In this document: piece after piece, positions 1 to 64,000 of the stretch
Layout: each line of letters opens with the position of its first letter
Numbering within the stretch: position 1 is the stretch's first letter
Source of the DNA: Pseudomonas sp. B21-040
Lineage (GTDB): Bacteria > Pseudomonadota > Gammaproteobacteria > Pseudomonadales > Pseudomonadaceae
Assembly (NCBI RefSeq): GCF_024748695.1
Contig: NZ_CP087176.1
Coordinates: forward strand, 3,651,501 to 3,715,500
DNA: 64,000 bases
Reading direction: 5' to 3'
Translations under genes and position numbers: made by a program
Notes under the pieces: model-generated
What the model was told of the DNA's origin: nothing
The model's input: the letters and a program-made list of their open reading frames with translations, nothing else
The model's database searches: none

Positions 1-1317
1 TTGATCACTGTCAGCAACCTGGGCGGGACCGGTGGGCTGACGCAACAGAACGGTATTCAACTGGTGCAGGCCCAAGGCACGGCCGTCAGCAACGCCAATG
101 CTTTTGCGCTCAAGACTTCGGTGTCGGCCGGTGCCTTCGATTACCGACTGTTCAAGGGCGGCGTCACACCGGGCACAGAAAACAGTTGGTATTTGCGCTC
201 GGCAGTCGTGGCCCCGGCCACCATGGCCGTTCCCAACCCCGATCCGACATTGCCGCAACTCATCGTTCCGGTTGTCGCAACGCCCGTGCCCGCCGAGGCA
301 CCGGCGGGCAGTCCTCCATTACCGGTTTTACCAGCCGCTGTATCGGGTGCGGCACCAATCCCGCTTTATCGCCAGGAAGTTCCCGTCTGGTCGATACTGC
401 CGCCCGCCGCCGCACAACTGACCCTGAGCGCACTCGGCACCTTCCATGATCGCCAAGGTAATCAGCGGCTGCTCACTGAAACCGGGGCATTGGGCGCTGG
501 CTGGGGCCGAGCCTATGGCAAGAACCTTGATCAGACCCGGGCCGGTACCGTGACGCCACGCCTGAATGGGTCGCTCAGTGGTTTCCAGGTGGGTAACGAC
601 CTGTACAGTTCGCAGACCTCCGGAGGTCAGTCCCAACGCACCGGTTTTTTTGTCGGTCACACGCGTTTGCAGGGGGATGTCGACGGTTTCAACGAAGGGT
701 TCGAAGGCAAACGTGCTGGCAACGTAGAAGTTGAAGGCGACAGTTATGGCCTGTATTGGACATTGACCAACCCTGGGGGCTGGTACGTCGACACCGTCAT
801 CATGGGCACCCGGCTGGACGGCGATGCGCACTCCGAACGGGGTCTTAAGTTGGATAACCGCGGTCATGTGCTGACGTTATCAGCAGAAACCGGTTACCCC
901 TTTCCAATCGGGGGTAATTGGGTGATTGAACCCCAGGCACAAGTCATCCACCAAAAAGTTTCGCTGGACAGCCAGGATGACGGTGTCTCCCACGTCTCAT
1001 TCAATTCCGACAACGCCTGGACCGGTCGCCTCGGTGCAAGATTCAAGGGGCGCTATGAAGTCAGTGGCCGGCCGCTGGAGCCTTATGTGCGCGCCAATCT
1101 ATGGCACACCTTTTCCGGCACCGACTCGGTGACCTTCGCCGGTGCTGAATGGATCGATACTGAACAGCGTTCGTCTTCGGCCGACCTGGGAGTCGGCTTG
1201 GTGCTAAGCTTCGCCAAAGCAGTGAGCGTTTATGGCGGCATAGACTACAGCAGTAACATCGACAGCAATCAGCTGCGCGCGATGGCCGTAAACGTAGGTG
1301 CGAGGGTCAGTTGGTAA
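1..1317 (+). CDS. Autotransporter, C-terminal part (5' end outside window)
   Basis: Type V secretion protein of the outer membrane; only the last 438 codons are visible. Residues 1-70 resemble the autochaperone end of a pertactin-type passenger (ITVSNLGGTGG, then FDYRLFKGG and SWYLRS). A proline/alanine-rich linker (about 75-120) leads to LYRQEVPVWSILPP, and the last ~280 residues form the translocator barrel (AWGRAYG-type start at GWGRAYGKN). The protein ends in RVSW; the terminal aromatic residue is the usual BAM signal. The frame is open at base 1 and the TTG there is not a credible start, so most of the passenger lies upstream. The passenger's substrate or adhesion role cannot be read here. 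Confidence 0.85.
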   Translation: MITVSNLGGTGGLTQQNGIQLVQAQGTAVSNANAFALKTSVSAGAFDYRLFKGGVTPGTENSWYLRSAVVAPATMAVPNPDPTLPQLIVPVVATPVPAEAPAGSPPLPVLPAAVSGAAPIPLYRQEVPVWSILPPAAAQLTLSALGTFHDRQGNQRLLTETGALGAGWGRAYGKNLDQTRAGTVTPRLNGSLSGFQVGNDLYSSQTSGGQSQRTGFFVGHTRLQGDVDGFNEGFEGKRAGNVEVEGDSYGLYWTLTNPGGWYVDTVIMGTRLDGDAHSERGLKLDNRGHVLTLSAETGYPFPIGGNWVIEPQAQVIHQKVSLDSQDDGVSHVSFNSDNAWTGRLGARFKGRYEVSGRPLEPYVRANLWHTFSGTDSVTFAGAEWIDTEQRSSSADLGVGLVLSFAKAVSVYGGIDYSSNIDSNQLRAMAVNVGARVSW

Positions 1318-1637
1318 CTGGCAGAGTGTCTCAAAAAAGTGCCAACACGAGAGTTTTTTGACGGTTTATCGAACAAACAAGCGCTTAGATACGCGCCGTA
1401 AATCAGTCACTTGTAACACACAAAATACCCATACCATTTATCGGCCATTTTCTTGACGCACTGTCAACGGTCTTCTTAGCTACACCTTACTACCCCCGAA
1501 GTACCATCAGGGGCATCCCCAAGACACCCGCCAAACCGGGCGCCCAAAGGCGTGCCCCAATCCACTCGGTCGCCCCTCATTCGGGGTAGGAGAGACGCCA
1601 CAGCGAGATACCGCATGCGATTGCAAGGTAGACCCCC
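1318..1637. other. Intergenic region between two autotransporter genes
   Basis: 320 bases without a convincing gene. The first part (to about 1470) is AT-richer and could hold a promoter for the next gene, but no clear -35/-10 pair stands out. A short CCCC-N5-GGGG type hairpin lies near 1574-1588. No repeat of the families found elsewhere in the window is present. Confidence 0.4.
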
Positions 1638-2708
1638 ATGAAAACTTCATTCACCCAACAAGAGATTAAAGTCACTTTTTGCACTGTCTCGAGCTCTATC
1701 CTGCTGTGCTCTACCCTGGAGGTCCAGGCGGGACCGACAGAGCAAGAAACCGCCCCGTGGTATCGCCAGGAAGTTCCGGTACTTGCCTTGCCCTCCAGCA
1801 TCATCGCGCTCTATCCCGGCCACTTCGGCGCCGCATCCGATACAACAAGCTCAAGCCTGACCATCGAAGACGAAGCCCCTTCAACCTGGGATCAGGTGTA
1901 CGGCAAACCGTCGCGGCAGGCGCAGACCGACTACCTGTCGCAGGGATTCTCGATCCCTGGCAGCACTGAACTCAAAGGCCCGGCGATCCTCACCTTGCAA
2001 AGCAGCAGCGGCCATACCCAGAAAGTCGGCCTGATCGGCGGCACAACCCGCTTGCAAGGCAACAGCAACGGCTTGCTGACCAGCCCGGCCCTGGCCGACC
2101 CCAACAGCGACACCCTTAACCTGCAAGGCCAGAGCCTCGGCGCTTACTGGAGCCTGATCGGCCCTCAAGGCTGGCATGTGGATTTGACGGCCAGCGGCGG
2201 CCGCGTCAGCGGCTTCAGCCGCAACGAACAGGGTGAACGACTAGCTACAGAAGGCAGTGCGATGACCTTGTCGGTGGAAGGCGGCTTCCCGATTGGCCTG
2301 ACCGATAACTGGGTGGTCGAACCCCAGGCGCAATTGATCAATCAGCGCATTACCCTGGATACGCCGTACGCCGGCTCGGGCAATGCGTCATCGATCGAGC
2401 TGTCGTCCTGGAGCGGACGGGTCGGCGCCCGATTGAAAGGTAGTTACGACATCAACGGCCTGGGGGTCGAACCCTACGTGCGAACCAACTTGTGGCACAC
2501 CGTGTACACCGGCAATACCGTGACGCTCGACCAGGTCGACAAGATCAGTAGCAGCCGTAATTCATCAACGGTTGAAGTTGGGTTGGGACTGGTGGCCAGA
2601 GTCACGCCAGCGGTCAGCTTGTATGTCAGCGCCGATTACAGCAGTGATGTAGATGACAATGATTTGAACGGGTTGATTGGGAGTCTGGGTGTGCGGATGC
2701 GGTGGTAA
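1638..2708 (+). CDS. Autotransporter barrel protein with almost no passenger
   Basis: 356 residues. Residues 1-31 look like a signal peptide (hydrophobic stretch around SSSILLCSTLEVQA). Within ten residues of the predicted cleavage comes WYRQEVPVLALPSS, the same linker motif seen in the upstream gene, and then a complete translocator barrel (WDQVYGKPSRQ at about 92-102 onward) ending in RMRW. It is paralogous to the preceding gene over the whole barrel but lacks a passenger domain. The start has a modest AAGGTAG ribosome site 9 bases upstream. It could be a porin-like stand-alone barrel, a deletion derivative of an autotransporter, or a translocator acting on another polypeptide; the sequence does not decide. 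Confidence 0.75.
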   Translation: MKTSFTQQEIKVTFCTVSSSILLCSTLEVQAGPTEQETAPWYRQEVPVLALPSSIIALYPGHFGAASDTTSSSLTIEDEAPSTWDQVYGKPSRQAQTDYLSQGFSIPGSTELKGPAILTLQSSSGHTQKVGLIGGTTRLQGNSNGLLTSPALADPNSDTLNLQGQSLGAYWSLIGPQGWHVDLTASGGRVSGFSRNEQGERLATEGSAMTLSVEGGFPIGLTDNWVVEPQAQLINQRITLDTPYAGSGNASSIELSSWSGRVGARLKGSYDINGLGVEPYVRTNLWHTVYTGNTVTLDQVDKISSSRNSSTVEVGLGLVARVTPAVSLYVSADYSSDVDDNDLNGLIGSLGVRMRW

Positions 2709-2739
2709 AAGTTTGTGTCGTTTTGGCTGTCACCACACC

Positions 2740-2831
2740 TGTAGGAGCCGAGCTTGCTCGCGATAGCGGTATGTCAGTCACCTTTGATCTCGACTGAAGT
2801 ACCGCTATCGCGAGCAAGCTCGCCTCCTACA
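2740..2831. repeat. Dispersed palindrome, type C
   Basis: Two arms, TGTAGGAGCCGAGCTTGCTC and its near-perfect inverse, flank about 40 bases. A second copy lies at 53665-53756. It sits between the convergent 3' ends of the barrel gene and glgB, where it could act as a bidirectional terminator. It is of the REP/BIME kind common in Pseudomonas. Confidence 0.85.
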
Positions 2832-2855
2832 GGCGTGGCTTGCCGCGATGATAGA

Positions 2856-5087
2856 TCAACCCTCCGGGCGCAAGATCAATACCGCCAGCGGTGGCAGGTT
2901 CAACACCAACGACAGTGCTTGCCCATGGCTCGGTGTTTCCTCGCTGAACGCCCCGCCACTGTTGCCGTAGTTGGAACCGGCATACAACGCCGCATCGCTG
3001 TTGATGACTTCGGTCCAGCGCCCGGCGAACGGCACGCCCACGCGATACCCCTCACGCGGCACCGGGGTGAAGTTGGCCACGACCAACACCGGCCTGCCCT
3101 CCTTGCTCCAGCGCAACCACGCGTAGACGCTGTTGATCGCATCGTCGCCAATCAGCCACTGGAAGCCTTGCGGGGCATCGTCCTGCTCATGCAGCGCCGG
3201 TTCTTCGCGGTACAGCCGATTGAGGTCGCCGACCAGTTTCTGCACCCCTTTGTGCTCGGGGTACTGCAACAGGTACCAGTCGAGTTGCTGATCGTGGTTC
3301 CACTCGCGCCACTGGCCGAACTCACAGCCCATGAACAACAGCTTCTTGCCTGGGTGCGTCCACATGAAGCTCAAGTAGGCGCGCAAATTGGCGAACTTTT
3401 GCCAGCGGTCACCGGGCATCTTGTCGATCAGCGAATGCTTGCCATGGACCACTTCATCGTGGGAAATCGGCAGGATGAATCGCTCGGACCAGGCGTACAC
3501 CAGGCCAAAACTCAGTTCGTTGTGGTGATGCGCGCGGTACACCGGATCCTGCTGGATGTAATGCAGCGAATCGTGCATCCAGCCCATGTTCCACTTGTAG
3601 GCAAAGCCCAAACCGCCCTGTTGCGTGCTCTGGCTGACACCCGGCCACGCCGTGGATTCTTCGGCGATGACCAGCGCCCCAGGCGCCTCCAGTGCCACCA
3701 CGTCGTTGAGATGGCGCAAAAAGTCGATGGCTTCGAGGTTCTCCCGACCGCCATGGCGGTTCGGCACCCATTCGCCGGCCTTGCGCGAGTAGTCGCGATA
3801 GAGCATCGAGGCCACCGCATCGACACGCAGGCCATCGACGTGGAAATGCTTGAGCCAGTGCAACCCCGAGGCCAGCATGTAACCGTGCACTTCGGTGCGG
3901 CCCAGGTTGTAGATCAGCGTGTCCCAGTCCTGATGAAAACCTTCCAGCGGGTTGCCGTATTCGTACAGCGCCGTGCCGTCGAACTGCGCCAGGCCATGGA
4001 CATCGGTGGGGAAATGCGCCGGCACCCAATCGAGAATCACGCCGATTTCCGCCTGATGGCAGGCGTTGACGAACGCGGCAAAGTCATCGGGTGAACCGTA
4101 CCGCGCGCTCGGGGCGAATTGCGAAAGCAGTTGATAGCCCCACGAGCCGCCGAACGGGTGCTCCATGATCGGCATCAGCTCGATGTGGGTGAACCCCAGA
4201 TCTTTCACATAAGGAATCAGCCGCTCACCCAACTCGTGCCAGGTGTACTGGCGAGCGACTTCGCCCAAGTCATCCAGTTCACATTGCCAGGAACCGGCGT
4301 GCAATTCGTAGATCGACAGCGGCGCAGTCGGACGCTGACGTTCGCCCCGCGATTGCATCCACGCGTGATCCTGCCAGTCGATGGTCAGTGGTGACGCGAC
4401 CTTCGAAGCGGTGTCTGGCGGCAAGGTGGTGGCCAGCGCCATCGGGTCAGCCTTGAGTGGCAAGATACCGTGGGTGCCGAGAATTTCGTATTTGTAGGCT
4501 TCGCCTACTCGCAGACGCGGAATGAACAGCTCCCAGACCCCGGTGGGATGACGCAGGCGCATCGGGTGGCGGCGACCGTCCCAGTTGTTGAAATCACCCA
4601 CCACCGAAACGCGCTTGGCATTGGGCGCCCACACGGCGAAACGTACGCCGTCGACACCGTCGACCGTCTTCAATTGCGCACCGAGGCAGCTGCTCAGGTC
4701 ACGGTGATTGCCTTCGGCGAACAGGTACAAATCCATTTCGCCGAGCAGTGGGCCGAAGCTGTAAGGGTCTTCGCACACCTGTTCGCCACCGGCCCAGCGC
4801 GTGCGCAACAGGTACGCCTGCGCCCGATCGAAGTGGCCGACAAACAGCCCCGGTGTCTGGGTGGCTTCAAGGTTGCCCAGTTCCTCCCCGTTGTCCCTGG
4901 CCAACACCTGCACGCTCAACGCGTCTGGCAAATAGGCTCGAATGAATTGCCCGCCGGCACCGTCGCCATGGGGACCGAGAATTGCAAAAGGGTCGTGATG
5001 TTCGGCGCGCACCAACGCATCGATATCCCGAGACCTGGGCAGTAGCGCCTCTTTGGCGTGACCCTGTTCCTTGTTCGAGAAACTCAT
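2856..5087 (-). CDS. glgB: 1,4-alpha-glucan branching enzyme GlgB
   Basis: Cytoplasmic GH13 enzyme that makes alpha-1,6 branches in alpha-glucan. The 743 residues match the family's usual length. The order is an N-terminal CBM48-type part (about 1-240, including [20 protein letters not shown]), the catalytic barrel and a C-terminal all-beta domain. Visible catalytic regions are [16 protein letters not shown] (nucleophile Asp), [10 protein letters not shown] (acid/base Glu) and [12 protein letters not shown]. The ATG follows GGTGGAGAG. It begins 3 bases past the end of the treS fusion gene, so the two are surely co-transcribed and GlgB would branch the glucan built by GlgE. Confidence 0.97.
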
Positions 5088-5089
5088 GA

Positions 5090-8000
5090 CTACTCTCCAC
5101 CAAGATCGGAAAAGGGTTTAAGCCCACTCAATAATCCATACAAGCCGTGCAGCGGCACCGGCAGCCAAGTGGGTCGATTTTCGGCCTCATACGCCACTTC
5201 ATAGGCCGCCTTCTCCAGACCGAACAACGCCAGCGCGGCGTCCTCGCCTTCCGGATCTTGCCACGCATGAGCAAGACTAGCTGCCGCCAGCCGATAAGCG
5301 TCGACAAATGCCTGTTTTGCTTCAATCAAGTACCGCTCGGCCACCCGTTGACGGGCAGCCTGTGCCTGCGCGGTGTTGTCGACGTTGTGCACATTGATCG
5401 TCATCGCAGCGGCGTAATCGAAAGAGCGCAACACACCACTGACGTCCTTGTACGGGCTGTGCTTACCCCGACGTTCATGCAACGTCCGCGCCGGCTCGCC
5501 CTCGAAATCGATCAGGTAGGCGTCACCCTTGATCACCAGCACCTGCCCCAGGTGCAAATCACCGTGGACACGCAGGCGCAAACCACCGGCGGCTTTTTTA
5601 CCGAGTTCCAGCACATGGCCAAGGATGGTTTTTTTGTTGTCCAGCAAACGACTGACCAAGGCGTTGTCCGCCGGGCTCAGTTCATTTTGATGGTGTTTGA
5701 GCAACTTCAGTGCATGTTCCATTTGCGCTGCCACATCCTTGGCCGAGGCCAGCGCTTCTTTCTGTGTGGTGACCTGCGGGGCGAAGTCCGGGTCTTTCGT
5801 CGGGGTCGCGAGTACCTGATGCATTTCCCCGAGGCGCTGGCCGAGCATGCCGGCAAAATCCTTCAGCTCGCCGAGTGCGTTGTAGTGCTGCTCCTGCTCG
5901 GACACGGCGTCGGCCAACTCGTCACGCAAGGCGCGTTCAAGGTTGTTCTGAGTCCATTCCCAGGCATCGCCCTGATTGCTCAAATAGCCCTGAGCGATCA
6001 TCAACAACGTGTCCTCGCCTTGTTCATCGCGGCGAACCACCGAGCCCAGCAACGGCGAAATATTGGCAAACCCGGCCTGGGTCAGGTATGCGCTCATTTC
6101 CAGTTCCGGGTGCACACCCGAGGCGAGTTTGCGGATCAGTTTGAGCACCAGGCTGTTGCCGATCACCACCGAACTGTTGGATTGCTCGGCGGACAGATAA
6201 CGCACAGGCGATTCGTCGGTCAGACCGAGTTTCGCCAGCTCTGCGGTCGGTTCGAACCGGATGTCACCCGCGCTCGAAGGCAGCACTGTGTCGTTGTGCA
6301 TGCCTTGCAACACTGCACGGACAAAGTGTTCAAGACTAAAGGCGTCGGTGATCAACCCCACCTGGCGCCCGCGTCGCACCCGCGACAAGGCCAATTGCTG
6401 GGGCAGCGCGGCCCCCACCTGGTCTTCGGGGATAAAGCCGAACGGCAACTGATAGCGATGGGTCTGGCCGGCACTCGTCACTTCGATTTCGCTCAGCAGC
6501 ACCGGGTGCAGCGGATCACCGAAACGCACGCCGTAGGCCAGGCTGACCTGTTCGATGGCCGCGTCCTTGCCGGCAAACCAGCGACGGTTTTGCAGCCAGC
6601 TTGGCAGGATGCCTTGCTCCAGCGTGCCACGGGACGGCGCCTCGAGCAGTTCTTCCATGCGCTTCTTCAGCACCAGCGTGGTGAAGTCCGGCAGGCTCTG
6701 CGCCGGTTCAACGTGCCAGCTCGGCATCTGGTTTTCGGCTGCAAGCCCGAACCAATAGAAGCCGTAAGGCGCCAGCGTCAGCAAGAAATTCAACTGACCA
6801 ATCGGTGGAAAGGCGTTACCGCCGAGCATCTCCACCGGCACCATGCCGACGTAGGCCGACAGGTCGAGTTCTGCCGCTTGCGCGCTGCGCGAGACGTTGG
6901 CCACACACAGGATGATTTCGTGTTTGCCATCGGCCCCGGTGAATTCACGGGTGTAGGCCAGAATCCTGCGATTGCTCGGCGACAGCATTTTCAGCGTACC
7001 GCGCCCGAACGCCTTGGATTGTTTGCGCACGGCGAGCATGCGCCGGGTCCAGTTGAGCAACGAATGCGGATCGCCCGCCTGGGTTTCGACGTTGACCGAC
7101 AGGTAGCCGTATTGCGGGTCCATGATCGGCGGCAGCACCAGGCTGGCCGGGTCGGCGCGCGAAAACCCGCCGTTACGGTCGATCGACCATTGCATCGGGG
7201 TGCGCACGCCGTCACGGTCACCGAGGTAGATGTTGTCGCCCATGCCGATTTCATCGCCGTAATACAGGGTCGGCGTGCCCGGCATCGACAGCAGCAAACT
7301 GTTGAGCAGTTCCACGCGACGACGATCGCGCTCCACCAAGGGCGCGAGGCGCCGGCGAATCCCCAGGTTGATCCGCGCCCGACGGTCGGCCGCGTAGTAA
7401 TTCCACAGGTAATCGCGCTCCTTGTCGGTGACCATTTCCAGGGTCAGCTCATCGTGATTGCGCAGGAAAATCGCCCACTGACAGTTGGCCGGGATCTCCG
7501 GCGTCTGGCGCAGGATGTCGGTGATCGGGAAGCGATCCTCCTGAGCCAGCGCCATGTACATGCGCGGCATCAACGGAAAATGAAAGGCCATGTGGCACTC
7601 GTCGCCGTTCAAACCCTTGGCGTCGGTGTCGCCGAAATACAACTGGGTGTCTTCCGGCCATTGATTGGCTTCGGCCAACAGCATGCGGTCCGGGTAATTG
7701 GCGTCGATCTCGGCACGAATCTGCTTTAAGACATCATGGGTTTCGGGGAGGTTTTCGTTATTGGTGCCGTCACGTTCGATCAGGTACGGGATGGCATCCA
7801 GACGCAGACCGTCGATGCCCATGTCGAGCCAGTAACGCATGACCGAGAGCACGGCTTTCATGACTTGCGGGTTATCGAAGTTCAGGTCGGGCTGGTGGGA
7901 GTAGAAACGGTGCCAGAAGTACTGGCCGGCGACCGGGTCCCAGGTCCAGTTGGATTTCTCGGTGTCGAGAAAGATGATGCGCGTGCCGTCGTATTTTTGA

Positions 8001-8431
8001 TCGTCATCGGACCAGACGTAGAAGTCTCGCGCCGCCGAACCGGGTTTGGCCTTGCGTGCGCGCTGGAACCAGGCGTGCTGATCCGAGGTGTGGTTGATGA
8101 CCAGTTCGGTAATCACCCGCAGGCCACGCTTGTGCGCCTCGGCAATGAAGCGTTTGGCGTCGGCCATGGTGCCGTAATCGGCGTGCACGCCACGGTACTC
8201 GGCGATGTCGTAGCCATCGTCGCGGCGCGGCGAGGGGTAGAACGGCAACAGCCAGATGGTATTGACGCCAAGGTCGGCGATGTAATCGAGTTTGGCGATC
8301 AAGCCCGGAAAGTCGCCGATCCCGTCATTGTTGGAGTCGAAAAACGATTTGACGTGAACCTGATAGATCACCGCGTCCTTGTACCAGAGCGGGTCTTTGA
8401 TGAACGTGGCTGCCTTGGGTTTCTTCGCCAT
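5090..8431 (-). CDS. treS: Trehalose synthase / maltokinase fusion (TreS-Pep2)
   Basis: 1113 residues with two enzymes in one chain. Residues 1 to about 550 are GH13 trehalose synthase (maltose/trehalose interconversion), with [11 protein letters not shown] around the nucleophile and [11 protein letters not shown]. The C-terminal ~450 residues are a maltokinase of the aminoglycoside-phosphotransferase fold, with HGDLHLGQ and IDFEGEP giving the catalytic and metal-binding residues near 955-980. Together they convert trehalose to maltose-1-phosphate, the GlgE substrate. The start has AGGAG 6-7 bases upstream. It is the middle gene of glgE-treS/pep2-glgB; a type B palindrome separates it from glgE. 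In mycobacteria TreS and Pep2 are separate proteins; the fusion is known in pseudomonads. Confidence 0.96.
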
Positions 8432-8470
8432 TTGAAACTCCTGTTAAAAACAGAAAACGCCACACCCCAG

Positions 8471-8579
8471 ATCATTCCCACGCTCTGCGTGGGAATGCCT
8501 CAACGGACGCTCCGCGTTCGGCTCCGGGTGGGACGCGGAGCGTCCCGGGCTTCATTCCCACGCAGAGCGTGGGAATGAT
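8471..8579. repeat. Dispersed palindrome, type B (complete)
   Basis: The outer arms ATTCCCACGCTCTGCGTGGG and its inverse enclose inner arms GGACGCTCCGCGT / GACGCGGAGCGTCC. Related copies are at 10975-11062 (right arm missing) and 14616-14721. It lies between glgE and treS inside the operon, so it probably shapes the mRNA without ending transcription. Confidence 0.85.
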
Positions 8580-8583
8580 CGTG

Positions 8584-10578
8584 CTAGACGGTAATCCGCC
8601 AGATCCCGAACGGCTGGTAGGCCGGGTCGATGCGCATGAACTGGTACTTGCCATACCAGGTCCAGCGGTGGCCGTTCATCAAGTCCTCGCCCTGGGTGCT
8701 GGCGTCATCGGGCAGGCCCATTTCCCACAGCGGCAATTCGAAAGTGGCTTCTTGAACGTTGTGTGGGTCCAGGCTGACCGCCACCAGAATGAAGTTGCTA
8801 CCGTCCGCGCTGCGTTTGCCGAAATACAGAATGTTGTCGTTCCAGGCGTTATAGACCTTTAAGCCCAGGTGCGTGTGCAGCGCCGGGTTTTGCCGACGAA
8901 TCCGGTTGAGCTGGGCAATTTCGGCAATGATGTTGCCCGGCGCATTGAAGTCCCGCGGGCGGATTTCGTACTTCTCGGAGTCGAGGTATTCCTCTTTGCC
9001 CGGTATCGGCGCCGCCTCACACAACTCGAAGCCCGAGTACATGCCCCACAAACCCGAACCCATGGTCGCCAGCGCCGCGCGGATCAGAAAGCCCGCGCGC
9101 CCCGACTCATGCAGGAAAAACGGGTTGATGTCCGGGGTATTGACGAAAAAATTCGGCCGGTAGCATTCGCGCCACGGTGACTCGTTGAGCTCGGTGAAAT
9201 ACGTCGCCAGCTCATGCTTGGTATTGCGCCAGGTGAAGTAGGTGTAGCTCTGCGAATAGCCGACCTTGCCCAGCCGCGCCATCATCGCCGGCGTGGTAAA
9301 GGCTTCCGCGAGGAAAATCACCTCGGGGTACAGCGCCCGCACATCGGCGATCAGCCACTGCCAGAACGGCAGCGGTTTGGTGTGAGGGTTGTCGACGCGA
9401 AAGATCTTCACACCCTCTTCAACCCAACCGACCACGATGTCGCGCAGTTCGACCCAAAGGCTCGGGATGGCATCGTTAGCGTAGAAGTCGACGTTGACGA
9501 TGTCCTGGTATTTCTTCGGCGGGTTTTCGGCGTATTTGATCGTGCCGTCCGGCCGCCAGTTGAACCAGCCCGGGTGCTGCTGCAACCACGGGTGGTCCTG
9601 GGAACACTGAATCGCAAAATCGAGGGCGATTTCAATCCCGTAGTCCGCCGCCGTGGCGACCAGGTGGCGGAAGTCTTCGCGGGTGCCCAGTTGCGAGTGA
9701 ATCGCCTCATGCCCGCCCTCTTCGCTGCCGATGGCATAGGGACTGCCGGGATCGTCGGGACCGGCGGTCAGGGAATTATTCGGGCCTTTTCGGTAGCTGC
9801 GTCCGATGGGATGAATCGGCGGGAAGTACAGGACGTCGAATCCCATGTCCTGAATCATCGGCAACCGCGAGTGCACGTCATTGAACGTGCCGTGACGGGC
9901 CGGATCATCGGTGATCGAGCGCGGGAACAGCTCATACCAACTGGCGAACTGCGCCAGCTCCCGCTCGACATCCAGCGGGTACTCCGGGCTCAGGCTCACG
10001 TAGGCGCGATGATCGGCCTGAGCCATCAGCTCGGCGCTACGTTGGTGCACAAACAGCGCGACCTGCTCGTTTTCGAGCAGGCCGGACAACTCATGGTGCA
10101 ACGCCGCCAATTGTTCGCTTAACGGACCTTCGCTGCGCCCGGCGGCCTGCTGGACCAGCGTGCGTCCTTCCTGCAACTCAAGACTGACGGGGATTCGCGC
10201 TGCGTGCTTCTTTTCCAGTTCGTAGCAGAAACTGGCGAACTGATCGATCCAGGCCTCGATGCAGAACAGATAGCGCCCCTGACGCTCGACGCGGAACTGG
10301 CCCTGCCAGCCATTGTTGCCCTGGTCGGCCATGACTTCACTTTGCCAGATGTCATCGCCATCGGCGCGCCAGCGCAGCCGCACCGCCAGTTTGTCGTGAC
10401 CGTCGGCAAACACTTTGCTGGACACCACCACGTCCTGCCCCACCACGGCTTTGACGGCGAACTGTCCGCCATCAAGGGTCGGCTGGGTGTTTTCAATCGC
10501 GATTCGCGGCAGCAGTAACGCCTGCGACAGCGGCATGTGAGGGTTGTAGTTCAGCTCTGTCGGTTTTTGCGCAGTCAT
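8584..10578 (-). CDS. glgE: Alpha-1,4-glucan:maltose-1-phosphate maltosyltransferase GlgE
   Basis: Cytoplasmic GH13_3 enzyme extending alpha-1,4-glucan with maltosyl units from maltose-1-phosphate. 664 residues. The N-terminal beta domain (about 30-200) precedes the catalytic barrel, with DVLYFPPIHPIG, EIALDFAIQCSQDHPWL, the nucleophile region KIFRVDNPHTKPLPFW and FLAEAFT. The start chosen is the ATG with AAGGAG eight bases upstream; an upstream in-frame ATG would add 55 residues unlike the family. It is the first gene of the glgE-treS/pep2-glgB operon, the set found together in P. aeruginosa as PA2151-PA2153. Confidence 0.96.
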   Translation of the reverse strand: MTAQKPTELNYNPHMPLSQALLLPRIAIENTQPTLDGGQFAVKAVVGQDVVVSSKVFADGHDKLAVRLRWRADGDDIWQSEVMADQGNNGWQGQFRVERQGRYLFCIEAWIDQFASFCYELEKKHAARIPVSLELQEGRTLVQQAAGRSEGPLSEQLAALHHELSGLLENEQVALFVHQRSAELMAQADHRAYVSLSPEYPLDVERELAQFASWYELFPRSITDDPARHGTFNDVHSRLPMIQDMGFDVLYFPPIHPIGRSYRKGPNNSLTAGPDDPGSPYAIGSEEGGHEAIHSQLGTREDFRHLVATAADYGIEIALDFAIQCSQDHPWLQQHPGWFNWRPDGTIKYAENPPKKYQDIVNVDFYANDAIPSLWVELRDIVVGWVEEGVKIFRVDNPHTKPLPFWQWLIADVRALYPEVIFLAEAFTTPAMMARLGKVGYSQSYTYFTWRNTKHELATYFTELNESPWRECYRPNFFVNTPDINPFFLHESGRAGFLIRAALATMGSGLWGMYSGFELCEAAPIPGKEEYLDSEKYEIRPRDFNAPGNIIAEIAQLNRIRRQNPALHTHLGLKVYNAWNDNILYFGKRSADGSNFILVAVSLDPHNVQEATFELPLWEMGLPDDASTQGEDLMNGHRWTWYGKYQFMRIDPAYQPFGIWRITV

Positions 10579-10790
10579 CGAGCATCGCTCCTTCACGCCC
10601 CATGGACGCTCTTGTACCGGGTTTCCCTGAATGGATTCGCTTAGGTTGGGAGCCACCGGATTCGATAAAAGTTCAGAGTGATTTGCCCAGGCTGATTGCC
10701 GGGGAATCAATTCGCGCGTCAGCAGGTCAATCCACTTAAGCACGAGTTACGCCATGTGCCACCGCAGACTGACACTCGGAGATTTCAACA

Positions 10791-10961
10791 ATGAGTATTC
10801 CAATCCCCGCCGAAACGCCTGATCCGAACATCGACAGCCCGGTCATTCCACCCACCGAACCGGAGCCGGTGCCCGAGCAAGACCCGCCCGGCACCCAACC
10901 ACCACCGCGGGAAGAACCACCGAGCACAATGCCGCCAGTGATTGTGAAACCGTGCTCATGA
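10791..10961 (+). CDS. Proline-rich 56-residue peptide
   Basis: A short gene with GGAG upstream, running divergently from glgE. The product starts MSIPIPAETPDPNIDSP and ends VIVKPCS; about one third of its residues are proline, with many glutamates and no hydrophobic segment, so it is probably disordered and cytoplasmic. I do not recognise a function. Similar proline-rich small proteins are annotated as hypothetical in pseudomonads, but this was not checked. Confidence 0.6.
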   Translation: MSIPIPAETPDPNIDSPVIPPTEPEPVPEQDPPGTQPPPREEPPSTMPPVIVKPCS

Positions 10962-10974
10962 CAATGACGGCGAT

Positions 10975-11062
10975 GATCGTTCCCACGCTCTGCGTGGGAA
11001 TGCCTCAACGGACGCTCCGCGTCCAGCTCCAAATGGGACGCAGAGCGTCCCGGGCTCTCATG
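10975..11062. repeat. Dispersed palindrome, type B (truncated)
   Basis: It has the left outer arm GTTCCCACGCTCTGCGTGGG and both inner arms, but the right outer arm present in the copies at 8471 and 14616 is missing. It lies just after the proline-rich small gene. Confidence 0.75.
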
Positions 11063-11199
11063 CCACCAGGCGTTCATGCTGGGGTCCTTGTGCGTGTTGT
11101 TAGCGGGTGGACCGCGCTGACCACTAATCGGTTGCAGCGAACGATGGTCGTCAAATGCGCCCTAACGTTCATGTACTAGCAGAAAAAAGGACCCGCCCC

Positions 11200-11433
11200 A
11201 TGACCGTGCGCATCGAAAACCAGACCTGCTTTTTTATCCTGGAGAACGGCGAGGAAATTCGCCTGTGCCCCGACGTCACCATCATCACCGACTCGGAAAA
11301 AGCCATGTCCGCTGTCGACCTGAACGGACAGCGCGTCTACATCACCGAAGCAGAAGCCGACGCATTGACCGTAGCAGGCGCGGTGGATGGTCGCCGGCAT
11401 TTGAAGGTCACCGACAGTGATTCGGTGATTTGA
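11200..11433 (+). CDS. Small DUF3203-like protein
   Basis: 77 residues starting MTVRIENQTCFFILENGEE. The ATG is preceded by AAAAAAGGA about 9 bases away; an in-frame ATG 45 bases upstream is less likely. It is a small acidic protein without membrane segments. Its N-terminus and length agree with my recollection of DUF3203, a Pseudomonas family of unknown function, and its place beside the glgE operon recalls the stress-related gene cluster of P. aeruginosa. No function can be given. Confidence 0.65.
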   Translation: MTVRIENQTCFFILENGEEIRLCPDVTIITDSEKAMSAVDLNGQRVYITEAEADALTVAGAVDGRRHLKVTDSDSVI

Positions 11434-11530
11434 CTGACGCTGATCAACACTGTCCGCGCACGTCTGATTCACGCACGCACGTCCTGCTGTGGCAGGTGCT
11501 TCAAGTTGTCGCAGGTAGCGGGTCAGCGCT

Positions 11531-11571
11531 CATCTGATCCGCTTTTTATTGCAATACCTGAGTCTGTTATG
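11531..11571 (+). promoter_or_regulatory. Shared 41-bp element upstream of ccoG
   Basis: TCTGATCCG at 11533-11541 and CTGAGTCTGT at 11558-11567, separated by 16 bases. The same two blocks with the same spacing occur before ccoN (51863-51903) and, inverted, before nirA (51795-51835). The element ends 57 bases before the ccoG ATG. Both blocks begin CTGA, giving a direct repeat 24 bases apart, the layout often bound by MocR-type regulators. Binding by the regulator at 13188-14597 is inferred. Confidence 0.7.
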
Positions 11572-11628
11572 CAAACAGATCGACGCTCATAGTGCGCTGG
11601 CCTGATGGAGGCTGATGAGCGACAGACC

Positions 11629-13056
11629 ATGAGCGATAGAATCCCCGTCCGATTAGTTGAAAGCGCCCCTGTACAGACTTTTGAGCCTTCGCGTCCAAAG
11701 CTGAAGGCCAAGTCCAGCGACAACTTGATCCATACCCGCAGTTTTACCGGCCTGTTCCGCACCTTGCGCCTGAGCGGTGCGGGTTTTCTGTTTTTACTGT
11801 TTTTCGGCACGGTGTGGCTGAACTGGGGCGACCGCCAGGCGGTGCTCTGGGACCTTTCCGAAAGCAAATTCCACATCTTTGGCGCGACCTTCTGGCCGCA
11901 GGATTTCATCCTGCTCTCGGCGCTGCTGATCATCGCCGCATTCGGCTTGTTTGCGATCACCGTGTTCGCCGGCCGGGTCTGGTGCGGGTACACCTGCCCG
12001 CAGAGTTCCTGGACCTGGATCTTCATGTGGTGCGAGAAGATCACGGAAGGCGAGCGCAACCAGCGAATCAAGCTGCAAGCCGCGCCATGGGGCTTGAACA
12101 AACTCTTGCGCCGCTCAGCCAAGCACACGCTGTGGCTGGCGATCAGCCTGCTCACCGGCCTGACATTTGTCGGCTACTTCACACCGATCCGGCCGCTGGC
12201 CGAAGAACTGCTGACCTGGCATATGGGCGGTGTCAGCCTGTTCTGGGTGCTGTTCTTTACCGGTGCCACTTACATCAACGCCGGTTGGTTGCGTGAAGCC
12301 GTGTGCATGCACATGTGCCCGTATGCGCGGTTCCAGAGTGTGATGTTCGACAAGGACACCCTGACCATTTCTTATGATGCTGCCCGAGGCGAAAATCGTG
12401 GCCCGCGCAAACGTGAGGTGAAACCGGCCGAAGTCGGCCTGGGTGACTGCATCGACTGTCAGTTGTGCGTGCAGGTCTGCCCGACCGGCATCGACATTCG
12501 CGATGGCTTGCAGATGGAATGCATTGGTTGCGCGGCCTGCATCGACGCCTGTGATTCGATCATGGACAAAATGGGCTACGCCCGCGGGCTGATCAGCTAT
12601 ACCTCGGAGCATGAATTGCAGGGTGGCAAGACGCACCTGCTACGGCCACGGCTGATCGGTTACACGGCGGTGCTGCTGGTGATGATCGGCGCCCTCGCCC
12701 TCGCGCTGGTGGAGCGGCCAATGGTGTCGCTGGACGTGAGCAAGGACCGTGGACTGTTCCGCGAGAACAGCCAGGGCCAGATCGAAAACATCTACAGCCT
12801 GAAGGTCATCAACAAAACACAGCAGCGTCAGGACTATCGTTTGACCTTGGTTGAGGGTGACGGCTTTCAGTTGCAGGGCAAAACGCAGCTGAGCCTGGCG
12901 CCCGGCGAGATTGTCGATGTGCCGGTGTCGGTGGCAATGACCACGGAGCGGCCAGCCAGCAGCTCGCAGGCGATCACGTTCAGGGTTGTCGACAGTGATG
13001 AACCGGACATTTATAGCGAAGCGAAGAGCCGGTTTGTTGCGCCGATGAACCGCTGA
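11629..13056 (+). CDS. ccoG: CcoG-type cbb3 oxidase assembly protein (second type, PA4131-like)
   Basis: 475 residues; a membrane-bound polyferredoxin of the CcoG/FixG/RdxA family, which reduces copper for cbb3 oxidase assembly. It has several membrane segments (about 45-65, 90-115, 165-185, 200-225, 340-360), the membrane CGYTCPQSSW motif, the ferredoxin region GDCIDCQLCVQVCPTGIDI and MECIGCAACIDACDS, and a C-terminal Ig-like FixG domain. The start is uncertain: MSDRIPVRL fits the family, but GGAGG lies 17 bases upstream, and another in-frame ATG is at 11605. No ccoNOQP operon is adjacent; the following gene is a MocR-type regulator, as at PA4131-PA4132 of P. aeruginosa. Confidence 0.9.
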   Translation: MSDRIPVRLVESAPVQTFEPSRPKLKAKSSDNLIHTRSFTGLFRTLRLSGAGFLFLLFFGTVWLNWGDRQAVLWDLSESKFHIFGATFWPQDFILLSALLIIAAFGLFAITVFAGRVWCGYTCPQSSWTWIFMWCEKITEGERNQRIKLQAAPWGLNKLLRRSAKHTLWLAISLLTGLTFVGYFTPIRPLAEELLTWHMGGVSLFWVLFFTGATYINAGWLREAVCMHMCPYARFQSVMFDKDTLTISYDAARGENRGPRKREVKPAEVGLGDCIDCQLCVQVCPTGIDIRDGLQMECIGCAACIDACDSIMDKMGYARGLISYTSEHELQGGKTHLLRPRLIGYTAVLLVMIGALALALVERPMVSLDVSKDRGLFRENSQGQIENIYSLKVINKTQQRQDYRLTLVEGDGFQLQGKTQLSLAPGEIVDVPVSVAMTTERPASSSQAITFRVVDSDEPDIYSEAKSRFVAPMNR

Positions 13057-13080
13057 TCCCTTAGACTGCGGTGCTGCCAT

Positions 13081-13142
13081 TCGCGGGCAAGCCCGCTCCC
13101 ACAAGGACATCGCAATACCTGTGGGAGCGAGCCTGCTCGCGA
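13081..13142. repeat. Dispersed palindrome, type D
   Basis: TCGCGGGCAAGCCCGCTCCC and the near-inverse GTGGGAGCGAGCCTGCTCGC separated by about 18 bases. It lies between ccoG and the regulator gene. Another copy is at 60984-61046. Confidence 0.85.
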
Positions 13143-13187
13143 AGAAGTCACCTCGGTTTTTCTGAATATCACCCATCCAGGCACCCG

Positions 13188-14597
13188 ATGAAACGCTACG
13201 AAAAATTCGCCGACGACATCGCCGAACTGATCCGCTCCGGCGTCCTCGGTCCCGGCCAGCGCGTGCCTTCCGTGCGCTACGCCAGTCAAACCTACGGCGT
13301 CAGTCCGTCCACGGTGTTCCAGGCCTATTACCTGCTCGAACGCCGAGGCCTGATCCGCGCCCGGCCGCGCTCCGGCTACTTCGTCAACGCCCACGCCCCG
13401 AGCCCGTTTTCGGAGCCGGTGATCAGCAGCCAAGTCAACGAGTCCACCGAAGTCGACGTCAGTGAACTGGTGTTCTCGGTGCTCGACTCGATCAAGGACC
13501 CTAATACCGTCGCGTTCGGCTCCGCCTTTCCCAGCCCCTCCCTGTTCCCGCTGCAACGCCTGTCGCGCTCGCTGGCCAGCGCTGCCCGGGAAATGGACCC
13601 GCGCATGGTCGTCACTGACATGTCGCCCGGCAACCCGCAATTGCGTCGACAAATCGCCCTGCGCTACATGGTCGGCGGGCTGATGCTGCCGATGGAAGAG
13701 TTGCTGATCACCAACGGCGCGCTGGAAGCCTTGAACCTGTGCCTGCAAGCGGTCACGGAACCCGGCGACCTGGTGGCTATTGAAGCGCCGGCGTTCTACG
13801 CGTGCCTGCAAATTCTGGAACGCCTGAAACTCAAGGCGGTGGAGATTCCGGTGCACCCTCGGGACGGCATCGACCTGGGTGTACTGGCCCAGACGCTGGA
13901 ACGTCATCCGATCAAAGTCTGCTGGTGCATGACCAGCTTCCAGAACCCCATGGGCGCGACCATGCCCGAGGCGAAAAAGCAGGAATTGGTCGAGTTGCTG
14001 CGCCGTCATCAAGTACCGCTGATTGAAGATGATGTCTACGCCGAGCTGTATTACGGTCAGCAGGCGCCGAAACCGGCCAAGGCGTTTGATACGCAAGGGT
14101 TGGTGATGCATTGCGGCTCGTTCGCCAAAAGCCTGGCCCCCGGATACCGCATCGGTTGGGTCGCCGCCGGGCGTTACGCGCAAAAAATTGAACGCTTGAA
14201 ACTCATGACCTCACTGTGCGCCTCGATGCCGGCGCAGGCAGCCATCGCCGATTACCTGCAACACGGTGGTTACGACCGGCATTTGCGTAAGTTGCGTTAC
14301 GCCCTCGAAGAACAGCAAAGCGCCATGCTCGCCGCCATCGCCCGCTATTTTCCGGCACAGACCCGCGTCAGCCAACCGGCCGGCGGCTATTTCCTGTGGC
14401 TGGAATTACCGGCGCAGATGGATTCGCTGAAGTTGTTCCAGATGGCTTTGGCGCAGGGCATCAGCATCGCGCCGGGGCCGATTTTTTCGCCGACGCAGCG
14501 GTTTCGCAACTGTATCCGCTTGAATTACGGCAGCCCCTGGAATGAGGCGGCGGAGAAAGCCATGGAGACGTTGGGGCGGATTGTGCGGTCGTTCTGA
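13188..14597 (+). CDS. mpaR: MocR-type (GntR-aminotransferase) regulator, MpaR-like
   Basis: 469 residues. Residues 1-75 form a GntR winged helix (PSVRYASQTYGVSPSTVFQ, RPRSGYFV). The rest is a fold-type I aminotransferase domain with the PLP lysine in GSFAKSLAPGYRIGW. Such regulators bind PLP and a ligand rather than act as enzymes. It follows ccoG, matching P. aeruginosa PA4132 (MpaR), known to drive the orphan oxidase subunit CcoN4 during cyanide production. The match rests on family and context, not on an alignment. The predicted targets are the three sites at 11531-11571, 51795-51835 and 51863-51903. The start ATGAAACGC is chosen by fit to the HTH domain. Confidence 0.85.
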   Translation: MKRYEKFADDIAELIRSGVLGPGQRVPSVRYASQTYGVSPSTVFQAYYLLERRGLIRARPRSGYFVNAHAPSPFSEPVISSQVNESTEVDVSELVFSVLDSIKDPNTVAFGSAFPSPSLFPLQRLSRSLASAAREMDPRMVVTDMSPGNPQLRRQIALRYMVGGLMLPMEELLITNGALEALNLCLQAVTEPGDLVAIEAPAFYACLQILERLKLKAVEIPVHPRDGIDLGVLAQTLERHPIKVCWCMTSFQNPMGATMPEAKKQELVELLRRHQVPLIEDDVYAELYYGQQAPKPAKAFDTQGLVMHCGSFAKSLAPGYRIGWVAAGRYAQKIERLKLMTSLCASMPAQAAIADYLQHGGYDRHLRKLRYALEEQQSAMLAAIARYFPAQTRVSQPAGGYFLWLELPAQMDSLKLFQMALAQGISIAPGPIFSPTQRFRNCIRLNYGSPWNEAAEKAMETLGRIVRSF

Positions 14598-14615
14598 ACG
14601 ATTGATGGTGCCGCT

Positions 14616-14721
14616 CGTTCCCACGCTCTGCGTGGGAATGCCGCTACGGACGCTCCGCGTTCGGCACTGGAAAGTGACGCAGAGCGTCACAGGATGCATT
14701 CCCACGCAGAGCGTGGGAACG
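14616..14721. repeat. Dispersed palindrome, type B (complete)
   Basis: Outer arms CGTTCCCACGCTCTGCGTGG and inverse, with inner arms GGACGCTCCGCGT and GACGCAGAGCGTC. It lies between the convergent 3' ends of the MocR-type regulator and the SDR gene, where it may serve as a two-way terminator. Confidence 0.85.
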
Positions 14722-14742
14722 ATCAATCCCAATGGCTAAGGC

Positions 14743-15489
14743 TTACCGCCCACCGCCGAGATCAACAAACGTCCCGGTCGCATAAGAAGCCTTGTCCGAC
14801 AACAACCAGACAATCGCCTCCGCTACTTCATCCGGGCGTCCGCCGCGCGCCATCGGAATCGCCGATTCAAGCTTGCTGACCCGGTCCGGGTCACCGCTCA
14901 GGGCATGGAAGTCGGTGAAGATGAAGCCCGGCCGCACGGCATTGACGCGAATGCCCTCGCCCGCGACCTCCTTGGACAAGCCGATGGTGAAGCTGTCCAG
15001 CGCACCTTTGGACGCGGCGTAATCCACGTACTCGTTGGGCGAGCCCAAACGCGAGGCCACCGAAGACACGTTAACGATGCTGCCACCCTGTCCGCCGTGT
15101 TTGGGTGACATGCGCAGGACCGCGTGCTTGGCGCAAAGTATCGGTGCCAGGACGTTGGTCTTGAGGATTTTGAGAATGCGGAATTCGGACATTTCGTCGA
15201 CCCGGGATTTGTGCCCGACGGTGCCGGCGTTGTTCACCAGCGCCGTGATCCGACCCAGTTCAGTGTCCACCCGGTGGAACAGAGCGATCACTTCATCTTC
15301 AATGCTGACATCTGCGCGCACCGCAATGGCTTGAGCGCCCAGTGCTCGAACTTGCTCCAGCACGCTTTGCGCGGCGGCCTCGTCAGATTGGTAGTTGATA
15401 CAAACCCGATATCCCTGCCTGGCGGCCAACAGAGCAGTAGCGGCACCGATACCGCGACCGCCACCGGTGATGACGATGACTTTGTCCAT
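14743..15489 (-). CDS. SDR family oxidoreductase
   Basis: 248-residue cytoplasmic NAD(P)-dependent short-chain dehydrogenase. The Rossmann glycine motif TGGGRGIG is at about residues 8-15, NNAG follows the fourth strand, the catalytic Ser is in VNVSSVASRL and the Tyr-Lys pair in YVDYAASKGAL. The C-terminus is the typical YATGTFVDLGGGR. The start MDKVIVITGG is preceded by GGGGGAA. The sequence resembles glucose-1-dehydrogenase/FabG-like members, but the substrate cannot be told. It appears to be a single-gene unit. Confidence 0.88.
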   Translation of the reverse strand: MDKVIVITGGGRGIGAATALLAARQGYRVCINYQSDEAAAQSVLEQVRALGAQAIAVRADVSIEDEVIALFHRVDTELGRITALVNNAGTVGHKSRVDEMSEFRILKILKTNVLAPILCAKHAVLRMSPKHGGQGGSIVNVSSVASRLGSPNEYVDYAASKGALDSFTIGLSKEVAGEGIRVNAVRPGFIFTDFHALSGDPDRVSKLESAIPMARGGRPDEVAEAIVWLLSDKASYATGTFVDLGGGR

Positions 15490-15604
15490 GTAGGCGTTCC
15501 CCCATTCCAGCGTAAGCAATCGGAATCAAGGATAACCGTCATTGCCGGCTTTTGCATGGTCACACATCAACAGACATTACCAACACCCCGCCACACTACC
15601 GTCC

Positions 15605-15750
15605 GTAGCCGCTGCCGAGCCTGCGAGGCTGCGTCCGGCTGCGAAGCAGTCGTAAGACCTTCACAGCGGCCTGTTTGAAACACCACGCCGCTAGATTTCA
15701 CGACAGCTGCGCTGCCGGACGCAGCCTCGCAGGCTCGGCAGCTGCTACAG
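15605..15750. repeat. Dispersed palindrome, type A, copy 1
   Basis: About 146 bp imperfect palindrome: GTAGCCGCTGCCGAGCCTGC at the left and GCAGGCTCGGCAGCTGCTAC at the right, with inner arms around GAAGCAGTCGTAA. It sits between the SDR promoter region and the 3' end of the MucR-like gene. Confidence 0.9.
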
Positions 15751-15762
15751 ACGGTGGGATCT

Positions 15763-17844
15763 TCAGGCCGTCGACAGTTTCTCTGCGCGCCGGATGTCCA
15801 CCATGAAGCGGTCGGCCGGCTGCGGGTGCCCCAGCAGATAGCCTTGCAACGAATCACACCCCAGTTTGGTCAGGAAGTCTTGCTGCACGCCGGTTTCGAC
15901 ACCTTCGGCGACGATCCGCAAGCCCAGGGCCTGACCGAGTGCAACAATCGCCGAGACAATCGCCGCGTCGTCGCTGTCGTGTTCCAAGTCGCGGACAAAC
16001 CCACGGTCAATCTTCAACTCATTAGCGGGCAGGCGCTTGAGGTACATCAAGCTCGAATAACCCGTCCCGAAATCATCGATGGACAGATCGACGCCCATGG
16101 TCGAGAGCTCCTGCAACACCGTCATGCTGGCGTCCGCATCGCTCATGGCGGTGGTTTCGGTAATTTCCAGGGTCAGGCTATTGGCCGGCAGCCGGTGTGT
16201 GCTCAGGGCCTTGGCCACACTTTGAACCAGGCCTGCATGGCAGAACTGCAACGCCGAGAGGTTCACCGCGATCCGCCAGTCGGTGTAACCCTGCACATAC
16301 CATTTGCGCATCTGACGGCAGGCTTCGTTGAGCACCCACTCGCCAAGCGGAATGATCAGCCCGGTCTTTTCCGCCAGATCAATAAAAGTGTCCGGCAGCA
16401 TCATGCCCCGTGTCGGGTGTTCCCACCGCAGCAGCGCTTCGGCGCCCACCGGCCGGCCGTTGCTGGCGTCGAACTTGGGCTGGTAATAGAGGCTGAACTG
16501 TTCCTGATCGAGCGCATTGCGCAGGTCTTGCAACAATTGAAGCTGTTTGCGCGCGTTGCTGTTCATCGACGCGTCGAAGAAGCTGTAGCCGTTTTTACCG
16601 GCGCCCTTGGCGTGGTACATCGCCGCGTCGGCGTTCATCAGCAAATCCTGGGCGTTCTGGCCGTTACCCGGGTATAGCGCGATGCCTACGCTGGCGGAAA
16701 TCTGCAAGTCATGTTCAGCCACCCGGAACGAGCGCGCGATCAACCCCACCTGACGCGCCGCCAGGCCGAGCGCGTCATCCGGCTCGGCGAGCCGCACCAG
16801 CAGCACAAATTCATCGCCGCCGATGCGCGCCAACGTATCCTGGCTACGCAAATCTTCACGCAGGCGCAACCCGACTTCGCGCAACAACTGATCGCCCATG
16901 TGGTGGCCAAAGGCATCGTTGACCGGTTTGAAACCGTCCAGGTCGATGAACATCAGCGCAAAACAGCCACCCTGCTCCTTGACCTTGGACATGGCCTGTT
17001 CGATGCGATCAGCCAGCAAGACGCGATTGGGCAAACCGGTCAGGGGGTCGTGCAAGGCCAGTTGGGTCAGTTCGCGGTTAGCCTCGGTCAGTGAGCGCGC
17101 CAGGTCAGCGGTGCGTGCTTCCAGTCGCGCATCGAGCACTGACGTCAGCAAAGCGATGCTCAACACCGCCAGCGTGGTGATCAGCACCAGATTGTCCAGG
17201 CCCTTGCCATTCAAGCCGCTGGCAGCAGCGCCACAGAAACTGCCCTCAGGAAAGCGCGCTGCCGCCATGCCGGTGTAGTGCATGCCGACGATGGCGATGC
17301 CCATGACCACCGCCGCGCCGCCACGGAACAGACCCACATACGGCGTGTGCTGTCGCAGCCGGAAGGCGATCCAGAGAGCCACGCCCGAGGCACCAACGGC
17401 GATCAGCAGCGAGGTGCCAAACAGCGTCGGGTCGTAATCGATGCCCGGTTGCATGCGCATGGCGGCCATGCCGGTGTAGTGCATCGCACTGATCCCGGCA
17501 CCCATCACCAACGCGCCGAACGCCAGTTGCCAGGCCGGCAACCGTGGCTGGCTGACCAGCCACAGGGCAAATCCGCAAGAAAGGATCGCGGTCAGCAGCG
17601 ACAGCAATGTGATGGTGAAGTCGTAGCCCAAGTCGATCGGCAAATTGAACGCGAGCATGCCGATGAAGTGCATCGACCACACCCCGATGCCCATGGCGAA
17701 GGCTCCGCCCGCCGTCCACAAATGCACCGCCCGGCCTCTGGCCGTGGCGATACGCCCGGTCAGGTCGAGCGCGGTATAGGACGCGAGAATCGCTACACAG
17801 AGCGAAATGATAACCAGCGTGGGGGAATAGCTACCGATCAGCAT
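15763..17844 (-). CDS. mucR: MHYT-GGDEF-EAL c-di-GMP enzyme, MucR-like
   Basis: 693 residues, inner-membrane protein. The N-terminal sensor has seven or so membrane segments with three MHYT-type motifs (MHFIGM at 58, MHYTGM at 121 and 188). The GGDEF domain has an intact GGDEF (342-346) and an RSQD (333-336) at the inhibitory-site position. The EAL domain has EALLR (469-473) and DDFGTGYSS. Both catalytic signatures are complete, so cyclase and phosphodiesterase activity are both possible. The architecture and length agree with P. aeruginosa MucR (PA1727), which supports alginate production; NbdA has a degenerate AGDEF and is a poorer match. It is transcribed alone, with type A palindromes on both sides. 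Confidence 0.9.
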   Translation of the reverse strand: MLIGSYSPTLVIISLCVAILASYTALDLTGRIATARGRAVHLWTAGGAFAMGIGVWSMHFIGMLAFNLPIDLGYDFTITLLSLLTAILSCGFALWLVSQPRLPAWQLAFGALVMGAGISAMHYTGMAAMRMQPGIDYDPTLFGTSLLIAVGASGVALWIAFRLRQHTPYVGLFRGGAAVVMGIAIVGMHYTGMAAARFPEGSFCGAAASGLNGKGLDNLVLITTLAVLSIALLTSVLDARLEARTADLARSLTEANRELTQLALHDPLTGLPNRVLLADRIEQAMSKVKEQGGCFALMFIDLDGFKPVNDAFGHHMGDQLLREVGLRLREDLRSQDTLARIGGDEFVLLVRLAEPDDALGLAARQVGLIARSFRVAEHDLQISASVGIALYPGNGQNAQDLLMNADAAMYHAKGAGKNGYSFFDASMNSNARKQLQLLQDLRNALDQEQFSLYYQPKFDASNGRPVGAEALLRWEHPTRGMMLPDTFIDLAEKTGLIIPLGEWVLNEACRQMRKWYVQGYTDWRIAVNLSALQFCHAGLVQSVAKALSTHRLPANSLTLEITETTAMSDADASMTVLQELSTMGVDLSIDDFGTGYSSLMYLKRLPANELKIDRGFVRDLEHDSDDAAIVSAIVALGQALGLRIVAEGVETGVQQDFLTKLGCDSLQGYLLGHPQPADRFMVDIRRAEKLSTA

Positions 17845-17985
17845 GAGACTTCTCGCGAGCGCCCGGCGTAGAGGGTTTTTACTCTGGGGGCAAATGCCGG
17901 CGATTGTACTGATTGCGTAAAAGAACGCACTTACAAAATAACCAAATAGCCATCAACCCGATGAAACGCTTGTTTGATGCCCGCA

Positions 17986-18213
17986 AGGCTGCGTTAGCTT
18001 GTAGCAGCTGCCGAGCAGCGCGAGGCTGCGTTCGGCTGCGAAGCAGTCGTAAATCCACCGCACGCGGTTTTCCTGAAACACCGCGTCGCCTGGTTTCACG
18101 ACTGCTTCGCAGCCGAACGCAGCCTCGCGCTGCTCGACAGCTGCTACAAGCTAACGCAGCCTCGCGCTGCTCGACAGCTGCTACGAGCAAACGCGGGCTC
18201 GGCAGCGACTACA
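17986..18213. repeat. Compound type A palindrome, copy 2 with extra arms
   Basis: The core palindrome runs 18001-18147. It is extended by AGGCTGCGTTAGCTT on the left, matched perfectly by the inverse on the right, so the arms reach 17986-18162. A second copy of the right arm (ACGCAGCCTCGCGCTGCTCG, about 18154-18184) and a degenerate third (about 18189-18213) follow in tandem. The 375-base gap 17845-18219 between the mucR start and the opmB end holds this element and, near the left end, presumably the mucR promoter. Confidence 0.85.
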
Positions 18214-18219
18214 GGGGGT

Positions 18220-19701
18220 CTACTGGTTTTCGCTGACCTGCAACGCCCCGTCCCAACCGCCACCCAGCGCGGCAATCAATTGCACGCTGGCAATCAACCG
18301 GCTCTGCAATAAATCCAGCACGTTGCGCTCGTTACTCAGTGCCGTGGCTTGAACCACCACCACATCCAGATAAGCAATCAAACCGGCCTTGTACTGATTC
18401 TGGGTCAGGCGCAACGAGATACGCGCTGCCTCCAGCGCTTCCTGGCGCACGCCGGCTTCCTGCTCCAGCACCTTGAGCTGCACCAGGTAGTTTTCCACTT
18501 CACGGAAGCCATCGAGCACGGTCTGGCGGTACTTGGCCACCGTCTCGTCGTAGGCGGCTTCGCTGCGATCGACTTCGGCCGAACGCTGGCCGCCATCAAA
18601 CAAGGTCATTGCCAACTGCGGTCCGACCGACCAGAAGCGATTGGGTACGCTGATCCAGTTGGAATAGGTGCTGCTGCTATACCCGCCGTTCATGCTCAAG
18701 GTGAAATCCGGGTAATAGGCTGCCTTGGCCACGCCGATGTTGGCGTTGGCCGCCATCACCGAACGCTCGGCGGAAGCGATGTCCGGGCGACGTTCCAGCA
18801 ATTGCGAAGGCAGGCCCACCGGCACTTCGGGCAAGGTCGGAAAGGTGGTGGTTTCCGCCAGACTAAACTCGGCCGGGGGCAGCCCGATCAATACAGCGAT
18901 GGCGTTCTCGAACTGGGCGCGCTGCCAGATCAGGTCAACCATGTCTGCCTGCGTGCTTTTGAGTTGAGTCTGCGCCTGCGCCACCGCGTCTCGCCCGGAC
19001 ACACCGGCGCGGTATTGGTTTTCGGTCATTGTCAGCGAACGCTGATAAGCCTCGACCGTCGCTTCAAGCAAGCGCTTCTGTTCATCGATCACGCGCAATT
19101 GCAGGTAGTTCTGCACCAGCTCCGACTGCTGACTCAGACGCATGGCAGCCAGGTCGGCATAGCTTGCCTGGGCGTTGGCGGTGTCGGCTTCAAGGCCTCG
19201 GCGTAATTTGCCCCACACGTCCGCTTCCCAACTGACACCGGCCTGGGCGGTGTAGGTGTCACGAATACCGCTGGAGGAGCTGGTCAGGCTCGAATTGCTG
19301 CTGCCGGTGCCCTGGCTGGAGCGGTTTTTACCGACGGTCAAATCAACCGTCGGAAAAAACGCCCCGCGGGCACTGCGCACCAAGGCTTGTGCCTGGCGGT
19401 ATTGTGCCTCGGACTGGGCCACGGTCTGGTTGGAGCTGTTGAGTTTTTCGATCAGGCCATTGAGCTGCTGATCGCCATACAACTCCCACCAGGCACCGCG
19501 TGCCAGGGAATCGCTGGGGCTGGCCTGACGCCACCCCGCCGCTTCCTTGTACTGCACCGGCGCGGCCGCTTGCGGGCGCTGATAATCCGGGCCCACGGCA
19601 CATGCGCTGAGCATTGCCGCGCACAGCGCCAGGCTCAGCAAACGCGAGCCTCGGGCAGCGGCCAGCGGGGCGGCCAGATGGATAAGCGAACGGTCAGTCA
19701 T
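18220..19701 (-). CDS. opmB: Outer-membrane efflux lipoprotein OpmB
   Basis: 493-residue TolC/OprM-family channel. The signal peptide ends in the lipobox LSAC (LCAAMLSACAVGPDYQRP), giving a lipid-anchored N-terminus. Two OEP repeats follow (about 70-270 and 280-475). The start MTDRSLIHL overlaps the muxC stop as ATGA; an in-frame ATG 42 bases upstream lies inside muxC and is less likely. It is the last gene of muxA-muxB-muxC-opmB. Confidence 0.93.
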   Translation of the reverse strand: MTDRSLIHLAAPLAAARGSRLLSLALCAAMLSACAVGPDYQRPQAAAPVQYKEAAGWRQASPSDSLARGAWWELYGDQQLNGLIEKLNSSNQTVAQSEAQYRQAQALVRSARGAFFPTVDLTVGKNRSSQGTGSSNSSLTSSSSGIRDTYTAQAGVSWEADVWGKLRRGLEADTANAQASYADLAAMRLSQQSELVQNYLQLRVIDEQKRLLEATVEAYQRSLTMTENQYRAGVSGRDAVAQAQTQLKSTQADMVDLIWQRAQFENAIAVLIGLPPAEFSLAETTTFPTLPEVPVGLPSQLLERRPDIASAERSVMAANANIGVAKAAYYPDFTLSMNGGYSSSTYSNWISVPNRFWSVGPQLAMTLFDGGQRSAEVDRSEAAYDETVAKYRQTVLDGFREVENYLVQLKVLEQEAGVRQEALEAARISLRLTQNQYKAGLIAYLDVVVVQATALSNERNVLDLLQSRLIASVQLIAALGGGWDGALQVSENQ

Positions 19702-22700
19702 AGCGGAGTTTCCAAAGCAGCATCGGTACGTACCCCACGCCATTTATTGAAGCGATGGCGCAGTTTGTCGAGATAGAGGTAAACCACAGGCGTGGTGTAA
19801 AGGGTCAGCACCTGGCTGAAAATCAGCCCGCCGATGATGGTCAGGCCCAGTGGCTGGCGCATTTCCGCACCTTCGGCACGGCTCAGCAGCAACGGCACGG
19901 CACCGAGGATCGCCGCCAGCGTGGTCATCAGGATCGGTCGCAGGCGTTGCAGGCAAGCACTGCGAATCGACTCCAGCGGTGCCAGGCCTTGATGGCGTTC
20001 AAGTTGCAGCGCGAGGTCGATCATCAGGATGGCGTTTTTCTTCACCACGCCAATCAGCAGGAACAGGCCCAGCAGCGAAATCAAACTGAACTCGCCGCCC
20101 AGCGCGTAGATCGAGAGCAATGCACCGACCCCGGCCGACGGCAAGGTCGACAGAATCGTCAGCGGATGAATGTAGCTTTCATACAGCACACCCAACACCA
20201 GATAGACCGCCAACAGCGCGCCGAGAATCATCCACGGCTGGCTCTTCTGGGTCGCGGCGAACGCATCGGCGGTGCCCGCCATTTTCGCGATCACGTCTTC
20301 GGGAAGTCCGAGCGTGGCAATCGCCCTTTCGATGGCTGCGGCGCCCTGCTCTACCGTCACGCCTTCGGCCATGTCGAACGACAGGCTTTCGGAGGCAAAC
20401 TGGCCTTCGTGGCTGACCCGGTCGTTTTCCAGGCTTCTTTCGTAATGGGCGATGGTCGACAACGGAATCCGTGCGCCATCGGCTGTAATCACCTGCACCT
20501 GTTTGAGGGTGATCGGGTCCTGTGCGTATTTCGGATTGACCTCCATCACCACCTGATATTGGTTGAGGCTGTCGTAAATCGTCGAGATTTGCCGCTGGCT
20601 ATAGGCGTTGTTAAGCACCGAGGTGACCATGTCCATGTCGACGCCCAGGCGCTTGGCCTGATCGCGATCGACAATCAGCGTGACTTGTTGCGCACCACGA
20701 CCTTCCCGAGCGTCAATCGCCGTCAACTCCGGCAGCGCCTTGAGCGCGGTGACGACTTTTGGATACCACTCGCGTAACGCGCCCAGATCACCGCTTTGCA
20801 GGATGTAGGAATACTGCGACGACGTCTGTTCGCGACCGCCGCCAAATTGCAGGTCCTGGTCCGCCATCAGCATTAACTGTGCGCCAGGGACCTTGGGCAT
20901 TTCCTTGCGCAGGCGCTCGATGACTTTTTGCGCGGAAATGTTGCGTTCCTTGATCGGTTTCAGGCGCACCAGCATGAACGCGTTATTGGTGCCGTTGCTG
21001 CCGCCAATGAACCCGGCGACGCTTTCCACCGCGTCGTCCTTGAGCACGGCGCGGCGGAAGGTTTCCATTTTCGGCTGCATCACGCTGAACGACAGACCGT
21101 CGTCACCGCGCACGAAACCGATGAGCTGACCGGTATCCTGCTGCGGCAAAAACGTCTTGGGCACCACCACGTACAACGCGATATTCACTCCGATCGTCAC
21201 AAACAGGCTGAGCAAGGTCAATCGGCGGTGGCGCAATACCCAGTCCAGGCTCGTCGCGTATTTGCCGACCATCCATTCGTTGGCGCGCTGGCTCCAGCGC
21301 TGCAAACGGTTTTCCTGGCCCGGCGTATGCGGCTTCAGCCAGCGGGCGCAGAGCATCGGCGTCAGCGTCAGCGAAACCACCAGCGACACGACGATGGACG
21401 CTGCCAGGGTGATGGAAAACTCACGGAACAGGCTTTCAATGATGCCGCCCATGAACAGGATCGACAGGAACACCGCGACCAATGAAACGTTCATCGACAG
21501 CAAGGTAAAGCCGACTTCCTGGGCGCCCAGGTACGCGGCCTTCATCGGTGGCACGCCTTCGTCGATGTGCCGGGAGATGTTCTCCAGTACAACGATGGCG
21601 TCGTCGACCACCAGACCGGTGGCCAGGATCAGCGCCATCAGCGACAGGTTATTCAGCGAGAAGCCATAGAGGTACATCACCGCAAAGGTGCCCACCAGCG
21701 ACACCGGGACCGCCAGTGTCGGAATCAGCGAGGCACGGAAGTTACCGAGGAACAGGAAGACCACCAGAATCACCAGCGTCACCGCGATCAGCAGGGTCAT
21801 TTCCGCTTCGTGCAGGGTCGCCTTGATCACCGGCGAACGGTCCATCGCCAGGTTCAGCTTGACACTGGCCGGCAGCACCGCCTGCAACGCCGGCAGCTGC
21901 GCCTTGATCTCGTTGACCGTCTCGATGATGTTGGCGCCCGCCTGACGGTTGATCACCAGCAACACCGCCGCGTCGTCGTTGAAGAAGCCGCTGTTGTAGC
22001 GGTCCTCGACGCCATCGCTGACCTTGGCCACATCCTTCAGACGCAAGGCTGCACCGCCGTTGTAGTGGATGATGAGCGACTCGTAATCCTTGGCTTTTTC
22101 CAGCTGATCGTTGGCCTGCACTTGCCACAACCGCTCGCCGTCTTCGACCGAGCCCTTGGGCCGACGCACGTTGGCATTGGCGATGGTGTTGCGCACATCA
22201 TCCAGCGCCACGCCGTACTGATTGAGCGCCTGCGGCTCGAGTTCGATACGCACCGCCGGCAACGAACTGCCGCCGATCTGCACTTCGCCCACGCCCTGCA
22301 CTTGTGACAGGCTCTGGGACAGGATCGTCGAGGCCAGATCGTAGAGTTGGCCCTTTTCCAGCACGTCCGACGTCAGCGACAACACCATGATCGGTGCCTG
22401 GGACGGGTTGACCTTTTTGTAGGTCGGCATGCTGCGCATCCCGCTCGGCAGCAGGTTGCGCGAGGCGTTGATCGCGGCTTGCACTTCCCGGGCCGCACCG
22501 TTGATGTCGCGGTCGAGGTCAAATTGCAGGATCACCCGGGTCGAGCCCTGACTGGAGCGGCTGCTCATGGTGTTGACCCCGGCGATGGTGCCAAAGGACC
22601 GCTCCAGCGGCGTAGCCACGGTCGAGGCCATGACCTCGGGACTCGCGCCGGGCAGACTGGCCTGCACCACGATCACCGGGAAATCCATCTGAGGCAGCGG

Positions 22701-22805
22701 TGACACCGGCAACAGGCCGAAACTCACGCCGCCCAGCAACATGATCGCCAGGCTCAGCAACATCGTCGCGACCGGGCGCTTGATGAAAGGTCCGGACAGG
22801 TTCAT
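19698..22805 (-). CDS. muxC: RND efflux transporter MuxC
   Basis: 1035-residue inner-membrane RND pump subunit (MdtC type). It starts [20 protein letters not shown], the typical first membrane helix, followed by periplasmic porter domains. The proton-relay region [14 protein letters not shown] with its Asp pair lies in the fourth helix, and a second transmembrane half follows. It overlaps muxB upstream and opmB downstream by ATGA, so translation is coupled. In P. aeruginosa MuxB and MuxC are both needed, as in MdtBC of E. coli, where a heteromultimer forms. Known substrates of that system include novobiocin and some other antibiotics; the substrates here are inferred only. Confidence 0.94.
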
Positions 22806-25800
22806 GGCTGCTCTACCGCTTCCACGGCTTCAGACTTACGGCCCCAGCGCCGACCGAGGCGATCGAAGTACAAGTAGATGACGGGCGTGGTGAACAAGGT
22901 CAGCACCTGACTCAGCAGCAAACCACCGACCATCACCAACCCCAGCGGTTGACGTAATTCCGCGCCGGAACCAGTGGCCAGCATCAGCGGCACGGCGCCG
23001 AACAACGCCGCCAAGGTGGTCATCAGAATGGGCCGAAAACGAAGCAACGCGGCTTGATAGATCGCGGTTTCCGGGTCGATGCCCTGATTGCGCTCTGCAT
23101 CGAGGGCGAAGTCGATCATCATGATCGCGTTTTTCTTCACGATGCCGATCAGCAAAATGATGCCGATGATCGCGATCATGCCCAGGTCATTGCCGCTCAG
23201 GATCAAGGCCAGCAACGCGCCGACCGCCGCCGAAGGCAAGGTCGAGAGAATGGTGATCGGGTGGATGTAGCTCTCGTACAACACGCCGAGCACGATGTAC
23301 ATGGTCACCACCGCCGCCAGAATCAGCAGCAAGGTGCTCGACAGCGAGGCCTGGAACGCCTCGGCCGCGCCCTGGAACTGCGTCTGCACGCCAATCGGCA
23401 TGCCGATGTCTTTCTGCACCTGGTCGATGATCTCGACGGCATGCCCCAGCGCCACGCCCGGTGCCAGGTTGAACGACATCATCACCGCCGGGAACTGGCC
23501 GATGTGGGTGATTGCCAGTTGCGCCTGACGCTCTTCGATGTGCGCGAGGCTGGACAGGCGGACTTGCCCGCCGTCGGTGGTTTTCACGTGAATCTGATTC
23601 AGCGCATCCGGGCCGATCTTCTCCCCGGACTGCGATTGCAGCACCACGCGGTACTGGCTGGCCTGGGTGTAGATGGTCGAAATCTGCCGCTGGCCAAAAG
23701 CGTCGTACAGCGCATCGGTGATGTTCGACACCGACACCCCGACCCGCGAAGCGGCATCACGGTCGATCACCAGATAGACCTGCAAACCCTTGTCCTGCAA
23801 GTCGCTGGCAACGTCGGTCAGCTCGGGTCGTTGGGCCAGCGCTTCGACGAGGCGCCCGCTCCACCGGCTCAGCAGCTCTGCATCTGGCGATGACATGCTG
23901 AACTGGTATTGGGTGCGGCTGACGCGGTCTTCGATGGTCAAGTCCTGCACCGGCTGCATGAACAGGCGAATGCCTACCAGCTTGTTCACTTCAGGTTGCA
24001 GGCGTGCAATCACCTCGGTTGCGCCCACGTCACGATTGCTGTGGGACTTGAGGTTGATCAGCAGGCGACCGCTGTTCAGCGTCGAGTTGTCACCGTCCAC
24101 ACCAATGTAGGACGACAGGCTTTCAACCGCCGGGTCGGCAAGGATCACCTTGGCCAGCGCTTGCTGACGGTCACTCATGGCCGCGAAGGAAATCGACTGC
24201 GGCGCCTCGGAAATCCCCTGGATCACCCCGGTGTCCTGCACCGGGAAGAAGCCTTTGGGCACCACCATGTAAAGGAATACGGTCAACGCCAGGGTGCCGA
24301 CGGCCACCATCAACGTCAGTGGCTGGTGCTTGAGCACCCACTGCAATTTGCGCCCGTAAGCGGCGATCATCCAGTCAATCGCCGCGCCGCTGGCCCGGTA
24401 GAAACGGCCCTGCTCTTCTTCCTTGGGTTCACGCTTGAGCAAACGCGCGCACATCATTGGCGTCAGGGTCAGGGACACCACCAGCGAAATCAGGATCGCC
24501 ACCGCCAGGGTGATCGCAAACTCCCGGAACAGGCGCCCCACCACGTCAGCCATGAACAGCAGCGGAATCAGTACCGCGATCAGCGACAGCGTCAGGGAAA
24601 TCAGGGTGAAACCGATTTGCTTCGCGCCCTTGAGCGCTGCATTCAGCGGGCTGTCGCCCTCTTCTATAAACCGGGAAATGTTCTCCAGCATCACGATCGC
24701 ATCGTCCACCACAAAACCGGTGGCGATGGTCAGTGCCATCAGGGTCAGGTTATTCACCGAGAAACCGGCGAGGTACATCACGCCGAACGTACCGATCAAC
24801 GACAGCGGCACGGCAATCGAAGGAATGATCGTGGCACTGGCGCGGCGCAGAAACAGGAAAGTAACCATCACCACCAATGCGATGGCGATCAGCAATTCAT
24901 GCTGCACGTCCTTGACCGAGGCGCGAATGGTTTGGGTGCGGTCGGTCAGTACCGTGACGTCGAGGCCGGCCGGCAGGTTGTCGGTGATGCTTGGCAGCAA
25001 AGCCTTGATCCGGTCGACCACTTCAATGACGTTGGCACCGGGCTGGCGCTGAATGTTGAGCAGCACGGCCTGGTTTTCATTGGCCCACGCCGCCAGGCGT
25101 TCGTTTTCGGCGCCGTCGACGATTTCCGCGACATCCTTGAGTCGCAACGGCGCACCGTTGGCGTAGGCCAGAATGAGGTTGGCGTAATCCTTGGGCGAAG
25201 TCAGTTGATCGTTGGCATCGAGCATCGACACCCGGGTCGGGCCGTCGAAGTTGCCTTTGGGTTGGTTGACGTTGGAGGCGCCGATCAGCGTGCGCACATC
25301 CGACAAGTTCAGACCGTTGGCCGCCAGGGCCTCGGGGTTGACCTTGATCCGCACCGCCTGGCGCTGGCCCCCGGCAATGCTGACCATGCCGACGCCGCTG
25401 ATCTGGGCGATTTTCTGCGCCATGCGCGTGTCAACCAGGTCATTGAGCTTGGGTAACAACATGGTTTTGGAGGTAATGGCCAGGGTCAGCACCGGGGTGT
25501 CCGCCGGGTTGACCTTGTTGTAAACCGGCGGTGCCGGCAGGTCCTTGGGCAGCAAATTGGTGGCGGCGTTGATCGCGGCTTGCACCTGCTGTTCGGCGAC
25601 GTCCATGTTGATGTCGAGACTGAAGCGCAGCGTCAGCACCGAAGCGCCGCCCGAACTGGTCGACGCCATCTGGGTCAGGCCGGGCATTTGCCCGAACTGA
25701 CGCTCCAGTGGCGCCGTGACCGCGCTGGTCATGACGTCGGGACTGGCACCGGGATAGAGCGTCATGACGCGAATCGTCGGGTAGTCGACTTGTGGCAACG

Positions 25801-25906
25801 CCGACACTGGCAGCAACCGATAGGCAATCAAACCGGCCAGCACAATGGCCAGCATGCTCAGGGTCGTGGCGACCGGGCGAAGGATGAACAACCGCGAGAT
25901 GTTCAT
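22802..25906 (-). CDS. muxB: RND efflux transporter MuxB
   Basis: 1034-residue RND pump subunit (MdtB type), paralogous to MuxC. It starts [20 protein letters not shown], with [14 protein letters not shown] as the proton-relay region and a normal two-half architecture. It overlaps muxA and muxC by four bases each. Two adjacent, unequal RND genes between one fusion protein gene and one channel gene define the Mux/Mdt type. Confidence 0.94.
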
Positions 25907-27219
25907 GCGCCGCCCTTTTTCGCCTTGTCGGCGGCTACCGGCTCAGTCGTCTCCGCCGCCGATTTGCCTTGCAGGTGTTCGGTCGGGGTGGCCGGCACTT
26001 CCTGGGGGTTATTGACCACTTCGACTTCGCTGCCTTCCTTCAAGCGGTCGGTGCCTTCAAGCACTACGCGATCCCCGGGGGCCAGGCCTTCGGTGACCAC
26101 GGTATTGAGCCCGTCGCTGGCGCCGACTTTCAACGCGCGAATGGTGACTTTTTTGTCGCCGTCCAGGGCATAGACGAAGGTGCCGTTGGTGCCGAACTGA
26201 ATCGCCGCCGACGGCGCGAGCACCACCCCTTTGAGGGTGTCGGCCAGCAAGTGGACGTTGACGAACTGATTGGGGAACAGCGCTTGATCGCGGTTCTCGT
26301 AGCGTGCCTTGAACTTCAGCGTACCGGTGGTGACGTCGATCTGGTTGTCCAGGCTTTGCAGCACACCGGTGGCCTGCAATTGGGTGTCGCCACGATCCCA
26401 GGCTTCGGCGGGCAGTTTGGCCCCGGTGCGATAGCGTGCCAGTACAACGTCGAGGCTGTTTTCCGGCAAGGTGAAAGCGACGCTGATCGGCTGGGTCTGG
26501 GTGATGATCGCCAGCGCCGTGGTGTCGTTGGCGGCGACGAGGTTGCCGACGTCCAGCTGACGCAGGCCTACACGCCCGGTAATCGGTGCGCGGATCTTGG
26601 TGAATTCGAGATTGAGTTTGGCGTCGTTGACCGCCGCCTGGTTGGTCTTGACGGTGCCTTGGTACTGACCGACGAGGGCCTCGGCGGTGTCCAGGGTTTG
26701 CTTGGCGATACTGTCTTCACGGTACAGGCCGCGATAACGCTCGACATCGACCTGGGCGTTCTTCAATTGCGCCTGGTTTTGCAGCAACGTGCCTTCAGCC
26801 TGGAGCAAGGCGTTCTGGTACGGGCGTGGGTCGATTTCTGCCAGCAGGTCACCGGCCTTGACCATCTGCCCTTCTTCGAAGGAAATCTTGATCAGCTCCC
26901 CGCCCACACGGCTGCGCACATTGATGGTGTTGAGTGCAGTGACAGTGCCGAGCGCTTTGTAGTACAGCGGGAAATCACCCTTGACCGCAGGGGCCACACG
27001 CACGGGCACCGGGCCGGTCGCCCCGCCGAAGCCCGGGCGCATGCCACCGGACTTGCCGGTATGGCCGGCCACGGCTTTCTGCCCTGTGCCCTCCTTGTGA
27101 GTCGCACTGGTGGGCCAGAATTTCCAGCACACGCCTGCGATGACCAACAGGACAAGCAGGCCGAACAGCCAGCGACGAGGACTACGGGGAGCGGAGGATT
27201 GCATTGAATGATCAACCAT
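25903..27219 (-). CDS. muxA: RND periplasmic adaptor MuxA
   Basis: 438-residue membrane fusion protein linking MuxBC to OpmB. An N-terminal membrane anchor (about 15-32, [15 protein letters not shown]) is followed by barrel-sandwich, coiled-coil hairpin (about 120-185) and beta-barrel domains, and a lysine-rich tail. The start is ambiguous between MVDHSMQSS and the internal Met six codons on; neither has a good ribosome site. First gene of the operon; its promoter should lie in 27220-27345. No regulator gene adjoins. Confidence 0.92.
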
Positions 27220-27347
27220 TGGGCGCGTGGGCTTCTTCTACATGAGGCTGAACGATAAGCACTGGCGGCTATTAAGCAAAGCGGCTTTACCGGCAATTTA
27301 CCTTCGGCTTACGTAACAGGTTGTTTGGCCAAGACACTGAATCACAA

Positions 27348-27380
27348 ATGAAAACGGCCTGGACAGGGCCAGGCCGTTAA
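27348..27380 (-). terminator. Rho-independent terminator of tpx
   Basis: Perfect 10-bp inverted repeat AACGGCCTGG/CCAGGCCGTT (27353-27362 and 27369-27378) with a 6-base loop. On the minus strand it is followed by TTTT, 20 bases after the tpx stop. Confidence 0.8.
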
Positions 27381-27398
27381 CAAATGTAAAGCTGTCGC

Positions 27399-27899
27399 TT
27401 ATTTCAGAACGGCGAGTGCAGCTTCGTAGTTCGGTTCTTCAGCGATTTCCTTGACCAGTTCGCTGTGCAGGACGTTGTCGTTTTCATCCAGAACCACGAC
27501 CGCACGGGCGGTCAGGCCTTTGAGCGGGCCGTCTGCGATGGCAACGCCGTAGTTCTCGATGAACTCGGCACCACGCAGGGTCGACAGGTTTTGCACGTTT
27601 TCCAGGCCTTCGGCGCCGCAGAAGCGTGCCTGGGCGAACGGCAGGTCAGCGGAGATGCACAGCACAACGGTGTTGGCGACATCGTTGGCCTGGGCGTTGA
27701 ACTTGCGTACCGAAGTGGCGCAGGTCGGAGTGTCGACGCTTGGGAAGATGTTCAGCACTTTGCGCTTGCCGGCAAAGTCTTTCAGGGTGACGTCGGACAG
27801 ATTGCCGGCAACCAGGGAAAAGGCTGGCGCCTTGGAACCGGCTTGTGGCAGTTGGCCGTTGACTTGAACCGGGTTGCCTTTAAGAGTGACTTGAGCCAT
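27399..27899 (-). CDS. tpx: Thiol peroxidase Tpx
   Basis: 166-residue peroxiredoxin reducing hydrogen and alkyl peroxides. The peroxidatic Cys60 lies in [11 protein letters not shown] and the resolving Cys94 in ARFCGAEG, matching the atypical two-Cys pair of E. coli Tpx (61/95). The start [13 protein letters not shown] follows AAGGA and is the family start; the open frame extends 51 codons upstream, but those codons do not fit the family. It is monocistronic with its own terminator. No recognised OxyR site was seen. Confidence 0.96.
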
Positions 27900-28231
27900 G
27901 AACTGAGTCCTTCTGAACGTTGTGGTGGAGAATTTTGAAGAGGCCGAAGTTAACCACGAAATCGCCCGACGACCTATGCCCAGATACAAATCGTGAAGTC
28001 TTGCTGGCGAAACTGGATACAACCCTTCCAAACCCCGCATGGCCACAGGCACGCAGCCCGGGTTGCTCTATAGCGTACAGCCCTCCCCGGCCACCACTTG
28101 GTGTTCTTGACGAAAGGCAACCGAAAACCCACGGGCTCAATCGCTGGTCTTTAATTTGGCAGCACTGTCGATTTAGACGACGTTCATTCGACTAGTCAGC
28201 GAGTCCAGTCAAATCCAGCGGAGATACAGCC
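27900..28231. other. Divergent promoter region between tpx and YCII gene
   Basis: 332 bases containing the ribosome site of tpx near its left end and that of the YCII-type gene near its right end. Both promoters should lie here. I see no palindrome of the dispersed families and no convincing further gene. Confidence 0.5.
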
Positions 28232-28657
28232 ATGCGATTCATGATCATCATCAAAGCCAGCCAGGATTCCGAAGCCGGCATCATGCCCAGCGAAGAACTG
28301 CTGACCGCCATGGGCAACTACAACGAAGAACTGGTCAAGGCAGGCATCTTCGTCGAAGGCGAAGGCCTGCAACCCAGCAGCAAAGGCACACGTGTTCACT
28401 TTTCAGGGGACAAACGCACCGTCATCGACGGCCCGTTCGCCGAAACCAAGGAGCTGATTGCCGGCTACTGGATATGGCAGGTGCAGTCGAAACAGGAGGC
28501 GATCGATTGGGTCAAGCGCTGCCCGAACCCAATGCCGGGCACCGAGGCCGAGATCGAGATTCGCCAGGTGTTCGAAGCTGAGGATTTCGGTGCCGAGTTC
28601 ACCCCGGAACTGCGCGAGCAGGAAGAACGACTGCGCGCCGAGGCCAAAAAACGCTGA
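28232..28657 (+). CDS. YCII/DGPF-domain protein
   Basis: 141 residues of the YCII-related, DGPF family (COG3795), small cytoplasmic dimeric ferredoxin-like-fold proteins. The hallmark VIDGPFAETKELIAGYWIW is at about 70-88, and the C-terminal 20 residues are a charged helix. These proteins are often encoded next to ECF sigma factors; none is present here. The biochemical role is unknown. GCGGAG precedes the ATG. Confidence 0.85.
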   Translation: MRFMIIIKASQDSEAGIMPSEELLTAMGNYNEELVKAGIFVEGEGLQPSSKGTRVHFSGDKRTVIDGPFAETKELIAGYWIWQVQSKQEAIDWVKRCPNPMPGTEAEIEIRQVFEAEDFGAEFTPELREQEERLRAEAKKR

Positions 28658-28953
28658 ACATTTTCAGGCCGGGTTTGCCGGGTGCACGCGTGATTGTTTT
28701 ACGCGGTGTATCAGGTGAATCCGGCGTCGCCTGAACACCAGGATCGGCGGTAACCCCATGATTTGGTATTAACTTTTTAGTACACACAAATAACGAAGTT
28801 CTGTGCACAAAATCAAAGATTTAATCCTTTTGACTGGAAAAGTCGTGACTAGCTGCTAGCGTCAGATTTGTCCTACGGGCTTGGTGGGAAATTGATTACG
28901 TATTAACGGCCAGGAAGTGCCGAGTAACCCAATGAGCCAGAAGGGAATCGGGA
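28658..28953. other. AT-rich intergenic region upstream of the MoxR/sulfatase operon
   Basis: About 300 bases without a gene, clearly AT-richer between 28765 and 28860 than the surroundings. TTGACT near 28830, followed by TGCTAG about 18 bases on, could form a promoter for the long operon that starts at 29269, but this is only suggestive. Confidence 0.35.
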
Positions 28954-29268
28954 ATGATGTTTCAGCATAAAAAAAATAACGCTTTGTTGTTGGCGGCAGC
29001 ACGCTTTTCGCCCGCCGTTTACGTGCAGGCCAATAACGCCGATGCACTCAACAAAATTAACCCTGCACGGAACCTTTCGCTCAGCGCCGCCCAGTCATCC
29101 GGCACTCGCCTCGCTCCCCATAACGCCAGCGTCACCTGCCTCGGCGCCCCGAACCTGTTCGACATTTCAAGTCCGAAAGCACACCCGCGGCCAATGGATA
29201 ATGCCGCCACTGACACTCGTGGGCGCAAAGCCATGAACCACGCACCCAAAACCTGCAGGAGCACCGTG
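28954..29268 (+). other. In-frame open leader before the channel-like gene
   Basis: 105 codons without a stop in the same frame as the gene that follows. The beginning, MMFQHKKNNALLLAAARFSP, has a basic then hydrophobic character like a signal peptide, and AAGGGA lies about 12 bases before the ATG. The rest has no recognisable domain. It may be a decayed gene, a translated leader, or chance in high-G+C DNA. The downstream gene has its own strong ribosome site and signal peptide, so I do not count these codons as part of it. Confidence 0.3.
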
Positions 29269-30186
29269 ATGGGACTGAAGACGACAAGGAAAGCCGCATT
29301 CACCGCACTCACCGCACTCACGCTATCCATGACGCCACTGGCGGGCCAAGCGGACAACGCGCGTGACTGGCAGAACCTGCCGACCGACCTGAACATGGTG
29401 TTCGGCTATTACAACCTCGTTAATAGCAACACGCCGATCGATACGTCATTGCCGCTTGATGGCTTGTCCCTGAACGCGGACCTGTACATCGCCCGTTTTG
29501 CCCGCTCGTTTGCCATCGACGGGCGTAACAGTGCGGTTCAGGTCCTGCAACCTTACGCCGACGTTTCCGCCTCGTTCGATAATGGCCAGTTCTTCAATGG
29601 CACCAAGCACAACGGCGGTCTGGGCGATACGCAGGTGGTGCTGGTGCACAACGTTTTTGGTGGCCCGGCGCTGACCCCGCAAGAATTCGCCACCTGGACA
29701 CCCGAGACCTTTCTGACGGGGGCGTTGTGGATCACCGCGCCCACCGGTGATTACGACAAGGACCGGGTCATCAACATCGGCGCCAACCGCTGGGCGTTCA
29801 AGCCGGAAATTGCCTTCGGCACGCCGATTGGCCCGACCTGGCTTGAACTCAACACCTACGTCTCGCTGTACGGCGACAACGACGATTACCACGGCGACGG
29901 CACACTTGAGCAAAAAGCGCTGTATTCCATCGAAGGTCACTACAGCTACAGCTTCAACCGCGCGCTGTGGGCCTCGATCGATGGCACCTACAACCGAGGC
30001 GGCGAAACCAAAATCAATGGTGACTGGCAGGACAACAAACAGGAAAGCAGCCTGTTGGGTGCCACGGTCGGCTTCATGCTGTCGCCCCAGTTTGGCGGGT
30101 TGATCGCCTATTCGGACACGGTGTCCGAGCGCAGCGGCTCCCCCGACGTCAACACCTGGACCTTACGCTTGCAATACGCCTGGTAA
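29269..30186 (+). CDS. Outer-membrane channel-like protein (phenol MetA-type family)
   Basis: 305 residues. The signal peptide is about residues 1-31 (KAAFTALTALTLSMTPLAGQA), followed by a beta-rich sequence with alternating aromatic residues and a C-terminal RLQYAW. The pattern (NADLYIARFARSF, GGLGDTQVVLVHNVF, TGALWITAPTGDYD) fits the MetA-pathway-of-phenol-degradation family of outer-membrane proteins; the cargo is unknown. The ATG at 29269 has AGGAG seven bases upstream. It ends 11 bases before moxR and probably starts the operon that runs to the sulfatase gene, so it may take up the sulfatase substrate or product. Confidence 0.75.
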   Translation: MGLKTTRKAAFTALTALTLSMTPLAGQADNARDWQNLPTDLNMVFGYYNLVNSNTPIDTSLPLDGLSLNADLYIARFARSFAIDGRNSAVQVLQPYADVSASFDNGQFFNGTKHNGGLGDTQVVLVHNVFGGPALTPQEFATWTPETFLTGALWITAPTGDYDKDRVINIGANRWAFKPEIAFGTPIGPTWLELNTYVSLYGDNDDYHGDGTLEQKALYSIEGHYSYSFNRALWASIDGTYNRGGETKINGDWQDNKQESSLLGATVGFMLSPQFGGLIAYSDTVSERSGSPDVNTWTLRLQYAW

Positions 30187-30197
30187 AGGAAACGCCC

Positions 30198-31178
30198 ATG
30201 ACCGCACTCAATGACCTCAACGCCCTGCAAGCCAGCATCGCCGAAAGCGTACTTGGGCAGGATCAGGTAATCCGCCAGATTCTGCTGGGGCTGTTGGCCA
30301 ACGGCCATTTGCTCCTGGAAAGCTTGCCCGGCCTGGCCAAGACCCGCACGGTCAAGGCACTGGCCCGGCACCTGGACGCGAAGATGAGCCGCATCCAGTT
30401 CACCCCTGACCTGCTGCCGTCAGACATCACCGGCGCCGAAGTGCTGCATCAGGTCGATGGCCAGAACCAGATCCAGTTCCAGCCCGGCCCGCTGTTCGGC
30501 AACCTGATCCTCGCCGACGAAATCAACCGTGCCCCGGCCAAGGTTCAGGCGGCGCTGCTGGAAGCCATGGAAGAACGGCAAATCACCGTGGCCGGCAACA
30601 GCCATGTGCTGCCGGAACTGTTCATCGTGGTCGCCACGCAAAACCCGATTGAACAGGAAGGCACCTACCCCCTGCCGGAAGCGCAGATGGACCGGTTTCT
30701 GATGAAGGTGTTGCTGGATTACCCGACCGCGGAAAACGAGAGCCAGGTGTTGCGATTGCTGCGCGAAGAAGAATTTGCGGCAGGCGCTAAAACGGCCCCG
30801 ACCCAAGGTTTTGCACTGTCTCAGGAGGTGGTTTTCGCGGCCCGTCGCGAAGTCAGCGCCGTTCACGTCTCGCCGGCCATCGACCGCTACCTGATCGACC
30901 TGATCAACGCCACCCGCCACCCGGCGGACTATGACGCCGATCTCGGCCGCTGGATCGCTATCGGCGCCAGTCCTCGGGGCGGTATCGGCCTTGACCGCTG
31001 TGCCCGCGCCGATGCCTGGCTACAAGGGCAGGATTTCGTTTCGCCGGACAATGTGCGCGCCGTGGTCCACCCGGTGCTGCGTCATCGCTTGCAACTGAGT
31101 TACGACGCGGTGGCGGATGGCGTAACGGCCGACCAGGTGCTCGACCGCTTGCTCGACAAAGTTGCAATACCGGCCTGA
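30198..31178 (+). CDS. moxR: MoxR-family AAA+ ATPase
   Basis: 326-residue cytoplasmic AAA+ ATPase, a chaperone-like protein that works with VWA-domain partners. The Walker A region is ESLPGLAKTRT (about 36-46), Walker B LILADEINRAP, and sensor 1 VVATQNPIEQEGTYPLPEAQ, the usual MoxR signature. The C-terminal lid domain is complete. AAAGGAAA precedes the ATG. It is followed at close spacing by DUF58, DUF4381, VWA and BatD genes, the classic moxR-bat order. Confidence 0.95.
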   Translation: MTALNDLNALQASIAESVLGQDQVIRQILLGLLANGHLLLESLPGLAKTRTVKALARHLDAKMSRIQFTPDLLPSDITGAEVLHQVDGQNQIQFQPGPLFGNLILADEINRAPAKVQAALLEAMEERQITVAGNSHVLPELFIVVATQNPIEQEGTYPLPEAQMDRFLMKVLLDYPTAENESQVLRLLREEEFAAGAKTAPTQGFALSQEVVFAARREVSAVHVSPAIDRYLIDLINATRHPADYDADLGRWIAIGASPRGGIGLDRCARADAWLQGQDFVSPDNVRAVVHPVLRHRLQLSYDAVADGVTADQVLDRLLDKVAIPA

Positions 31179-31186
31179 GGTTGAAA

Positions 31187-32116
31187 ATGAAAAGCACGGA
31201 CGGCCTGGTCTATGTCTCTCTGGCGCAATTGATGGAGCTGGAGTTCAAGGCCCGTGACTTGAGTTTTCTGGCGCGCCAGCCCCAGGGCAGCCTCCTCGCC
31301 GGCAACCATGCTTCGCGGCTGCGCGGTCGCGGGTTGAATTTCGACGAACTGCGCCGCTATCAACCGGGCGACGATTTGCGTCATCTGGACTGGCGAGCGT
31401 CACTGCGCACCGGCAAACCGGTGGTGCGAACCTTCACCGAAGAGCGTGACCGCCCCGCGTTGATTCTGGTCGACCAGCGCATGTCGATGTTCTTCGGCTC
31501 GCAACGCAGTTTTAAATCGGCGATTGCCGCTGAACTCGGCGCGCTGGCGGCGTGGATGACCTTCAACGCCGGTGACCGGGTCGGCGGTCTGGTCTTCAAT
31601 GACAAACGCATCGACAGCATCGCCCCGCTACGCAGTCGCAAACGCCTCGAGGCCTTTTGCAGCCGTATCGCCGAGCAGAATCAGCTGCTCAATGCCGCCA
31701 ACCCGGACGCCGAAGGTGAGGACCAACTCGACAAGGTCTTGCAACATTGCCTGGCGGTGGCCGGCCATGATCATTTGATCTGCATCGTCAGCGACTTTGC
31801 CGGCGCCGGTGAACGCACCTTGCAATTAATGCGGCAATTGGCGGCGCACAACGATGTGATCGCGATGCAGGTGTATGACCCCTTGGCGCTGAACCTGCCG
31901 AAAAACGGCCGTTTACTGGTGACCCAAGGCCAATTGCAGGTGGAACTGGCGGTCGAGCAACGCAGCGTGCATCAGCCGCTGGGGGATTTTCTCAGCGGTC
32001 GGCTCAAGGATGTCGCGACGTTGCTGCGTCGTAGCCAGGTGCCGCTGATGATGTTCAGTACCGCGACCGATGCGCAGGAACAGCTGCGAGCCGAACTCGG
32101 CAGAGGCCGGCGATGA
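31187..32116 (+). CDS. DUF58 domain protein
   Basis: 309 residues, cytoplasmic. The DUF58 signature RLRGRGLNFDELRRYQPGDD leads into IDWR-like HLDWRASLRTG and FTEERDRPALILVDQRMSM, the start of a VWA-like fold. The ATG with GAGG six bases upstream is preferred to the TTG two codons earlier. DUF58 proteins are standard partners of MoxR; their exact task is not known. It overlaps the next gene by ATGA. Confidence 0.92.
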   Translation: MKSTDGLVYVSLAQLMELEFKARDLSFLARQPQGSLLAGNHASRLRGRGLNFDELRRYQPGDDLRHLDWRASLRTGKPVVRTFTEERDRPALILVDQRMSMFFGSQRSFKSAIAAELGALAAWMTFNAGDRVGGLVFNDKRIDSIAPLRSRKRLEAFCSRIAEQNQLLNAANPDAEGEDQLDKVLQHCLAVAGHDHLICIVSDFAGAGERTLQLMRQLAAHNDVIAMQVYDPLALNLPKNGRLLVTQGQLQVELAVEQRSVHQPLGDFLSGRLKDVATLLRRSQVPLMMFSTATDAQEQLRAELGRGRR

Positions 32117-32601
32117 ATCCGAACATCCCGAGCATCGACCAACTGAAGGAAATCGCACTGCCGGCGCCGGTCAGTTATGCGCCGCAGACGTGGGGTTGGT
32201 GGGCGCTGCTCAGTGTGTTGGTGCTTGCCGTGTTGCTGGTCAGCGCACGGCGGTATTGGCAATGGCGCCGTGATCGTTATCGGCGTGAAGCGCTGGTGCG
32301 ACTGGCTGAACTGCAAAGCAGTGACGATCAACTGAGGGCCCTGCGCGAACTCCCGGAACTGCTCAAACGCGTCGCCCTGTCCATGCCCACTACATACCCT
32401 GTGGCAGCACTTGGGGGTGAGGACTGGCAAACGTTTTTGGTGCGCCACAGTCCGCAGCCCCTGCCGGCAGATTTCAGCCAGCAACTCGCGCAGTTGGCCT
32501 ATGCGCCGGACAGCACACTGCTGACGCTCAAGGAAGAACAGCGCGAGCGGCTGTTCAACACCAGCAAACGTTGGGTGGAGCAGCATCATGTGGCAGTTTG
32601 A
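32113..32601 (+). CDS. DUF4381 membrane protein
   Basis: 162 residues with one membrane helix (about 20-42, TWGWWALLSVLVLAVLLVSA) followed by a basic, then helical cytoplasmic part. This matches DUF4381, found between the DUF58 and VWA genes of moxR-bat operons. It starts within the DUF58 stop (ATGA) and overlaps the next gene by 14 bases. Function unknown; probably part of a membrane complex with the VWA proteins. Confidence 0.85.
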   Translation: MNPNIPSIDQLKEIALPAPVSYAPQTWGWWALLSVLVLAVLLVSARRYWQWRRDRYRREALVRLAELQSSDDQLRALRELPELLKRVALSMPTTYPVAALGGEDWQTFLVRHSPQPLPADFSQQLAQLAYAPDSTLLTLKEEQRERLFNTSKRWVEQHHVAV

Positions 32602-33580
32602 TTACCCTTGGCTGCTGATCCTTTTGCCACTGCCATGGTTGGCCTACCGCTTCCTGCCTGATTACCGCGAAGCCCGCAGCGCCGTGCGCGTGCCTTTTTT
32701 CAGCGCCATGAGCCGCGCGGTCGGTCAGGCACCGAGCCAGGCCGGGACACGCAGCAATCGCTGGCAACTGGTCTTGAACCTGATGGTCTGGGCATTGTTG
32801 TTGCTGGCGGCGGCTCGACCGGAACTGGTCGAAAAACCCATCGAACGCCAACAACCGGTGCGCGACCTGATGCTGGCCATCGACATTTCCCAATCGATGG
32901 AAACCAACGATTTCACCGACGCCAACGGGCAAAAAATCAATCGCCTGGCGGCGGTCAAGGAAGTGGTCCACAGCTTTATCGACAAACGTAAAGACGATCG
33001 CCTTGGCCTGATCGTGTTTGGCAGCGGCGCCTATCCGCAGGCACCGCTGACGCTGGATCACGCCAGTCTGTCGCTGTTGCTCGATGACACCGGCATTGGC
33101 ATGGCTGGCCCGAACACCGCGATTGGCGATGCGATCGGCTTGAGCTTGAAATTGCTTGAGCAGACGCATGAACCCGAGAAAGTGCTGATCCTGCTGACCG
33201 ACGGCAACGACACCAGCAGCGCGATTACCCCGGACCACGCCGCGGCCATGGCAGCCGCCAAAGGCGTGGTGATTCACACCATCGGTATCGGTGACCCGAA
33301 CGCCTCCGGAGAAGCCAAGGTCAACCTGCAAGGTTTGCAGCAAATCGCCGAAGCCACGGGCGGCAAGTTCTTTCGCGCCGAGGACCGCAATGCGTTGAAT
33401 CAGGTGTACAGCACCCTCGACAAACTGACCCCACACCAGGTTAAAACCCTCAGTCATCAGCCGAAAAAGGATTTGTTCTGGTGGCCACTGGGGGCCGCTA
33501 TCGGTTTGCTCGCGCTCTACCATTTGGGCGCCCTGCTCCGGCCTCATTTGATGCTCGCGCGCCAGCGGCAGGAGGGGTGA
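32588..33580 (+). CDS. VWA-domain membrane protein, BatA/BatB-like
   Basis: 330 residues. Membrane helices lie at about 8-24 and 60-78 and near the C-terminus (about 300-318). The VWA domain between them has the MIDAS motif DISQS (in LMLAIDISQSMETNDF), then a Thr and the LLTDGNDTSS Asp. The metal site is complete. VWA proteins of this type are the substrate-binding partners of MoxR ATPases. The start overlaps the DUF4381 gene. Confidence 0.92.
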   Translation: MWQFDYPWLLILLPLPWLAYRFLPDYREARSAVRVPFFSAMSRAVGQAPSQAGTRSNRWQLVLNLMVWALLLLAAARPELVEKPIERQQPVRDLMLAIDISQSMETNDFTDANGQKINRLAAVKEVVHSFIDKRKDDRLGLIVFGSGAYPQAPLTLDHASLSLLLDDTGIGMAGPNTAIGDAIGLSLKLLEQTHEPEKVLILLTDGNDTSSAITPDHAAAMAAAKGVVIHTIGIGDPNASGEAKVNLQGLQQIAEATGGKFFRAEDRNALNQVYSTLDKLTPHQVKTLSHQPKKDLFWWPLGAAIGLLALYHLGALLRPHLMLARQRQEG

Positions 33581-35161
33581 GTGGATATAAACCTCAGCGA
33601 GTTCCATTTCCTGCGCCCACTGTGGCTGTTGCTGGTGCCGTTCGGCGCCTTGTTGCCCTGGCTCTGGCGGCGCAGCCGTGACGTACAGCGGCGCTTGCGC
33701 AGCAATATTGCCGAACACTTGCTGCCGCACCTGCTGATAACGCCACAGGACCAACAACGTTTGCGCCCCGTGCATCTGGTGTGCGCAGTGTTGGTGCTGG
33801 GTGCCCTCGCGGCGGCCGGCCCCACCTGGGAGCAGGACCGTCCGGACTTTCTGGAAAACCGCGCGCCGCTGATCATCGCCATCGACCTGTCGCCCTCCAT
33901 GGACGCCACGGATGTGCAGCCCAGTCGACTGGAAGCGGCCAAACACAAACTGCACGACCTGATCCAGCGCCGAGCGGGGTCACGCAGTGGTTTGATCGCG
34001 TATGCCGGCAGCGCCCATCTGGTGCTGCCGCCGACCGACGACCCCGAACTGCTCAACACCTTCATCCAGGCCCTGAGTACAGACCTGATCGCCAAACAGG
34101 GCAAAGACGTCGGCGCGGTCATCGAGCAAGCCAAACGGCTGCTGGCTGCCGACAAAAGCCCGGGCACGCTGTTGCTGATCACAGACGGCGCCGATACATC
34201 ACAACTTGGCGGTCTCGATAAGCAATTGAACGATAGCCCGCTGCAAGTGCTGATTCTGGCGGTCGGCAGTGCAGACGGCGGGATCATCCATGACGCCAAT
34301 GGCCAACCGCGCACCGACAGTAATGGTCGCCCGGTGTTGGGCAGTTTTGATCAGGCGGCGCTCGAAAAGCTGGCTTCCGCAGTCGACGCGCCGTTGGGCA
34401 GCCTGACGCTCAATGACGATGACCTGCAATGGATTGAGCTGCACGCCCAGCAGCATTTCCAGGCTGCCAGCGATGAACAGCGCGAACTGCACTGGAAAGA
34501 CGCCGGTTATTGGTTGTGCTGGCCGTTGCTGCTGATCGGGTTGTTCAGCGTGCGCCGGGGCTGGAGCCTGAACTGGATGGCAGGCCTGTTATTGGCACTG
34601 GGCATTGGCTGGCAACCGGCTCCCGCCGAAGCCAACGCGTTGACCGATGCGTTTTTCACCCCCGACCAGCAAGGTCGCTGGGCGTTCGAGCACGAACATT
34701 TCCCGCAAGCCGCCGCGCATTTTGTCGACCCCTACTGGAAAGGTATCGCTGCCTACAACGCGGCGGATTTCGACCTGGCACTGGCCAGTTTTGCGCGACT
34801 GGAAACGCCGCAAGCGTACTTCTACCTGGGCAATATTTACGTGCGTCGTTTCAAGTTTGATCAGGCGATTGCGGCGTACACCCAGGCGCTGAAGTTGCAG
34901 CCGCAATTCCCCGAGGCCACGGCCAATCTGGCGTTGGCGATTGCCTTGCAGAAAGACACCGACAGCGCCGCGCAGAATGCACCCGAGGTCAAGCCGGACG
35001 AAATCAAAATGGACAAGGCGCCGGGCAAGGGCCAGAGCAAAGCCGTGCAGACCGAGCAAGCAACGTCCGATGCACAGTGGCTGGAAAACCTGAGCACTTC
35101 ACCGGCGAAGTTCCTGAAGCAGAAGTTCAGTTTGCAGGATCAGGCGGGGGGCAAACCATGA
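33581..35161 (+). CDS. VWA-TPR fusion protein, BatB/BatC-like
   Basis: 526 residues from a GTG start with GGAGGGG just upstream. Two membrane helices at the N-terminus (about 12-28, 60-78) precede a VWA domain with an intact MIDAS ([15 protein letters not shown]). Two further helices (about 305-350) and a periplasmic TPR region follow ([20 protein letters not shown] and continuation, about 405-455), ending in a charged low-complexity tail. In Bacteroides the VWA and TPR parts are separate BatB and BatC; the fusion is common in proteobacteria. Overlaps batD by ATGA. Confidence 0.92.
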
Positions 35162-36473
35162 GTCTTTCGATAGACCGTGTCGTGGCCCTGCTCCTTTGCC
35201 TGTTCACCACCGCGGCATTGGCCGCTGAACCCGAGCTGAAAGTCCAGGTGTCGCTGCAGCCCACAAAAGACGTCATGGTCGGCAGCCTCGTCGAACTGCA
35301 ACTCGACGTCTACACCGACAGCTGGTTCACCGAAGCCCCCACCCTGCCCGACCTGAAGCTGTCCGGCGCACTGGTCATGCCGCCGGACGGTCATGCCGAA
35401 CACCTCAATCAGACGCTCGACGGCAAGTCATTGAGCGGCATGCGCTACCGCTACCGGATCACCCCCAATCTCGCTCAGGGCTTCGACATACCCGCGCTGA
35501 CCGTGCGGGCCACACCCGGTCAGGCCACCACCGAACTCAGCGCCCAAAGCCAGCCCTTGCACTTCGACGCCGCGCAACCGCCAGGGTTTGAACCCGGCGA
35601 ACCGGTATTGGTCGCGCAAGGGCTGCGCTTTACGCAAAAAATCGTCAACTCGGCGACGCCCCTCAAAGTCGGCGACAGCGTTACCCGGGAATTGACGTTG
35701 CAAGCCGATGGCGCCCTGGCGATGTCCTTGCCGACGCCATCACTGAGTGATGTCAACGGTCTGAGCCGTTACCCGAAAGCCCCCCAGATCAGCAACCTCG
35801 GTGACGGTCGGGGCAATTTCAGCGGTGGCCAGCGCATCGACACCGTGACCTACCGGATCGACACCGATGGCTCGCACAGCTTGCCGCCAATCTCATTGAA
35901 ATGGTGGGATGCCGGCACCCGCCAGGCCCGTACCGCCCAAGTCCCGGCGGTCACCTTCCAGGCCACCGCCAACAGCGCTTATCGCCCGGTGTTTTCAATT
36001 ACCGCAGACCTGAAAAAACTCGGTCAGCCCAGTCGCCTGTACCTCTCCGGGCATTGGCTGGCATTGATTGCACTGCTGCTGGCCATTGCCGTGCTCGGCT
36101 GGTTTATCCGCCCGCCCATCCACCGTGCCTACCTTGATGTCCAGGCCCGGCGCCGTGCCCGGCACGCCGTTTGGCTGGCGTCCGCCGACTACGCCTGGCG
36201 GCAGATTCCGGCGCAGATCGACGGCCAACCTGCCCAATTGAGCGCGCTGTATCTGTGGGCCAGGCGGCGGCGCATGGGACTGAAGCTGAGCGCTCTAGGA
36301 CCGCGCCTGCAGGACTTTTTGCGCGCCTGTTATGGCAGTGAATCGGCCAAAGATCAGGCGTTGCACCAACTCAAGCAATCCTTGACTACGCTGAACAGTC
36401 AGGCTGCGCCCAACAAGACACCTGCCGCGCCGGCATTACGGCCACTCAACCCCGTTCACGAGAAGGAATTCCC

Positions 36474-36477
<4 letters not shown>
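35158..36477 (+). CDS. BatD-like periplasmic/membrane protein
   Basis: 439 residues. Signal peptide about 1-22 ([16 protein letters not shown]), a large periplasmic beta-rich region with BatD-type repeats, one membrane helix (about 300-322, [18 protein letters not shown]) and a cytoplasmic helical tail. The start ATGAGTCTTTCG overlaps the stop of the preceding gene; an upstream in-frame ATG lies inside that gene and would spoil the signal peptide. BatD closes the standard set of Bat proteins. Confidence 0.88.
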
Positions 36478-37502
<1,025 letters not shown>

Positions 37503-37574
37503 AAAGCGTGACGCAGGACTGCAATAAACGTTTGTCGCATTAGGCGGCGCAAGTCAGAAAAAGGAGCAAGTCAG

Positions 37575-39164
37575 ATGACTCGCATACACAAGTGGCTACC
37601 GAAACTCGCCCTCGTGGCAGCCTCGGTGATGGCGATTTCGGCAACAGCCGGGGCCGCTGAAAAACCCAACATCCTGGTGATCTTTGGCGATGACATCGGC
37701 CAGACCAACATCAGCGCCTATTCCATGGGTGTGGTCGGGTACAAGACTCCCAATATCGACCGCATTGCCAAAGAAGGCATGATGTTCACCGACTACTATG
37801 CGGAGAACAGCTGCACGGCAGGACGGTCATCCTTTATCACGGGTCAGACGCCGCTGCGTACCGGTCTGTCGAAAGTTGGCGCGCCGGGTGCACCCGTGGG
37901 CCTGCAAAAACGCGACATCACCATCGCCCAGGCACTCAAATCCCAAGGTTATGCGACCGGCCAGTTCGGCAAGAACCACTTGGGCGACAAGGACGAATAC
38001 CTGCCGACCAACCACGGTTTCGATGAATTCTTCGGCAACCTGTACCACCTCAATGCCGAAGAAGAACCTGAACGCCCGTATTGGCCCAAGGACGACCCTG
38101 CGTTCCTCAAGTCATACGCTCCGCGTGGTGTGATCCACAGCTTTGCCGACGGCAAGATCGAAGACACCGGCGCATTGACCACCAAGCGCATGGAAACCAT
38201 CGACGACGAGACCACCGCCGCCGCCCAAGCGTTCATCGAGAAGCAGGTCAAGGCAGACAAACCGTTCTTCGTCTGGATGAATACCACCCGCATGCACTTG
38301 TTCACCCACGTGCGCGAGTCGATGAAGGGCCAGAGCGGCATGCCCGGCAACGACTATGCGGACGGCATGCTTGAGCACGACGGCGACGTCGGCAAACTGC
38401 TGAAAACCCTCGATGACCTGAAAGTCACCGACAACACCATCGTCGTCTATACCACCGACAACGGCCCGAACCAGTTCTCCTGGCCGGATGCGGCGACCAC
38501 ACCGTTCCGTAACGAGAAGAACTCCAACTGGGAAGGCGCCTACCGGGTGCCGGCGATTGTTCGCTGGCCAGGCAAGATCAAGGCCGGTGAAGTCTCCAAC
38601 GAGATGTTCTCGGGCCTGGACTGGTTCCCGACCCTGCTGGCAGTCGCCGGTGAAGACAGCGTAAAAGACAAGCTGCTCAAAGGCTGGGCGCCGGTAGCGG
38701 GTGGCACCAACTTCAAGGTGCACCTGGACGGCTACAACCAACTGCCTTACCTGACCGGCCAACAGCCTAAGGGCGAGCGCAAGGAGTTCTACTACTTCAA
38801 CGACGACGGTTTGCTGGTGTCGATGCGTTTCGACAACTGGAAAGCGGTGTTCTGCGAACAACGTGCACCAGGCGGTTTCAAGGTGTGGAGTGAGCCGTTT
38901 GTGTGCCTGCGGGTGCCAAAAATCTTCAACCTGAGAATGGACCCGTATGAACGCGCCGATGTGGTTTCCGATCAGTATTACGATTGGCTGACCAAAAACG
39001 TCTATCTGGCGGCCGTGGCCACGGGTAAAGCGGCGGTGTTCCTCCAGACCTTTATCGACTATCCGCCAAGCCAGAAACCGGCCAGCTTCAGCGTTGACCA
39101 GATTCGTGCTGCGGTAGACGCCAAAATCGCTGAAAAAATGAAAGCTGCACCGGCTGCACAGTAG
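37575..39164 (+). CDS. Secreted arylsulfatase-family enzyme
   Basis: 529 residues with a signal peptide (about 1-28, ending ATAGAA). Sulfatase features are the metal ligands in FGDDIGQ (Asp39/40), the active-site motif CTAGR (Cys80 to Arg84, then SSFITGQ), GKNHLGD and TTDNGPNQ. Cys80 must be oxidised to formylglycine for activity. The motif is CxAxR rather than the CxPxR preferred by aerobic formylglycine-generating enzyme, and no such maturase is encoded in the window. It follows the HAD gene by 72 bases, with a terminator-like hairpin after it, so it is likely the last gene of the MoxR/Bat operon. It may hydrolyse sulfate, or possibly phosphonate, esters. Confidence 0.9.
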   Translation: MTRIHKWLPKLALVAASVMAISATAGAAEKPNILVIFGDDIGQTNISAYSMGVVGYKTPNIDRIAKEGMMFTDYYAENSCTAGRSSFITGQTPLRTGLSKVGAPGAPVGLQKRDITIAQALKSQGYATGQFGKNHLGDKDEYLPTNHGFDEFFGNLYHLNAEEEPERPYWPKDDPAFLKSYAPRGVIHSFADGKIEDTGALTTKRMETIDDETTAAAQAFIEKQVKADKPFFVWMNTTRMHLFTHVRESMKGQSGMPGNDYADGMLEHDGDVGKLLKTLDDLKVTDNTIVVYTTDNGPNQFSWPDAATTPFRNEKNSNWEGAYRVPAIVRWPGKIKAGEVSNEMFSGLDWFPTLLAVAGEDSVKDKLLKGWAPVAGGTNFKVHLDGYNQLPYLTGQQPKGERKEFYYFNDDGLLVSMRFDNWKAVFCEQRAPGGFKVWSEPFVCLRVPKIFNLRMDPYERADVVSDQYYDWLTKNVYLAAVATGKAAVFLQTFIDYPPSQKPASFSVDQIRAAVDAKIAEKMKAAPAAQ

Positions 39165-39177
39165 AACCGCGTGACTG

Positions 39178-39208
39178 CCGCTCGCCTTTACCGGCGAGCG
39201 GCCCTATT
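39178..39208 (+). terminator. Terminator after the sulfatase gene
   Basis: Perfect 9-bp stem CCGCTCGCC/GGCGAGCGG (39178-39186 and 39193-39201), 6-base loop, followed by CCCTATTTTG. It lies 14 bases after the stop. Confidence 0.7.
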
Positions 39209-39226
39209 TTGTGTGAACACAACCCT

Positions 39227-39355
39227 GTAGCAGCTGCCGAAGGCTGCGTTCGAGGACGAAGTCCTCGTCAAACATGCGCCTCGGCCTATCTGACACACCG
39301 AGTGGTCCGGATTACCACTGCTGCGCAGCGGGACGCCGCCTTCGGCAGCTGCTAC
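39227..39355. repeat. Dispersed palindrome, type A, copy 3 (short)
   Basis: GTAGCAGCTGCCGAAGGCTG at the left and the inverse at the right. The centre is shorter and more diverged than in the other copies. It separates the sulfatase operon from the next group of genes. Confidence 0.8.
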
Positions 39356-39404
39356 GGGGTGTTGTGTTCATCGTCAGAAGATGTTTTGCACAAGGCAATC
39401 CGCA

Positions 39405-41927
39405 ATGTCCTCACGTGTCGCCAGCAAGTCGTCGGCCATACCTGCCCCGCAAACCGCCACCTCCCCGGCCCTGCTGATTCCAGCATTGCTGCTGTTCGTC
39501 TCGGGCGCGGCGGCGCTGGTGTACCAGGTGCTGTGGATCAAGCAACTGTCGTTGGTCGTCGGCGTTGAGGTGTACGCCATCACCACCGGCATCAGCGCCT
39601 TTTTTGCCGGGCTGGCGCTGGGGGGATTGCTGTTCGGGCGCTGGGCTGATCGCTTGCAGCAACCGGTGTTGTTGTATGCCGGGCTTGAAGTGCTGGTGGC
39701 GGTACTGGGCGTTGGCGCGACCTTTGCCATGAGCATGGCGGCCAGTCCTTTTGCCTGGCTGGAACAGCACATCGGATTGCTGGCCTGGGTGTTGCCCTTT
39801 GCGCTGGTGGGCATTCCCGCGCTGTTGATGGGCGGCACGCTGCCGGTGCTGGTGCGCTCGTTGGCCAGCGACCCGCACCATTTGAGCAAGGCTGGCGGAC
39901 AACTCTATGCCGCCAATACCGCGGGCGCGATTGCCGGCACCTTGCTTGCTGCCTTCGTGTTGATCGCCACCCTCGGCGTGCGCGGCAGTGCCCTCGCCGC
40001 CGCCATGCTGAACCTGCTGGCCGCCGCCGGTGCCCTGTGGTTTCAACGCCAGCGCCCGGCAGTGGTCCAGGAGCCGACCTGGCATCACGAACACAAAGCG
40101 CCGGATCGCCTGGCCCTGTGGCTGTATTCCATCGCAGGCGGGGTGGCACTGGGTTACGAAGTGGTCTGGTCGCAATCCATCGTGCAATTCATGAGCACCC
40201 GCACCTACGCCTTTGCCGTGGTGTTGGCGACGTACCTCACGGGGTTGTTCATCGGCAGCGCGCTGCTGGCCCGTCGGGTTGATCGTATTCGCGATCCATG
40301 GGGCATATTTGGCTTGCTGATCGCCGGGGCCGGCTTGATCGCATTGCTGGAAGTGGCGTTTCTCGGGCGCTGGCTGGTGTTCTTGCAATCCCAGGCCGAA
40401 ACCGCCGCGCTGGCGATGGGCGGCAGCGAATTGCTGGGCATGAGCGCACGGTTTGCCATGGCCGCGCTGAGCATCGTGTTTGTCCCGACCTTGCTGTTGG
40501 GGGCGGCGTTTCCTTTGGCGCTGCGATTGAGTGTCGGCCCTGAGCGCATCGGTCGGGATGTGGGCGCCGTGGTGGCGTTCAACACCCTGGGTGGGATCGT
40601 CGGCGTGATGCTCTGCGGGTTCTTGCTGATTCCGCTGCTGGGGCTGGTGCGAACCTTGGGACTGTTGGCGATTGTGGCAGCAGGGATCGGCTATTTCGCC
40701 GTGCGCAAGGGCCATCACGTCAAGAAAGGCCGGCGTCAGGCGGTAGTCGCCATCAGTTTGCTGTCCGTGGTGGTGGCGATTTTTATCCCGGTCGACAAAC
40801 TCGCCAGCCTGCTGCCCGGCGCCCGCAACGGCACGTTGGCGTTCTATGAAGAAGGACGCGGCGGCACCGTCGCCGTGGTCACGCAGGGCAAGGGTCAGAA
40901 GAGCTTTCAGCGCTTGTATATCCAGGGCGTGTCGAACACCGGTGACGCCATGCCATCGCTGCGCTACATGCGGATTCAGGCGCTGCTGCCACTGCTGATC
41001 CATAACGGCGAACCGCACTCGGCGCTGGTGATCGGTTTCGGCACTGGCATTACCGCAGGCGCCCTGACCCGCTATCCGGGCCTTGAACACCGTGTGGTCG
41101 CGGAGTTGCTACCGTCGGTGGTCAAAGCCGCGCCGTTGTTCAAAGGCAACTTCAATGCCGCTGCCGATCCGACGGTCGATGTTCGCCTGCGCGACGGTCG
41201 CCAGGAGCTGCTGCGCAGTGCGCAGCGCTACGACCTGATCACTCTCGAACCGCCACCGCCCTCCGCCGCTGGCGTCGTGAACCTGTATTCGCGCGACTTC
41301 TACCAATTGGCCGCCAGTCGCCTGGAGACACAGGGCCTGGTCGCGCAATGGCTGCCACTGCCGACGCAGAACATCGACGATTCGCGTTCGCTGGTGCGCA
41401 GCTTTCTCGATGTATTCCCCTACGCCACGCTGTGGACCAGCGAATTCCACGAAATGCTGCTGGTGGGCTCGATGGAGCCGATCGAACTGGACGCCGCAAA
41501 AATCAGCCAGCGCTTCCAGCAGGACACCGTGCGCAGTACGTTGCAAGACGTGGGCATCGGTTCGGCGCCGGCCTTGATGGCGACCTGGGTGACCGATCGC
41601 GCCGGGCTCGAACGCTTCGCAGGCGATGCCCTGGCGGTGACCGATGATCAACCACGGATCGAATACGCCCCCTGGGTGCGCGCCAAGGAAATCAGCCGCG
41701 TGCTGCCGGCGTTGCTGAATTTGCGCCTGCCACCGCCGCTGCTCAATGCCGATGCCGGTTTCATCGAGCGCATGAATGCCCATCAGCAGCGCCTGATGCA
41801 GTTCTATCGGGCGAGCCTGCACGCCTATGACGGTGACCGCGACGCCTGGGCCAGGGACATCCGTGAAGTGATGATGGGTGATGGCGGCAATCCGTATTAC
41901 CGCTGGTTTGTCGGTGACGGGACATAA
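39405..41927 (+). CDS. Membrane protein with spermidine-synthase-like domain (MFS-SpeE fusion)
   Basis: 840 residues. The first ~460 hold about twelve hydrophobic helices (for example LLIPALLLFVSGAAALVYQV). The C-terminal part is a class I methyltransferase-fold, SpeE-like domain with the nucleotide-binding loop VIGFGTGITAG (about 542-552). The expected acidic catalytic motif of true spermidine synthases is replaced by LITLEPPPPSAAG (about 611), so aminopropyl transfer is doubtful. The ATG with AAGG nine bases upstream was chosen; an in-frame ATG eight codons earlier is weaker. Proteins of this fused type are widespread and uncharacterised. Confidence 0.85.
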   Translation: MSSRVASKSSAIPAPQTATSPALLIPALLLFVSGAAALVYQVLWIKQLSLVVGVEVYAITTGISAFFAGLALGGLLFGRWADRLQQPVLLYAGLEVLVAVLGVGATFAMSMAASPFAWLEQHIGLLAWVLPFALVGIPALLMGGTLPVLVRSLASDPHHLSKAGGQLYAANTAGAIAGTLLAAFVLIATLGVRGSALAAAMLNLLAAAGALWFQRQRPAVVQEPTWHHEHKAPDRLALWLYSIAGGVALGYEVVWSQSIVQFMSTRTYAFAVVLATYLTGLFIGSALLARRVDRIRDPWGIFGLLIAGAGLIALLEVAFLGRWLVFLQSQAETAALAMGGSELLGMSARFAMAALSIVFVPTLLLGAAFPLALRLSVGPERIGRDVGAVVAFNTLGGIVGVMLCGFLLIPLLGLVRTLGLLAIVAAGIGYFAVRKGHHVKKGRRQAVVAISLLSVVVAIFIPVDKLASLLPGARNGTLAFYEEGRGGTVAVVTQGKGQKSFQRLYIQGVSNTGDAMPSLRYMRIQALLPLLIHNGEPHSALVIGFGTGITAGALTRYPGLEHRVVAELLPSVVKAAPLFKGNFNAAADPTVDVRLRDGRQELLRSAQRYDLITLEPPPPSAAGVVNLYSRDFYQLAASRLETQGLVAQWLPLPTQNIDDSRSLVRSFLDVFPYATLWTSEFHEMLLVGSMEPIELDAAKISQRFQQDTVRSTLQDVGIGSAPALMATWVTDRAGLERFAGDALAVTDDQPRIEYAPWVRAKEISRVLPALLNLRLPPPLLNADAGFIERMNAHQQRLMQFYRASLHAYDGDRDAWARDIREVMMGDGGNPYYRWFVGDGT

Positions 41928-42023
41928 GACTCGAGGACATTTCGACGCGAAACAGGTAGGGTGCGCAAAATCAAATGGCCATCACTGAATCGCGTCGCAG
42001 GTTTTCATGGAGTTGCACCCACA

Positions 42024-43646
42024 ATGAGTTGCTGGACTGTCCTGGGCCTTTCGGCAGACGCCGATACGCGCACGATCAAACGTCACTACGCCGCCCTGCT
42101 CAAACAGACGCGTCCGGACGAAGATCCCGAAGGGTTCCAGCGCCTGCGCGAGGCCTATGAACAGGCACTGACCGCCAAGGAATGGGAACAGTTCAGTGAG
42201 CAGGACCCACAGGAAGAAGCGTCGTGGGACCTGACCGATCTGTCGGGGACACAAATCGACGTGCTGCAACAGGTTACGCGCTCGCTCAACGGCGTCAGCC
42301 TTGGTGAGCTGCAGCAACGCCATGCGCTGGCCCTCGAACACGGCGCGCTGGATGTCTTGGAAGACGAGGTGCTGCGCCATTGCGTCGAGCATCCCGACAC
42401 GTCCGAAGACCTGTTGGAGTGGGCGATCAAGACTTTCCAGTGGTTCAGCGCCTGGCAACGTCTGGAACTCGACGAGGAGCAGATCTATCAGGTGTTGGCG
42501 CAGCGGCGCCAAGGCATCACGCACACTTTGCGCGAGGCACTTGAACGCGAAGACGCCGAAGGTTTTTTGCAGGCCTATGCCCAGTGTTTTCGCCATCAAT
42601 GGCTCAAGGGCGAGCACCATCGCCAGTGGTTCAACGGGCTGCTGAGCCAGTTATTGCTGGAAAGTCGTTTCTGGTCATCGACGATTTTTGAAGCGGTCTC
42701 AACCGGGCAAGGCTGGCATGCCGGGCCCGCCAGCCCCTGCCCGAAAACCGAATGGCAGCGCCTGGTGGACCGTCACGAAGCGCCGATCTTCCTCGCCAGG
42801 CAACAACACCTGGCCACTCAACCGGCCGCCACCCCCGAGCATCGCGCCGCTCGCCTGCTGCTGGCACCGGGCAGCTTCAGTCAACGCCGGGCGTTGGCCC
42901 GACGCTTGCGCGACGATGATTGGACGCAGTGCCGTCAGCTGAGCTCAGCGCTGTACGCCAACCACCCGAAGCTCTGCGAGGCCATGCCCGGCGGCACGCC
43001 GTTCTTCTGGCGCGAGTGGGAACACACTTTCGACAGCTGGCCGATCTACCTCGGCATCGCCCTCGCCTGCCTGATTGGCAGCTTTGTTCTATACGCCCCC
43101 AATGGCGAGCGCCTCGGGAGCTTGATCGGCGTCGCAGTGTTCTGGTCAGTGATATTTTCAGCCGGCGGTTGGGTACTGCACTGGCTGATGCATCAGTTCG
43201 CCCATCGCGTGTGGTTGCTCGATGATCGACTCAGTGCGTACCTGTTACCCGGGTTCAACCCGCCACCGTTTGGCGTACTGCGCGACCTGTTGCCTTGCGC
43301 CGTGATGGCGGCAGGCATTGGTAAGGTGTATGGCCTGATCGGCAGTGGCGTTTACGTCGCCACGCTTGTGGCTGTGGGTCTGATTCGCCGGTACGAGGGC
43401 AAGCCACGCGTCTCTTGGAAGCCCTCCAATCCGTGGATCAAACGCAGCCTTGCAGGTGCAGGGATTTTGCTGTTGGTGGCGTTGCTGGGCGTGTTCAAAG
43501 TGATCTCCAGCCAAGGCACGGTCAATCGCAATCAGGGCCTGCAACAATGGACAGAACGCTTGTGCAGCCGCATGCCGGCCAGTACCAGCGAATGTGGCGC
43601 ACCGGCCACGATGGAACAGTGGTACGGCAAGGAGGCCGGACAATGA
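42024..43646 (+). CDS. J-like domain membrane protein with RPD in place of HPD
   Basis: 540 residues. Residues 1-55 are a J-type helical hairpin (CWTVLGLSADADTRTIKRHY), but the loop reads TRPDEDPEGF (Arg30-Pro-Asp), lacking the His of the HPD motif needed to stimulate DnaK. A long helical region follows, and at least four membrane helices lie in 340-500. The C-terminal ~40 residues contain three Cys. The ATG is chosen to begin at the J-like domain; the frame is open 21 codons further upstream. It overlaps the next gene by ATGA. Function unknown. Confidence 0.8.
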   Translation: MSCWTVLGLSADADTRTIKRHYAALLKQTRPDEDPEGFQRLREAYEQALTAKEWEQFSEQDPQEEASWDLTDLSGTQIDVLQQVTRSLNGVSLGELQQRHALALEHGALDVLEDEVLRHCVEHPDTSEDLLEWAIKTFQWFSAWQRLELDEEQIYQVLAQRRQGITHTLREALEREDAEGFLQAYAQCFRHQWLKGEHHRQWFNGLLSQLLLESRFWSSTIFEAVSTGQGWHAGPASPCPKTEWQRLVDRHEAPIFLARQQHLATQPAATPEHRAARLLLAPGSFSQRRALARRLRDDDWTQCRQLSSALYANHPKLCEAMPGGTPFFWREWEHTFDSWPIYLGIALACLIGSFVLYAPNGERLGSLIGVAVFWSVIFSAGGWVLHWLMHQFAHRVWLLDDRLSAYLLPGFNPPPFGVLRDLLPCAVMAAGIGKVYGLIGSGVYVATLVAVGLIRRYEGKPRVSWKPSNPWIKRSLAGAGILLLVALLGVFKVISSQGTVNRNQGLQQWTERLCSRMPASTSECGAPATMEQWYGKEAGQ

Positions 43647-44638
43647 CTCGGGAATGGTTGTTCCCCGTGGGGATATTCTGGGGGGTGATTACCCTCGGGA
43701 TGATCGGGGCTGGAAAACCCCTGACCACGTTCGACCTGTGGCTGGACAAACACGATGCGCCCATCACTGCGCAAGCCAATGCATTGAGCCCGGTCATCAA
43801 CTGCATCAATCGGGTCGACGTGCAATGGCACCTCGCTTACGAGCGTTACACGTCACCGGCGCAACTCGGGGAACCCGTTCGGAACTGGATGGCCAACCAA
43901 CATGATTTCGACGACGGCGTTGCCACTACAGTGAACGAGGCCCAAAGGGATGTCTGTTCGCCGAAAATCAGTGAGAAACTCTCGATCCTTGGCTACGAAA
44001 AGTCGCTAGTGACGCTGGCAGACGACTACGTGCAGGCACTGGAGCGCGTGACGCCGCTCACGCTGAAAATCCGTTTTTACCAGCAACCGGTTTTCTCACA
44101 GCCCACCTATGAATTGCCACCCGAATTCGCCGTGCAATTTCAGCCCAGGGCTGACGCGTACCTTTTGGCCTCTGCGGCGTTAAGACAGCGTGTCGAAACG
44201 CTGGACCTTGAACAACGACGCGAGCAGCTGAAACTGATCGAAGCCCGACATGGCAAAGACATTCATTGGTACCTGCTGGACTACATGATTCAAGCCAAAG
44301 ACACACTGAACGTGGTCAGCGACGGGGTCAAAAACCGCAGCCTGACCCCGCAGGCGCTGGCCTTGACCACCCGAGAGCTGCAACTGGCCTGGGATTACCG
44401 GCAGCAATTCAACCATGCAGAGTTACCCGAAACGAGAAAACGCAACGAAGTGCCGCGCTACCTCTGGGACCACATTACCGGGCCTGCGCAGAAGTACCTC
44501 GATGCCTTGAATACCTTGCACAACGACTGGCAGAACAAGGCTGAACCGCAGCGATTGAGCGAAGACTTTTATGCCGTGACGCGGGGGTATGACTCGCTCG
44601 TCAGCCACTACAACCGAATGGCTCGCTTTGATTATTGA
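43643..44638 (+). CDS. DUF3829 (YiiG-like) protein
   Basis: 331 residues. An N-terminal hydrophobic segment (WLFPVGIFWGVITLGMIGA) could be a signal or anchor. The rest is largely helical with few cysteines, resembling DUF3829/YiiG proteins, which are usually lipoproteins; no lipobox is seen here. It is translationally coupled to the J-like gene (ATGA), so the two products probably act together at the membrane. No enzymatic motif was found. Confidence 0.7.
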   Translation: MTREWLFPVGIFWGVITLGMIGAGKPLTTFDLWLDKHDAPITAQANALSPVINCINRVDVQWHLAYERYTSPAQLGEPVRNWMANQHDFDDGVATTVNEAQRDVCSPKISEKLSILGYEKSLVTLADDYVQALERVTPLTLKIRFYQQPVFSQPTYELPPEFAVQFQPRADAYLLASAALRQRVETLDLEQRREQLKLIEARHGKDIHWYLLDYMIQAKDTLNVVSDGVKNRSLTPQALALTTRELQLAWDYRQQFNHAELPETRKRNEVPRYLWDHITGPAQKYLDALNTLHNDWQNKAEPQRLSEDFYAVTRGYDSLVSHYNRMARFDY

Positions 44639-44798
44639 AGAGGCGAGTTCCGCGACAGGTCGCTAAAAAACTCACTATTGACCCAACGCTGCCGGCCATT
44701 TCACAACCGTCATTTGACAGATGCCCGGCATCCGGCAAAGCTGCAGCAAGCTTGATCGCGCGCCCAAGGGCAAACGCACCTGGACTATGGAAGTCGCA

Positions 44799-47153
44799 AT
44801 GCCGAAACATAAAAATAAAGCAACAAGCCCAAACCCTGATTCGCAACCGAACCTGATCAATCGCTACCTTTTTCCTGTAACCATCGGCACATTGCTGCTG
44901 GCGGTCATCGCCATCGGCTGGTTTCTGTTCAGCAGTTCACCGGCACCGCTCAAGCCTGTTCCCGTCAGCGCCCCTGTCGCGCAACAGGCCAAACCGCAAC
45001 CGGTCGCGATGGCCCCGGCGAAGATGGTCGATGAACAACAGTGCCAGGGTTGCCACAGCGAGCAGGTCAAGGACTGGCAAGGCTCCCATCACCAATTGGC
45101 GATGCAACCGGCCAATGCCGAAACGATGCTGGGCGACTTCAATAACGTCACGTTCAAGGCCGAGAACGAAACCACCGTGTTCTCACGCAAGGACGATGGA
45201 TTCTGGGTCAATACACCAGGCATTGATGGCAAGAATGCCGATTTCAAGGTGGCTTATACCTTTGGTATCGCGCCATTGCAGCAATACCTGATCGAGGTCG
45301 GCGAAGGACGTTTGCAACCCTTGGGCGTGGCCTGGGATACCAAAAAACACCGCTGGTTCCACCTCTATCCCGGCCAGGGTGTGAACTTCAAGAATCCGTT
45401 GCACTGGAGCAAGCCAAGCCAGAACGCCAACTTCATGTGCGTCGAGTGCCATACCACAGGCTATAAACGCAATTTCGATGCCGCCAAAAACACCTTTGAC
45501 AGTCAATGGAACAGCCTCGGTGTCGGCTGCCAGGCATGCCACGGCCCGGCCTCCAATCACCTGGAATGGACGGCGAAAAAAGGTGATTTGATTCACGCCG
45601 GTTTTGCCGTCGACCTCAAGGACAAGAACGCAACTGTCGAAATCGAAACCTGTGCCCGCTGCCATTCGCGCCGCGCCCCGCTGAGTGATGGCTACACCGT
45701 TGGCAAACGCCTGATGGATGACTACCTGCCAAGCGCCCTGACCCGCGAGTTGTATGCACTGGACGGCAAGATCAAGGACGAGGTGTTCGAACATGGCTCC
45801 TTCGCCCAAAGCAAGATGTTCGACAAAGGCGTGCGTTGCAGCAACTGCCACAACCCGCACAGCAGCGAGCTGAAGGCGCCGGGCAACGGTGTTTGCCTGC
45901 AATGCCACAACACGGCGGGCAAGACGTCGGTGGAAGGCGTCGACGGTAAAGGCCTGCAAGCGAAAAACTACGATTCCATCGAACACACCCGCCACACCAT
46001 GGGCCAACCGGGCTCGCAGTGCGTGGATTGCCACATGCCTGGCAAATTCTATATGGGCAATGACTTCCGGCATGACCACAGCTTCAGTATCCCCAACCCG
46101 GAGCGGGCGAAAAAACTGGGAACACCGGATGCCTGCCTCACTTGCCACCAGGGTAAGGACGGCGACAAGGTCACTGAGCAATTCAAACTCTGGAACAGCG
46201 CGCCAACCGTACAGGCCCCGCGTTATGACGAAAGCCTGTGGCTGATTCGCAACGGCCAGCCCGGTGCGGCGCAAGCTTTGTACGAGCAGTTGCAACGGAG
46301 CAATTTGCCAGCGATTCAACGGGCAACCTTGCTCGCCGAATTGCCGATGTACCCGAGTGAACAGGCGCTGAAACTGGCCACCAAGGACTTGAGCAACCCG
46401 GCCCCCCTGGTGCGTGAAAGCGCCGTGCGGGCCATCAGCGCATTCTTGCCGCCGCCCGAACGTGCGCCGCTGTTGTCGCCGTTGCTGGCAGACCCGGTGA
46501 AGGCGGTGCGCATCGCCGCGGCCCGCGATTTGCTGGGTCTGGCCAGTAACGGATTGGGCAATGCCCAAGCGAACTGGAATGCGGCCATTGCGGAGTACGA
46601 AGCGGTACAGATGAGCCTGCTGGAACGGGCCGAAGCCAATCTCAACCTGGCGATGCTCTATCAGGCCAGCGGCCGCAATGACAAGGTCGAAAAATACCTG
46701 CGCACGGCCCTCGAACGCGATCCGGATTTCTACCCGGCGCTGGTGACGCTGGTGCAATGGCTGGAAGCCAACGGCCGCAGCCAGGAGGCTCAGACGCTGC
46801 TGGCACAAGCCTTGAAAGACCACCCGGACGCAGCGCTGTTGCAATACACCCAAGGCCTGTCGCTGGTGCGGGCAGGTAAATCGGACCAGGCCATGCCAGC
46901 GTTACGCAAAGCCGCACAACTGGAACCGCAGAACGCCCAATACGGCTACGTGCTGGCCGTGGCGTTACACGACAAAGGCAAGGTCGAAGAGGCCTGCGAA
47001 GTGCTGGAGCAATTGTTGAAAGTGCAGCCGGCCAACCGCAATGCGCGGCTGTCGTTGATCCAGTACTACCTGGCCAATGGACAAGAGCCCAAGGCACAGG
47101 TGTTGTTGCAGGGCTGGAAGAAAATGAACATGGGCGATCCGGCGTTGAAATAA
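44799..47153 (+). CDS. Membrane-anchored octahaem cytochrome c with HEAT and TPR repeats
   Basis: 784 residues. One N-terminal membrane anchor (about 23-45). Eight CXXCH haem sites follow at residues 82, 214, 244, 285, 347, 366, 408 and 446, in a domain of the cytochrome c554-like multihaem kind. HEAT-like repeats lie at about 530-600 (PVRESAVRAISAFL, PVKAVRIAAARDLL), then four or more TPRs to the end. It should be periplasmic and matured by the Ccm system. The ATG with GGAAG five bases upstream was preferred; ATG 12 bases earlier is possible. Electron donors and acceptors are unknown; the TPR part suggests a protein partner. Confidence 0.88.
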   Translation: MPKHKNKATSPNPDSQPNLINRYLFPVTIGTLLLAVIAIGWFLFSSSPAPLKPVPVSAPVAQQAKPQPVAMAPAKMVDEQQCQGCHSEQVKDWQGSHHQLAMQPANAETMLGDFNNVTFKAENETTVFSRKDDGFWVNTPGIDGKNADFKVAYTFGIAPLQQYLIEVGEGRLQPLGVAWDTKKHRWFHLYPGQGVNFKNPLHWSKPSQNANFMCVECHTTGYKRNFDAAKNTFDSQWNSLGVGCQACHGPASNHLEWTAKKGDLIHAGFAVDLKDKNATVEIETCARCHSRRAPLSDGYTVGKRLMDDYLPSALTRELYALDGKIKDEVFEHGSFAQSKMFDKGVRCSNCHNPHSSELKAPGNGVCLQCHNTAGKTSVEGVDGKGLQAKNYDSIEHTRHTMGQPGSQCVDCHMPGKFYMGNDFRHDHSFSIPNPERAKKLGTPDACLTCHQGKDGDKVTEQFKLWNSAPTVQAPRYDESLWLIRNGQPGAAQALYEQLQRSNLPAIQRATLLAELPMYPSEQALKLATKDLSNPAPLVRESAVRAISAFLPPPERAPLLSPLLADPVKAVRIAAARDLLGLASNGLGNAQANWNAAIAEYEAVQMSLLERAEANLNLAMLYQASGRNDKVEKYLRTALERDPDFYPALVTLVQWLEANGRSQEAQTLLAQALKDHPDAALLQYTQGLSLVRAGKSDQAMPALRKAAQLEPQNAQYGYVLAVALHDKGKVEEACEVLEQLLKVQPANRNARLSLIQYYLANGQEPKAQVLLQGWKKMNMGDPALK

Positions 47154-47172
47154 CCCTTGATCCACACCGCCT

Positions 47173-47316
47173 GTAGCAGCTGCCGAGCCTGCGAGGCTGC
47201 GTTCGGCGACGAAGTCGTCGTGAAATCAAACGATGCGGTTTTTCAGGAAACCGCGTTCACCGGGTTTACGACGACTGCGTCGCCGAACGCAGCCTCGCGG
47301 GCTCGGCAGCTGCTAC
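47173..47316. repeat. Dispersed palindrome, type A, copy 4
   Basis: GTAGCAGCTGCCGAGCCTGC with a matching inverse right arm, and inner arms CGGCGACGAAGTCGTCG / CGACGACTGCGTCGCCG. It lies between the convergent ends of the cytochrome gene and the next minus-strand gene. Confidence 0.9.
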
Positions 47317-47329
47317 ACGGGTCGTGGGA

Positions 47330-48298
47330 TTACCACGAAGAACCACTCTTCAACGCCAGCTCCCGCCGACTGTTGGCTCGCATCGCCTTGATCAGCGACA
47401 CCGTCCCCACCAGCAAAATCGCCGCCGCAAACAAAAAGTCGATTTTGGACAGCTGGAAGTCATTCAGCGGCCCCACCAAAAACACCCGTATTGCCCCGAC
47501 GCTGACCAGCGTCGCCAGAAAGTCGATGCCCGGCTCGTCGCGATAAAACACGTGCAGCAGCGGCAGGCAGATCACCAGCAGCAACAGCAGGACAATCACC
47601 TTGAATGAGCCCTTGCGCTCGACACTGAACGCACACTCATTGGCGGCATACGGTTTGTAGTCTTCCTCGCGCGCCAGCGAGTTTTTCTCGTTGATGTACT
47701 CCGCGCGGTTGTACTTTTGAATCGGCGTAAAGGTGTTCGACATCTCCATGCTGGTGGTGATGTGCTTGAAATTCAGGTCGATGCGCTCGTTGCCCTTGAG
47801 GTAATACAACACCGGCTTGTAACCGTAGCGGTAAGTGTCGAACGGGAAGTCCGTCGCCCTCCCCTGAACGCCGATCGTTCGGAGTTCGAGTTCGGCATAG
47901 GCACTCTTGTTGAGCGACGACAGGTTGCGGCTCAGGGGCTTGATTTTGACCTGCTCCAGAAACACCGGGGTGACGCCGTAAGACCACTGCAACGGTTCCA
48001 GGCGCAGCCGCAGTTCGTTGCGGCCCAGGTCATATCGATCAAACGTTCGCTCAGAGACGATGACAGTGCCCGCGAGTGCGAACTCACCACGCACATTGTT
48101 GGTGATGCGCAGTGTCAGGCGATCCTTGCCCAAAGTGGCGGCATCACTGGCCGGCGGTGTGCCGCACCAGGCGTAACTGTCTCGCGCCCCCGCGAGTTGG
48201 CCCTCGCGGTCCTCTTGAAACAGATAAAAGTAACTGCCCCACAAGGCCAACATCAGCAACAGCGCGATCAGCCCCAACACCTTCTTGCCCACACTCAC
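47330..48298 (-). CDS. Membrane protein, DUF4436-like
   Basis: 322 residues from a GTG start with AAGGAG eight bases upstream. It has one N-terminal helix (about 8-26), a periplasmic beta-rich domain with two Cys and the motif FPFDTYRYGYKP, then three helices close to the C-terminus (about 230-310). This layout resembles DUF4436. The function is not known. It is followed upstream on the same strand by a lipoprotein gene 72 bases away; the two could be one unit. Confidence 0.6.
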   Translation of the reverse strand: MSVGKKVLGLIALLLMLALWGSYFYLFQEDREGQLAGARDSYAWCGTPPASDAATLGKDRLTLRITNNVRGEFALAGTVIVSERTFDRYDLGRNELRLRLEPLQWSYGVTPVFLEQVKIKPLSRNLSSLNKSAYAELELRTIGVQGRATDFPFDTYRYGYKPVLYYLKGNERIDLNFKHITTSMEMSNTFTPIQKYNRAEYINEKNSLAREEDYKPYAANECAFSVERKGSFKVIVLLLLLVICLPLLHVFYRDEPGIDFLATLVSVGAIRVFLVGPLNDFQLSKIDFLFAAAILLVGTVSLIKAMRANSRRELALKSGSSW

Positions 48299-48370
48299 GG
48301 CCAGACTCCTTTCTCTGTTTCTTCCAAGCAGCCGAAAACCCGCTGACGCGGGTTCCGAAAATGCCAGTGA

Positions 48371-49180
48371 TTAGTTAACGGCGTATTTGTTTTGCAGCGC
48401 TTGCAAGCGCTCGGTTTGTTGCGGGGTCAGGCCACTGGCATCGAACAGCACGGCGCCATCAGCCCCAACGAGTTTGATGATTTCCAGGCTGAACAATGCT
48501 TCTGCGGGCGCATCAAGCTTGCCCCATTCGCTGAACTGGTTCGGCGTAATTTCCCAGGTAGGTGACTCGCCCGGCTCGATACCGCCAGGAATCGGCAATT
48601 CAACGGTGCCCACGAACCATGGCGTGGCGCGGCCCGCGCTGGCCACGGTGCCTTTGAAACCGACACGGGCGATGGAGAACGCCGTGCCGTTCTTGACCTT
48701 GGCCACCACCACCGGTTGACCGTGCGGCGCCGCCGAATTCTTGTTCTTCTCGGTGAAATAAAATTCCGACTTGAGAATCTGGAACTTCGCCATCTCTACC
48801 TTGGCAATCTGGGCCGCCTGCTGGATGTCCTGCAGTTGCTTGATCTCGGCCAGGGCTTGCTGCTTTTCCTTCAATGCGCGTTCGGTGCGCAGATTGGCGG
48901 CGATCACGGCGACGTCTTCAGCGGTTTTTCCGTTGAGCGTGGTGCGCACGTTATTTTTGGCCTGCTCCGCCGATATCTGGCCACTCAAGGCCTCGCCGAT
49001 ATTGCTGAAGGTGATGAGTTTCAAATCTTCCAGGAGCTGGGCTTTCTTGTCTTGCGGCAGGTCTGCCGTGACTTTATCCAGCGATGACTTGAGGCTCTCA
49101 TCGCTAGTGCCGTCCAGTTTCGGACCACCACAACCGGCCAACATCAATGTCACCAACCCTGCCGCGAACATCCTGCGCAT
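48371..49180 (-). CDS. Lipoprotein with coiled-coil segment, DUF6694-like
   Basis: 269 residues. The signal peptide ends in the lipobox LAGC (MRRMFAAGLVTLMLAGCGGP). Residues about 25-135 are helical, with a likely coiled coil (ERALKEKQQALAEIKQLQDI); a beta domain follows to the end. It resembles a family of Pseudomonas lipoproteins of unknown function annotated as DUF6694. A type A palindrome lies upstream of its promoter region. Confidence 0.7.
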   Translation of the reverse strand: MRRMFAAGLVTLMLAGCGGPKLDGTSDESLKSSLDKVTADLPQDKKAQLLEDLKLITFSNIGEALSGQISAEQAKNNVRTTLNGKTAEDVAVIAANLRTERALKEKQQALAEIKQLQDIQQAAQIAKVEMAKFQILKSEFYFTEKNKNSAAPHGQPVVVAKVKNGTAFSIARVGFKGTVASAGRATPWFVGTVELPIPGGIEPGESPTWEITPNQFSEWGKLDAPAEALFSLEIIKLVGADGAVLFDASGLTPQQTERLQALQNKYAVN

Positions 49181-49251
49181 ACCCGACTCCTTTTTGAGAA
49201 TGCGCGGACTCTACCAAAATGCCACCACTGGCCCAAGCAAAAACACGCCCT

Positions 49252-49396
49252 GTAGCAGCTGCAGAGCCTGCGAGGCTGCGTTCGGCGACGCAGTCGCCGT
49301 GAAATCAGGCTCTGCGGTGTGACAGGAAAACCGCATTCGAAGGGTTTACGACGACTGCGTCGCCGAACGCAGCCTCGCAGGCTCGTCAGCTGCTAC
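49252..49396. repeat. Dispersed palindrome, type A, copy 5
   Basis: GTAGCAGCTGCAGAGCCTGC at the left and the inverse ending GTCAGCTGCTAC at the right. Inner arms GGCGACGCAGTCGCC / GACTGCGTCGCC. It fills the gap between the lipoprotein gene and the 3' end of the DUF934 gene. Confidence 0.9.
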
Positions 49397-49410
49397 AAAA
49401 TGGTGTGTTG

Positions 49411-49890
49411 TCAGCGTCGTCTGAACAACGGCCGAGGCTCAATCACCGAACGGCCGTACAACACGCTCATCCCGGCCAACCCCTTCAGCGCATCCTCGGC
49501 CGATTTGTCTTCGCGCACCGCGAAGCTGTCGAACCCGCATTGGCGCATATGGCTGAGTTGATCGCGCAGCACATCACCGATCGCGCGCAGCTCACCGGTC
49601 CATCCCATTCGAGTGCGCAGCAAGTACGCCTGGCTGTAACCGCGACCGTCACGAAAGCTCGGAAAATCCAGGGCAATCAACGGCAGCTTCTCAAACCATG
49701 GGTTAAGGCGTTCCACCTCATCATCCGGCCCCAGCCACACCGCATGCTGTGCAGGATTGAGCAGCCAGCGGTTCAACGGCAAAATCAGTGACCCGGCAGG
49801 CATTTCACCCTCCTGGTCCCTGACCAGCACCCACGGATCGTCAGCCACAATCCGCGCCACACCCTCCTCCAGCCGCAGCAGATTGTTCAT
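49411..49890 (-). CDS. DUF934 protein
   Basis: 159 residues, cytoplasmic, no membrane segment. The conserved stretches IALDFPSFRDGRGYSQAYLL and ELRAIGDVLRDQL are those of DUF934, a small family nearly always encoded after sirohaem sulfite/nitrite reductases. It overlaps the reductase gene by ATGA, so it is made with it; a role in electron supply or maturation is inferred. The P. aeruginosa counterpart in this context would be PA4129. Confidence 0.9.
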   Translation of the reverse strand: MNNLLRLEEGVARIVADDPWVLVRDQEGEMPAGSLILPLNRWLLNPAQHAVWLGPDDEVERLNPWFEKLPLIALDFPSFRDGRGYSQAYLLRTRMGWTGELRAIGDVLRDQLSHMRQCGFDSFAVREDKSAEDALKGLAGMSVLYGRSVIEPRPLFRRR

Positions 49891-51560
49891 GCCGTCACCT
49901 CCAGTACCTTCGGATACACCTGCTCCTTGAACGGCTCAAGACCGATGCGTAGCAGGGTGTCAACGAACAGTTCTTCGCTCTCGCGGTAATCGACAAACGT
50001 GTCGATGATCCGCTCGATTACCTCGGGTACTTCGGTGGCGCTGAAGGACGGGCCGATGACCTTGCCCAGCGCACTGTTCTTGCCCTGGCTGCCGCCGAGG
50101 GTGATCTGGTACCACTCGCTGCCGTTCTTGTCGACGCCCAGAATGCCGATGTTGCCGATGTGGTGGTGGCCGCAGGCATTCATGCAACCCGAAATGTTGA
50201 GGCTGATGTCGCCCAGGTCGTGAAGGTAATCCAGGTCCTCGAAACGTGCCTGAATGGCCTGGGCAATCGGGATCGATTTGGCATTGGCCAGTGCGCAGAA
50301 GTCGCCGCCGGGGCAAGCGATGATGTCGGTCAGCAAACCGACGTTGGCGCAACCCAGCCCCTGCTCGCAGGCCAGGCACCACAGCGTATGGAGATCCGCC
50401 TTGGGCACATCCGGCAGCACGATATTCTGTTCATGGGCGATGCGGATTTCACCGAAACCGAATTGCTCGGACCACTCGGCCACGGCCTGCATTTGCTCGG
50501 TCGTCACATCCCCGGGTGGCGAGGCGATCCCGGGTTTCGTCGACAGCACCACGCTGGTGTAACCCGCGACCTTGTGCGGTTGAACATTGCGGGTGACCCA
50601 GCGTGCGAACGCCGGGTTCTCGGCCAGGCGTGTGCCAAATTCCAGGTCAATGTCGGGCAGTGAACGGTAGTCGGGGGCCACGAAAGCACTGGCGACACGC
50701 TCATACTCGGTGCTGGTCAACTGCGCCGGCCCGTCCTTGAGGTACTGCCACTCCTCCTCCACTTCCTTGGCGAACGCTTCGATCCCCAGGGCTTTGACCA
50801 ATATCTTGATCCGCGCCTTGTACTTGTTGTCCCGCCGACCGTGGCGGTTGTAAACCCGCAGCACCGCTTCGACATAGGACAGCAAATGCTGCCACGGCAA
50901 GCCCTCGCGGATCTGCAAGCCAAGGATCGGCGTGCGCCCCAACCCGCCACCCACAATGACCCGCAACAGCTTTTGTCCATGGTCATCGCGATAAAGATAA
51001 AGACCTATGTCATGCATCATGATGGCGGCGCGGTCCTGCTCCGCCGAACAGATGGCGATCTTGAACTTGCGCGGCAGGAACAGGAATTCCGGGTTGATGG
51101 TCGACCATTGACGCAAGATTTCCGCCAGCGGACGTGGGTCCATCAGCTCGTCCGCCGCCACACCGGCGAACGCTTCGGTGGTGATGTTGCGCACGCAGTT
51201 GCCAGACGTCTGGATCGCATGCATTTGCACCTGCGCCAGGCGTTCGAGAATGTCCGGCACCTGAGCCAGCTCGATCCAGTTGAACTGCATGTTCTGCCGG
51301 GTGGTGAAGTGGCCATAACCGCGATCGTAATCCCGGGCGATGCTCGCCAGCGTACGCATCTGGCCGGCACTGAGCGTGCCGTAGGGAATCGCCACGCGCA
51401 GCATGTATGCGTGCTTTTGCATGTACAGACCGTTCTGTAAACGCAACGGCAGGAACTCTTCTTCGCTCAGCTCGCCGGCCATGAAGCGTTCGACCTGATC
51501 GCGAAACTGCGCAACCCGTTCGAAGACCAGGGCCCGGTCATAGTCATCGTACTGATACAT
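49887..51560 (-). CDS. nirA: Sirohaem nitrite/sulfite reductase (NirA/CysI-type, PA4130-like)
   Basis: 557 residues; six-electron reduction of sulfite or nitrite with sirohaem and a [4Fe-4S] cluster. Two ferredoxin-like halves are each followed by a sirohaem-binding half. The visible motifs are GHFTTRQNMQFNWIEL, TSGNCVRNITT, and the cluster ligands CPGGDFC and CMNACGHHHIG. Pseudomonads often have two such enzymes (PA1838 CysI, PA4130). The neighbouring DUF934 gene, orphan ccoN and shared 41-bp promoter element argue for the PA4130 type, whose expression rises with cyanide. Substrate choice cannot be read from sequence. The 234-base leader contains a type A palindrome. Confidence 0.88.
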   Translation of the reverse strand: MYQYDDYDRALVFERVAQFRDQVERFMAGELSEEEFLPLRLQNGLYMQKHAYMLRVAIPYGTLSAGQMRTLASIARDYDRGYGHFTTRQNMQFNWIELAQVPDILERLAQVQMHAIQTSGNCVRNITTEAFAGVAADELMDPRPLAEILRQWSTINPEFLFLPRKFKIAICSAEQDRAAIMMHDIGLYLYRDDHGQKLLRVIVGGGLGRTPILGLQIREGLPWQHLLSYVEAVLRVYNRHGRRDNKYKARIKILVKALGIEAFAKEVEEEWQYLKDGPAQLTSTEYERVASAFVAPDYRSLPDIDLEFGTRLAENPAFARWVTRNVQPHKVAGYTSVVLSTKPGIASPPGDVTTEQMQAVAEWSEQFGFGEIRIAHEQNIVLPDVPKADLHTLWCLACEQGLGCANVGLLTDIIACPGGDFCALANAKSIPIAQAIQARFEDLDYLHDLGDISLNISGCMNACGHHHIGNIGILGVDKNGSEWYQITLGGSQGKNSALGKVIGPSFSATEVPEVIERIIDTFVDYRESEELFVDTLLRIGLEPFKEQVYPKVLEVTA

Positions 51561-51599
51561 CTGGCTACCTCATCAGGGTTGTTCGCACGCTCTGCACCT

Positions 51600-51746
51600 G
51601 TAGCAGCTGTCGAGCACCGCGAGGCAGCGTCCGGCTGCGAAGCAGTCGTAAATCCTGTGCACGCGGTTCAACTGACAGACCGAGTCGCATGGTTTGACGA
51701 CTGCTGCGCAGCCGGACGCTGCCTCGCGGTGCTCGACAGCTGCTAC
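51600..51746. repeat. Dispersed palindrome, type A, copy 6
   Basis: GTAGCAGCTGTCGAGCACCG with its inverse, and inner arms GGCTGCGAAGCAGTCG / CGACTGCTGCGCAGCC. It lies between the predicted nirA promoter element and the nirA start, so it should be present in the 5' leader of that mRNA. Confidence 0.9.
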
Positions 51747-51794
51747 AGGGGGGTGGCGGTGTTTGTGGGTCGACTATGGACCTGCGGCGCAGTG

Positions 51795-51835
51795 CGTTAC
51801 AGATTCAGGTAAACACTAAAAAACCGTATCAGAGC
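51795..51835 (-). promoter_or_regulatory. Shared 41-bp element upstream of nirA
   Basis: On the minus strand it reads TCTGATACG (51833 to 51825), 16 bases, then CTGAATCTGT (51808 to 51799). It has the same blocks and spacing as the elements before ccoG and ccoN, and points toward nirA. A T-rich run (TTTTTT) follows the first block, as in the ccoG copy. Confidence 0.7.
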
Positions 51836-51862
51836 GCAGCAGATGACCGCAGGCAAACCTCG

Positions 51863-51903
51863 CATCTGATCCGCATAACTTTGGTTTTTCTGAGTCTGTT
51901 TTG
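51863..51903 (+). promoter_or_regulatory. Shared 41-bp element upstream of ccoN
   Basis: TCTGATCCG (51865-51873), 16 bases, CTGAGTCTGT (51890-51899). The first ten bases are identical to those of the ccoG copy. It ends 80 bases before the ccoN ATG. With the inverted nirA copy it forms a pair of divergent promoters 27 bases apart. Regulation by the MocR-type protein is inferred. Confidence 0.72.
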
Positions 51904-51983
51904 TTTCAGGCAGGGTTTCTACAGTCGACAACCTGCCAGGCCGGGTGGCCTGGCAAGACTTTGCAACCGTGGAAGCATTGACC

Positions 51984-53411
51984 ATGAGCACAGCAACAAT
52001 CGGACAGGCCTATAACTACAAGGTCGTGCGCCAATTCGTCGTGGCAACCATCGTATGGGGTGTCATAGGGATGGCGATGGGGGTGTGGATCGCCTCGCAA
52101 CTGGTATGGCCCGAGATGAACCTCGACCTGCCGTGGACCACCTTCGGCCGCTTGCGCCCGTTGCACACCAGCCTGGTGATTTTCGGTTTTGCCGGTAGCG
52201 CGCAATTTGCCGCCAGTTACTACGCCGTACAGCGCACCTGCCAGGTGCGGCTGTACTCCGACACCCTGGCCGCATTCACTTTTTGGGGGTGGCAATCGGT
52301 GATCGTGATCATGCTGGTCACCCTGCCGCTGGGCTATACCACCACCAAGGAATACGCCGAGATCGAGTTTAGCGGCGCGGTGTGGATGACCGTGGTCTGG
52401 GTCGCTTACGCCATCGTGTTTTTCACCACCGTGGTGCAGCGCAAGACCAAACATATCTACGTCGGCAACTGGTTCTTCGGCGCGTTCATCGTGGTCATTG
52501 CGATGTTGCACGTGGTCAATCACCTGTCGATTCCGGTGGACTGGTTCAAGTCCTATCCGGTGTATTCCGGGGCGACCGACGCCATGGTGCAGTGGTGGTA
52601 CGGGCACAACGCGGTGGGGTTTTTCCTGACCACCGGTTTCCTCGGGATGATGTATTACTTTGTGCCCAAACAGGTCGGGCGCCCGGTGTATTCCTATCGC
52701 CTGTCCATCGTGCATTTCTGGGCGCTGATCACCCTGTACATCTGGGCCGGTCCGCACCACTTGCACTACACCGCATTGCCGGACTGGGCGCAGTCGCTGG
52801 GCATGGCGATGTCGCTGATCCTGCTGGCGCCGAGCTGGGGCGGGATGATCAACGGCATGATGACGCTCTCGGGCGCCTGGCATAAATTGCGCACCGACCC
52901 GATCCTGCGGTTTCTGGTGCTGTCGCTGGCGTTCTACGGCATGTCGACGTTCGAAGGCCCGATGATGGCGATTAAAACGGTCAACGCCCTCTCCCACTAC
53001 ACCGACTGGACCATCGGCCATGTGCACGCTGGGGCACTGGGCTGGGTGGCGATGATCACGTTCGGCGCGGTGTACCACATGGTGCCGAAAGTCTTCGGCC
53101 GCGAGCAGATGCACAGCATCGGCCTGATCAACGCGCACTTCTGGCTCGCCACCATCGGCACCGTGCTGTACATCGCGTCGATGTGGGTCAACGGCATTAC
53201 CCAGGGCTTGATGTGGCGTGCAATCAACGACGACGGCACGCTGACCTACTCCTTCGTCGAAGCCTTGCAGGCCAGCCATCCGGGGTATGTGGTGCGCTTT
53301 ATCGGTGGCGTGTTCTTCCTCAGCGGCATGCTGTTGATGGCCTACAACACCTGGCGCACGGTGCGGGTGGCGGACGTGATGATGGCTGAACGTGAAGCGC
53401 AGTTTGCCTGA
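51984..53411 (+). CDS. ccoN4: Orphan cbb3 cytochrome c oxidase subunit I (CcoN4-like)
   Basis: 475-residue inner-membrane haem-copper oxidase subunit with 12 or so helices. Haem and copper ligands are visible as His in [38 protein letters not shown] and [12 protein letters not shown]. No ccoO, ccoP or ccoQ follows, so it must join subunits made elsewhere. In P. aeruginosa the orphan CcoN4 (PA4133), next to the nirA-type reductase gene, exchanges into the enzyme and gives resistance to cyanide. The first codons before MSTATIGQ are excluded because GGAAG lies at a suitable distance before this ATG. Confidence 0.92.
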
Positions 53412-53426
53412 GGCAAGGAGCCATAC

Positions 53427-53648
53427 ATGTATGAAGTTCTGTTGAATGCGATGGTCGTATCAGTGCTTTGGCTGGGGGTTGAGTACAGCCTCAAGCGGCA
53501 GACGCCGCAGAGTCTGGAGGATGCCAGCCTGATTCCATTTGCCGACGACCCCGAGGTGGCGCGGCGGGTGGAACTGGCCACCGGGAAGGTTGTGAATGCA
53601 GTGGCGCCGGAAGAGGTGAAGCCCGGTTGGATCAACCTCGACATCTGA
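53427..53648 (+). CDS. Small membrane protein after ccoN (PA4134-like)
   Basis: 73 residues. The first ~20 (VLLNAMVVSVLWLGVEYSL) could form one membrane helix; the rest is soluble and acidic. AAGGAG lies seven bases before the ATG and the gene starts 15 bases after ccoN, so it is co-transcribed. In size and place it matches PA4134 of P. aeruginosa. A small accessory subunit role, comparable to CcoQ, is only a guess. Confidence 0.75.
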   Translation: MYEVLLNAMVVSVLWLGVEYSLKRQTPQSLEDASLIPFADDPEVARRVELATGKVVNAVAPEEVKPGWINLDI

Positions 53649-53664
53649 CCCACCACCTGTCCGT

Positions 53665-53756
53665 TGTAGGAGCCGAGCTTGCTCGCGATGCGGCCATTCC
53701 AGCCAACATCAATGTTGTCTGTCAGCCCGTCATCGCGAGCAAGCTCGGCTCCTACA
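53665..53756. repeat. Dispersed palindrome, type C
   Basis: TGTAGGAGCCGAGCTTGCTC and its perfect inverse GAGCAAGCTCGGCTCCTACA around about 50 bases. Second copy of the element at 2740-2831. It lies between convergent genes. Confidence 0.88.
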
Positions 53757-53768
53757 CGGGGGATTGGG

Positions 53769-54278
53769 TCAGTCAGGGAGGACCTGGCCGCGATCGCGCG
53801 GAATCAGGAGCTGCAACTGCTGCGCCAGAAAGTTTGCATCGAACGCAAACGTGTCCGGGTCTTTCAAGCCGTTGGTCTTGCGCCACTGCCAACTGGTCGA
53901 CGGCGGCAGGCACACCAGCGACACGCTGCCATAGCGCGCAGCCGTCAGCCCCATCACCGCCAATGAAATCTGACCGCCAGCACCCATTACATCCGGCACG
54001 AACTCCACCGGCTTGCCGGCGATGACAATTGACAGTTTCTCAGTCTTGAACATCGACGTCTCGACCGGCACGCTCGGCCCTGAAGCGACATACGCCTCAC
54101 GACTCACTTCCAACAGATTGGGCGCCTGGACCGGTTCCAGCCACTGCTGGATCTGATCGAACAACTCACCGATACGCGTCGCCCAAACCGCCGATTGCGA
54201 TTCAAACAGTTGCTTCTTGTGCGCTTCACTTTCTGCGTAGTGGCGAAGCATCTCGCCCAGTTGCTGTACGTCGTCCAT
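53769..54278 (-). CDS. Hypothetical protein, 169 residues
   Basis: The start MDDVQQLGEML is selected because AAAGGA lies eight bases upstream; the frame continues 41 codons further without support. Residues 1-70 are helical and charged; the middle (LSIVIAGKPVEFVPDVMGAGG) is beta-like; the C-terminus is KDPDTFAFDANFLAQQLQLL. No signal peptide, membrane helix or known motif. Not recognised. It stands alone between a type C palindrome and a divergent racemase gene. Confidence 0.65.
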   Translation of the reverse strand: MDDVQQLGEMLRHYAESEAHKKQLFESQSAVWATRIGELFDQIQQWLEPVQAPNLLEVSREAYVASGPSVPVETSMFKTEKLSIVIAGKPVEFVPDVMGAGGQISLAVMGLTAARYGSVSLVCLPPSTSWQWRKTNGLKDPDTFAFDANFLAQQLQLLIPRDRGQVLPD

Positions 54279-54518
54279 TGCGGTGTTCCTTTCGTTGGAG
54301 CGGTGCTGCGGACATTGAGCATGGCAGATCCACGCCGATGACGTACGTAAAAGTCCACCGGCCTCTTGCGCCGCCCGAACCCGCGTCAGAAAAGACACCA
54401 TGACACTTCACTGAAAGATCGGCGGTACAGTTGTTTTCCGCTGGAATCCGCCCACGAACCTAGGGACACTCGATCCTCGGGTGACTTTCCGACACAGATC
54501 ATCGCTTGAGGAAATCCA

Positions 54519-55211
54519 ATGCGCACCATCGGCCTTATCGGCGGCATGAGCTGGGAGTCCAGCGCCGAATATTATCGCCTCATCAACCAACAGGTCCGCG
54601 ACCAGCTCGGGCCGCTACGCTCGGCGCAACTGCTGATGTACAGCGTCGACTTCGGCCCGGTCGAACAGGCCCAGCACGCCGGGCGCTGGGACGATGCGGC
54701 GGCGATGCTGGTGGATGCCGCGCAACGGCTGCAAGCGGGCGGTGCCGAGTGTGTGGTGCTGTGTACCAACACCATGCACAAGGTCGCCGCGCAGATTCAG
54801 GCCGCGATCAACATTCCGTTCCTGCACATCGCCGACCCGACCGGTCAAGCGGCGGTCGATGCCGGTACGTTGAAGGTCGGATTGCTGGGGACTGCGTTCA
54901 CCATGGAACAGGACTTTCTCAAGGATCGCCTGAGCGCAATGGGGCTGACAGTGCTGGTGCCAGAAGCCGAGGAACGCCAGGCGGTGCACCGGATCATCTA
55001 CGACGAATTGTGCGTCGGCGTGATCAGCGACACATCGCGCGAGGTCTATCAGCAGGTGATTGAGTCGCTGACCCAGCGCGGTGCACAGGCGATCATCCTC
55101 GGTTGCACCGAAATCGGCCTGCTGATCAAACCCGAACACAGCGCCCTGCCCCTGCTCGACACCACCGAACTGCATGCGCAGGCGGCGGTGGCGTTCGCAC
55201 TGGGCGACTGA
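54519..55211 (+). CDS. Aspartate/glutamate racemase family protein (YgeA-like)
   Basis: 230-residue cytoplasmic cofactor-independent amino acid racemase. The two catalytic cysteines lie in VVLCTNTMHK and ILGCTEIGLL, and the N-terminus IGLIGGMSWESSAEYY is typical. The His and Thr neighbours match the YgeA broad-specificity group more than the specific glutamate racemase MurI. It ends one base before the convergent acetyltransferase gene. Confidence 0.9.
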   Translation: MRTIGLIGGMSWESSAEYYRLINQQVRDQLGPLRSAQLLMYSVDFGPVEQAQHAGRWDDAAAMLVDAAQRLQAGGAECVVLCTNTMHKVAAQIQAAINIPFLHIADPTGQAAVDAGTLKVGLLGTAFTMEQDFLKDRLSAMGLTVLVPEAEERQAVHRIIYDELCVGVISDTSREVYQQVIESLTQRGAQAIILGCTEIGLLIKPEHSALPLLDTTELHAQAAVAFALGD

Positions 55212-55212
55212 G

Positions 55213-55734
55213 TCAATCGGCGTTAAGCGTGCGACGCAGACGCGCCATGCTCAAGGTGTCGACCAGTCGGCCGCCACGCACGGCGTAGTCACGGAACAGG
55301 CCTTCGGTCTCGAAACCGAACTTTCGGTACAGACCGATGGCGGCTTCGTTGTCGGCGTACACCGAAAGCTCGACCCGTTGCAGATTCATCCAGTTGTCGG
55401 CGATGTCCAGCACCGCCGCCAACAGCTTCGAACCCACGCCTTTACCCTGCCATGCCACCGCGACGCCCATGCCGATACTGCCGGCATGGCTGCGGCGGAT
55501 CCGCGAAAACTGCTCCAGGCCAATGTTGCCGATGACCGAGCCCTGATGCAGCGCGACCAGTTTCACCAGGCGCTCGTTATCCGAGGCCAGGCGTTGGCGC
55601 CAGATCTCGGTGGATTGAAATGGCATTTGCAGGACCTGACGGGTAATGGCCGGGTCGTTGTAGAGCGCGGTGACACCCTCAATATGGGATTCGCTGAAAC
55701 GTTCGAGGGTGATAAACGGTTCGGTGACGGGCAT
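55213..55734 (-). CDS. GNAT N-acetyltransferase (YhhY/AaaT-like)
   Basis: 173 residues, one GNAT domain. The acetyl-CoA loop is VAWQGKGVGSKLL (Q/RxxGxG/A type), with ELSVYADNEAAIGLYRKFGF as the final conserved helix. AAGGA lies about ten bases before the ATG. It resembles YhhY, an amino-acid N-acetyltransferase; the true substrate is unknown. Convergent with the racemase gene. Confidence 0.88.
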   Translation of the reverse strand: MPVTEPFITLERFSESHIEGVTALYNDPAITRQVLQMPFQSTEIWRQRLASDNERLVKLVALHQGSVIGNIGLEQFSRIRRSHAGSIGMGVAVAWQGKGVGSKLLAAVLDIADNWMNLQRVELSVYADNEAAIGLYRKFGFETEGLFRDYAVRGGRLVDTLSMARLRRTLNAD

Positions 55735-55787
55735 GGGTGATTCATCCTTGATGCAGACATGGCCGCTTACTGTACAACGCTACTTCC

Positions 55788-55815
55788 TGTAGGCGTGAGC
55801 CTGCTCACGCCTACA
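55788..55815 (-). terminator. Hairpin between LysR and GNAT genes
   Basis: Perfect 13-bp inverted repeat TGTAGGCGTGAGC/GCTCACGCCTACA with a 2-base loop, just after the LysR gene stop. There is no T-run, so it may be a minimal REP unit that slows transcription, not a classical terminator. Confidence 0.5.
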
Positions 55816-55826
55816 ATTGACCGCGT

Positions 55827-56747
55827 TCAGCTCTCGAACCACTCCCGGCGCTCATTGAAGGTGTTGTGGATCAACTCGACAATCATCTGCACGTCGCCCT
55901 CTCCCTGTGTTTCGGCGTTGGCCGCCATCCACACCTGACGTTGCATCGGCTGTTCGAACAACCCCGGCAATGCAATCAGTCCGCGGTCAAACTGGCTCAT
56001 GTAGCGCGGCAGCAAGCCGATGCAAGCGCTGCATCGGATCATCTCCAGCATCAGCTCATAAGAATGCAAGTGCACCACGCCGGCCAGACGCTGATCGACC
56101 ACACTGTTCCATGGCCGAAAACTCTCGACCTGACGGTCATACTGCCATTGCACCAGCAGGAAGTCGGCCAGGTCATCGAGGCTGTCAGGCCGCGCCGCGA
56201 CGCGCGAATAGCGTTTGGCGATGTGCGGCAGGTATTCAAGACGCGCCAGCCGCCGGGGCTCGCTGACGGCGAAACTCGGACCGGGCAGCGGCGAATCCGG
56301 GCCGGCCAGCCACAGCACTACGTCCGCGCTGACCGCTTGCAGGGCCAATTCGCTGTCGAGGGTGATGATGTCCAGACGCACACTGGCATTGCGTCGCAAC
56401 AAAGCGACCAGATCGCGGCCGAGTATGTCGTGCAGAATCGACTCCGCCACCGCCAGGCGAATCAACGGTTGCTCTATCACCGGCGCATCGCGCTCGTGGG
56501 CCAGGGCGATCAACTGTGCCTGCAGCGCCAACCCGTCACGACTCAGGGCCAGGCCACTGTCCTGATGATTGAACAGCGTGCACTGCAACTGCGCTTCAAG
56601 CTGCACCAGATGTTTGCGTAACTGGGTGGATTTGATATTGAGGCTGCGGGCGGCCTGCATGAAGCACCCGCAACGGGCGCTGACCCTGAAAGACTGCGCC
56701 AGCACCGGGTCGATGCCGGCAGCGCGAGTGGACTCCATGAATGACAT
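55827..56747 (-). CDS. LysR-type regulator
   Basis: 306 residues. The winged helix-turn-helix is at about 20-75 (QAARSLNIKSTQLRKHLVQL), unusually diverged at its N-terminal side (SARCGCFM). A ligand-binding domain follows (RLARLEYLPHIAKRY and further). The ATG used has AAGGAG seven bases upstream; a TTG precedes it. Its targets are unknown; the nearest divergent or adjacent genes are on the same strand, so it is not a textbook divergent pair. Confidence 0.85.
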   Translation of the reverse strand: MSFMESTRAAGIDPVLAQSFRVSARCGCFMQAARSLNIKSTQLRKHLVQLEAQLQCTLFNHQDSGLALSRDGLALQAQLIALAHERDAPVIEQPLIRLAVAESILHDILGRDLVALLRRNASVRLDIITLDSELALQAVSADVVLWLAGPDSPLPGPSFAVSEPRRLARLEYLPHIAKRYSRVAARPDSLDDLADFLLVQWQYDRQVESFRPWNSVVDQRLAGVVHLHSYELMLEMIRCSACIGLLPRYMSQFDRGLIALPGLFEQPMQRQVWMAANAETQGEGDVQMIVELIHNTFNERREWFES

Positions 56748-56834
56748 CAATGACTCCTTGTCGATCGATCCTTGAAAACCTCATCCTGCGCAGCGTTTAT
56801 GAACCTGATGTGACACCGGGGAGGGAAAATCGAT

Positions 56835-57275
56835 TCAGCCGCCGGGAGTTTGCCGAAAACTCACGGCGAGGCGGTTCCAGCTGTTGATGGTGGTGACGGC
56901 AATCGTCAGGTCGACCATCTCGCCTTCATTGAACTGCTCGCGCGCCAAGGCGTAGACGTCGTCGGGCACATGGCTTTCAGACAGCAAGGTAACGGCCTCG
57001 GTCCAGGCCAGTGCTGCGCGTTCCCTGGGGTTGAAAAAGCCGCTGTCGCGCCAGACCACGATCGAATACAGGCGACGATCGGTCTCGCCCAGGCGCCGTG
57101 CATCCACTGAATGCATGTCGGTGCAAAAGGCGCAGCCGTTGAGTTGCGAGGCGCGGATTTTGATCAGGTGCAGCAGCGCGGGTTCGATACTGAGGTTGCT
57201 GGTCAAGGCTTCCATGGCAATCATCGCTTTCATCGCTTTGGGCGATGCGCTGTAGTAATCCAGGCGGGAACTCAT
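56835..57275 (-). CDS. Carboxymuconolactone decarboxylase/AhpD-like protein
   Basis: 146 residues. The CXXC-type motif and His are in GCAFCTDMHSVDAR (about 46-59), as in AhpD-like peroxidase-related proteins; FNPRERAALAWTEAVT and TIAVTTINSWNRLAV complete the family pattern. Probable role in peroxide or electrophile defence. It is divergent from a MocR-type regulator gene, with 206 bases between them, which is the usual arrangement for a controlled target. Confidence 0.9.
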   Translation of the reverse strand: MSSRLDYYSASPKAMKAMIAMEALTSNLSIEPALLHLIKIRASQLNGCAFCTDMHSVDARRLGETDRRLYSIVVWRDSGFFNPRERAALAWTEAVTLLSESHVPDDVYALAREQFNEGEMVDLTIAVTTINSWNRLAVSFRQTPGG

Positions 57276-57481
57276 GGGGCGACCTCGTGAAGCGATGATG
57301 TTTTTTCACGGTAGTCGTCGAGGCCGCGGTGTGACAGATCCAATTCTGCGAAATACCCCCGCACCACTCGGCACCAGACCAATCCCCGGTTTTTCCACTG
57401 CGCAACTTCTGCGCAGCCGCCCATGCGGGTAATCTGGCGCGACGCACACGCGCCTCAATTTGCCCCTGGAGCCCCAACGGT

Positions 57482-58915
57482 ATGGAACTTCACGTTGTCA
57501 TCAACGGCCGCAAGGACCTGGCAGGCCAGTTGTACAACCAGCTGCGCAGTGCCATCGAATCCGGACGCCTGGCCGCCGGGACGCAGCTGCCGCCCAGTCG
57601 TTTGCTGGCCGAACAGTTGGGGATATCGCGCAAGACCATTTCCGACACGTACGCGCAGCTGACCTATGAAAATTTCCTCACCGGGGTGATCGGCAAAGGC
57701 ACCTACGTGAATGCCCGACCGGCAAAAATCGCCCGCAAACAAAGCCATACCGAGCTGGCGAGTTACGACGTCATCGAATCCTGGCGCAATCTGCCGGTGT
57801 TCCTGCGTCACCCCACGCTGGAAGGGTCGTTGCGTTATGACTTCATTGGCGGCGCCACCAGCAAGGGCCAGTTCCCGCAGGATGACTGGCGACGCTGCAC
57901 CTCCCACGCCTTGCGCCAGATTGCCGGCTCCAAAGGTTTCTACAGCCTGCCCGAAGGCCTGCCGGCGCTGCGCAATGCCATTGCGCGGCACATCGCGTTC
58001 TCGCGCGGGGTCAATTGTCAGGACGAAGACGTGGTGGTGTGCAATGGCGCGCAACAAGCGCTGGACCTGATTTCCCGGGTGATGACGCGCCCCGGCAGCA
58101 TTGTCGCCATGGAAGATCCGGGCTACCCGCCGGCCCGCCTGTTGTTCGGCTCGCACGGTGCCACGGTGATCGGTGTGCCGGTGGATGCCGAAGGCATTCA
58201 GGTGGATAAAATCCCCCTCGGCACACGGCTGATTTACGTCACGCCGTCGCATCAATTCCCGCTCGGTTTGCCGATGAGCCAGGAGCGTCGGGTGGCGCTG
58301 CTGGAACGGGCTTATGAACTGGGCGCGATCATTATCGAAGACGATTACGACAGCGAGTTTCGCTACGAGGGCCGCCCCACGGATTCGCTGCAAAGCATGG
58401 ATGAGCGCGGGATCGTCGCTTACGTCGGCACCTTCTCGAAAACCTTGCTGCCGGAATTGCGCCTCGGTTATGCAATATTGCCGCCGGCGATTCTCGAAGC
58501 GGTGATCCGCGCCAAGCAACTCACCGACCTGCACACGTCCACGTTGCCACAGTGGGCGCTGGCCAAATTCATCGCCGAGGGCTGCCTGCTCAAGCATATC
58601 CGGCGCTGCCATACGATTTATGCCGGGCGTCGCGAACGGATTCTGGCGCGCATGGCGGGCGACCTGTCGCCGTGGCTGGAGCCGGTGCCCACCACGGCCG
58701 GGTTCCACATGGTGGTGATGTGCAAAGTGCCTATCGATCTTCCATTGGTGATAGAACTGGCAAAAAAAGTCGAAGTCGGGCTCTACTCCATCGAGGCCTT
58801 TTACTTTCAGCAGACGCCGCAGGCCGGGCTGTTGCTGGGTTTTGGCGCCATTGAAACCCTGGACATCGATACGGCCCTGGACCGTTTGCGCGACATTTTT
58901 CAGCAGGTTGCCTGA
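57482..58915 (+). CDS. MocR-type (GntR-aminotransferase) regulator
   Basis: 477 residues. The GntR winged helix is at about 10-75 (LPPSRLLAEQLGISRKTISD), then an aminotransferase-like domain with the PLP lysine in VGTFSKTLLPELRLGY and the Asp in IIEDDYDSEF. It belongs to the same class as the regulator at 13188 but is a distinct branch. It likely controls the divergent AhpD-like gene and perhaps the ABM gene downstream. Confidence 0.9.
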   Translation: MELHVVINGRKDLAGQLYNQLRSAIESGRLAAGTQLPPSRLLAEQLGISRKTISDTYAQLTYENFLTGVIGKGTYVNARPAKIARKQSHTELASYDVIESWRNLPVFLRHPTLEGSLRYDFIGGATSKGQFPQDDWRRCTSHALRQIAGSKGFYSLPEGLPALRNAIARHIAFSRGVNCQDEDVVVCNGAQQALDLISRVMTRPGSIVAMEDPGYPPARLLFGSHGATVIGVPVDAEGIQVDKIPLGTRLIYVTPSHQFPLGLPMSQERRVALLERAYELGAIIIEDDYDSEFRYEGRPTDSLQSMDERGIVAYVGTFSKTLLPELRLGYAILPPAILEAVIRAKQLTDLHTSTLPQWALAKFIAEGCLLKHIRRCHTIYAGRRERILARMAGDLSPWLEPVPTTAGFHMVVMCKVPIDLPLVIELAKKVEVGLYSIEAFYFQQTPQAGLLLGFGAIETLDIDTALDRLRDIFQQVA

Positions 58916-59038
58916 CAGATTGGTCTGCGCCTTTACCGGGCGATTGGCTATTGGTGGTCCGCAGCAGCAGGCCTATCCTGCATAAGCGTTATCCCTCAAT
59001 GAGCAGGATTCGTCCGGCCTGATTCAGGAGTGTGAGCA

Positions 59039-59332
59039 ATGTCCCAAGAAGTGATCAATACCGTACAGGTGCAGGCCGTCGCTGGCCGCTCGGATGAACT
59101 GGGCAAGCAACTGCAAAAGATTGTCGAAACCCTGCGTGAACTACCGGGCTGCGACTCCTATATGGTCGACCGCTGCCCCGAGGACACCAACCGCTGGACC
59201 GTCAGCGCTCGCTGGCAATCGGAAGCGGCCATGCACTCGCATTTCAATTGCCCCGAAGTTCAGGGTTTTATCGGTCTGATTGACAACCAATTGGCAAATG
59301 CCGTGGATTTCAACAGCTTTCCGATCCGCTAA
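59039..59332 (+). CDS. Antibiotic biosynthesis monooxygenase (ABM) domain protein
   Basis: 97 residues, dimeric ferredoxin-like fold expected. VQVQAVAGRSDELGKQLQKI and GCDSYMVDRCPEDTNRW are typical of ABM/quinol monooxygenase proteins. AGGAG is upstream. It follows the MocR-type regulator by 123 bases. Possible action on small aromatic or quinone compounds. Confidence 0.85.
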   Translation: MSQEVINTVQVQAVAGRSDELGKQLQKIVETLRELPGCDSYMVDRCPEDTNRWTVSARWQSEAAMHSHFNCPEVQGFIGLIDNQLANAVDFNSFPIR

Positions 59333-59360
59333 AACCCCAAGCACCCACCGCACCCGCCTC

Positions 59361-59507
59361 GTAGCAGCCGTCGAGCAGCGCGAGGCGGCGTTCGGCTGTG
59401 CAGCAGTCGTGAGATTTGGCGATGCGGTGTTTCAGGAATATCACATGTTCAGGTTTTACGACTGCTGCGCAGCCGAACGCCGCCTCGCGCTGCTCGGCAG
59501 CTGCTAC
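59361..59507. repeat. Dispersed palindrome, type A, copy 7
   Basis: GTAGCAGCCGTCGAGCAGCG and inverse, with inner arms CGGCTGTGCAGCAGTCG / CGACTGCTGCGCAGCCG. It lies between the ABM gene and the cupin gene. Confidence 0.9.
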
Positions 59508-59615
59508 AGATTTTCGTTGGATTGGTCCCCTCGCCTTCGCGAATATTGGCTGTTTGATTGCCCTGCCCTGCGGACTATCGTTGCTCCAGACGATAACCAC
59601 CGCAGGTGATAAACC

Positions 59616-60029
59616 ATGAAAGCTTTGCGTTTCCTTGCTGCCCCCCTTGCTGCCCTCGCCCTGACTGTTTCGGCCGCCGCCCTTGCTCACGAAGGCCCGT
59701 CTGAAAAGGTCACGGTATTGCAGGACCAAATGCTCAAGAACGTGCCCAATAAAAAGGCGCTGATGATTGAAGTGGACTACGAGCCAGGCCAGTCTTCCAT
59801 CGCCCACAAGCACGAAGGCACCGCCATGGCTTACGTGATATCGGGGGAGATAGTTTCTCAAGTGAAAGGTGAGCAGCCGAAAACCTACAAGGCCGGTGAG
59901 TATTGGTATGAAGCGGCCGGGTCGGAACATTTGGTGTCGAAGAATGCCAGTGCCACCCAGCCTGCCAAACTCTTGGTGTTCATGGTATTGGCACCCGATG
60001 AGAAAGTTTTGATCCCGTTGGAAAACTGA
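59616..60029 (+). CDS. Secreted cupin protein
   Basis: 137 residues with a signal peptide cleaved near AALA-HE (about residue 24). A single cupin barrel has the metal ligands in IAHKHEGTAMAYVISGE and the later His in AAGSEH. Probably periplasmic and metal-binding; the activity is unknown. It has its own terminator. Confidence 0.87.
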   Translation: MKALRFLAAPLAALALTVSAAALAHEGPSEKVTVLQDQMLKNVPNKKALMIEVDYEPGQSSIAHKHEGTAMAYVISGEIVSQVKGEQPKTYKAGEYWYEAAGSEHLVSKNASATQPAKLLVFMVLAPDEKVLIPLEN

Positions 60030-60055
60030 TAGCTGTAACGCCAGCCATAAATAAA

Positions 60056-60089
60056 CAGGCCCAAATGAGACATTCGGGCCTTTTTATTT
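60056..60089 (+). terminator. Rho-independent terminator after the cupin gene
   Basis: AGGCCCAAATG and CATTCGGGCCT form an 11-bp stem with one mismatch and a short loop, followed by TTTTTATTT. Confidence 0.88.
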
Positions 60090-60258
60090 CCAGGCGTCAT
60101 TAACTGAACGCTTTTAAACCAAACAAAACTATTGCCGTACCCATAAGCTCATCTACTGGCTAGTTTCTTTTGCAACGACAGGTTTAGTCTGGAATCACCG
60201 CCGACACTACTCGGCAACTTAAGCTTTCCGACTCAAGTTGTTTCACTGGAGATACACC

Positions 60259-60969
60259 ATGAAACGTGTGCTTGTCAGTGCATTCACAATGACTGCTCTT
60301 TTATCTGGCTGCTCGATCCCCACGGCGCCAACTTCCGTCTCTTACCTGGACGGTCTCTTGCCTGAGCCCGTGGGTCGCAGCAACGCCACGCAAGTAAACA
60401 ATGGCCATAACGTTGCGCTCGGCGTTGTCTACAGCCGAAACACCCAGGCCAACCGCTCCTACCTTCAAGACTATCAGGCCAACGCCGGCACCGGTTTCGG
60501 CCAGAGCCTGCTGGTTCAACCGATTCACGACGCCTACGTCAGCACCTCCCAACCCGACCTGGCTGTGGATTGGGTCAAGGCATCCTTGGGGCGGCAGTTT
60601 GGCTCGGTCACGGTGTACCCGGACATGCAAAGCCTGAGGGCGGCGAAACCGGATGTGATCGCCATTGTCGACAGCCGCAGTCAATTGATTACCTCGCGCA
60701 GTTCGGATATAGCGGCTGATGTCAGTGCCGATTTCTATGATGCGAACTTCAACTACATTGGCACGGCACAAGGGCATGATGCTAAAGCACTGACTCCGGT
60801 CTGGGCCGACTTTAAACGCACTGAAGAGATAGTCGCGGACATTAACGAGCAACAGAATGTTCAAGTTAGGGCATTGCAGAAATTTGACCAGTCGCTCAGT
60901 AATTTATTGACCAGGCCGACAGATAAAGTATCCATGCTAGATAACACTTCTAGCCAAAAATTATATTAA
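60259..60969 (+). CDS. Lipoprotein of unknown function
   Basis: 236 residues. The signal peptide ends in the lipobox LSGC (TMTALLSGCSIP). The mature part is mixed alpha/beta (PDVIAIVDSRSQLI, VSADFYDANFNYIGTAQGHD), with a helical C-terminal end. GGAG lies seven bases before the ATG. I do not recognise the family; the beta segment has a faint likeness to outer-membrane-associated lipoproteins. The 229 bases upstream include an AT-rich stretch that may carry the promoter. Confidence 0.8.
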   Translation: MKRVLVSAFTMTALLSGCSIPTAPTSVSYLDGLLPEPVGRSNATQVNNGHNVALGVVYSRNTQANRSYLQDYQANAGTGFGQSLLVQPIHDAYVSTSQPDLAVDWVKASLGRQFGSVTVYPDMQSLRAAKPDVIAIVDSRSQLITSRSSDIAADVSADFYDANFNYIGTAQGHDAKALTPVWADFKRTEEIVADINEQQNVQVRALQKFDQSLSNLLTRPTDKVSMLDNTSSQKLY

Positions 60970-60983
60970 GGCTAGTGGCCTTG

Positions 60984-61046
60984 TCGCGGGCAAGCCCGCT
61001 CCCACATTGGAATGCATTGTAATTGTGGGAGCGGGCTTGCCCGCGA
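60984..61046. repeat. Dispersed palindrome, type D
   Basis: TCGCGGGCAAGCCCGCTCCC and the perfect inverse GGGAGCGGGCTTGCCCGCGA around about 20 bases. Second copy of the element at 13081-13142. Confidence 0.88.
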
Positions 61047-61081
61047 TTAGGCCTGAACTGACACCTTGTAACCATCAGGCA

Positions 61082-61110
61082 AAAAAAACCCGCATGTCTC
61101 CATGCGGGCT
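61082..61110 (-). terminator. Rho-independent terminator of gdhB (works both ways)
   Basis: CCCGCATG/CATGCGGG stem (61088-61095, 61100-61107) with a TCTC loop. On the minus strand a run of T follows, 20 bases after the gdhB stop; on the plus strand CTTTTT follows. Confidence 0.88.
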
Positions 61111-61128
61111 TTTTCATTCAGCGCCTGA

Positions 61129-64000
61129 TCAGGCCGCCGGTTCCAGCTCTTCGCTAGCAACCGCAGTGGTAGTCACCACCGCTTGCCCGCTCAACGCCAG
61201 GTCCAGCAACTCACGGTTGGCCACCGCATACATGGCGTAGTCCGTGCCGCTGGCGGCACGAATTTCAACCAGCATGGCGCGCCAGCGTTCGATCATGCCT
61301 TCGTGCGCTTCCATCCACAGCGCCAGGCGTGTTTCCACGTCCTGAGTGCCGTCGCCCTGTTGCAGGACGGAGATGGTGATCGCACGTTGCTGCCAGTCGA
61401 CGTCGTCGCGGAACGCTTCACGGGCCAGGGCTTGCCAGTTGTTTTCAACCGGCAGAGCGCTGATCTGTTGCAGGTACCAGGTGATGTCCAGCGCGCTGCC
61501 GACGGCGAAGTAAGCCTTCGCCACGTCTGCTGCGTTCTGACCGGTCACATCCGACGCTTCGATGATCGGCAACAGGGTGTACAGGTGAGTGGTGCCTGCA
61601 ACCATGCGCGCCAACAACTCCGGAACGCCAGCGGCGACGTACGCCTGATAGCGGGTCTGCCAGCCTTCGCGGGTCGGGCCTTCCAGCAGTTCGTCGAGCT
61701 TGAGGCCCAGCGCTGCGAGATGTGGACCGAAGTGCGCGACGTCACGAGCGGCATTCTGCTCGTTGCGACGGCTGCGCAGGAACCAGCGCGTGGCGCGACG
61801 GCCCAGACGCATCAGCTCGTCCATCAGCTCCAGTTGAACGTCGGCCGACACCTGGTAGTCCAGGGCTTCGATCTGACGGAACCAGTGCGGGAGGTGGAAA
61901 ATGTCACGCACGATCACGTAGGCGCCGGCCACGTTCGCCGGGCTCATGCCGGTCGACTCTTTGAGTCGTTGAACGAAGGTGATGCCCATGTGGTTGACCA
62001 GGTCGTTGGCGATCTGGGTGCTGACGATTTCGCGCTTCAGACGGTGACGGCGCATGGCTTCGGAGAACTTGCTCACCAGCGTCGGCGGGAAAGCGGTTTC
62101 CATGTCGCGGGTCAGGTAGTCGTCATCCGGCACCAGGGAGCCCAGCAGCTGCTCCTTGAGGTCGATCTTGCTGTACGAAATCAGCACCGACAGCTCGGCA
62201 CGGGTCAGGCCATGGCCTGCCGCAACGCGCTCGTTGATGGCCTCTTCAGTCGGCAGGAACTCGATGGCGCGATCCAGCTTGCCGCGACCTTCCAGATCGT
62301 TCATCAGACGTTTGTATTCAGCGATCCGCGGCAAGGCACGACGCGCCGCCAGGGACAGGGCCTGAGTCTGCTTGTAGTTGTTGCCCAACACCAGGCCACC
62401 GACTTCGTCGGTCATGCTCGCCAGCAACAGGTTACGTTGCTTGTCGGTCATGTCGCCGGCTTGAACCACTTCGTTCAGCAGGATCTTGATGTTCACTTCG
62501 TGGTCGGAGCAATCCACGCCACCGGCGTTGTCGATGAAGTCGGTGTTGGAACCGCCGCCATTGAGGCCGAACTCGACACGACCCAGTTGGGTCATGCCCA
62601 GGTTACCGCCCTCGCCCACAACTTTGCAGCGCAGTTCGTTGCCGTTCACGCGCAGTGCATCGTTGGCCTTGTCGCCGACATCGGCGTGGCTTTCGCTGCT
62701 GGCCTTGACGTACGTACCGATGCCGCCGTTCCACAACAGGTCTACCGGGGCCTTGAGCAAGGCATTGAGCAGTTCGGTCGGGGTCAACTTGTCGGCCTGA
62801 ATGTCGAAACGCTCTTGCATCTGCGGGGAGATCGCGATGCTCTTCGCGCTACGGGAGAAGATCCCGCCGCCTTCGGACATGATGCTGGTGTCGTAATCCG
62901 ACCAGGCCGAACGCGGCAGGTCGAACAGGCGCTGACGCTCGGCGAAGCTGCTGGCAGGCTCCGGGTTCGGGTCGATGAAGATGTGCAAGTGGTTGAATGC
63001 GGCCACCAGTTGCAGGGTCTCGGACATCAACAGGCCGTTACCGAATACGTCACCGGCCATGTCGCCGACACCGACCACGGTGATGCTGTCTTTCTGAACA
63101 TTGATGCCGCGTTCGCGGAAGTGACGTTGCACGCCAACCCACGCGCCCTTGGCGGTGATGCCCATTTTCTTGTGGTCGTAACCGGCCGAGCCGCCCGAGG
63201 CGAATGCATCGCCGAGCCAGAAGCCGTAGTCGATGGCAATACCGTTGGCGATGTCGGAGAAGGTCGCAGTGCCCTTGTCCGCAGCGACTACCAGGTACGG
63301 GTCATCGTCGTCATGACGCACGACGTTGGCCGGCGGAACCAGCGCGCCGTCCTTCAAGTTGTCGGTGATGTCCAACAGACCCGAAATGAAGATGCGGTAG
63401 CAGGCGATACCCTCGGCCGCGATCTCGTCACGGCTGCCGCCCAGTGGCAGGCGACGCGGCAGGAAGCCGCCCTTCGCGCCGACCGGCACGATGACCGAGT
63501 TCTTCACTTGCTGGGCTTTTACCAGGCCCAGGACTTCGGTGCGGAAGTCTTCTTCACGGTCAGACCAGCGCAGACCACCACGAGCGACGTTGCCGAAGCG
63601 CAGGTGCACGCCTTCGACGCGAGGCGAGTAAACGAAGATTTCGAACTTCGGTACTGGCTTTGGCAGCTCTGGAATCTGGTGCGGATTGAACTTGAAGCTG
63701 AAGTACGACTTGTTATGGCCGTTGGCGTCAGTCTGGTAGAAGTTGGTGCGCAGAGTGGCTTTGACCAGGTCCAGGTAACGACGCAGGATGCGGTCTTCGT
63801 TCAGCACCTGGACGTCGTCCAGTGCGCTCAGAATCGCGTGTTCCAGACGTTGTTGCTTGTCTTCCAGATCATCACCGGACAGCTTGCGTGCCAGGTAGAA
63901 ACGGGTTTTGAACAACCGGGTCAACTCGCGAGCGATGTCGGTGTGGTTGTTCAGGGTGCTGGCGATGTAGCCCAGGTCGAAGCCCAGACGGATCTGCTTC
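61129..64000 (-). CDS. gdhB: NAD-specific glutamate dehydrogenase, C-terminal part
   Basis: The last 956 residues of a large (about 1,600-residue) NAD-GDH that oxidises glutamate to 2-oxoglutarate and ammonium; the start lies beyond base 64000. The frame is open to the window edge (the codons before the TTG at 63924 continue in frame). The catalytic part is present: RWSDREEDFRTEVLGLVKAQ, the Lys of VPVGAKGGFLPRR, and the NAD-binding VGVGDMAGDVFGNG. The C-terminal half is the long helical domain of this family. The stop is followed by a good terminator. It is monocistronic at this end. Confidence 0.95.
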   Translation of the reverse strand, partial: KQIRLGFDLGYIASTLNNHTDIARELTRLFKTRFYLARKLSGDDLEDKQQRLEHAILSALDDVQVLNEDRILRRYLDLVKATLRTNFYQTDANGHNKSYFSFKFNPHQIPELPKPVPKFEIFVYSPRVEGVHLRFGNVARGGLRWSDREEDFRTEVLGLVKAQQVKNSVIVPVGAKGGFLPRRLPLGGSRDEIAAEGIACYRIFISGLLDITDNLKDGALVPPANVVRHDDDDPYLVVAADKGTATFSDIANGIAIDYGFWLGDAFASGGSAGYDHKKMGITAKGAWVGVQRHFRERGINVQKDSITVVGVGDMAGDVFGNGLLMSETLQLVAAFNHLHIFIDPNPEPASSFAERQRLFDLPRSAWSDYDTSIMSEGGGIFSRSAKSIAISPQMQERFDIQADKLTPTELLNALLKAPVDLLWNGGIGTYVKASSESHADVGDKANDALRVNGNELRCKVVGEGGNLGMTQLGRVEFGLNGGGSNTDFIDNAGGVDCSDHEVNIKILLNEVVQAGDMTDKQRNLLLASMTDEVGGLVLGNNYKQTQALSLAARRALPRIAEYKRLMNDLEGRGKLDRAIEFLPTEEAINERVAAGHGLTRAELSVLISYSKIDLKEQLLGSLVPDDDYLTRDMETAFPPTLVSKFSEAMRRHRLKREIVSTQIANDLVNHMGITFVQRLKESTGMSPANVAGAYVIVRDIFHLPHWFRQIEALDYQVSADVQLELMDELMRLGRRATRWFLRSRRNEQNAARDVAHFGPHLAALGLKLDELLEGPTREGWQTRYQAYVAAGVPELLARMVAGTTHLYTLLPIIEASDVTGQNAADVAKAYFAVGSALDITWYLQQISALPVENNWQALAREAFRDDVDWQQRAITISVLQQGDGTQDVETRLALWMEAHEGMIERWRAMLVEIRAASGTDYAMYAVANRELLDLALSGQAVVTTTAVASEELEPAA

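Follow-up and report, generated by a model that had tools for sequence, protein, structure and literature searches.

Between nirA and an orphan ccoN of Pseudomonas sp. B21-040, two copies of a bipartite sequence face away from each other, and a third copy precedes ccoG. Which protein reads this element, how it is placed within the promoters and what genes stand behind it are the questions addressed here, for the window (the whole stretch of 64,000 nucleotides analysed), for the complete genome and for its relatives.

A pattern search with TCTGATnCG-N16-CTGArTCTGT at up to three mismatches identified three matches in the window, all of them with no mismatch, against 0.07 expected from shuffled sequences. 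The preliminary description had placed the element in three promoters, that of ccoG included, with each copy facing its gene. All three copies do match at every defined position, and they face ccoG (start about 11629), nirA (start 51560) and ccoN (start 51984). The 19 defined positions counted there are 18 on recounting (8 + 10, one of them R), within a core of 35 bp; the distance of 27 bases between the divergent copies holds for the 41-bp boundaries used there, and is 31 bases between 35-bp cores. Across the genome, a single contig of 6,753,303 bases, the same threshold gives 17 matches, of which 4 are exact, none has one mismatch, 1 has two and 12 have three, while the reversed control pattern gives 2. 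With 17 fixed positions, one two-fold position and equal base frequencies, about 4e-4 exact matches are expected by chance in 2 x 6.75 Mb, so a chance origin, already judged very unlikely, is very unlikely indeed; with four exact copies and none at one mismatch, the pattern is not frequent across the genome. The fourth exact copy lies outside the window, where the author of the preliminary description could not see it; nor did that author know that half of the site had been published. The features are collected in Table 1.

Table 1. Genes, element copies and -10-like hexamers. Positions are those of the window, except in the last row.
Feature	Position	Strand	Basis
Bipartite element, copy of the ccoG-mpaR operon	11533-11567	+	exact match
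-10-like hexamer CATAGT, 20 bases past the ccoG element	11588-11593	+	sequence; offset test
ccoG, cytochrome oxidase accessory protein, FixG/RdxA type	11629-13056	+	TIGR02745, 564 bits, over cut-off
mpaR, MocR-type regulator (wHTH + aminotransferase-like), 469 aa, probable binder of the element	13188-14597	+	domain matches
DUF934 gene overlapping the nirA end	49411-49890	-	PF06073, 132 bits
nirA, siroheme nitrite/sulfite reductase family	49887-51560	-	PF01077, PF03460 over cut-off
-10-like hexamer CATAGT, 20 bases past the nirA element	51773-51778	-	sequence; offset test
Bipartite element, nirA copy	51799-51833	-	exact match; heptamer CTCTGAT, not ATCTGAT
Bipartite element, ccoN4 copy	51865-51899	+	exact match
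-10-like hexamer TACAGT, 20 bases past the ccoN4 element	51920-51925	+	sequence; offset test
Orphan ccoN, CcoN4-type cbb3 oxidase subunit I	51984-53411	+	TIGR00780, 721 bits, over cut-off; ORF from 51945
73-codon ORF directly past ccoN, CcoQ4-like (inferred)	53427-53648	+	position; one N-terminal hydrophobic stretch
Fourth exact element copy, outside the window	G000:C1:4048230-4048264	-	genome-wide search

The start codon of ccoG is an inferred one, the ORF being given from 11605, and the NCBIfam nirA models score the product of 49887-51560 below their cut-offs. The DUF934 gene is, by its position, presumably the counterpart of PA4129. As in the PA4129-PA4134 cluster of P. aeruginosa, described in PMC10790758, ccoG, mpaR, nirA with its partner gene and ccoN4 are all present, the left box lies at a matching distance from the predicted start of transcription, and the residues of the PLP pocket are identical. 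Unlike in that cluster, the genes here form two halves about 36 kb apart, ccoN4 is divergent to nirA instead of standing beside mpaR, and a gene for a 27-aa protein is a further predicted target. The halves occupy 11.6-14.6 kb and 49.4-53.6 kb, and all three promoters keep perfect elements. In another genus (L121, L123), ccoG and nirA diverge from one region and ccoN follows mpaR. NirA is described as a cyanide-tolerant member of the cluster in PMC12688703.

Could the copies simply be a dispersed repeat (REP or MITE), or a chance similarity? A dispersed palindromic repeat is indeed present in the nirA leader; the element copies, however, have in common only the conserved positions at fixed spacing, with spacers that differ, they are exactly four in their exact form, each before a gene, and they are conserved across 13 genera. 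A dispersed repeat is ruled out as their source by copy number, spacing and conservation, and the probability of this whole reading is negligible. The palindrome of the nirA leader (51597-51749) lies between the element and the start codon, and has 59-nt arms, 95% complementary and 35 nt apart. The end of its arm recurs, in both orientations, at 18001-18184 and 59361-59507, which marks it as a dispersed intergenic repeat; it seems to have been inserted behind the nirA promoter. A second inverted repeat, with 65-nt arms that are 74% complementary, is found at 53645-53776, at the end of the ccoQ4-like ORF.

Part of the answer was already known from P. aeruginosa, namely MpaR, its cyanide dependence and the left half of the site. 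According to PMC10790758, ccoN4 expression needs mpaR, and full induction needs cyanide; in PA14 the left heptamer ATCTGAT is needed for ccoN4 expression, and this heptamer is known in three P. aeruginosa promoters. The PA14 constructs tested the left end and the heptamer, and the right block is not reported there as needed. Earlier work cited in the same paper had put a different, GC-rich MpaR motif upstream of mvfR, and the reaction of the PLP of MpaR with cyanide is a proposal of Smiley et al. Unlike the published P. aeruginosa site, the one described here is bipartite, with a fixed 16-base spacer, and the nirA copy is without the first A of the heptamer, which makes it the exception among the four exact copies of the genome. 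What is new is the two-part structure of the site, the constant geometry of the promoters and, as a fourth target, a gene of 27 codons for a predicted single-helix protein; a search of literature listings, mostly without subscription papers, found no description of the right block, of the fixed geometry or of the 27-aa gene.

In order to evaluate conservation, the element was searched at up to one mismatch in genomes of the genus, of the family and of the order. It is found in 355 of 398 genus genomes, and is thus conserved in related strains, with no reversed-control match noticed in the rows inspected; in the family it occurs in 92 of 148 genomes, belonging to 13 of 19 genera. The order sample of 145 genomes includes 5 of the family, all five with a match, while outside the family 7 of 140 match, at 8 sites that all lack four consecutive Ts after the left box, and the reversed control gives 2. 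These matches outside the family are read as background.

A second set of 80 named loci was chosen by the MpaR protein alone, among the matches listed, to avoid a choice based on the motif. All 80 have a site at up to two mismatches before ccoG, nirA, ccoN or mpaR, and 71 at up to one. The sites in these loci are 91 (75 before ccoG, 11 before nirA, 1 before ccoN, 1 before mpaR and 3 before none of these), and the reversed pattern at up to three mismatches has 0 matches in the 1.04 Mb that the loci comprise. When the spacer length was varied, the left CTG being required, 16 bases gave 91 sites, and all the lengths of 10-15 and 17-22 together gave 1 site. P. aeruginosa is absent among the 80 named loci listed, and the comparison with it rests on published distances.

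Among all fetched loci, many of which were fetched by the motif, 209 distinct sites have 0-1 mismatches, leaving out the near matches of the own genome (L005-L017) and the five order loci; 208 of them precede ccoG, ccoN, nirA, mpaR or a microprotein ORF, and the remaining one (L328) precedes ccoG under a looser start rule. Ten sites with two mismatches have no known target gene behind them, and some of these look like chance matches. In the 12 genomes with both sites of the divergent nirA/ccoN pair, the gap, tallied by eye, is 31 in 10 and 32 in 2; other divergent pairs, e.g. nirA/ccoG, have gaps from 18 to 148.

The anatomy of the element was analysed on a class-balanced profile, built from 122 ccoG, 50 nirA, 24 ccoN and 97 microprotein sites at up to four mismatches, and leaving out 10 mpaR and 47 unassigned sites. 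The consensus is A-TCTGATMCG-n-TTTT and AYCTGARTCTGTT, the first A of the heptamer reaching 74%. Since the sites were picked by the pattern itself, part of the invariance is due to selection. Compared with itself, the profile matches best in direct orientation, at an offset of 24 (2.3 turns) and then of 30 (2.9 turns), values that fit whole helical turns only approximately, while inverted matches score lower. MocR operators often have direct repeats, and in those that have been characterized the spacing is two or three turns (PMC5320631); the main text of that paper has no MpaR, PA4132 or ccoN. The element resembles the GabR, TauR and PdxR operators in having direct repeats about two to three helical turns apart; it differs from them in the pair of CTG boxes of its right block, which lie 24 and 30 bases from the left one, and ligand and regulon differ as well (PMC5320631).

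Downstream of the element, 202 distinct sites with 0-1 mismatches were examined for a hexamer with A at its second and T at its sixth position: 94% of them have it at offset 20, and at most 19% at any other offset between 5 and 44 (39 tested); once the five order background loci are dropped, the figure for offset 20 is 189 of 197. In PA14, ATCTGAT lies 137-131 bases upstream of the ccoN4 ATG, and the reported transcription start 69 bases upstream of it, which puts the heptamer at -68 to -62 (PMC10790758). With the profile laid on this ruler, the hexamer falls at -12 to -7 and the right block at -42 to -33; conversely, the PA14 heptamer is at the distance predicted from the placement of the -10-like hexamer in the profile. 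Positions -12 to -7 are the normal place of a -10 box. Measured from the published position of the MpaR heptamer, 61-62 bp upstream of the start, the -10-like hexamer is here exactly where that position requires, the start itself being a predicted one. A search for a -35/-10 pair within 51560-52000 found none, a weak result, as shuffles average only 0.1. A right block lying over a missing -35 box would suit an activator making contact with RNA polymerase at that place.

The same placement suits a reading in which only the left box is the site of MpaR, and RNA polymerase reads the right block CTGARTCTGT as part of the promoter, in place of a -35 box: it would fill the -35 zone from -42 to -33, where the interval between nirA and ccoN has no -35/-10 pair (with the reservation just given), and the need demonstrated in PA14 is that for the left heptamer alone (PMC10790758). 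Against it, the right block repeats the left CTGA directly, as the self-match at 24 and then 30 indicates; its CTG and CTGT are as invariant as the left box, among sites picked at up to four mismatches; the whole bipartite pattern is limited to four exact copies in the genome; and repeats of this kind are common in the MocR operators of PMC5320631. We consider this reading unlikely, and prefer one in which both halves belong to the operator.

The protein encoded at 13188-14597 is the candidate for its reading. It matches PF00392 (GntR) and PF00155 (aminotransferase) over the Pfam cut-offs, and, among solved relatives, GabR chains match it over both domains, as does 7pq9, a 478-aa chain named PLP-dependent aminotransferase family protein. 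The latter is, we assume, PdxR. Residues F114, F203, Y284 and K314 have the same numbering as in the P. aeruginosa MpaR of Smiley et al. (PMC10790758). For 20 genomes all matches were listed in full: 17 have one MpaR match (64-100% identity), 3 have none, and the other matches reach at most 43%. The idea that the matches at 64-71% are a paralogue was rejected, because there is at most one such MpaR per genome listed and paralogues do not exceed 43%.

MpaR was counted as absent from a genome when no match was stronger than 1e-119, which applies to 18 of 398; four candidates were scored per genome, and copies with a broken frame are missed by this definition. As tallied by eye, MpaR and the element (up to one mismatch) are both found in 351 of the 398 genomes, MpaR only in 29, the element only in 4 and neither in 14 (Fisher p = 7.9e-12). 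The 29 genomes, out of 380 with a strong MpaR match, that are without such a site include 11 with a gene-linked site at two mismatches and 18, by eye, without. As for the 4 of 18 genomes that carry the element with no strong MpaR match, two have contigs that stop short of the expected mpaR or within it, in the third mpaR is present with its frame broken in several places, and the fourth is G167. Of the 12 genomes read in genus g6, 10 have an MpaR of only 62-64% identity, and none of those ten 3.1-kb loci has an element at up to five mismatches.

Some irregular copies of the regulator gene were observed. At L204 (G384:C1:1319500-1324000) the frame of mpaR is broken in several places, which may be due to decay or to sequencing error; the 27-aa gene, elsewhere in that genome, keeps a perfect element. 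At L139 (G212), where mpaR and the 27-aa gene are neighbours, mpaR contains a single internal TAG. In two single-contig genomes, G108 and G034, MpaR matches only over residues 1-351 and 147-469, both at 96% identity, and these regulators are possibly truncated or interrupted.

As mpaR usually belongs to an operon that carries a site, and so is one of the targets, its co-occurrence with the element is not independent evidence of binding, and for this reason the PA14 genetics carry weight for the role of MpaR. The same fact leaves room for a different regulator, a paralogous MocR or a low-oxygen one, with mpaR co-occurring as a target, and the listed genomes do have paralogues, at 37-43% identity. 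The genetics argue otherwise: in PA14, ccoN4 expression needs both mpaR and the promoter box, and ccoN4 stays at the same level in planktonic cells that have lost Anr, with a slight decrease in biofilms (PMC10790758). Moreover, paralogue-level matches are present also in 12 of the 14 genomes that have neither MpaR nor the element. Control by Anr/FNR was rejected for the nirA-ccoN interval: no TTGAT-N4-ATCAA at up to two mismatches is found between 51560 and 52000. The nearest match upstream of ccoG is at 11434-11447, with 2 mismatches; over the whole window the same search gives 40 matches, against a shuffle mean of 14.7. Another regulator is thus a very unlikely reader of the element. The preliminary description had inferred a site for a MocR-type, MpaR-like protein, responsive to cyanide or to low oxygen; the attribution to MpaR is borne out by the domains, the pocket residues, the co-occurrence and the ATCTGAT box, and the low-oxygen alternative has no Anr site in that interval to support it.

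Taken as the operator of MpaR, a PLP-binding MocR-type activator that switches on four transcripts together, which we hold to be very probable, the element would be made of a left box (A)TCTGATMCG, a T-rich stretch and the right block AYCTGARTCTGT, where CTGA would repeat the left CTGA 24 bases on and CTGT 30 bases on. The operator would extend from about -67 to -33, the right block taking the place of the missing -35 box, upstream of the -10 hexamer at -12 to -7. MpaR, probably once its PLP has reacted with cyanide, would bind directly to both halves as a dimer and recruit RNA polymerase; direct binding, the geometry of the dimer and the role of the right block are what we infer from the arrangement of the site. 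It would so switch on ccoG-mpaR, with positive feedback, nirA-DUF934, ccoN4-ccoQ4 and the distant gene of a 27-aa membrane protein with a predicted single helix.

This last gene is identified by the fourth exact copy. The ORF that the copy faces has 27 codons and an AGGAGG resembling a ribosome site (MGKMALFLGGFLVLTILIGALATISPA). In its own genome the ORF is alone between two unrelated larger ORFs, which by eye look like membrane transporters. To search other genomes, 16 variants that had first turned up behind the motif were aligned, and the alignment served as the query. Of 398 genus genomes, 305 carry the ORF; in the family sample 12 of 148 do, 11 from the own genus and 1 from another. In a tally by eye, the ORF is present in 2 of 18 genomes where MpaR has no strong match, and in 303 of the 380 others. 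Of the copies located by the peptide, 66 were scored (the best-scoring 30, and 36 picked by choice from the listing); within 300 bases upstream, the element is present at up to three mismatches in 65 and with four in 1, and the reversed pattern is never better than 6.

When all loci were gathered, 96 distinct DNA versions were obtained, encoding 49 peptides, all of 27 codons. Pairwise differences at the three codon positions are 28047, 16154 and 53947, from pairs that are not independent, a pattern as expected of coding sequence. The protein has one hydrophobic stretch, with a mean hydropathy of 2.48 over 19 residues, which on hydropathy only predicts a single transmembrane helix. No Pfam or NCBIfam family matches it over cut-off, and its profile finds only chance-level matches among PDB chains; weak matches of this protein and of the 32-aa one described below to PsbX, DUF7555, SGM_5486, MWFE, DUF4500 and MitoNEET_N are below cut-off and were taken as chance. 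No known RNA reaches the gathering threshold at the 27-aa locus (L004) or at the nirA-ccoN locus (L003), and the L004 element itself coincides in part with a terminator-like match, which was likewise taken as chance. Clustering of the ORFs around the 27-aa loci shows no neighbour common to all, the mpaR cluster being present in one clade, in four genomes of which, those read, the gene is directly downstream of mpaR, with the element between.

Our best guess is that the 27-aa protein is a small subunit or an assembly factor of the CcoN4 oxidase. The closest parallel is CcoM, a 36-aa subunit of the P. stutzeri cbb3 oxidase, which is linked to the function of that oxidase and is, like the predicted 27-aa membrane protein, tiny and long overlooked (PMC10433244); the likeness drawn here is one of description, and an association of the 27-aa protein with an oxidase is a guess. 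The protein might instead be unrelated to CcoN4, and serve a cyanide-insensitive bd-type oxidase or general membrane stress. Its solitary position in the own genome, between ORFs resembling transporters by eye, would agree with this, as would YnhF, a small single-helix protein that belongs to the E. coli bd oxidase and was earlier linked to stress. The other genes behind the element, however, are ccoG, ccoN, nirA and mpaR, the first two belonging to a cbb3 oxidase, and no site with 0-1 mismatches is left over when these four and the microprotein ORF are scored. A bd-oxidase or stress role is a rather unlikely option, to be kept in mind beside the association with CcoN4.

Different small ORFs are found beside mpaR or the element in other lineages. 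In G043, a perfect element faces a 32-codon ORF, whose product has no family over cut-off and no match among solved chains; none was found in 138 family genomes, the source genome not being among the rows shown. Genus g6 has a 40-codon ORF beside mpaR in 12 matching genomes, 2 with a perfect element and 10 without a site at up to five mismatches; G480, a thirteenth genome of g6, is not among the matches. Two copies of this microprotein, one beside mpaR and one elsewhere, are present in 10 of the 12 (L347-L356, L357-L364); the second lies, in the two loci read, beside unrelated genes, named by eye as OsmC-like and aldo/keto-reductase-like. Of 8 named loci inspected in the P. nitroreducens group, 7 have an ORF of 39-40 codons after mpaR; L133 and L250 have a site at two mismatches, and the other named loci have none that close. 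The 32-, 39-40- and 40-aa products have one hydrophobic stretch each, by hydropathy of one example each. The putative single-helix microproteins of the different lineages are treated here as separate peptides.

The regulatory slot held in most of the genus by the 27-aa protein may be a constant one, taken by a 40-aa protein in g6, by a 39-40-aa protein in the P. nitroreducens group and by a 32-aa protein in one genome. We tentatively propose, as an idea somewhat more likely to fail than to hold, that the core job of MpaR includes the production of a dedicated membrane microprotein by which the CcoN4 oxidase, or else its assembly, is tuned to respiring with cyanide present, with the slot conserved and the peptide replaced between lineages. 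As for the element, it is a fuller description of a partly known operator, and the surprise is its conserved microprotein target: it marks an overlooked 27-aa membrane protein gene in many Pseudomonas genomes. As a 35-bp site whose geometry within promoters is fixed, and which was tested on hundreds of genomes, it allows the regulon to be predicted throughout the family, and the conserved, family-less microprotein gene is a candidate for how CcoN4-containing oxidases help respiration in cyanide.
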